Shown: in pieces, positions 1-32,128 of the stretch
How the letters are laid out: every line of letters begins with the position of its first letter
Numbering within the stretch: position 1 is the first letter of the stretch
NCBI GenBank assembly: GCA_002011115.2
Contig: MTME02000098.1
Location: forward strand, 1 to 32,128
Length of the DNA: 32,128 bases
Direction of reading: 5' to 3'
Source: Candidatus Pyrohabitans sp. JdFR-17
GTDB lineage: Archaea > Hydrothermarchaeota > Hydrothermarchaeia > Hydrothermarchaeales > BMS3B
Position numbers and translations under genes: made by a program
The notes under the pieces: model-generated
What the model was told of the DNA's origin: nothing
What the model saw: the letters and a program-made list of their open reading frames with translations, nothing else
Database searches by the model: none

Positions 1-611
1 AGGAGATGGACGAAGCGCTAGCTAGGGCGGTGGAGCAGAGCTTCAACCGCGTGGTGGTGGACGGCGACACAAGCACCAACGATTTTGTTGTTCTCCTAGC
101 AAATGGAAGTGCAGCTAGCGATAGCATCGAGGGCTTCCAGGAGGCACTGAATTTTGTTACGCAGACGCTCGCAAAGAGCATCGCTCGAGACGGCGAAGGG
201 GCTACAAAGTACATAGAGGTGCGTGTTTTGGGTGCTGTGAGCGATAGCGATGCAGACTTAGCTGCACGTGCCGTTGTTGGCTCAAATTTAGTGAAAAGTG
301 CTGTCTTCGGGGGCGATCCAAACTGGGGACGAATAATCGCCGCTTTAGGCTACTCGGGCGCTGAGGTTGTGCCCGAAAAGATAACCCTGTACGTGGGCAC
401 AAAAGGCGATGAGAGAAGAGTGTGCCTGGTTGAAAAGGGGAAACCCCTCGCCCTCGCTGGTACAGCCGAGCTTAAAGCAGCGGAGGAGGTCCTTAGACAA
501 AAGGAAATTTACATTACCGCGGAGCTGAACCTGGGCAACGGCAAAGGCGAAGCGTACGGCTGCGATTTAACCTACGACTATGTGAGGATAAACGCCGAGT
601 ACACCACATAA
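1..611 (+). CDS. argJ: Bifunctional ornithine acetyltransferase/N-acetylglutamate synthase ArgJ, C-terminal part (truncated by window start)
   Basis: Frame open to window edge; 'FNRVVVDGDTSTNDFVVLLANGSA' and 'VFGGDPNWGRIIAALGYSG' are characteristic ArgJ motifs. Confidence 0.95.
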   Translation, partial: EMDEALARAVEQSFNRVVVDGDTSTNDFVVLLANGSAASDSIEGFQEALNFVTQTLAKSIARDGEGATKYIEVRVLGAVSDSDADLAARAVVGSNLVKSAVFGGDPNWGRIIAALGYSGAEVVPEKITLYVGTKGDERRVCLVEKGKPLALAGTAELKAAEEVLRQKEIYITAELNLGNGKGEAYGCDLTYDYVRINAEYTT

Positions 612-673
612 CTTAAAAACTTCTTTTCGGAAATGTTAAATATTCTTAACGAGAAATTAAGAGAGGGGTAGCC

Positions 674-961
674 ATGGAGATAGAAAAAATCAGCCTTGAG
701 AGAGGCTCTGCCATTGGATTGAGGATTTTCCTCGGGGAGGCGCCTCTTATATTGATTAAGGCGGAGAAGGGCTACCTCATGTGCGGCTACCTCAACATTG
801 GTGTTGCCGAAAAGTTGGGCGACGCCGCAGCGGTTGTGAGAGGCGTTAACACCTTCGCTGATATGCTTGAAAAACCCGTGGAAGAGCTTACGAGCGCTGC
901 TGAGGCTCTCGGCGTAAAGCGAGGGATGAAGGGTAGGGAAGCGCTGGAGAGGATGCTGTGA
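674..961 (+). CDS. DUF1805 (YunC-like) family protein
   Basis: 95 aa; 'ILIKAEKGYLMCGYLNIGVAEKLGDAAAVVRGVNTFADML' matches the DUF1805 pattern. Confidence 0.8.
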   Translation: MEIEKISLERGSAIGLRIFLGEAPLILIKAEKGYLMCGYLNIGVAEKLGDAAAVVRGVNTFADMLEKPVEELTSAAEALGVKRGMKGREALERML

Positions 962-1881
962 TGAGGTTCTCGCTGATAGTGGTGTTCTTCCTGATGCTGC
1001 TTACCCCTGCATACGGACTTGAAATTATAAATTACAGGGCCAGTTTGGAGATAGTTGACCAGCTGGGTAAAGGGGAGGTGACTCTCACCATATTCAATGA
1101 CCAGAACACCACAATTACCGAGTTCAGATATCCCTTCTTTGGAAGACCCAGGGATGTGGAGGTGGTTAGCGGCGAAGAGAGGCTTAAGTTCAGTGTGGAG
1201 AAGAGGGGCGAGCGCTCGTACATCGTCGCCTTTCTGCCAGAGCCACTAAAATTCGGCGACACCTATGAGATAACCTACAGGTACACTCTTGACAATGTGG
1301 TTGAAAGGCATGAGAAAATATACATCCTGAGCATCACCCATTCCCTCTTCGCCAACGTGAAGAACTTCGAGTTCACCGTGGCTTTACCTCCTGGCTACGG
1401 AGTGGTAGATAACAGAGTCAGCCCGGAAAGTGAGCCCACTTCTGACGGAAGGAGGGTTATACTGAAATGGGAGCTACATGAGCCTATACCGCCAGAATTT
1501 AAGGATTTCAGGGTTATTGTGATTTATGAGAATCTTTTCGAGGCGAGAAATTATATTTACATAGCTTTGCTCATTATCGCGGCGGCAATCATACTATTCC
1601 TCACATACAAGTATTTAAAGGCAAAGGGGATATCTGTGAGATTGCTGCTTGACAGAAAGAAGAGGCTTGAAGAGAAGATAGAAATTCTTAAGGAGGACGA
1701 GCAGAAGATAATGAAACTGATAATAGAGAATGAAGGCATAGACCAGCGCGATATTGTTAAAATTACAGGTTTCTCCAAAACTAAGGTGAGTAAGATACTT
1801 TCAGAGCTTGAGAAGAGGGGAGCTATCAGGAAGGAGCAGGTAGGCAGAAGAAACAAGATATATCTTGCAAAGAAGCCATGA
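958..1881 (+). CDS. Membrane-anchored winged-helix transcriptional regulator (signal peptide, extracytoplasmic beta-rich domain, one TM helix, coiled coil, C-terminal wHTH)
   Basis: N-terminal hydrophobic signal; TM 'YIYIALLIIAAAIILFLTYKYL'; C-terminal 'EGIDQRDIVKITGFSKTKVSKILSELEKRGAIRKEQVGRRNKIYL' is MarR-like wHTH; overlaps upstream gene by 4 nt. Confidence 0.75.
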   Translation: MMRFSLIVVFFLMLLTPAYGLEIINYRASLEIVDQLGKGEVTLTIFNDQNTTITEFRYPFFGRPRDVEVVSGEERLKFSVEKRGERSYIVAFLPEPLKFGDTYEITYRYTLDNVVERHEKIYILSITHSLFANVKNFEFTVALPPGYGVVDNRVSPESEPTSDGRRVILKWELHEPIPPEFKDFRVIVIYENLFEARNYIYIALLIIAAAIILFLTYKYLKAKGISVRLLLDRKKRLEEKIEILKEDEQKIMKLIIENEGIDQRDIVKITGFSKTKVSKILSELEKRGAIRKEQVGRRNKIYLAKKP

Positions 1882-2097
1882 TTTTACTCGTGAAAACATA
1901 TGAAAACGTTACAGCCAATAGCAAAATTTTAGTAGTGCTAAAGAGAAAATTTTAATAACTGTTCGAAGAAAGGAACATTGCAAAACAAAAGGAAACAAAA
2001 AGAAATCAGAAATGTGCTTATTTTATACACCAATCTTAATGGTTATCAGAAAAATTTTATATCACTCATCCGGGACTATTATTAGAACGAGGGTGAG

Positions 2098-2325
2098 GTG
2101 AATATGAAGAGGTTTGCAAATACCGCTCAGAAGGTTAAGGCAATCCTCGAGGTATTTGAGGGGAGGGAGAAGCTAGCTGGGGATGAGATAGTAACACGTC
2201 TGCGAGAGCGTGGTTACGATGTCAACCCTGGAAATATAAAGATGTTCATACGCTACCACATGCTTTACAAGTACCTGCGCAAGGAGTCGAGAAGCGGAAA
2301 GAACCTGTACTTCCTTATAAGTTAG
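2098..2325 (+). CDS. Small wHTH-like hypothetical protein
   Basis: 75 aa ORF (ATG at 2104 also possible) with GGTGAGGTG just upstream and TATA-like 'aaaattttatatcac' at about 2050. Confidence 0.55.
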   Translation: MNMKRFANTAQKVKAILEVFEGREKLAGDEIVTRLRERGYDVNPGNIKMFIRYHMLYKYLRKESRSGKNLYFLIS

Positions 2326-2361
2326 GATAAATTTTTAAGTTATCCCCTATCTTCTCTACTC

Positions 2362-3150
2362 ATGCATATCAGAAAAGTGCTGGAGGAGCTTTTAGCTGGG
2401 AAGCTCAGTGTGGAGGAGGCGGAGAGGAGTATCAAGCTTTTCAGCCTGGAGGAAATCTCCGGTTTATCCAAGCTTGACATCAACAGAGAAGCGAGAGCGG
2501 GCGCCCCTGAGGCGGTGTTCGGCGAGGGTAAGAGCGCTGAGCAGATAATTAAAATTGCTGAGAAGTTTCTTGAGCGAAAGGGGAGATGCATAGTCACCCG
2601 CCTGAGTGAGGAGAAGATAAGGGCGCTTAAAGAGAAGTTTGAGGGCAGAGCCAGGGTGGAGATTTATCCCAATGCCAGGCTGGTGGTGCTCAAGGCGAAA
2701 GACTTTAAGCTGGAAAAAACAGGCGGCAGGGTAGCGGTGCTCTGCGCAGGAAGCTCAGACATACCCGCCGCTGAGGAAGCAGAGGTGATCGCGAGGGAGA
2801 TGGGCTGCGAGGTATTCTCCTTCCGAGATATTGGAATAGCAGGCATACACCGCCTTCTACCCGCGCTGGAAAAGATTGTGAACGCCGATGTCGACGTGGC
2901 AGTAGTGGCGGCTGGCATGGAAGGCGCTCTGCCAAGCGTGGTCGCAGGTCTTGTGGACATACCAATTATAGGCCTGCCCGTCTCCACAGGCTACGGCATC
3001 CACGGCAAGGGCGAGACGGCACTCTTTGCCATGCTCCAGAGCTGTTCCCCCGGCATAGCAGTGGTGAATATAGACAACGGTTTCGGCGCAGGTGTAGTGG
3101 CGGCGCTCATAGCGAACCGCGCAGCGAAGTTCAGACAGAGAGTCTCATAA
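2362..3150 (+). CDS. larB: Nickel-pincer cofactor biosynthesis protein LarB (PurE-like)
   Basis: 'VAVLCAGSSDIPAAEEAEVIAREMGCEVFSFRDIGIAGIHRLLPALEKI...VVAAGMEGALPSVVAGLVDIPIIGLPVSTGYG' is LarB/AIR-carboxylase-like. Confidence 0.9.
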   Translation: MHIRKVLEELLAGKLSVEEAERSIKLFSLEEISGLSKLDINREARAGAPEAVFGEGKSAEQIIKIAEKFLERKGRCIVTRLSEEKIRALKEKFEGRARVEIYPNARLVVLKAKDFKLEKTGGRVAVLCAGSSDIPAAEEAEVIAREMGCEVFSFRDIGIAGIHRLLPALEKIVNADVDVAVVAAGMEGALPSVVAGLVDIPIIGLPVSTGYGIHGKGETALFAMLQSCSPGIAVVNIDNGFGAGVVAALIANRAAKFRQRVS

Positions 3151-3191
3151 ATGAGCAGGAAGGCGCCAATGGTATGGAAGGGGTGATAGGG

Positions 3192-3218
3192 GTTACCCGG
3201 AACTCTGTTCCGGGTGAC
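3192..3218. terminator. Hairpin between convergent larB and larC: GTTACCCGGAA-CTCTG-TTCCGGGTGAC
   Basis: 11-bp stem (one G:T wobble) with 5-nt loop in the convergent intergenic gap. Confidence 0.6.
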
Positions 3219-3240
3219 GAAGTGGGGAAGGCGCCCCTAT

Positions 3241-4461
3241 TTAGAAAAACCTAGCCCTCGCCTCGCAGGCGATCCTGCTCAGCACCTCGCGAATGGGTAG
3301 CGAGGTTTGCTCTGCTATGCGCCTTGCATCCTCGTACTCTGGCTTCAGGGTCACAACTTTGCCTTTTTCGTCCAAGCCCAGCTTCACCCTCGCATAGCCC
3401 TCGTAGTTTGAGATTCTCACCCTGATTTTCCTGACCTCTCTCCTGAGGGCAAAGCGCATGCTGACCCTAGAGTACCTCACCCCCAAGGTACCGAGCTCCC
3501 GCATCATCAGCTGAGCAAGCGCTTCCTCCTCGCCAAGAGGCGAAATCACCTGGACCACGTAGCCGGGGCGGTTTTTCTTTGCCACGGTGGGTATAATCTG
3601 CACATCCAGCGCTCCCGCCTTGAAGAGCTCTCCCACCGCATTCCCCAGAACCTCGCCAGAGACGTCGTCAACGCTTGTTTCGAGCAGCGATATCTGCTCC
3701 TTTTCCAGGGCAGAGGATTCGCAGAGGTAAAGCTGGAGCACATTCGGTGCGCTGCTGAGCTGTGCTGTACCCGCACCTCTGCCTATGCTCAAAATCTTGG
3801 CTACGGGAAGCTCCTCTGAAAACTCATCCACAAGGCAAGCGAGAATCACCAGCCCGGTTGGCGTGGCAAGCTCGCCTTTGTGTCTCTTAAAAAAGGGCAC
3901 AGCTTTAGCTCTTAGAATCTCCGCAGCCAGGGGCAGGGGCACAGATAGCTCACCATGCGAGGTTCTAACCACACCAGAGCCAACATTTACAGGCGTGGAG
4001 ATTACCTTAAAATCTTTAAAAACGCCCAGAGCATCGAGCAGCAAGGCAGCGCCAAGGATGTCGAAGAGGGTGTCCACACTCCCAAGCTCGTGGAGGTGGG
4101 CATGCTGGTCGCCATGAATGCGTGCCTCGCCCTCTATGAGGGTCTCGAGGCATCGTCCAGCAAAACCCTTTGCCTCCCTGCTGATTCGGCATTTCCCAAG
4201 GATTTTTTCCATATAATATCTGATATCATCGTAAGATAACCCTTCAAAATCTTCTTCTATACTCAGCACCACCTGCTTGCACCTGATATTCTTCCTGTTC
4301 ACATCTCTAAGTTCAAATCCAACTTTTTTTCCGGTCTCGCTCTCAATGAGCTTTACAACCTCTTCCAGGGCTTCAGATGGAGCACCTAAGTCCAAAAGTG
4401 CGGCGATGAACATATCGCCGCTTATTCCGGCGACACTCGGGTCTATAAGTAAGAGTTTCAT
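3241..4461 (-). CDS. larC: Nickel-pincer cofactor nickel-insertion protein LarC (DUF111)
   Basis: 'MKLLLIDPSVAGISGDMFIAALLDLGA', 'HLHELGSVDTLFDILGAALLLDALG', 'ISLLETSVDDVSGEVLG' are LarC motifs; single intact ORF. Confidence 0.92.
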   Translation of the reverse strand: MKLLLIDPSVAGISGDMFIAALLDLGAPSEALEEVVKLIESETGKKVGFELRDVNRKNIRCKQVVLSIEEDFEGLSYDDIRYYMEKILGKCRISREAKGFAGRCLETLIEGEARIHGDQHAHLHELGSVDTLFDILGAALLLDALGVFKDFKVISTPVNVGSGVVRTSHGELSVPLPLAAEILRAKAVPFFKRHKGELATPTGLVILACLVDEFSEELPVAKILSIGRGAGTAQLSSAPNVLQLYLCESSALEKEQISLLETSVDDVSGEVLGNAVGELFKAGALDVQIIPTVAKKNRPGYVVQVISPLGEEEALAQLMMRELGTLGVRYSRVSMRFALRREVRKIRVRISNYEGYARVKLGLDEKGKVVTLKPEYEDARRIAEQTSLPIREVLSRIACEARARFF

Positions 4462-4594
4462 GGCTGCTCACTCATATTGCCACTATTGGAGATGCTAGAT
4501 TAATGTGAAGAACAGGTTTTCTGGTTTAATTGGTGGAATAAAAGCCTTCTTAATTTTACCAGTGAAATATTACTGAATCGTGGCGGTGCATGCT

Positions 4595-7027
4595 CTAAAA
4601 TCTCGATTGACTCCATTTTGTCCTCACTCTCACTTGAATTCTTTCCCTTATGCGATTATAAAGATCAATTCTGGCTTTATGTTTAATAGTAACCACAACT
4701 GCGTAGTCCTGCATATAACCTTTATCTTTCAGCCATCTGCTTTGAGATATAACAGCAAGCACAAGCGGTTTATTTGGGTCAATATCAGGTCTTCTTGTAT
4801 AAATTTTTGTACCTTTTTGATGTATCCCTCTTTTGCGTATTCTAACTCCTGGACGTAATTGTATCTCATTTACTTTCAGTTCTTCTGGGACAACCTCCTC
4901 CGATTCCTCAATACTGTGGATAATGTGTCGATAAGCTTTAAGTACCTCCTGAATTTCAGCGTTTTTGAAAAGGTGAAATTCCATACTGGCTCCCATATAA
5001 TCAATCCTATTTCTTCTTATAGGAGGGTTATAAACAAGAGTCACTGAAATTTCCCTCTCACCCCTCTCTTCTATGAATTCTTTTGGCAAATAGAAATAAT
5101 ATAGGTGAACTTTATCTAATTTTATCTTGTTTTCTGCCAAAAGTAAAACCCGATTCCGTTCAGATGCTAACGCTACATTAATATTTGGTTTACCGTAGCC
5201 ATAAACTTTCAATAAATCCATAAGTTTTTTATCAGAATCATTGAAGCTAATCTCACTCAAAGGTGAAGGTCTATCATGTGGTATTTCTGCTGAAGCTATG
5301 AGCAATGCTTTTATTAAATTGGTGGAATAATTAGGAAAATTATTAAAAAGCTTTGCTATATAGTGGGCAACTTTAGGAGCAGAAAGACTCGTTCCATAGC
5401 TAACAGTGAAAAGTCTTCCATCCTCAGACCACTTGTGATTTAAAACAACAATTCCACCGCCAATATTTTCCACTTTACGATAAAGGGGATCATCTGTGGG
5501 GTATATATAGTTTCCTCCTTCTTCTACAATCTCAGGTTTTATCATTCCTTTATAACCAGGCCCAACACGGGTAAATGGGGAAGGATAGTTTGTTTTGGCT
5601 GGTGAAAACAATATTCTTCCTGGTCTCTCACTATATGGCCCAAATTCCTGGGCTATTGCACCCACTGTTATGGCATAGGCGGAGGATGCAGGGTCAATAA
5701 TCTTCACGTCCGCTTTCTCTTTAATTAAATAATGAGGATAATTCTCAGGAAAACCGTAATCGTGAGGCACAAGATTATTTCCTGCAGATACTACAAATAT
5801 TATATCAAGCTCCTTTGCCAGTTCGTCTATTAAAGTAGCTAGTGCAAATTGTCTTCTATTCCCAAACATCGTTTTGTATTCATCGCCAAATGAGATATTA
5901 ACTACTTTGCAATTTCTATATTTTTCTACAAAATATCTTACGCCTTTTTCTAATTGATGCTCTAAAAGTTCACTTTCATCATACGTTGCTATAATATCAC
6001 CAGTAGTTTCATCTTCTTCTTTGAACATTATTTTTGCGGAAAGTATCCACACTTCCGGATTAAATCTTCCTTCTTTAATACATTTTTTTATATCCCCATA
6101 CAAAGCAATACCTGCAACCTCTGTACCATGTCCTACATCATCTTGAGGTTTGTCATCTTTAATTTCTTCTCTATTAAGCATTGGAACTGCTATTTCATCT
6201 CCCACTGCTTTTTCGAGTAAAGGATGATTTGATAAAACTCCACTATCCAATACTACAATAGCAGGGGCATCTTCAGGGGGGGATCCTCCAATTTCAAATT
6301 CTTCTAATGGACCGGATAACATTTTATATGTTATGTATGGTTTTGGTGGTCTGTCTATACGGCTTATTTCCCTTAGTTTTATAATTTCTTCAAAAATCGA
6401 TCTGTTCATTTTAACTCTTAATAAACATAGATTCTCAGTACGAAGTTCATCAGTTACTTTCCCACCCCTAGAGCTTATCAGTCTTTTAAATCCATCTAAA
6501 AATTCTTTAAGTCTTTCATCCTCCATTCTCCAGATTTCGATATCTAAATAAGCTTCTTCGCCTTCCCGTAACGGATTTTCTTTAAGTTGCTCGCCTATTT
6601 TTTCCTCTGGTGGGATAGGCTCAAAAGATTCAATTGCATCAAATTGCTTATACCTATCCTTCTCCCCATATTCTTTCAATTTCGTTTTAATTTCAGTTAA
6701 ATTTTCGTCTTCAGCCAATGAAATCCAGTATCCTTTACCTACAGGTGACGAAGATATAACTTTTATTTTATTTCTCTCCAAAAACTTAATAAATTCTTCT
6801 TCATCTACGTTTTGATTCAATTTTATTTTAAATATAAAATTCGGGTCAAAAAAATCTTTGAACATTTCTTTATCTTTCTTGAAACCACTCTTTATACCCT
6901 CTAAATTAAAAATTTGAATATCTGAAAATTGTCTTCTATCTCCTCTAGGCCTTATTATCCTTATTCCTCGCTTTTTTCTTTCAAAATCCCCCTCATAAAA
7001 TGGAAGATTAAGATGTTTCACTGTCAA
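4595..7027 (-). CDS. ietS: S8 subtilisin-like serine protease, IetS-like
   Basis: Catalytic triad motifs: Asp 'AIVVLDSGVLSNHPLL', His 'DDVGHGTEVAGIALYG', Ser 'VSYGTSLSAPKVAHYIA'; overlaps the AAA ATPase gene by 4 nt. Confidence 0.85.
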   Translation of the reverse strand: MTVKHLNLPFYEGDFERKKRGIRIIRPRGDRRQFSDIQIFNLEGIKSGFKKDKEMFKDFFDPNFIFKIKLNQNVDEEEFIKFLERNKIKVISSSPVGKGYWISLAEDENLTEIKTKLKEYGEKDRYKQFDAIESFEPIPPEEKIGEQLKENPLREGEEAYLDIEIWRMEDERLKEFLDGFKRLISSRGGKVTDELRTENLCLLRVKMNRSIFEEIIKLREISRIDRPPKPYITYKMLSGPLEEFEIGGSPPEDAPAIVVLDSGVLSNHPLLEKAVGDEIAVPMLNREEIKDDKPQDDVGHGTEVAGIALYGDIKKCIKEGRFNPEVWILSAKIMFKEEDETTGDIIATYDESELLEHQLEKGVRYFVEKYRNCKVVNISFGDEYKTMFGNRRQFALATLIDELAKELDIIFVVSAGNNLVPHDYGFPENYPHYLIKEKADVKIIDPASSAYAITVGAIAQEFGPYSERPGRILFSPAKTNYPSPFTRVGPGYKGMIKPEIVEEGGNYIYPTDDPLYRKVENIGGGIVVLNHKWSEDGRLFTVSYGTSLSAPKVAHYIAKLFNNFPNYSTNLIKALLIASAEIPHDRPSPLSEISFNDSDKKLMDLLKVYGYGKPNINVALASERNRVLLLAENKIKLDKVHLYYFYLPKEFIEERGEREISVTLVYNPPIRRNRIDYMGASMEFHLFKNAEIQEVLKAYRHIIHSIEESEEVVPEELKVNEIQLRPGVRIRKRGIHQKGTKIYTRRPDIDPNKPLVLAVISQSRWLKDKGYMQDYAVVVTIKHKARIDLYNRIRERIQVRVRTKWSQSRF

Positions 7028-8013
7028 TTCCCCTTTCTAGCTTTAATTTTCTTTTTTTGCTTATGGACAGCTTTTTTTACATCATCAAAACTTACAACAG
7101 CCCTATCATTCAATATTGCCATTTTTAGAGCATCTATACAAGCTTGTTCAATATCTGCTCCTGAAAATCCCATAGACTGCTCTGCGAGTTTGGTTATATC
7201 AAATTTTTTATCCTTTTTTAATACTTTTAAATATTTTTCAAAAAGTTTTTTACGCCTTTTTTTATCAGGGAGGTCAAAATAAACAATTTCATCAAACCTT
7301 CGCCAAACCCCAATATCAAGTATATGTGGATGATTCGTAGCAGCTATTATCAAACTATCGCCCTCATAATTTTCAAGCATCAACATGAAATTATTGACCA
7401 CCCTTTTGATCTCTCCATGTTCCGTAGGATCATCTCTCTGTTTTCCAATTATATCAAATTCATCGAAAAGGACCACCCATTTACCCTTTTCTATGAAATC
7501 AAATATTTTTCTTAAATTAGAAGCAGTTTCTCCTAAGTACGATGATATCACAGACTCAAATCTCACAAAAACAAGAGGATATCCAATAACTGAACTCATC
7601 ACCTTTGCTGTGAGTGTTTTACCGGTTCCTGGAGGACCATAAAAGAGTATTTTTCTTTTGGGTCTCAATCCGTAAGTTGCTAAAATATCCTCCTTTTCTA
7701 ATTCTCTTATAATTTGTTTCAAAGTTTCCTCGGTTTCTTTTGATAAAACCACATCATCCCAACTAAGAAAGAATTTTTTAACTTCCAATAATTTAAACCC
7801 TTTTTCATTGTCTCTTGGTATTGGTGGCATATGGCGAGGAGGAATGTTCGATGAAATTGAATTTTCTGCTAATATTCGTTTTAACTGAGCTGCTAATAAA
7901 TGATGTTTTTTTCTTTCCTCCTCTTTTATTATTTCCTGAGCTATACTATAAAACGCATCATCGTCCTTTTTCATAAAAGCTTCAAATAAGTTTATTAACT
8001 TTTCAGAGTTCAT
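7024..8013 (-). CDS. ietA: AAA+ ATPase, IetA-like
   Basis: Walker A 'FYGPPGTGKTLTAK', Walker B 'WVVLFDEFDII', sensor-1 'IIAATNHPHILD', 'GFSGADIEQACIDALKMAI'; directly coupled to the subtilase. Confidence 0.85.
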   Translation of the reverse strand: MNSEKLINLFEAFMKKDDDAFYSIAQEIIKEEERKKHHLLAAQLKRILAENSISSNIPPRHMPPIPRDNEKGFKLLEVKKFFLSWDDVVLSKETEETLKQIIRELEKEDILATYGLRPKRKILFYGPPGTGKTLTAKVMSSVIGYPLVFVRFESVISSYLGETASNLRKIFDFIEKGKWVVLFDEFDIIGKQRDDPTEHGEIKRVVNNFMLMLENYEGDSLIIAATNHPHILDIGVWRRFDEIVYFDLPDKKRRKKLFEKYLKVLKKDKKFDITKLAEQSMGFSGADIEQACIDALKMAILNDRAVVSFDDVKKAVHKQKKKIKARKGN

Positions 8014-8153
8014 CTAACTTTCACCTTTAAAGCCTTATTAGTGTTGTTCCCAAATACATCAACAACTCTAACTATAATCCCATATTCTCCTCCCTCAATT
8101 TTAGCGTATTTTCCATGCCAGATGAGTTCTACATCTTTTTTATTTTCAGCCAT
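8010..8153 (-). CDS. 47-aa small ORF upstream of ietA (MAENKKDVELIWHGKYAKIEGGEYGIIVRVVDVFGNNTNKALKVKVR); resembles a DNA methyltransferase C-terminal tail
   Basis: Hand-translated from the minus strand; below the ORF-track length cutoff; AAGGTGAT ribosome-binding-like motif upstream; TGA stop overlaps ietA ATG (ATGA). Confidence 0.6.
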   Translation of the reverse strand: MAENKKDVELIWHGKYAKIEGGEYGIIVRVVDVFGNNTNKALKVKVR

Positions 8154-8256
8154 GTTTATCATCACCTTAGATATGACGTCACCACTTCAGATTACCCCTT
8201 CATTTATAGGCTTCTCTACTTTACATTATCCTAATACATTCTCTTCTCTATAATTT

Positions 8257-8766
8257 TTACTGCTCACGCATGTACTCTTTCGCCAAAGCGTGATAAACCT
8301 CGGCATTTTTCTTTATCGCCTTCACCTCCTCCCTGCTGAGCTCCCTCACAACCTTCGCCGGCACGCCAAGGATAAGCGAGTTTGGCGGAAAGCTTTTGCC
8401 CTCTGTGAGCACAGCACCAGCGCCCACGAGGCAGTTCTCACCAACCTCCACGCCATTCAGCAACACAGCGCCCATTCCTATAAGCGAATTGCTCCCAATC
8501 CTGCACCCATGCACAACGCAACCATGGGCTATGCTCACAAAGTCGCCTATCTCCACTGGAAAGCCCTTGGAGACGTGGATAACTGCGCCGTCCTGCACAT
8601 TGGAGTATCTGCCTATTTTAATCCTATCCCTGTCTCCACGTAAAACTGCGTTGTACCACACGCTGGAAAAATCGCCTATCTCCACGTCGCCAATTAGTTG
8701 CGCAGAGTCGGCGACAAACACATCCTTTCCCAACCTCGGTGAAATCCCTCTGAAGCTCATGAGCAT
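8257..8766 (-). CDS. Gamma-carbonic anhydrase-like left-handed beta-helix (hexapeptide) protein
   Basis: 'GDVEIGDFSSVWYNAVLRGDRDRIKIGRYSNVQDGAVIHV...IAHGCVVHGCRIGSNSLIGMGAVLLNGVEVGENCLVGAGAVL'. Confidence 0.9.
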   Translation of the reverse strand: MLMSFRGISPRLGKDVFVADSAQLIGDVEIGDFSSVWYNAVLRGDRDRIKIGRYSNVQDGAVIHVSKGFPVEIGDFVSIAHGCVVHGCRIGSNSLIGMGAVLLNGVEVGENCLVGAGAVLTEGKSFPPNSLILGVPAKVVRELSREEVKAIKKNAEVYHALAKEYMREQ

Positions 8767-8770
8767 GCAA

Positions 8771-9769
8771 TCACTTCCTGAAGCTGGTAATCAGCTTTGG
8801 CTTTTTTCCTATTAAAACCATGTCCTCCACTCTAACTCCTATCTCCCTGTAAACCCCTGGCTCCACGGTAACCACCATGCCCTCTTGAAGCACCTCCCTG
8901 CTATTCTGCGCGCTCAATTTGGGAGCCTCGTGCACTTCTAGACCAAGCCCGTGCCCTGTAGAATGCAGGAAGTACTTATCCAGGCGGTACTCCCTGAGCA
9001 CTTCGCGGGCAGCGAGGTCGACGTCCTTCGCAAAGTTACCCGCGACGCAGCGCTCAATCGCCGCCCTCTGCGCCTCGAGCACAGCCTCGTAAAACTCTGA
9101 AAAGGTTTTGCTTTCCGCAAGTGAAAATGTGCGCGTTATGTCGCTGGCGTAGTGCTCAAATTTAGCCCCTAAGTCAACAATAATCGAAGAAGTCTCAAGC
9201 TTTGTGTTTACCGGGGTATGGTGGGGTATTGCGGAGTTTTTGCCTGAGGCTACAATTACATCGAAGGCGGCGCCTGCCTCGCGCTTCAGCAGGTACTCAG
9301 CATAGGCTGCAAGCTCCTTCTCGCTCTCAGTCTGGGCAAGCCTCTCAGCTACCTCGCCCATTACTTTCTCAGCAATTCTCGCAGCGGTTTTAATTCTCTT
9401 CAGCTCCCCCCTATCTTTTACCTTCCGCATCTCCTCTATGAACCCGAGGTTGACCACCCGCTTGGATTTGAGGTAGCGCTCGTAGAACTCATAGCTAGCG
9501 TAGCCCTTCTCTATTCCAACGCGTTTGCCTTTTATCTGTTTCAGCCTTCGTCTGAAGTTCTTAACCACCTCCACTTCCACACCAGCGGCTTCACTCAGCT
9601 TCTCATCCATTGGCGATACTAGAAGCGTGGGGTTCTCCTGCAAAAGCAGCGCTGCGAAGGCTGAGGGGTAGAAGCCGGTGAGGTAGTAGATGTTCTGAGG
9701 CTTGAGCACTATGCCTGTGCTCACCCTCTTTTTCTTCAACTCCTCAAGGGCTATCTCAAGGCGGTTCAT
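8771..9769 (-). CDS. M24 family Xaa-Pro aminopeptidase/dipeptidase
   Basis: 'IIVDLGAKFEHYASDITRTF', 'HSTGHGLGLEVHEAP', 'VVTVEPGVY' are M24 metal-ligand motifs. Confidence 0.92.
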   Translation of the reverse strand: MNRLEIALEELKKKRVSTGIVLKPQNIYYLTGFYPSAFAALLLQENPTLLVSPMDEKLSEAAGVEVEVVKNFRRRLKQIKGKRVGIEKGYASYEFYERYLKSKRVVNLGFIEEMRKVKDRGELKRIKTAARIAEKVMGEVAERLAQTESEKELAAYAEYLLKREAGAAFDVIVASGKNSAIPHHTPVNTKLETSSIIVDLGAKFEHYASDITRTFSLAESKTFSEFYEAVLEAQRAAIERCVAGNFAKDVDLAAREVLREYRLDKYFLHSTGHGLGLEVHEAPKLSAQNSREVLQEGMVVTVEPGVYREIGVRVEDMVLIGKKPKLITSFRK

Positions 9770-9803
9770 TTGGGTGTTAATTATCCAATGGAGTATATAT
9801 ACG

Positions 9804-10817
9804 TCACCTGAATATCAGCATCGCATCCCCGAAGCTGTAAAAGCGGTACCTGTGCTTAATAGCCTCTCTGTAAGCTTTTAGAATCCTCTCTCTGCTGGCG
9901 AAAGCGCTTACCAGCATTAGAAGCGTCGAGCGTGGGAGGTGGAAGTTGGTTATTAGCCCGGCGTAGGGCACCTTAAACTCGTACCCCGGGTAGATAAAGA
10001 GCGTAGTCGTGGAAACCCCAGGGACAACACCTCCATCCTCAAAGGCGCTCTCCAGGGCGCGAACCGTCGTCGTACCCACGGCAAAAACTCTGCGCCCCTC
10101 TTCCAGCGCACGGTTTATCTTCTCTGCCTCATTGCGGGGTATCTCAAAATGCTCCTCATGCATTCGATGCTTCTCCACCTCCTCCACCTTCACAGGCAGA
10201 AACGTGCCAAGACCAACGTGCAGTGTTATGAAAGCAAACTCCACGCCGCGGCTGCGGAGCTCAGCTAAAAGCTCATGTGTAAAGTGAAACCCTGCGGTGG
10301 GTGCGGCGATGCTGCCGTCCTTGCTCGCATAAACCGTCTGGTACTCCTCCGGGTTATCTACTCTCCTCTTTATGTACGGCGGAGTTGGCATCTCCCCTAT
10401 CTTCCACATCACCTGCCTAATATCGCCACCGGTAAAGCGAACCACCAGCTTGCCCTCGCTCTTCTGCTCCACCTTCGCGGAGATACCAGATGGAAAGCTT
10501 ATCTCAGCTCCTTCTCTGAGCCTGCCCTTGACGAGGCACTCCCACAGGTTTTCCCCAAGCTCTTTCACCAGAAGAAGCTCCACCCTGCCACCAGTGCTTT
10601 TCCTACCCCTTAGGCGGGCGGGAATTACGCGGGAGTTGTTAAAAATAAGCAAGTCGCCCTTCTCAAGGTAGCGTACTATTTCCCTGAAGATGCGGTGCTC
10701 TATACTGTCGCCTCGTAACACCATTAGCCTTGAGGCGTCCCTCCTTCTAAGGGGCTCCTGGGCGATAAGCTCCTTGGGCAGGAAGTAGTCAAAGTCCCTC
10801 AATTTCATAGCCAACAA
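9804..10817 (-). CDS. queA: S-adenosylmethionine:tRNA ribosyltransferase-isomerase QueA
   Basis: 'MKLRDFDYFLPKELIAQEPLRRRDASRLMVL', 'GSIAAPTAGFHFT', 'ITLHVGLGTFLPV', 'VGTTTVRALES', 'ITNFHLPRSTLLMLVSAF'. Confidence 0.96.
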   Translation of the reverse strand: MLAMKLRDFDYFLPKELIAQEPLRRRDASRLMVLRGDSIEHRIFREIVRYLEKGDLLIFNNSRVIPARLRGRKSTGGRVELLLVKELGENLWECLVKGRLREGAEISFPSGISAKVEQKSEGKLVVRFTGGDIRQVMWKIGEMPTPPYIKRRVDNPEEYQTVYASKDGSIAAPTAGFHFTHELLAELRSRGVEFAFITLHVGLGTFLPVKVEEVEKHRMHEEHFEIPRNEAEKINRALEEGRRVFAVGTTTVRALESAFEDGGVVPGVSTTTLFIYPGYEFKVPYAGLITNFHLPRSTLLMLVSAFASRERILKAYREAIKHRYRFYSFGDAMLIFR

Positions 10818-10882
10818 AGAGGAGGTTCACGTGGAAAATAAAAGTTTAACCTTCTTTTAACAAAACCTCTACTGCAGGCTAC

Positions 10883-10910
10883 ACCAAACAAAACTTTTAA
10901 ATATTTATTA
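10883..10910 (+). promoter_or_regulatory. Probable archaeal TATA-box promoter region for the cytochrome operon
   Basis: AT-rich 'aacttttaaatatttattaaatta' about 80-100 nt upstream of the 10990 CDS. Confidence 0.4.
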
Positions 10911-10989
10911 AATTAAGTACACAGGTGGCTCTGTGGAAGCACACTCTATTAATCTGATATTACAATAAGCTCTGTAGGAGATTGAGAGG

Positions 10990-11682
10990 ATGAAGGAAGT
11001 AAGCGTTGCCAAGGGTTTGGTAATTCTTGTTATCCTTTTGGGCATGTTTTCCATAGCTCATGCAAAGCCTGAGTTTGCAGAAAAGACGGGAGAAAGCTGC
11101 ACAGTATGCCATCCCAATGGACCACCTGGGCTGGGACCTGCGGGAGAATACTACAAGGAACACGGCACCCTCGAAGGCTATGGCGAACTTCCTATTGGGA
11201 AGGCTGAGCCAGGAGGGAGATGCAACGTCTGCCATGCCCAGTTCAAGCCTAACCCCACGCCTCGGGACCTAAGTTCTGCCCCACGGGAGCCCAACCACAG
11301 GTTTGAGTTAAAGCACGGAGGCGGCAGGTTCTGGTGTCTCACCTGCCACAACCCTGTGAATCGCGACACCCTCCGCCTTTTCAACGGTAGCGAGATTCCG
11401 TTCGAAGATGCACCCCTGCTCTGCTCCCAGTGCCACGGCGTGATCTATCAGGAGTGGAAGGAACACATTCATGGAAGATGGGTTGGCAGTATCGAGAATC
11501 CAGAGCCTGATGTCACATGTACAGATTGCCACAACCCGCATGACCCAAAGTTCAAACCGATTGAACCAGAAAAGCCACCGGAAAAGCCCCCAGTCTCAAA
11601 GGAAATACCCAACTATCCGGTGTACTCCTTCATAGTGCTTGCCCTCAGCCTACTGCTTGCTGTGTACGCCGCGTGGAGGTAG
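10990..11682 (+). CDS. Five-heme c-type cytochrome with signal peptide and C-terminal TM anchor
   Basis: Five CxxCH motifs (CTVCH, CNVCH, CLTCH, CSQCH, CTDCH); N-terminal signal; C-terminal 'YPVYSFIVLALSLLLAVYAAWR'. Confidence 0.93.
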   Translation: MKEVSVAKGLVILVILLGMFSIAHAKPEFAEKTGESCTVCHPNGPPGLGPAGEYYKEHGTLEGYGELPIGKAEPGGRCNVCHAQFKPNPTPRDLSSAPREPNHRFELKHGGGRFWCLTCHNPVNRDTLRLFNGSEIPFEDAPLLCSQCHGVIYQEWKEHIHGRWVGSIENPEPDVTCTDCHNPHDPKFKPIEPEKPPEKPPVSKEIPNYPVYSFIVLALSLLLAVYAAWR

Positions 11683-11686
11683 AGAG

Positions 11687-12664
11687 ATGGTTGACGAGAG
11701 CAGGAGAGATTTCCTAAAAAAAGCAGCTGCAGGCGCTACTGCAGCTGTTATACCCTTCGCAAACGTGCGCATCCCCGTAATTGACGTAACCCTTGAGGAG
11801 TTTTTCCAGAAGCATTACAAGGAGATGAGCGAGGAGGAGAAGCAGCGCGTTATAGAGCGCCTTAAGAAAGAGTACAAGGAGAAGTACGGCATTGATGCTA
11901 CGATAAAGACAACAGAGGCAAGGGAAGGCGTCGTATGGGGTTATGCCCTTAACATACAGAAGTGCATCGGTTGCAGGCGATGTGTCTACGCGTGCATGCG
12001 GGAGAACAACCAGTCTCGAGCGTCACCTACCGACCCAACTAAAAGCGAGATACAGTGGATTCGAGTGCTTGAAATAGAGAAGTTCAAGATTCACCCTGGT
12101 GAGGAAGGCAAAGACTTCCGCACTCGCTTTGGTGAGATTATTGCAGGAGTCAACTTAGAGGAGAATGAGCACTACTACAACCCGGAGCATGTGCCAGAGG
12201 AGGATAAATTCTATGTGCCCATCCAGTGCCAGCAGTGCGAGCGCCCACCCTGCGTGAAGGTGTGCCCCACCAAAGCTACGTGGAAAGAGCCTGATGGTAT
12301 AATTGTGGTGGACTACAACTGGTGCATTGGCTGCAGGTTCTGCCTCGCCGCGTGCCCCTACTGGGCTCGCAGGTTCAACTGGAGCGATCCCTATCTACCC
12401 AAGGAGGAGATCAACCCCAATATGCACTACCTGGGCAACCGCATACGCATGCGCGGCGTTGTGGAAAAGTGCACCTTCTGCATACAGCGCACCCGAGAGG
12501 GGCGCTACCCTGCCTGCGTGGAAGCGTGCCCGGTGGGTGCAAGGAAGTTCGGCAACCTGCTTGACCCAGAAAGCGATGTAAGGAAGGTGCTGGAGAAAAA
12601 GCGCGTCTTCCGGCTGAAAGAGGAGCTGGGAACGCAGCCAAAATTCTTCTATTTCATGGACTGA
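11687..12664 (+). CDS. Tat-exported ferredoxin-type iron-sulfur subunit (DmsB/HmcB/NrfC-like)
   Basis: Tat motif 'ESRRDFLKKAAAGATAA'; multiple 4Fe-4S clusters (CIGCRRCVYAC, CQQCERPPCVKVCP, CIGCRFCLAACP, CTFCIQR...CVEACP). ORF track begins at 11639, but 11687 ATG gives the Tat signal. Confidence 0.92.
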   Translation: MVDESRRDFLKKAAAGATAAVIPFANVRIPVIDVTLEEFFQKHYKEMSEEEKQRVIERLKKEYKEKYGIDATIKTTEAREGVVWGYALNIQKCIGCRRCVYACMRENNQSRASPTDPTKSEIQWIRVLEIEKFKIHPGEEGKDFRTRFGEIIAGVNLEENEHYYNPEHVPEEDKFYVPIQCQQCERPPCVKVCPTKATWKEPDGIIVVDYNWCIGCRFCLAACPYWARRFNWSDPYLPKEEINPNMHYLGNRIRMRGVVEKCTFCIQRTREGRYPACVEACPVGARKFGNLLDPESDVRKVLEKKRVFRLKEELGTQPKFFYFMD

Positions 12665-12665
12665 G

Positions 12666-13943
12666 GTGATGGAGATGAGCAAGCTAATCGACTTTGTGAT
12701 AACCTCAATAAAGGTTTCCCTGACAGGAAGCAGGAAGTACTACGCCTGGCTGGCGAGTCTGCTCATAATAGTGCTCTTCGGAGCGTTTTCATATTACTAC
12801 CAGCTCAAGTACGGGTTGATAATCACCGACATCCGCGACCAGGTGAGCTGGGGTAGCTACATCGCCAACTTTACATTCCTCGTTGGCGTTGCAGCGGCGG
12901 CGGTTATGATCGTCTTGCCTGCATACATTTACAACTACAAGGAGTTCAAACATATCACCATATTCGGCGAACTCCTCGCTGTTGGAGCTTTGATAATGTG
13001 TCTGAGCTTCGTGCTTGTTGACCTCGGTAGGATTGACAGGATGCTCCACATCCTGCCCTTCACAGGTACGCCCAACTGGCCTCAGTCCATGCTCACCTGG
13101 GACGTGATTGTGCTCAATGGCTACCTGTTCCTGAACCTGCTAATCCCGGGCTACCTGCTGTACAAAGCCTACGTTCGCGAGCCTCCGCGGAAGTGGATCA
13201 GGATATTCATCCTTATCTCCATACCCTGGGCGATAAGCATCCACACAGTTACGGCGTTCCTCTACGGTGGCTTAGCCGCGAGACCCTTCTGGAACACCGC
13301 CGTTATGGCGCCCCGCTTCCTTGCAAGCGCATTTACAGCGGGACCAGCGCTGATGATAATTATCCTCCAGATAGTGAGGCGCTATACATGCATTGGCAAG
13401 CCCGGATGTAGGCTCGTTGTGACGGACAGAGCGCTCTTCACTCTGGCGCACATCGCTTTAATATCCATGCTGGTCAACCTGTTCTTCCTGGGTTCTGAGA
13501 TTTACACCGTGGGCTACGCCGCAACCTCACACCTTGCGCCGCTGAAGTACCTCTTCTTCGGCCTGGAGCACAACGGCGTAACCTATGCGAAACTTAAGCC
13601 CTACATGTGGGCAGCGATTACAATGGAGATAATTGCCGCGATCTTGCTGCTCTTCCCGAAAACCCGCAAGAACTTCACAACGCTCAACATAGCCTGCATT
13701 TTCGCCTTCCTCGGCATATGGACAGAGAAGGGTATGGGCCTTATAATCCCTGGCTTTATACCCACGCCCATCGGCGAGATATGGGAGTACTATCCCACGC
13801 TTATGGAGATAATGATAACCCTCGCCGTGTGGGCTCTTGGTTTTCTAGTGTACACCCTTCTCCTGAAGGTTGCTATAGCAATAGAAGCCGAGGAAGTTGT
13901 GCATCCCAGCGCTAAAGACAAAGAAATGCCTGAGATGCACTAA
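12666..13943 (+). CDS. NrfD/PsrC-like integral membrane quinol-oxidoreductase subunit
   Basis: Multi-TM protein directly downstream of the Fe-S subunit; NrfD-like hydrophobicity pattern and operon context. Confidence 0.88.
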   Translation: MMEMSKLIDFVITSIKVSLTGSRKYYAWLASLLIIVLFGAFSYYYQLKYGLIITDIRDQVSWGSYIANFTFLVGVAAAAVMIVLPAYIYNYKEFKHITIFGELLAVGALIMCLSFVLVDLGRIDRMLHILPFTGTPNWPQSMLTWDVIVLNGYLFLNLLIPGYLLYKAYVREPPRKWIRIFILISIPWAISIHTVTAFLYGGLAARPFWNTAVMAPRFLASAFTAGPALMIIILQIVRRYTCIGKPGCRLVVTDRALFTLAHIALISMLVNLFFLGSEIYTVGYAATSHLAPLKYLFFGLEHNGVTYAKLKPYMWAAITMEIIAAILLLFPKTRKNFTTLNIACIFAFLGIWTEKGMGLIIPGFIPTPIGEIWEYYPTLMEIMITLAVWALGFLVYTLLLKVAIAIEAEEVVHPSAKDKEMPEMH

Positions 13944-13944
13944 G

Positions 13945-13967
13945 TAGGGGCGCCGCACCCGCCCCTA
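13945..13967. terminator. Hairpin TAGGGGCG-CCGCACC-CGCCCCTA between convergent genes
   Basis: Perfect 8-bp stem, 7-nt loop, 2 nt after the nrfD-like stop and before the convergent trmB-like stop. Confidence 0.6.
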
Positions 13968-13985
13968 TTACCCTATCCTCAACAA

Positions 13986-14378
13986 CTACCATTTAGAGAT
14001 TGCTTCTTCCACAGCGTTGACCCACTGTTTAACAGCTTTGCGCAGAATTTTCTTTGCCTCTTCCTTGGGCACAGCTTCGTAAAGGTATGCTCTCCCCCTC
14101 TCCCGTGTAACCACGCGGCGATAGGCCAAGCCATAGCCAACCAGATTCTGAAGGGCACGCTGCACTAAGCTGCGGCTTTTGCCTATGCGCTCGCTCAGCT
14201 CAACTGGCGTGCCGGGAGCCTTTAGCAGCTCAAAATAAAGCTCAGCCTCCAGGGGGCGGAGCCCGAGCAGACACTGCATTACAAAGTCGACACTGGGCTC
14301 GCCCGAGCATATCAAGCTTCTTGCCTCAAACATCGCCAGACCTCTGTTCCTTATACTATGTTCAAATTTGTTGAACAT
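13986..14378 (-). CDS. TrmB-type HTH transcriptional regulator
   Basis: 'LLGLRPLEAELYFELLKAPGTPVELSERIGKSRSLVQRALQNLVGYGLAYRR' wHTH; an internal start at 14333 (MFEARS...) is an alternative. Confidence 0.75.
   Translation of the reverse strand: MFNKFEHSIRNRGLAMFEARSLICSGEPSVDFVMQCLLGLRPLEAELYFELLKAPGTPVELSERIGKSRSLVQRALQNLVGYGLAYRRVVTRERGRAYLYEAVPKEEAKKILRKAVKQWVNAVEEAISKW
14358..14378. promoter_or_regulatory. Palindromic candidate operator ATGTTCAA-ATTTG-TTGAACAT
   Basis: Perfect 8-bp arms, 5-bp spacer, next to minus-strand TATA-like 'tttaaatata' at about 14385-14395. Confidence 0.5.
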
Positions 14379-14448
14379 GTTACAATATATTTAAACTCTT
14401 GAAAATAATTCCACGTTGGAAAGATATATAACTATCGCAGGTGATTGA

Positions 14449-14832
14449 ATGAAGAAGCTTCTAGCGCTGAGCCTTTTGCTGCTCATCCTCGCAAGCGGAT
14501 GCACGAGCAAGGGCGGAGGTGGCAATGCAGAAGAGGAGCTTTCCCAGGCGCTGCACTCCGGCAAGCCCACGCTGGTGATGTTCTACGCCACCTGGTGCAA
14601 TCCATGCAAGCTGGAAAAGCCGATTATAGGCGAGATTCAGCTGGAGTATGCAGGCAGGGCAAATGTTGTGTACGTGGACGTGGACAGATATCCCAGGCTA
14701 GTGTCCCACTACGGTATTCGCGGCACGCCCACAATGATGTTCTTTGACTCTCATGGCAGGCCTGTAAAAACCTTCGTGGGCTACACCCCAAAGCCCCAGC
14801 TGGTAGCAACCCTAGAAGCGCTGATGAGGTGA
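14449..14832 (+). CDS. Thioredoxin-fold lipoprotein
   Basis: Lipobox 'LLILASGC'; 'FYATWCNPCKLEKPII' active site; cis-Pro 'IRGTPTMMFFDSHGRPV'. Confidence 0.9.
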   Translation: MKKLLALSLLLLILASGCTSKGGGGNAEEELSQALHSGKPTLVMFYATWCNPCKLEKPIIGEIQLEYAGRANVVYVDVDRYPRLVSHYGIRGTPTMMFFDSHGRPVKTFVGYTPKPQLVATLEALMR

Positions 14833-15239
14833 TGGCAATGGACGAGATAGAGGCGATAAAGAGGAAAAAGCTGGAGAAGATGCTCCTTCGCGCATCGCAA
14901 CCAAAACTGGAGTATCCCTCCTCACCTTTGCATGTGAACGAAATCACGCTGACGGAGACTGTGCAGAAGTATCCGCTGGTGCTCGTGGATTTTTACGCCG
15001 ACTGGTGTCAGCCGTGCAAAATGCTCGCGCCCATAATCGACGAACTCGCCGCTGAGCTTAAGGGCAAGGTGGTGTTTGCAAAGATAAACGTGGACCAGAA
15101 TCCCAGGGCGGCGATGCAGTACCAGGCGATGAGCATCCCCACACTTGTGCTCTTCAAGAACGGCAAACCTGTGGATCGCATGGTCGGAGCCATGCCAAAG
15201 CAGATGCTCCTGGCGAGGCTGAGGCGCTTCCTGGGGTAA
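14829..15239 (+). CDS. Thioredoxin
   Basis: 'VDFYADWCQPCKMLAPIIDELAAELKGKVVFAKINVDQNP...SIPTLVLFKNGKPVDRMVGA'; overlaps the previous gene by 4 nt. Confidence 0.93.
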   Translation: MMAMDEIEAIKRKKLEKMLLRASQPKLEYPSSPLHVNEITLTETVQKYPLVLVDFYADWCQPCKMLAPIIDELAAELKGKVVFAKINVDQNPRAAMQYQAMSIPTLVLFKNGKPVDRMVGAMPKQMLLARLRRFLG

Positions 15240-15674
15240 CCTCCTCTTTAGTATATAAATCCCACCGGCAAGAGGAAAAGCCAGAGTGCACAGCAGATAA
15301 ACCTGCCCTGGGGTAAGGGCATAGAGGAGGGGGTTGCCATCAAAGGGGAAGAATGGAGCCATGTCCTCGTATAGGTAGGAAGGAATCTAGGAACACGTGA
15401 GACCAGGTTTCTAAGAGGGCGCCCAGGGAGAGGTTTGAGAGACTTTGCTTTATGAGCAGGTGCATCGCCAATGCTAGGGCAAGTTCCACAAGCGCAGACG
15501 CTGCGAAGGTGTGGCTCAGCCCGTGAAGCGCGAAGGGCATACCCAGAAAGAGCACCGCAAAGGGTTGTACATCCAGCACAACGCTTCCTATAAGCAGAGC
15601 CCCCGCGCTCACCCTCCCCTGAAAAGCACCGCTATGAGTAGCGCAGGCTCAAGGTGGAAGGGTGTAATGGACAA
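15240..15674 (-). pseudogene. Frameshifted membrane protein of the archaeal 'metal-dependent hydrolase'/DUF4184-like type
   Basis: Consecutive frames: 'LSITPFHLEPALLIAVLFRG' | 'VSAGALLIGSVVLDVQPFAVLFLGMPFALHGLSHTF...LLETWSHVFLDSF' | 'YLYEDMAPFFPFDGNPLLYALTPGQVYLLCTLAFPLAGGIYILKRRL'. Confidence 0.6.
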
Positions 15675-15707
15675 GATTAATATGCCACCCAGCCCAAGTT
15701 AAACCAT

Positions 15708-16571
15708 ATGCGCTTTCTGCCTTTCTACAAGGTGAGTGCCTTCTCAAAGAAGCCCTACGCCGGTAACCCCGCGGCAGTAGTGCTGAACGCTGAAGCGTTA
15801 TCATCCAAAGACATGCTCACCATAGCGCGCGATGCTAATGTGACAGAGACCTGCTTCCTCTCTACCTCGGAGAAGGCTGACTTTAAGGCGAGGTACTTCA
15901 CGCCAACGCAGGAGGTTGACCTCTGCGGCCACGCCACAATCGCAAGCATTCACGTGCTGGCGGAGCAGGGGATAATTAAACCCGAAGATAAGGCGCAGTT
16001 AACCCTTGAAACCCTTGCGGGCGTGCTTAAGGTGGAGGTGGAGAGACGCAGCGATGGCCTTCTGGTATGGCTCACCCAGGCGGAGCCAAGGTTTGCTCCC
16101 GCGACCATAGAAAAAAGTGAGGCTGCATCACTGCTGGGGATAAGCGAGCGAAGTCTTGGCGACTTACCGGTGGAGGTAGTTTCCACTGGCTTACCGGCGC
16201 TGCTTGTGCATCTCTCACGAAGAGAAGATCTTTCAAGGCTGAAGCCAGATTTCCCGGGCATCGGCCAGGCGTGTGCTCGGGCTAAGGCGGCTGGCATCTA
16301 TGCCTTCGCCTTCTCAGGCAATGAAGCTGAGGCGAGGTTCTTTGCGCCCCTCTGTGGCATAGATGAGGACCCGGTCACCGGCACCGCCGCAGGTGCACTG
16401 CTTGCATACCTATTGCGCCATCGCGCGTTCAAAGGCAGGAGGCTCATAATATCCCAGGGCAAAGCTATGGGAAGGGAGGGGGAGATATATGCAGAGCCCT
16501 GCGAAGATGGAAGGGTAAAGGTGGGCGGCTTTGCCAAGACGTTCTTGCGGGGAGAAATCCTTGTGCCATGA
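15708..16571 (+). CDS. PhzF family isomerase/epimerase
   Basis: 'FYKVSAFSKKPYAGNPAAVVLNAE', 'ARYFTPTQEVDLCGHATIASIHVL', 'DEDPVTGTAAGALLAYL'. Confidence 0.93.
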   Translation: MRFLPFYKVSAFSKKPYAGNPAAVVLNAEALSSKDMLTIARDANVTETCFLSTSEKADFKARYFTPTQEVDLCGHATIASIHVLAEQGIIKPEDKAQLTLETLAGVLKVEVERRSDGLLVWLTQAEPRFAPATIEKSEAASLLGISERSLGDLPVEVVSTGLPALLVHLSRREDLSRLKPDFPGIGQACARAKAAGIYAFAFSGNEAEARFFAPLCGIDEDPVTGTAAGALLAYLLRHRAFKGRRLIISQGKAMGREGEIYAEPCEDGRVKVGGFAKTFLRGEILVP

Positions 16572-16624
16572 TGTTCAAATTTTGTCATCGTCGTCACTCT
16601 GTGCACATTCTGCTGGTGGCGATA

Positions 16625-17641
16625 ATGAAGGAGTTTATTTCGAAGGTTGTTGAAGGCAAGGATTTAAGCGAAGATGAAGCTACGCAGGCGATGAAGCTCA
16701 TAATGAGCGGCGAGGCGACGCCTGCTCAGATCGCAAGTTTTCTAACGGCGCTTCGCATGAAGGGTGAGACGATCACCGAAATCTCTGCCTTCGCTCGTGT
16801 TATGCGCGAGTTTGCAGCGCAGATTAACCCTCGTGTTGACGGCAGACTTGTGGACACCTGCGGCACCGGCGGAGATAAGGTGAAAACCTTCAACATCTCA
16901 ACCATAGCCGCCTTCGTTGTGGCGGGCGCGGGCGTGGCGATAGCCAAGCACGGGAACAGAAGCGTCACCTCTAAGGCGGGGAGTGCCGATCTGCTCGAGG
17001 CGCTGGGGGTGAACCTAAACCTCTCACCAAAGCAGGTAGAGAGCATTATAGAAAACATAGGCATAGGCTTTATGTTCGCTCCCGCCTTTCACGGTGCCAT
17101 GAAGTATGCGATAGGCCCGAGGAAGGAGATAGGCATCCGCACGGTGTTCAATGTGCTTGGTCCGCTTACAAACCCTGCCAACGCCCAGGCGCAGGTCCTG
17201 GGGGTTTTTGACTCTGCGCTGGTGGAGCCTCTCGCGCAGGTTCTTGGTCGCCTTGGGGTAAAGCATGCGCTGGTGGTGCACGGCTTAGAAGGCCTGGACG
17301 AGATTTCCATCTGCGGCGAGACTCTTGTGGCGGAGCTCAAAAATGGAAGCGTGGAGACCTACACGCTTTCTCCAGAGGACTTCGGTATAAGGCGCGCCTC
17401 CGCTGAGGAGCTCGCAGGCAGAGACGCGCAGGGCAACGCCGCTATCGCGAAGGCACTGCTGAAAGACAGCGAGGGTGGAGCAAGGCGCGACATCGTCGTG
17501 CTTAACGCCGCCGCAGGTATATACGTGGGGGGCAAGGCGAAGAGCATAGCCTCAGCTATTAGCCAGGCGGAGAAAAGCATAGACTCGGGCAGAGCATATG
17601 AGAAGCTCCTCGCTTTAATCCAGGCAAGTGCGCAGAGCTAG
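16625..17641 (+). CDS. trpD: Anthranilate phosphoribosyltransferase TrpD
   Basis: 'VDTCGTGGDKVKTFNISTIAAFVVAGAGVAIAKHGNRSVTSKAGSADLLEALGVN', 'FNVLGPLTNPA'. Confidence 0.95.
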   Translation: MKEFISKVVEGKDLSEDEATQAMKLIMSGEATPAQIASFLTALRMKGETITEISAFARVMREFAAQINPRVDGRLVDTCGTGGDKVKTFNISTIAAFVVAGAGVAIAKHGNRSVTSKAGSADLLEALGVNLNLSPKQVESIIENIGIGFMFAPAFHGAMKYAIGPRKEIGIRTVFNVLGPLTNPANAQAQVLGVFDSALVEPLAQVLGRLGVKHALVVHGLEGLDEISICGETLVAELKNGSVETYTLSPEDFGIRRASAEELAGRDAQGNAAIAKALLKDSEGGARRDIVVLNAAAGIYVGGKAKSIASAISQAEKSIDSGRAYEKLLALIQASAQS

Positions 17642-17702
17642 TTTCAAACTTTTCTGACGAGAATCTCTTAGCTATCTCTGCCGCTGTGCAGGGCTGAAAG
17701 GA

Positions 17703-18344
17703 ATGGTTAAGGTAAAGATATGTGGAAATACGAGTATCGATGATGTGGAACTCGTCTCAGAGCTTGGCGCAGACTTCGCGGGCTTTATAGTCGAGGTGCC
17801 GGTGGATACCCCACGGAAGATTAGCTTAACCCAAGCTGAGAAGATAATGGAGGAGATGCCCTTTACCACAGCAGGGGTTATGGTTATAATGCCCCAGAGC
17901 GTGGAAGAAGCTTTGAACATGTACATGGCGGTTCGCCCCGACTTCCTTCAACTGCATGGCAACGAGTCTCCAAAGTTCGTTCGCGAACTTAGAGGCTTAG
18001 TCTCGTGCAACATAATCAAAACCATCCACGTCAAGGGCGAGGAAAGCATCGCCGAAGCCAAGCGCTACGTCAATTATGTCGACGCGATACTCCTGGACAC
18101 CCCCTCTCCGCAGCGGGGTGGCTCAGGTACTACTCACGACTGGGAGGTCTCTCGAAAAATAGTGGAGAGCATTCCCAAGCCGGTGATACTTGCGGGAGGG
18201 CTTACCCCTGAGAACGTTGCCGAAGCTATTGAGATAGTCAAGCCCTATGCCGTTGATGTCTCCAGCGGCGTCGAAGCTGAGCCTGGAAAGAAGGACCCTG
18301 AGAAGGTCAGGCGCTTCATCGCCCGAGCTAAGGGATTGGAATGA
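17703..18344 (+). CDS. trpF: Phosphoribosylanthranilate isomerase TrpF
   Basis: 'VKVKICGNT', 'PDFLQLHGNESPKFV', 'AILLDT', 'VILAGGLTPENVAEAI', 'AVDVSSGVE'. Confidence 0.95.
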   Translation: MVKVKICGNTSIDDVELVSELGADFAGFIVEVPVDTPRKISLTQAEKIMEEMPFTTAGVMVIMPQSVEEALNMYMAVRPDFLQLHGNESPKFVRELRGLVSCNIIKTIHVKGEESIAEAKRYVNYVDAILLDTPSPQRGGSGTTHDWEVSRKIVESIPKPVILAGGLTPENVAEAIEIVKPYAVDVSSGVEAEPGKKDPEKVRRFIARAKGLE

Positions 18345-18901
18345 CAAAGCTCAAGGTGACGGTCTCCTCCAAGGAGGAAGCGAGACAGGCTGTGCCTTTT
18401 GCCAGTGCCATAGGGGTTAGCGTGGATGTTAACAGCAGGGAGAGCATTCTTGCTGCGAAGGAGATATTCGCAAGTCTTCCTGTGTTCGTCTACACCGTGG
18501 CTGAGATTGAGCCGAGCTTTGCTGCTCAAGCAATGCGCGTTTATGAACTGGCAATGCCTCATGCCCTGGAAATCAGCGGTAGCGAAAAGCCAGAGTACCT
18601 AAAAACCCTGCGCTCAAGGCTTGGGTGCCACGTGATAAAGTCTCTTGAAGGTAACCCCGAGGAGGTGGAGAGGTACGCCCAGGCATGCGATGCTCTATCC
18701 ATTAAGCTTGCGAAGCCTGAGGCGGAGCTTGGGCTTGCGCTGAAGAACCTTTCCCGGAAGCCTGTGATTTTTTCCTTTATGGATGTGGACTCCAGCTTGG
18801 AGGATTTTCTAGCTGAGGTTAAGCCCTTTGCCATAAGCCTGAGCTTTGAGCAGCTTGCGGGGCAAAGGATTAATAGCCTTCTCGCCAAATTATCCCCATG
18901 A
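18341..18901 (+). CDS. TrpF-like paralog lacking canonical catalytic residues
   Basis: Co-linear with TrpF ('PHALEISGSEKPEYLKTLRSRLGCHVIKSL' vs 'PDFLQLHGNESPKFVRELRGLVSCNIIKTI'); overlaps trpF by 4 nt and the next gene by 4 nt. Confidence 0.7.
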   Translation: MTKLKVTVSSKEEARQAVPFASAIGVSVDVNSRESILAAKEIFASLPVFVYTVAEIEPSFAAQAMRVYELAMPHALEISGSEKPEYLKTLRSRLGCHVIKSLEGNPEEVERYAQACDALSIKLAKPEAELGLALKNLSRKPVIFSFMDVDSSLEDFLAEVKPFAISLSFEQLAGQRINSLLAKLSP

Positions 18902-20238
18902 GGGAACTCTTCTCCTTCTTGCCTGAGGAGCGCGTTCTGGTTGATAAGGAGGACCTGCTCCTCTACGCCTACGACGCTACCCCCTCGCGGAGGTATCCCA
19001 TTGCCGTTGTCAGACCGGTTAGCACTGAAGAGGTTGCGGAGATAGTAAGAGCTGCGTCGCGGGAGGGGCTCAGTTTAGTTGCTCGCGGCGCTGGCACAAG
19101 CTTGAGCGGCGCCCCGCTGCCATGCGAGGGCTGCGTTGTGGTGGACTTTACGCTGATGGATAAAATTGTTGAGGTGGACGAGACCAATGCTTTCGTGGCT
19201 GCTCAACCCGGCGTGGTTTACGAGGAACTGAACCGCGAGTTGGAGAAGCATGGGCTCTTCTTCCCACCTGACCCCGGAAGTGGAAGCGTTTGTACCCTCG
19301 GGGGGATGGTGGCGATGAACAGCTCTGGCATTCGCGCGGTTAAGTACGGTACAACGCGGGACTATGTAGCTTCGCTTGAAGTGGTGCTCGCCTCGGGTGA
19401 AGTGGTTAAGCTCGGTGGGAAGTATAAAAAGAGCGCTTCGGGCTACGACCTTAAAAGTCTACTCGTCGGTAGTGAGGGCACACTGGGGCTATTCACGGAG
19501 GTCGGTCTCCACGTGATACCCAAACCGAGTCACCGCGCAGCTATGATCGCCAGCTTTAATGATTTTGAAAAAGCCGCGAAGGCAATAACCAAGGCGGTGG
19601 CAGGACGCCTTGATATAGCGGTGCTTGAGATTATGGATTCGCCTGTGGTGGAAGCGGTGGAGAGCTTCTCGGGCATAAGCTTGGGTTCTGCCGAAGTTCT
19701 CGTATTAGCCGAGGTTGAAGGTTTTGACACCAGCGTTGAAGAGGAGATTCGCAGGGTTGCGCAGATTTTCGCTGAGGCAGGCGCAAGCGTGGAGCTTGCC
19801 TTCGACGAGGCGGAGATCGCTAAGATGTGGAAGGCTCGTAAAGCGGCTCTGCCAGCGCTGGCGCGCCTCGCAAGCACGCTTTTACTGGAGGACATCACTG
19901 TACCCGTATCCGCACTGCCAGAGATGATGCTCCGTATCCGTGCGCTGGCGGAGAAGCATAAGATAAGGATAGCCACCTTTGGGCATGCTGGGGATGGCAA
20001 TCTGCACCCAACTTTTCTCGCGGACAGCGAGGAGGAGCTTGGCAGAGCGCGGGCTGCGATAGAGGAGCTTTTCAGGGAATGTCTCGCTTTAGGGGGCACC
20101 CTCACAGGAGAGCACGGCATTGGCATAGAGAAGCGTCCATATTTTGAGCTGGAGCATGGCAAAGCGGCGCAGGTTATGCGGGATATAAAGCGCGCTTTAG
20201 ACCCAGGCAATGTTTTCAACCCTGGAAAGATTTTTTAG
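18898..20238 (+). CDS. FAD-linked oxidase, GlcD/D-lactate dehydrogenase-like
   Basis: 'LVARGAGTSLSGAPLPCEGCVVVDFTLMDKI', 'FFPPDPGSGSVCTLGGMVAMNSSG', 'ATFGHAGDGNLHP', 'GTLTGEHGIGIEKRPYF', 'ALDPGNVFNPGKIF'. Confidence 0.94.
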   Translation: MRELFSFLPEERVLVDKEDLLLYAYDATPSRRYPIAVVRPVSTEEVAEIVRAASREGLSLVARGAGTSLSGAPLPCEGCVVVDFTLMDKIVEVDETNAFVAAQPGVVYEELNRELEKHGLFFPPDPGSGSVCTLGGMVAMNSSGIRAVKYGTTRDYVASLEVVLASGEVVKLGGKYKKSASGYDLKSLLVGSEGTLGLFTEVGLHVIPKPSHRAAMIASFNDFEKAAKAITKAVAGRLDIAVLEIMDSPVVEAVESFSGISLGSAEVLVLAEVEGFDTSVEEEIRRVAQIFAEAGASVELAFDEAEIAKMWKARKAALPALARLASTLLLEDITVPVSALPEMMLRIRALAEKHKIRIATFGHAGDGNLHPTFLADSEEELGRARAAIEELFRECLALGGTLTGEHGIGIEKRPYFELEHGKAAQVMRDIKRALDPGNVFNPGKIF

Positions 20239-20260
20239 TTCTGCGAGCGAAGCTTAGCCT

Positions 20261-20794
20261 ATGAAGAAGAGACTTCTGCTCCACGTGTGCTGCGCTCCCG
20301 ACGCTACGGTGCCCTATCTGCGCTTAAAAGATGAGTACGAGATAATCGCCTTCTTCTACAACCCGAATATCCACCCCCGCGAAGAGTACGAGAAGCGTCT
20401 CCGCGAGGCGGAGAAGCTGGCGAAGCTGTGGGACTTTCCCTTAATAGTTGGGGAGTATGATGTAGAGCGCTGGTTCAGCGCCGTCAGAGGTCTCGAAGAT
20501 GAACCCGAAGGGGGCAAGCGCTGTGAGGTGTGCTATGCTCTGCGCTTAGAGGAGAGTGCGAAGCTTGCGAAGGAGCTGGGATGCGCGGTGTTTGCAACGA
20601 CGCTGACAATAAGCCCCCACAAAAAGGCGGAGAAAATAAACGCCCTGGGTAAAGATGCCGGCGAAAGGCACGACGTCGCTTACATGGAGTCCAACTTTAA
20701 AAAGAAAGATGGATTTAAGGAGAGTGTTAGGCTTAGCAGAGAGCTTGGTTTATACCGGCAGAACTACTGCGGGTGCAGGTATTCCATCAGGTAG
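20261..20794 (+). CDS. queH: Epoxyqueuosine reductase QueH (DUF208)
   Basis: 'LLLHVCCAPDATVPYLRL', 'FFYNPNIHPREEYEKRL', 'GKRCEVCYALRLEESAKLAKE', 'FATTLTISPHKKAEKIN', 'YRQNYCGCRYS'. Confidence 0.94.
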   Translation: MKKRLLLHVCCAPDATVPYLRLKDEYEIIAFFYNPNIHPREEYEKRLREAEKLAKLWDFPLIVGEYDVERWFSAVRGLEDEPEGGKRCEVCYALRLEESAKLAKELGCAVFATTLTISPHKKAEKINALGKDAGERHDVAYMESNFKKKDGFKESVRLSRELGLYRQNYCGCRYSIR

Positions 20795-21763
20795 CTACTC
20801 CACAATGGTGGTGTTCCAGGGCAGAGAGCTGAACTGCACCACCTCTCCAGGGGAGACGTCGTGACGTATAGCTACTCTATCTTCGCTCACAAATATTACA
20901 GTGGAATTCCATGGGTACCCAACATTTAACGTATCCCCGGGCTTGAGCATGATCTCAAGGGTAACATTTTCACCGACACTGGTAACCTTCGCTTTGACGG
21001 TTCCCAGTAACTCTATGACATCGCCCACACTCCCAGGCCCCATTACTGCCTCATACTCCTCCCTTGACACTTCAATAAAGCGCCTCAGATACTCCACGCG
21101 CGGGAACTCGTCGTCTATGGGAACAATCTTCAAAAGTGCGGGATTCACCTCTCCGTACGCTTCATCCGGAGCGATGGTAACAGTCTTTGTTTCATTTACC
21201 TTCATTCCGAGCACTGCTTTCTCAAAACCCGGGATAACCGCATCTTCGCCCAAGGTGAAGGTAAACGGCTCGTATCTTTCTCTTAGGGTGAAGAAGTCCA
21301 CTTTTGGTATGCTCTCGTCCCTTGCCACCTCCTCTATGGAGGTGTCGAATAGCTCGCCACTATCCAGCTTCCCAATGTAATCAACAGCTACAACATCTCC
21401 CTCCTGCGCCACCTCTGCCGGAGCACCATCGCGAGAGATGTTGAGGAGTGTTATGGTAAAGATGAGGGTTTTACCAGCCAGGGGATGGTTTTCGTCTATG
21501 AAGGCGTGGGTGCCATTGGTGTAGACCCTCACCATACCAAGGGGGGTTATTATAGTGGTGTTCTCCACATTGTGGTGGAGCTTTATCGGTGGAAGCGCCA
21601 GCGTGGAATTCGGAACCTCAGCAGGCAGCGTCTTCTCTTCTTTAGTCTTTGAGCTAAATAAGTTGAAAACAACCCCGCTCGCCAGGGTTCCGCCTACCAT
21701 TATAACCACAAGTAACCATATCCAAAGACGGGTGTTTTTCTCACGCTTTTCTTTAGCTTTCAT
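20795..21763 (-). CDS. Membrane-anchored FKBP-type peptidyl-prolyl cis-trans isomerase
   Basis: N-terminal TM; 'VAVDYIGKLDSGELFDTS', 'FTFTLGEDAVIPGFEKAVLGMKVNETKTVTIAPDEAYGEV' with archaeal-type insert. Confidence 0.9.
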   Translation of the reverse strand: MKAKEKREKNTRLWIWLLVVIMVGGTLASGVVFNLFSSKTKEEKTLPAEVPNSTLALPPIKLHHNVENTTIITPLGMVRVYTNGTHAFIDENHPLAGKTLIFTITLLNISRDGAPAEVAQEGDVVAVDYIGKLDSGELFDTSIEEVARDESIPKVDFFTLRERYEPFTFTLGEDAVIPGFEKAVLGMKVNETKTVTIAPDEAYGEVNPALLKIVPIDDEFPRVEYLRRFIEVSREEYEAVMGPGSVGDVIELLGTVKAKVTSVGENVTLEIMLKPGDTLNVGYPWNSTVIFVSEDRVAIRHDVSPGEVVQFSSLPWNTTIVE

Positions 21764-21818
21764 TGGACAAGCTTGCGTCGCTTCCCTTTATATACTTTTC
21801 CTTTTTCACTTTGAAAAA

Positions 21819-23516
21819 TCAGCTTCGCTTAAACCTTCTTTCAATCTCCCTTAAATCAAAGGTCACGGCGGTGGGTCTCCCGTGGGGGCAGGTGGCTGGT
21901 TGCGGAGTTCTGCTGAGGTGGGCGAGGAGCGCATGCATCTCATCCCTGCTTAGATAATCTCCAGCCTTAACCGCATTTTTGCAAGCGACGCGGTATATCA
22001 TCTCCTCTCTGCGCCTCTCGCTGTTTTTCAAGCTTCCCGCCTCTATCAGAGAATGCACTATCTCGTAGATCTCCTCTTTCCTCACAGCTCTGCCCAGGAA
22101 TAGAGGAACTGCTTTGACCAGGTAGCTCCGCTCTCCGAAGTTCTCGATTTCAAACCCCAGCTCGGAGATGAGCTCAAGGTTTTCCTCGAGTATCGCCGCT
22201 TCTCTCGGAGAGAGCTCAAGGAGCGCCGGCGAAACCAGGCGCTGCTTCTCAAGCTTCTTTTGTTTTAGCTGAGCCTTGAACTTCTCGAATAGCACGCGCT
22301 CGTGAGCAGCGTGCTGATCTATAAGCACCAGACCCTCACTGCTCTCCGCGAGGATATAGGTGTTGTGGAGCTGGGCAAGTGGCTTAAGCTGCTTGAAGAA
22401 AAGCGAGTAGTTTCGTTCCTTCTGCTCTGGCTCGGGAGCGTACTCAGGCTTCGCCTCCTTCACCACGCTTCTCGCAGGAGCACGCTCAACCTCTAAGCTG
22501 AGTTGCTGTGCCCTTGCTTCCTTACCCTCTGTGCGGGAGAGCAGTGCTTCTCGGAGAGCCTCAACCAAAAGCGCGCGTAGCTTCGCCTCCTCTTTAAACT
22601 TCACCTCTATCTTTGCCGGGTGCACATTCACATCAACGCGCTCCGGGGGAAGCTCAAGGAAGATAAACGCCAGGGGGTGGCGCTGCTTCGGCAGAAGCGT
22701 GTGGTACGCCTCATCTAGAGCTAAGCTGAGCAACCTGCTCTTCACATAGCGCCGGTTCACGAAGAGGTACTGCTCCGCTCGCGAGGCTCTGCTTAGGGAA
22801 GGTGAGGAAACAAAGCCGTAGATGCGGTAGCCTTCCCGCTCCAGCTTCACATCAAGCAACTGCTTCGCCACATCCTTACCATAGAGCAGCGCCAGCCTCT
22901 CTCTCATGCTTCCCCTCGGTGCAACTATGCTACGCTTGCCTTCCCTGAAAAACTCGAAGTGCACCTCGGGAAACGCTAGAAGGTAACGCGTGAGCGTGGC
23001 GACAACCTCTCTACCCTCGGCGGCGCTGCTCTTGAGAAACTTCCTCCTTGCGGGGGTGTTGAAAAAAAGATTCTCAACCACAACGCTTGTGCCCGGGGCA
23101 CAGCCCTTAGGCTCAAGGCTGAGCACCTTCCCGCCTTCAACCACTATGCGGGTGCCTTCTAAGCTATCCCTCTCCCTAGTCTCCATCGTAACCTTCGCCA
23201 CGCTGGCTATGCTGGGCAGAGCTTCGCCCCGAAATCCCAGGCTGCGCACCGCGTAGAGGTCTTCGAAGCTGGAAATTTTGCTCGTTGCATGCCTTTCGAA
23301 GGCTAAAAGCGCATCTTCGCTGCTCATGCCTATGCCGTCGTCGCTAACGCGGATGTAGCTCCTCCCGCCGTCGCGTATCTCAACGGATATGCGGGTAGCG
23401 CTCGCGTCCAGGCTGTTTTCCACCAGCTCCTTGACCACGCTCGCTGGGCGCTCCACCACCTCGCCAGCGGCGATTTTGCTCGCGATGCTCTCGCTCAGCA
23501 CTCGGATGCGGGGCAT
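21819..23516 (-). CDS. mutL: DNA mismatch repair protein MutL
   Basis: 'IAAGEVVERPASVVKELVENSLDA', 'DDGIGMSSEDALLAFERHATSKI', 'GFRGEALPSIASVA', 'FVNRRYVKS', 'CPHGRPTAVTFD'. Confidence 0.97.
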   Translation of the reverse strand: MPRIRVLSESIASKIAAGEVVERPASVVKELVENSLDASATRISVEIRDGGRSYIRVSDDGIGMSSEDALLAFERHATSKISSFEDLYAVRSLGFRGEALPSIASVAKVTMETRERDSLEGTRIVVEGGKVLSLEPKGCAPGTSVVVENLFFNTPARRKFLKSSAAEGREVVATLTRYLLAFPEVHFEFFREGKRSIVAPRGSMRERLALLYGKDVAKQLLDVKLEREGYRIYGFVSSPSLSRASRAEQYLFVNRRYVKSRLLSLALDEAYHTLLPKQRHPLAFIFLELPPERVDVNVHPAKIEVKFKEEAKLRALLVEALREALLSRTEGKEARAQQLSLEVERAPARSVVKEAKPEYAPEPEQKERNYSLFFKQLKPLAQLHNTYILAESSEGLVLIDQHAAHERVLFEKFKAQLKQKKLEKQRLVSPALLELSPREAAILEENLELISELGFEIENFGERSYLVKAVPLFLGRAVRKEEIYEIVHSLIEAGSLKNSERRREEMIYRVACKNAVKAGDYLSRDEMHALLAHLSRTPQPATCPHGRPTAVTFDLREIERRFKRS

Positions 23517-23563
23517 GCTATAAGTTCTCCTCCGGCAAATAAAATGGTTGGCTCAGCAAAAGT

Positions 23564-23818
23564 TTATTCGTAAATCCTCTCCCTTTTATCCACTTTTATG
23601 ATTATTATTCTCTCATTCTTCTTGTCAATTTCATACAGTATCCTGAATTTCCCCACACGTATTCTATAAAGGTTAGTTTCACCTCTGATTTTCTTATAAG
23701 GATATCCATAAGGGTTTTTTCGTAATACGAGCAATATATCTTTAATTTTGTTCTTATAAGTATCTGCTAATTTAGATACAAATTTTGCAGCCTGCTTTGA
23801 AAATATTATTTCGTACAT
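23564..23818 (-). CDS. RelE/ParE-family toxin
   Basis: 'YEIIFSKQAAKFVSKLADTYKNKIKDILLVLRKNPY...YRIRVGKFRILYEIDKKNERIIIIKVDKRERIY'. Confidence 0.9.
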   Translation of the reverse strand: MYEIIFSKQAAKFVSKLADTYKNKIKDILLVLRKNPYGYPYKKIRGETNLYRIRVGKFRILYEIDKKNERIIIIKVDKRERIYE

Positions 23819-24018
23819 TACTGTTTACCGAATACCTCGTCAAATTTAACATAATCTCCGCGCTTAATTTCCCTACGAATCTCCTCTATTTCTTTTCGTT
23901 CTTCCTCTGTCAGCTCCTCATACCCGAGAAAGTTATCTATTTTCATGTTCAACTCAATAATCATTTTTTCTATGTTATTTATTTTCTTCAACAGTATATC
24001 AGTCATGTCTATAACCAC
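23818..24018 (-). CDS. RelB-like antitoxin
   Basis: 66-aa acidic/coiled-coil ORF directly upstream of, and overlapping, relE. Confidence 0.7.
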   Translation of the reverse strand: MVIDMTDILLKKINNIEKMIIELNMKIDNFLGYEELTEEERKEIEEIRREIKRGDYVKFDEVFGKQ

Positions 24019-24062
24019 TCACGCTACCTTCATAAATCAATACTTAAAAATTTTCCGATGTC

Positions 24063-24139
24063 GTATAACGTTCTGCGGACTTACGAAATTCGGCTTTGCT
24101 TAATTTGTGCAGAGCGGAGCCATATGCCCGCTGTTAGGT
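24063..24139. repeat. attC-like site A (77 bp)
   Basis: Plus: GTATAAC-GTTCT-GCGGAC ... GCCCGC-T-GTTAGGT, i.e. outer TAAC/GTTA boxes, inner GCGGaC/GcCCGC boxes, further AAATT/AATTT pairing inside. Confidence 0.5.
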
Positions 24140-24159
24140 GACATGTTTTTTACTATTCC

Positions 24160-24449
24160 TTACCTCTGTATATTCCACTCTGGTTTCAGTTTTTCGATTA
24201 GGGGATTTTCTAATCCCTTTATGAGGTCGACATTTAAGCCTTTATATAATAGTGTTGATTCTGGTTTTAACGCAAATATCTTAACCACCTTTCCCTGTTC
24301 TAAGCATTCTTTTATTTTATTGGCAACACGCTCATTTGTCCCTGCTCCTTGCATACTTTTGTATCTATTCAATCTATCTTTCAAGGTTGTAACAGTATTA
24401 TCACAGACTCCTTTCCTACTTCTACAAAACCGTAATCGCTTAATATCAT
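24160..24449 (-). pseudogene. GIY-YIG nuclease family remnant (frameshifted/internally deleted)
   Basis: 'GVCDNTVTTLKDRLNRYKSMQGAGTNERVANKIKECLEQGKVVKIFALKPESTLLYKGLNVDLIKGLENPLIEKLKPEWNIQR' resembles the GIY-YIG C-terminal half; upstream ATG 'MILSDYGFVEVGKESVIILLQP*' is in a different frame and the GIY-YIG core is missing. Confidence 0.5.
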
Positions 24450-24472
24450 TTTCAAGCCTCCAATAACATGAC

Positions 24473-24559
24473 CCCTAACAGCGAACATACAGTTCGAGCC
24501 ACGACCTCACCCAAAATGCCACTAACCTTATACAGAGAACTACGGGCGAACTGTTTTTC
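24473..24559. repeat. attC-like site B (about 87 bp, degenerate)
   Basis: Inverted CAGTTCGAGCC (24490-24500)/GGGCGAACTG (24544-24553) plus terminal CCCTAACAGCG, which matches the ACCTAACAGCG end of site A. Confidence 0.4.
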
Positions 24560-24564
24560 CCGTT

Positions 24565-25518
24565 TCATAATGCATTTGTAATAGTAGCATATAGGCACAC
24601 CCCATTAAAACCACATTTTTTGCATTTGGGAGTACTCCCACATATATTGTATCTTTCTCTTCCACAATAATACCAAATAAAAATATCTACAATACCAGGC
24701 GCATCGCCTAAGTCTATATCCTCAACAACTTTTCCTTTCAGGTATTTAGAGCAGAAATTGATCAGAGCATCATGTAGAGATTTTTTGTCTAAGGGATCAT
24801 TTTTATTTTCGCTACTGCACACATGGTATATCCCAGTTCTTATTATAAATCTCATTTCATGCCTATCCATAGGAATTCTATCCCAATAGCCAAAATCTCT
24901 GAGATAATTATCCCTTCCTTTTTCGCCTAATACATTGCTCTTTCCAATTTTTGCCATCTCATAAAGTTTTTCTGTAAAGTCTTTTATAGTCTGATATTTT
25001 AATAATCTTTTTACCCTCTTTTTTGCTTTATCTTTTATAATTTTGGGAACAAATTTATAAACTAACTCAGTAAGTTCTTTTTTTGCTTCTGAACTTCTTA
25101 TATCGCTTGCATGGCGATTACAAAAACGTTCCATTTCACTATAAAATTTCGAATAGTATATTGACAATTTTGAATTTTTCTCCTCAACGATATAAACTCT
25201 ACTATTATCGATAATTTCCCAATTGCCATATATTCCATCAACCATAGCACTGCTGGAAAGAGCATGACCATGAGTGCTAAATTCATCCTTTAAAGCCTTT
25301 GGAATTAATTTTCTGTCAAGATCTTTTATAATCTCCTCGGAAGAATCTCTAATACTGAACAATAATTCTTTGGGCATTCTGAAATACCAGGCCTGATAGG
25401 TAATCATCTCAACAATATGCTTCAGTGCTTTAATAGAGTCTGGATTTTGGCTAAGTTCTTGTTTGTTATTTCTCAATAACTGAAGTTCGTCTTTGAGTTT
25501 TTTTGCCAAATCTATCAT
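24565..25518 (-). CDS. Hypothetical protein with C-terminal CX5CX2CX5C motif
   Basis: 317 aa; C-terminus 'YYCGRERYNICGSTPKCKKCGFNGVCLYA', possible Fe-S or Zn site; no family recognised with confidence. Confidence 0.7.
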   Translation of the reverse strand: MIDLAKKLKDELQLLRNNKQELSQNPDSIKALKHIVEMITYQAWYFRMPKELLFSIRDSSEEIIKDLDRKLIPKALKDEFSTHGHALSSSAMVDGIYGNWEIIDNSRVYIVEEKNSKLSIYYSKFYSEMERFCNRHASDIRSSEAKKELTELVYKFVPKIIKDKAKKRVKRLLKYQTIKDFTEKLYEMAKIGKSNVLGEKGRDNYLRDFGYWDRIPMDRHEMRFIIRTGIYHVCSSENKNDPLDKKSLHDALINFCSKYLKGKVVEDIDLGDAPGIVDIFIWYYCGRERYNICGSTPKCKKCGFNGVCLYATITNAL

Positions 25519-25614
25519 TTAACATCCAATTAATGGTGTTTTTAAATTCGTCGGCAAATTTGTTTATGTCATATTCCATTTTTCAAGCCTCCTATCTCTT
25601 TCGCACGTAATTTT

Positions 25615-25700
25615 GGCCAACGTTCTGGAGATATGTGAAGTTCCGCTTTACAGGATTTTGAACGTCGCCGAAAGTGAAGCCACATCTATAATTAAGGGCT
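25615..25700. repeat. attC-like site C (degenerate)
   Basis: 'CAACGTTCTG' matches site A 'TAACGTTCTG'; AGAT(A)TGTG (25629-25637)/CACATCT (25681-25687) inverted boxes with one extrahelical base; internal GCTTTAC/GTGAAGC. Confidence 0.35.
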
Positions 25701-25745
25701 TGAATATTTAAAAGTCTTGTACACTATTAGGACACCGATAACCGC

Positions 25746-26657
25746 TCAGAAAATCTCACTCGCCTCTATCGTCGTGGTGAAGGTACGCAGTAGAAGCTCT
25801 TCCTCTGGCTGAGGCGTTGCGAGGAGCACCAGTTCGCTCCACTTGCGGTACTCGTGGGCTCTGCTTTCCAGGGCACGGAGCTTCTCAACCACGCCTCGTC
25901 TCGCCATCTCTTCCCTCAGCGAAGAGAACATCTCCTCGCTTCCCGCGAGCAGCTTCGCCTCGTGGAAGATCTTGCACGCCACCATGTCTTCAAAGCTCTG
26001 GAAGCGCAGCTGCTCTCTCGCCTTGCTCCACCTCTTAATCAGATAATCAAGCTCTTCCTTGCGGGGCATCGCAAGAAGGCGGTGCTTTATCTCAAATAGC
26101 AAGCTGTCCAGCTTTTCTTCAATCTCACGGCTCACATCATCGCCGAGGATGACCACCAGGTCTAGGTCGGAGCCCGCCACAAGCTCACCGGTGCTGCGTT
26201 CCGGGCGAGGGTCAGCGTGCGCCATGCCGAGGGGAACGTCGCCCCCGAGAATGAAGCAGCTCTGGCTTAGAAGTGTCTTTCCTTCCTCACCCAGCCTCTC
26301 CACCGCTTCTGTGACCACGCGCTTCGCCAGCCTAAGCTTGTGCGCACTTATCTCAGTAATTTCCTTCTCGAGCTGTGCCGCCCTCTCCACAACCTCGCTT
26401 TTCTGCTCCTCCAGCCCAACTACGGTGTAGGTGAGAAACTCCCGCTGAATCGATGGCGACAGGCGGGCGTAACCCTCAATGCGCCTGTCCAAGCGTAGGT
26501 AGCGCCTTCCCACTCGCCTGGTTACAATGCGTCTGCTCAGCATGCAGGTGCGCCACAGCTGAAAGGAGTCTATGCCCAGGCTCTCGTAAAGCTCCTTTCC
26601 CAGGGCTACGCCATGCTGCCTGAGAAACTCCAACACTCGCCCTTCAATCTCCTCCAT
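25746..26657 (-). CDS. Nucleotidyltransferase-fold protein with N-terminal wHTH
   Basis: '[16 protein letters not shown]' NTase signature; N-terminal winged-helix-like segment. Confidence 0.7.
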
Positions 26658-27789
26658 TCTCAGCCAGCTCTTTCACCTTCGCCGCTATCGCCGAGCCCAC
26701 CTGCGCTGTTGATGCGCTGCCACCTATATCGGGGGTGCGTACGCCTGAGCGTAGCGTCTCTGCCACCGCCTGCTCAACGAGCTTCGCTGCCTCAGCCTCG
26801 CCGAGTTCCTGGAGCATGAGCGCTCCTGCGAGTATCTGAGCCACAGGGTTCGCTAACCCTTTGCCCTTCAGATTGGGCGCAGAGCCGTGCACCGGCTCAA
26901 ACATGCTCACTCCATCAGGATTTATGTTGCCGCTGGGCGCCAGGCCTATGCCCCCCTGAATCTGCGCACCCAGATCGGTGATTATGTCCCCGAACATATT
27001 GGGGGTCACGATAACCTGAAAATGTTCCGGCATAGTGAGGAAGTACATGGTGATCGCATCCACGTAGTTAAACTCCGTTTCCATCTCAGCGTAACCCTTC
27101 GCCACCTCTTCAAACACCTCCCGCCACAGGGAGTAAACATGGGTGAGCACATTCGCCTTGTCCACGCTGGTAACTCGCCGCATGCCCTGACGTTTCGCCA
27201 GCTCGAAGGCGTAGCGAATAACGCGCTCCGCACCCTCGCGGGAGATCACGCCTATCTGAAAGGCTATCTCCTCGCTTCTCACCTTTGTTATGTCTATGCC
27301 GAACTTGAGCTCGTACAGCTCGCGCTTAACCTCAAGCTCTTCCCTTTGCTTTGGCGAAGTCACCCTCGCTCCTACACCAACGTAGAAGTCTTCTGTGTTC
27401 TCCCTCACCACAAAGAAGTTTATGTCCTCGGGCTTCTTATCCTTCAGCGGCGTGGGGATGCCGGGGTAAAGCTTCACGGGGCGCAGGTTCACATACTGGT
27501 CGAAGTAGAAGCGCAGCTTCAGCAGAATGCCCTGCTCCAGGATGCCCGGCTTAACGCGCGGGTCGCCAACCGCGGCGAGGTAAATCGCATCGCAGCCGGA
27601 GATTTCCTTCAGCGCATCCTCGCCGAGAATCTCTCCAGTGGCTAGGTAATGCTCCGCGCCAAAGGGGTAGCGAACCCACTCGAAGTCTATATTAGCCACT
27701 TCTCCAGCCGCCTCAAGAACCTTTATACCTTCCTGCATAACCTCAGGCCCGACTCCATCACCGGGTATCACAGCGATTTTGTACATCAC
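26644..27789 (-). CDS. leuB: Isocitrate/isopropylmalate dehydrogenase family protein (probable 3-isopropylmalate dehydrogenase)
   Basis: '[26 protein letters not shown]', '[12 protein letters not shown]', '[47 protein letters not shown]', '[18 protein letters not shown]'; substrate specificity uncertain. Confidence 0.85.
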
Positions 27790-27872
27790 ACCACCATGCT
27801 AAATTCAGGGTGTAGAATAAAAAAGTTTGGGGGGTTTCGAGTTTTAAGATGTGAACATAAGTTTAAACATAC

Positions 27873-28079
27873 ATGGCAAAGACCATTACTATTACGGAGG
27901 AGAGCTACAACCTCCTGAAGAGTGTGAAGAGGAGAGACGAGAGTTTCTCCGACGTCATCAAGCGGCTTGTTGCAAAGGAGGGCAGGATTATGGACAGCTT
28001 TGGCAGGTGCAGTATAGATGAGGAGGTTATGAAAGACCTCAGGAAAGCCTGGAAGAAGTACACGGAGGCTATGCCTTGA
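27873..28079 (+). CDS. VapB-like antitoxin (DUF217 type)
   Basis: 'MAKTITITEESYNLLKSVKRRDESFSDVIKRLV'. Confidence 0.88.
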   Translation: MAKTITITEESYNLLKSVKRRDESFSDVIKRLVAKEGRIMDSFGRCSIDEEVMKDLRKAWKKYTEAMP

Positions 28080-28462
28080 AGTGCGTGGATACCGACTTCC
28101 TCGTGGCGGTGCTCAGGGGGGATAAGAGTGCTGTGCCGGTGATTGAGGAGCTGGACAGGGAGAGGGTGAGGTTCACCACCGTCATAAATGCCTTCGAGCT
28201 CTACGCCGGCGCATATTACACCGGCGGGAGAGCCGTCAGAGAGGCTAAAAATCTGCTGTCCAAGTTTCACATCCTCACCTTTGATGACACATGCGCTGAG
28301 AGGGCGGGGGAAATCTTTGCAACCCTGAAGAAGGAGGGGCTCAGCCTAGATGTGAGGGATGTGATGATTGCAGCGACGGTGGCAACGTATGACCTCACGC
28401 TGATTACAAGAAATGTGAAGCACTTCAGCAGAATTAAAGGGCTTAAGGTGAGAAGCTGGTAG
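28076..28462 (+). CDS. VapC-like PIN-domain toxin
   Basis: 'CVDTDFLVAVLRGD', 'VINAFELYAGAY', 'SLDVRDVMIAATVATYDLTLITRNVKHFSRIKGLKV'; overlaps antitoxin by 4 nt. Confidence 0.93.
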   Translation: MKCVDTDFLVAVLRGDKSAVPVIEELDRERVRFTTVINAFELYAGAYYTGGRAVREAKNLLSKFHILTFDDTCAERAGEIFATLKKEGLSLDVRDVMIAATVATYDLTLITRNVKHFSRIKGLKVRSW

Positions 28463-28470
28463 CTGTGGGC

Positions 28471-28599
28471 ATGCAAACAAAGAAGGAATATGAGGAACTT
28501 AAAGAGAGGACAGAGATAGACTGGGAGCTTGTAGAGAAGATAAAAAGAAGCCTTGAAAACATAAAGCAGGGAAGGATTAGTGAGTGGTATACTAAGTAA
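28471..28599 (+). pseudogene. 42-aa antitoxin-like ORF/remnant (MQTKKEYEELKERTEIDWELVEKIKRSLENIKQGRISEWYTK)
   Basis: Hand-translated; C-terminal 'LENIKQGRISEW' resembles the tail of RelB-type antitoxins; below ORF-track cutoff. Confidence 0.45.
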
Positions 28600-28604
28600 T
28601 ATAA

Positions 28605-28805
28605 GCGCTTACCATTAAACTTCTTTTCCCTGAAAAATGAGAGTCCTGCTAAAGGTTTACCTACTTCGTCGCCCCTCTCCATCAACTGCTTGAGAATCTT
28701 ATCCACGCGTTTTTGTTCTGATTTGTCCAGTTTAGCATAGTCCTTGTCGAATTCTTCTGTTTTGAAAATTCTGAATCTGCTCACAAGAGTGCAAATGCTA
28801 TTCAA
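28605..28805 (-). pseudogene. 3'-truncated RelE-family toxin
   Basis: 'FKTEEFDKDYAKLDKSEQKRVDKILKQLMERGDEVGKPLAGLSFFREKKFNGKRLYYLVY' is RelE-like; the remainder of ORF 28443..28805 is antisense to the antitoxin-like ORF. Confidence 0.6.
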
Positions 28806-28831
28806 AGCTTAAAAAACTACCTGCTGCTTAC

Positions 28832-29791
28832 TCAAACCTCCACCCTTATACCCAGAATCTCCCTCTCGCCTTCGTAAACCGCCCTTGCAATCTCGGCACT
28901 CCCCCTTGCTGCGCTATACTCGTCTGTGCGCAGCACCGGCGCTAGCTCGCGCAGCCTCTCCGCCAGCCTCGAAAACACCGCGTCGTTAACACCTGCACCG
29001 CCGGTTATTACTATCGCCTCCGGCTCAACCAGCGCCGTGAGGGAGCGAATCTCCATCTCCACGCTCAGCACGAGAGCATTCAAGGCGAGCTTTGCTCTTT
29101 CGTTTTTGGGTTCAAGAATCTCCCTGAGATCTGAAAAGGGGTATATCTTCACAGCACCCGCGCGGGAGAAGGCTTCGCCTGCGGTAACCTCGCCCCTATC
29201 GATGCGGCGGATCGCCTCTAAGTCAAGGGGACCGTGGAATATGCCTATCGCACCTAGGCAGGCGTCAATAGCGCCGATTATTCTCCCAGACTTCACAGCC
29301 ACGCTCACAGTATTGGAGCTTATGTCGCTCACAATAAAGCTCTTCGCGCCAAGCTCCCGCTTTACCTTCAGATAAGCATCGTAGGCGATGCTCACCTTCT
29401 CTGCGCTCGCCATGTGGGAGTAAAGCGCGCGCATGCGCTCGTCTAAGCTGGCTATGTTGCGATGAAGTCCGGGTATAACCACCGCCTTAATCCCGCTCGC
29501 CGCAAGCTCATCGTAGGCGCGGGTGCCCCCGCCAACATGCTCGCCAGCGCCGCCACCTGGGAGCACTCCGCGGTTTTTAACCTTATCTATGCGGGTGATC
29601 GCCGTTAGCGCATCGCCCATGGAATAAGTTATCCCCGCAAGCTCTATCTTCGCCAGCTCAACCCTGCGCTCAATCTCTTGGAGCACGCCTTCGCGCGCAG
29701 CTTTGCTGCGGGGCACTGAGAAGCCCGCGTTCTCAGGAATAAGGTAGAAACGAATTTCGCGAGTGCCGTGGTCCATGCCCAGAAAGCTCAT
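28832..29791 (-). CDS. Methanogenesis marker protein 12-like (ASKHA-fold)
   Basis: 'ITYSMGDALTAITRIDKVKNRGVLPGGGAGEHVGGGTRAYDELAASGIKAVVIPGLHR', 'FIVSDISSNTVSVAVKSGRIIGAIDACLGAIGIFHGPLDLEAIRRIDRGEVTAGEAFSRAGA'. Confidence 0.85.
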   Translation of the reverse strand: MSFLGMDHGTREIRFYLIPENAGFSVPRSKAAREGVLQEIERRVELAKIELAGITYSMGDALTAITRIDKVKNRGVLPGGGAGEHVGGGTRAYDELAASGIKAVVIPGLHRNIASLDERMRALYSHMASAEKVSIAYDAYLKVKRELGAKSFIVSDISSNTVSVAVKSGRIIGAIDACLGAIGIFHGPLDLEAIRRIDRGEVTAGEAFSRAGAVKIYPFSDLREILEPKNERAKLALNALVLSVEMEIRSLTALVEPEAIVITGGAGVNDAVFSRLAERLRELAPVLRTDEYSAARGSAEIARAVYEGEREILGIRVEV

Positions 29792-29821
29792 CTCCTCACC
29801 TACGGCGAGCGCACGGCATCA

Positions 29822-30895
29822 CTAACCTCCCGAAGGGTAACTCCCCAGTATCTTCATGAAAGACGCCCGTTTCTCTATCTCCTCAAGCACTCGTTTTATT
29901 CTCTCCTCGCTGCGGTGTCCTTCAAAGTCTATAAAGAATATATAATCGCCAAGAGCGCGACGAGATGGGCGGGACTCTATCTTTGTGAGGTTCACCTTCG
30001 CCTTGGCAAAGGCCTCAAGTATCTCATACAGGGCGCCCGGCTTGTCCTTAAGGCTGAGGATAATAGAGGTTTTGTCCCTGCCCGTGGGCGCGTGGTCCTT
30101 CTTGGCAAGGATGAAGAAGCGCGTCTGGTTGTGGTCTATGTCCTGAATCTTCTCCTTGAGTACCTCTAAGCCGTAAAGCTTTGCCGCTGCCAGCGGAGCG
30201 ATAGCAGCCACGTCGCGAAGCTGCTTCTCTTTAATTTCCCGCGCAGCGTCGGCGGTGCTCGGATAGTTGGCTGTAGCCACCGCTAAGCTCGAGATGAAAC
30301 CTTTGCACTGCGCCAGTGCCTGAGGATGGGAGATTACCTTGCGTATCTCTCCCAGTTTAACCCCCGGCAACGCGAGCAGGTGGTGGTTTATGTCCAGAAT
30401 CACCTCCGCATAAACCTTAGCATTCCGCTTGACGAGCAGTTCCATGGCGAGGGCGACGCTGCCTTCGAGGGAGTTCTCCACAGGTAAGACACCAAACTCC
30501 ACCTCTCCCCTTTCAACAAGATCGAATATCTCCTCGATGTCGCGGGCGAGCACTAAATGCGGGGACTTCATGAACCGAAGCGCAGCTTCCTCGGAGAATG
30601 TGCCCCTCGGTCCGAGTATGGCTATTTTGCCCTGCCGCTGGGCACGCTTGCTCTCCAGAATAATCCGCTCAAAGATGTCGCGCACAAACTCGCGGCTAAG
30701 CTCACCGGCGTTTGCAAGTGCTCGCGAGAGCACCTGCTTCTCCCGCTCCGGGTCTTCGATGCGCATCCCCTTGGCGAGCTTGTACTTGCCAACCTGCTCC
30801 GCAACCCGAATCCTGCGCCTGAGTAACTCTAAAAGCTGGGTGTCTATTTCGTCTATCTCCTTCCTCATCTTCGCCAGGTCGCTCATCCTACGCAT
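29822..30895 (-). CDS. pheA: Chorismate mutase/prephenate dehydratase (PheA)
   Basis: N-terminal chorismate mutase 'LAKMRKEIDEIDTQLLELLRRRIRVAEQVGKYK'; dehydratase 'AILGPRGTFSEEAALRF', 'VLPVENSLEGSV'; C-terminal ACT domain. Confidence 0.95.
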   Translation of the reverse strand: MRRMSDLAKMRKEIDEIDTQLLELLRRRIRVAEQVGKYKLAKGMRIEDPEREKQVLSRALANAGELSREFVRDIFERIILESKRAQRQGKIAILGPRGTFSEEAALRFMKSPHLVLARDIEEIFDLVERGEVEFGVLPVENSLEGSVALAMELLVKRNAKVYAEVILDINHHLLALPGVKLGEIRKVISHPQALAQCKGFISSLAVATANYPSTADAAREIKEKQLRDVAAIAPLAAAKLYGLEVLKEKIQDIDHNQTRFFILAKKDHAPTGRDKTSIILSLKDKPGALYEILEAFAKAKVNLTKIESRPSRRALGDYIFFIDFEGHRSEERIKRVLEEIEKRASFMKILGSYPSGG

Positions 30896-30913
30896 AGCTT
30901 TTGCGGCAGTGGT

Positions 30914-32092
30914 TTAAAAAGCTTCGGGCACGCTGAAGAGAAAGCGGGAGTACACCTGCCCCGCCTTCTTCTTAACCCTCTGCAGCGCCTCGCTCCTGCT
31001 TTTGCCAGAGCTCAGCACCGTAGTTACAGGCTCGCCCGCCTCTATTATCACATTTCTCGCAGGCACGTCGCTGCACAGCTTCAGAAGGTTGCCCCTCACT
31101 ATGCACCTCTCACTAGCGAAAAGCGTTAGCCTCGCGGCAAAACCTCTAGCCTCAGGGCGCTGCTCGGGTAGCTCGCCATCGCAAGCTGCAAGGTGGGCAT
31201 CTACTATGGCCAAGCCGTATGCACGCTCCACTACGTCGAGAGTGCCTTGAAAGCGCGGGTTGAGTTCAATGAAGTAGTACTCACCCTTTGCCTCCACAAA
31301 GTCTATACCGTTCCAGCCACGAAGGTTAAAGAGGCAGGAAATCTCCTCGGCAATGCTTAAGAGGCGCTCATCGTTTGAGTAAGGAGCGAAGCTTCCGCAG
31401 TATCTGAAACCTCTGGCTTTCGCTAGTCTAGAGCCAAGAATCTGAACGCTGGTGGAGATAGCTACGCTCTCATTACGGTAAGAAAGGGTTGAGACGCTTA
31501 TTGCCCTGCCTCGAATGTACTCCTGCACCAAGGAGCGCTCGTATATTTCTGGAATCTCATGCGGAGAGCGCGCCAGCACAACCCCCTCGCCTCCTGCGCC
31601 GAGCGCAGGTTTAACCACCACGGGAAAGCCAATCTCTTCCGCCGCCTGCACCGCCTCTTCCCTGCTCTCAACCACCATTGTCTTTGGCAGTGCTATGTTG
31701 AGCTTTTTCACCTTTTTAAGCTGGTACGCCTTGTCTTTAAGCTTCTTTGCCCTTACGCCGGAGATTCCGGCGATCTTTCTGCTTCGCAGAGGTAGCGTGG
31801 AGGTCAGAATTATCCTGTCGCCTTCCAAGCGCCGCGCAAGAGCGAGAAGCTTCTCGTCGGAGTAGTTCTCAGCCAGTCTGCCGTTGGAGCGGTACGGCTT
31901 CTGCTCAACTATGGAGAGGGAAGTATCCGCCAGCCTCTTTAAATCAATATCGCCGAAGTAGTCTGCGCTTGCGACGCCGTAGCCTGAGCGATTCGCCGAG
32001 GCTACCGCAGGGCGGGTGTGCACTCCCACGATAAGAAGGCGCTCACCCTTCGTTCCCCTATTGCTCCGCAGACCCGGAAACCTGCTCGACAA
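30914..32092 (-). CDS. ATP-grasp carboligase (archaeal, biotin-carboxylase-related)
   Basis: 'LLIVGVHTRPAVASANRSGYGVASADYFGDIDL', 'GFPVVVKPALGAGGEGV', 'GIDFVEAKGEYYFIELNPRFQGTLDVVERAYG'; start uncertain (TTG in the track). Confidence 0.85.
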   Translation of the reverse strand: MSSRFPGLRSNRGTKGERLLIVGVHTRPAVASANRSGYGVASADYFGDIDLKRLADTSLSIVEQKPYRSNGRLAENYSDEKLLALARRLEGDRIILTSTLPLRSRKIAGISGVRAKKLKDKAYQLKKVKKLNIALPKTMVVESREEAVQAAEEIGFPVVVKPALGAGGEGVVLARSPHEIPEIYERSLVQEYIRGRAISVSTLSYRNESVAISTSVQILGSRLAKARGFRYCGSFAPYSNDERLLSIAEEISCLFNLRGWNGIDFVEAKGEYYFIELNPRFQGTLDVVERAYGLAIVDAHLAACDGELPEQRPEARGFAARLTLFASERCIVRGNLLKLCSDVPARNVIIEAGEPVTTVLSSGKSRSEALQRVKKKAGQVYSRFLFSVPEAF

Positions 32093-32128
32093 CGCGCTTC
32101 CCTCGCCGTGAGGGCACCACCTTCAGCT
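32058..32128 (-). CDS. C-terminal end of an upstream CDS (truncated by window edge)
   Basis: Open minus frame '...LKVVPSRRGKRVVEQVSGSAEQ*' to the window edge; short, so tentative. Confidence 0.3.
   Translation of the reverse strand, partial: LKVVPSRRGKRVVEQVSGSAEQ

Follow-up and report, generated by a model that had tools for sequence, protein, structure and literature searches.

A probable gene-cassette insert without integrase in a Hydrothermarchaeales genome, with attC-like sites that are linked in other genomes to integrases lacking the I2 helix

In the accepted account, the integron integrase IntI gained the ability of recombining single-stranded DNA by acquiring the I2 helix, which docks the extrahelical bases of the attC site (PMC7790495). 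With models built for bacterial attC and IntI, integrons and CALINs have also been found in archaea, and the archaeal IntIs identified in this way carry the IntI-specific domain (Ghaly et al., 2022; PMC9668308). Here we describe a gene block of a hydrothermarchaeal genome whose recombination sites differ from class-1 attC, and a group of integrases that are linked to sites of the same family in other genomes and do not possess the additional domain. No description of I2-less integrons or of these sites was found in the literature searched, which excluded bioRxiv and included few subscription papers, and their novelty is regarded as provisional.

The window, i.e., the whole stretch of 32,128 nucleotides that was analysed, comes from a genome that is 83% complete and consists of 101 contigs. 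As originally predicted, it contains an AT-rich block of minus-strand genes between mutL and a nucleotidyltransferase-like (NTase-like) gene, with a GC content of 0.31-0.38 inside the block versus 0.50-0.59 in the flanks. The features of the block and its flanks are listed below, with bit scores of the covariance models R1 and R2 that were derived for the site family.

21819-23516, minus strand: mutL, which flanks the block
23564..24018, minus strand: relBE-like pair adjoining the insert, not a cassette; RelE-like toxin (phrog_1213, 4.6e-18)
24062..24139, minus strand: site A, intact R2-family attC-like site of the GIY-YIG cassette (R1, 55.9 bits; R2, 52.6 bits)
24069..24478, minus strand: inferred GIY-YIG cassette of ~410 bp with G|TT at both ends, placed by the arm-match rule
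24069..25741, no strand assigned: whole insert relative to the sister genomes, with putative ends at GTT junctions
24160..24384, minus strand: C-terminal remnant of a GIY-YIG-type endonuclease (phrog_1111, 1e-4, profile positions 57-134 of 139)
24476..24564, minus strand: site B, where the cassette of the 317-aa gene would be expected to have its site; either degenerate or inverted (R2, <4.7 bits)
24565..25518, minus strand: gene of the 317-aa cassette, without known family
25614..25697, minus strand: site C, decayed R2-family site (R2, 11.4 bits, E 0.23 in 3.5 kb)
25746-26657, minus strand: NTase-like gene, which flanks the block

The proteins expected in the block were confirmed: the RelE-like toxin, the endonuclease remnant, for which phrog_1111 is an endonuclease profile and the GIY-YIG type was assigned by inspection of the translation, and the 317-aa protein without a family, for which Pfam, PHROGs, NCBIfam and PADLOC all gave no significant match and which by inspection carries zinc-ribbon-like CxxC pairs close to its C terminus. 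The predicted absence of a nearby integrase likewise holds for the window, which contains no integrase gene, and no cognate integrase was found in the 83%-complete source genome. Elsewhere in the window, a second AT-rich block (4595-8013, minus strand) encodes an IetA/IetS pair of an AAA ATPase and a subtilase (PADLOC, 2.2e-91 for IetA and 8e-135 for IetS), a pair already known as a candidate system of anti-phage defence. The window also encodes methanogenesis marker 12 together with DsrO and DsrP, which belong to an electron-transfer complex of sulfate reduction (11639-13943, plus strand; 28832-29791, minus strand); these genes suggest an archaeon whose sulfur metabolism is dissimilatory.

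Three inverted-repeat sites had been proposed to separate the genes, and they fared differently. Site A, which reads ACCTAAC-A-GCGGGC...GTCCGC-AGAAC-G|TTATAC along the minus-strand genes, is intact. It is matched by R1 with an E value of 2.6e-10 genome-wide and by R2 with one of 1.2e-8, both training alignments having included site A itself; its 16-mer alone sufficed to recognise its family in unrelated genomes, and the match is far beyond chance. The models are written on the plus strand, opposite to the cassette genes. Site C is decayed; it is the second-best R2 place of the region, lies on the same strand as A and shares with it a direct repeat of 40 nt (70%). Site B is not recognised by R2, and an inverted repeat of 28 nt (24123-24150 and 24462-24489, 82% complementary) connects it with A. 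Folded alone as single strands, a check suggested earlier, A, B and C are all unremarkable (z -0.4 to -1.8), whereas intact relatives of site A fold at z -2.9 to -7.6. Set against the definition of a CALIN (two or more attC sites, spaced by less than 4 kb, and no integrase), the block holds the strong site A and the weak site C 1.5 kb away, neither of which is a canonical attC. The window has no Rfam match up to E 1. BLAST with site A, which is too insensitive for this family and had to be replaced by covariance models, found no second close copy in the source genome. The proposed search for homologous elements was productive with R2, which found four R2-family sites in the source genome, all on the expected strand and each directly following a gene, besides those in other archaea described below.

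With one genome taken per species, the 16-mer of site A is found in 54 places, which is the chance level for its length; in 10 of the 54 the whole element follows, with two inverted arms, a compensated stem and two hairpins. The ten whole elements are from archaea (Aenigmatarchaeota, Ca. Methanoliparum, Archaeoglobaceae and Thermoplasmata) and bacteria (Dehalococcoidia, Pacebacteria, Aminicenantes, Thermotogae and one unclassified bacterium). Model R1 was made from alignment A1 (13 sequences), and its matches gave alignment A3 (67 sites), from which model R2 was made. The R2 family exists, and its pairing is conserved by covariation: in A3, 91.4% of the pair cells are standard versus 73.0% after shuffling, two-sided changes are found in 20 of the 26 pairs and in 292 cells (15.2 and 91, respectively, after shuffling), none of 500 shuffles comes near the observed pairing, and shifting the partners destroys the pattern. 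A3 was fitted to the structure and is hence biased in its favour; the trend is also seen in the plain MAFFT alignment A1. In gene orientation, the pattern of an R2 site is NYYAAC-A-(about 11-bp stem)-two hairpins-(stem)-N4-5-GTTRNNN. Core and stem are separated by 4-5 nt on one side (59/63) and by 1 nt on the other (52/63), the stem has no extrahelical base and the top is branched. The asymmetric spacers, initially regarded as a caveat, are indeed present and are a hallmark of the family. An attC site folds more stably on the strand opposite to its cassette gene, and so do all four intact R2 sites that were folded as single-stranded DNA.

For comparison with canonical attC, model R3 was made from 13 class-1 cassette sites only, with spacers of 5/5-6 and an extrahelical base, and was assembled from two arms and a placeholder middle because RNAalifold on MAFFT-aligned canonical attC yielded no useful structure. 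R3 finds class-1 and class-2 sites, some of which were not used for its training, as well as two next to the integron integrase of a phage. It finds no R2-family site above background, all three window sites included (best, 16.6 bits, E 0.53), so that the suggested attC-model check gives background for A, B and C with the class-1 model and recovers A with the model of its own family. Of 101 archaeal genomes, 4 have R3 matches versus 28 with R1 matches (E <= 1). The R2 sites differ clearly from class-1 attC; as R3 is narrower than the published attC models, the difference does not extend to every known attC. In G018, a genome of the same order, R3 has two matches (G018:C95:214-285, 32.1 bits; G018:C28:2901-2958, 30.0 bits), and both kinds of sites, R2 and canonical attC, may occur in these archaea.

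R2 matches are present in 86 of 394 archaeal genomes (E <= 1e-3) and also in several bacteria. Because the archaeal carriers include the single-contig genomes G195 and G254, mis-binning cannot explain this prevalence. Among 21 unrelated genomes, 20 are without a match at E <= 0.01, and R2 sites are absent at canonical integron loci. The lone exception among the 21, a Bacteroidetes genome (G414, that of locus L057), has seven weak R2 matches of 30-35 bits, several of them ~130 bp long, which are either distant relatives of the element or look-alikes. A scan of viral contigs gave a single match, to the exact 23-base core, at 10638-10660 of IMGVR_UViG_3300009503_000040 (L339).

R2 sites are found in tandem on the same strand, directly after stop codons. 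Neighbouring sites (42 pairs) are separated by a median of 761 bp, and in 31 of the 42 gaps the longest ORF lies in the expected direction (p 0.003). One locus, L279, has seven sites and six single-gene cassettes. The cargo includes methyltransferases, a HepT-like ribonuclease, hydrolases, a cation efflux protein and, in L150, the defence candidate PDC-S11. Should a cassette be excised as a circle at G|TT, the outermost bases of the 5' arm of its site would be expected to pair with the start of that same cassette and not with the adjacent arm, and this is what is seen. At the first four positions of 24 cassettes, these bases agree in 69% with the start of their own cassette, in 46% with the adjacent arm and in 46% after shuffling, with none of 5000 shuffles as high as observed. 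In the window, the outer 5'-arm bases of site A match the start of the GIY-YIG cassette at 10 of 12 positions and the local arm at 6 of 12, and the ends of this cassette are therefore set at 24478 and 24069. This fingerprint is the best evidence that the block arrived via this kind of recombination. Many cassette starts contain CAATYG or GACATYG about 5-6 bases past GTT, and the sequence adjoining site A (GTTATACGACATCGG) contains the motif as well; given this shared motif, the arm of R2 sites may be longer than the 7-base core.

Comparison with related genomes, as originally suggested, shows that the cassettes are absent from the same place in three of them. In G001 and G004, only 39 bp separate the stop of the NTase gene from the start of mutL. 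The corresponding interval of G003 contains relB (82% identical) and a broken relE, and the sites A-C, the 317-aa gene and the GIY-YIG gene are all absent from it. Because relB and the broken relE of G003 stand there without sites, relBE can occupy the locus without the cassettes, and the idea that relBE is the last cassette of the array was ruled out; the pair is an older resident of the locus and not a cassette. The cassettes of the insert lie between the NTase gene and relB. With the ends as placed here, the junction on the NTase side (TGAGCGG|TTATCGG) and that on the relB side (G|TTATACGACATCGG) would both fit a GTT target.

In genomes that carry R2 sites, matches to the integron integrase model TIGR02249 are often split into two pieces, with model positions ~181-228 missing. 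In an alignment, residues ~196-247 of IntI1 have no counterpart in any of the site-linked integrases, all of which retain the catalytic motifs. The missing segment is the IntI-specific additional domain (I2 helix). Integrase and R2 sites are on one contig in 17 genomes (loci L154, L156, L164, L167, L270, L272, L273, L276, L277, L279, L280, L281, L283, L290, L291, L295 and L303), with some of the integrases decayed. Fourteen of these loci have the arrangement known from integrons, with the sites 5' of the integrase gene and the cassettes directed away from that gene; the exceptions are L167, L272 and L279. In L272 (G178:C43), L279 (G281:C2) and L167 (G110:C19), integrase and cassettes run in the same direction and the integrase open frame is longer (309-366 aa; interrupted in L167), and these integrases may be a sub-type. 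The integrase of G076, once considered as the prime linked case, was dropped, being XerA-like with a weak nearest site; its genome is outside the 17, yet it is labelled as linked in the tree.

In this tree, which left out the archaeal IntIs of Ghaly et al. and the spirochaete IntIs, the site-linked integrases cluster with the IntI references (91/81), and XerA/C/D fall outside this group. Positions of IntI nested within the I2-less integrases or sister to them fit equally well (p 0.385), and grouping of IntI with XerC/D is rejected (p 0.0003). A same-strand site is found within 1.5 kb of the integrase 5' end in 9 of 25 clade members versus 0 of 17 others (p 0.005), with groups drawn after the tree was seen, linkage scored partly when the groups were already known, and 8 of the 25 clade integrases near contig ends, so that linkage was not scorable for all. 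One subclade has a conserved block around AACNNCTATTANNCGAA, recognised by eye, upstream of the integrase start in 8 of its 9 loci (L276, L277, L291, L274, L275, L166, L156 and L295); it resembles half an R2 site and is a candidate attI. Most of the IntI domain is also missing from integrases encoded on NZ_AP018821.1 (59971-60876) and on many alphaproteobacterial plasmids, which are annotated as site-specific integrase or y4qK and share ~38-39% identity with P0001.

With the arrays, the integrase linkage, the missing domain, the fingerprint and the empty neighbour loci observed, we consider the block at ~24069-25741 to be, probably, a small and partly decayed gene-cassette insert without integrase (CALIN-like), which belongs to an I2-less type of integron with R2 attC-like sites. 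The core idea of the original prediction, an integrase-free, integron-like cassette cluster in an archaeon, is thereby retained on the strength of the R2 family, the arrays and the G|TT boundary, and ordinary attC sites, site B and relBE are no longer part of it. Among the points against the proposed reading are that no cognate integrase was found in the source genome, 83% complete, and that site B is unsupported, its repeat with A being inverted in a way that a normal array does not explain. The closest rival is an ordinary CALIN, in which the sites would be normal, divergent attC of canonical archaeal or bacterial integrons with an I2-bearing IntI. The GTT core, single-gene cassettes, toxin-antitoxin and defence cargo and divergent integrase all match such an origin, integrons are known in archaea (PMC9668308), and one R2 site is marginal with R3. 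We nevertheless judge it improbable, as the linked integrases lack the additional domain, the spacers are 1/4-5 and not 5/5-6, the extrahelical base is missing, the top is branched, and the sets of sites found by R3 and R2 differ.

Less probable by a clear step is a MITE- or REP-like repeat, i.e., a short palindrome scattered by a transposase with genes between its copies by chance. The element is indeed palindromic, intergenic and often single and scattered in a genome, and the 28-nt inverted repeat flanks the GIY-YIG remnant, but the intervals hold one ORF each in tandem, same-strand spacing, the copies have diverged with compensatory changes instead of being near-identical, the source genome has no second close copy by BLAST, and the outer bases pair with the far end of the cassette itself, which a free-standing repeat does not predict. 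A structured RNA, such as a regulatory element or terminator in mRNA tails, would account for the covarying structure with its branched top and for the position of the sites directly past stop codons. We give it the least credence of all, given that the window is without an Rfam match up to E 1, the strand opposite to the genes gives the more stable fold, the distribution is patchy and crosses domains, and neither the cassette-boundary fingerprint nor the integrase linkage fits an RNA.

Under the preferred reading of an I2-less cassette system, the integrase would bind the folded single strand of the site, would recognise the strand via the one-sided spacer bulge instead of extrahelical bases read by I2, and would exchange one strand at G|TT; cassettes may then leave as circles and insert beside the integrase or at other GTT targets. 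We propose that the 317-aa and GIY-YIG cassettes were inserted adjoining relBE, between the NTase gene and mutL, by an enzyme that was supplied in trans, has since been lost or was not assembled, and that they may have been decaying since insertion. That the helix and the extrahelical bases are both missing in one system is a striking match, although one whose meaning is inferential.

On balance, we lean towards a second branch of integrons, one without I2 that is common among archaea from anoxic habitats and also occurs in some bacteria, with folded sites marked by a one-sided spacer instead of extrahelical bases. If so, single-strand cassette recombination would predate the I2 helix, currently held to be the innovation that made integrons, or would have arisen apart from it. 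Surveys that depend on canonical attC models and on the IntI domain may then overlook most archaeal cassette arrays, and the arrays would offer archaea and bacteria a concrete route for exchanging genes. With a natural group of I2-less enzymes that are close to IntI and have folded sites of their own, the accepted account of I2 would also become directly testable with natural enzymes.

Compared with known systems, the linked integrases have the domain layout and length (about 275-290 aa) of archaeal XerA (NF040815), and the four integrases that were scanned score 209-268 bits on NF040815, above their scores on TIGR02249. XerA/C/D are, however, outside the clade of the site-linked integrases and IntI, and R2 sites are absent at two XerA control loci and at the XerA-like locus of G254. 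Like the archaeal CALINs of Ghaly et al., the R2 arrays hold cassettes mostly without an integrase and with toxin-antitoxin and defence cargo (PMC9668308); prevalence is 75 of 6718 genomes in that study (PMC9668308) versus 86 of 394 for R2, in samples that differ. With the canonical integrons (class 1, IntI1/attC), R2 systems share folded sites, an AAC/GTT core, the G|TT boundary, single-gene cassettes, a divergent tyrosine integrase and CALIN-like arrays without integrase, and a divergent integrase beside tandem single-gene cassettes is seen in relatives only and not in the source genome. The two systems differ in that canonical IntI possesses the additional domain (I2 helix), whereas R2-linked integrases are without it, and in that class-1 attC has spacers of 5/5-6 nt and an extrahelical base, whereas R2 sites have spacers of 1/4-5 nt, no extrahelical base and a conserved branched top.
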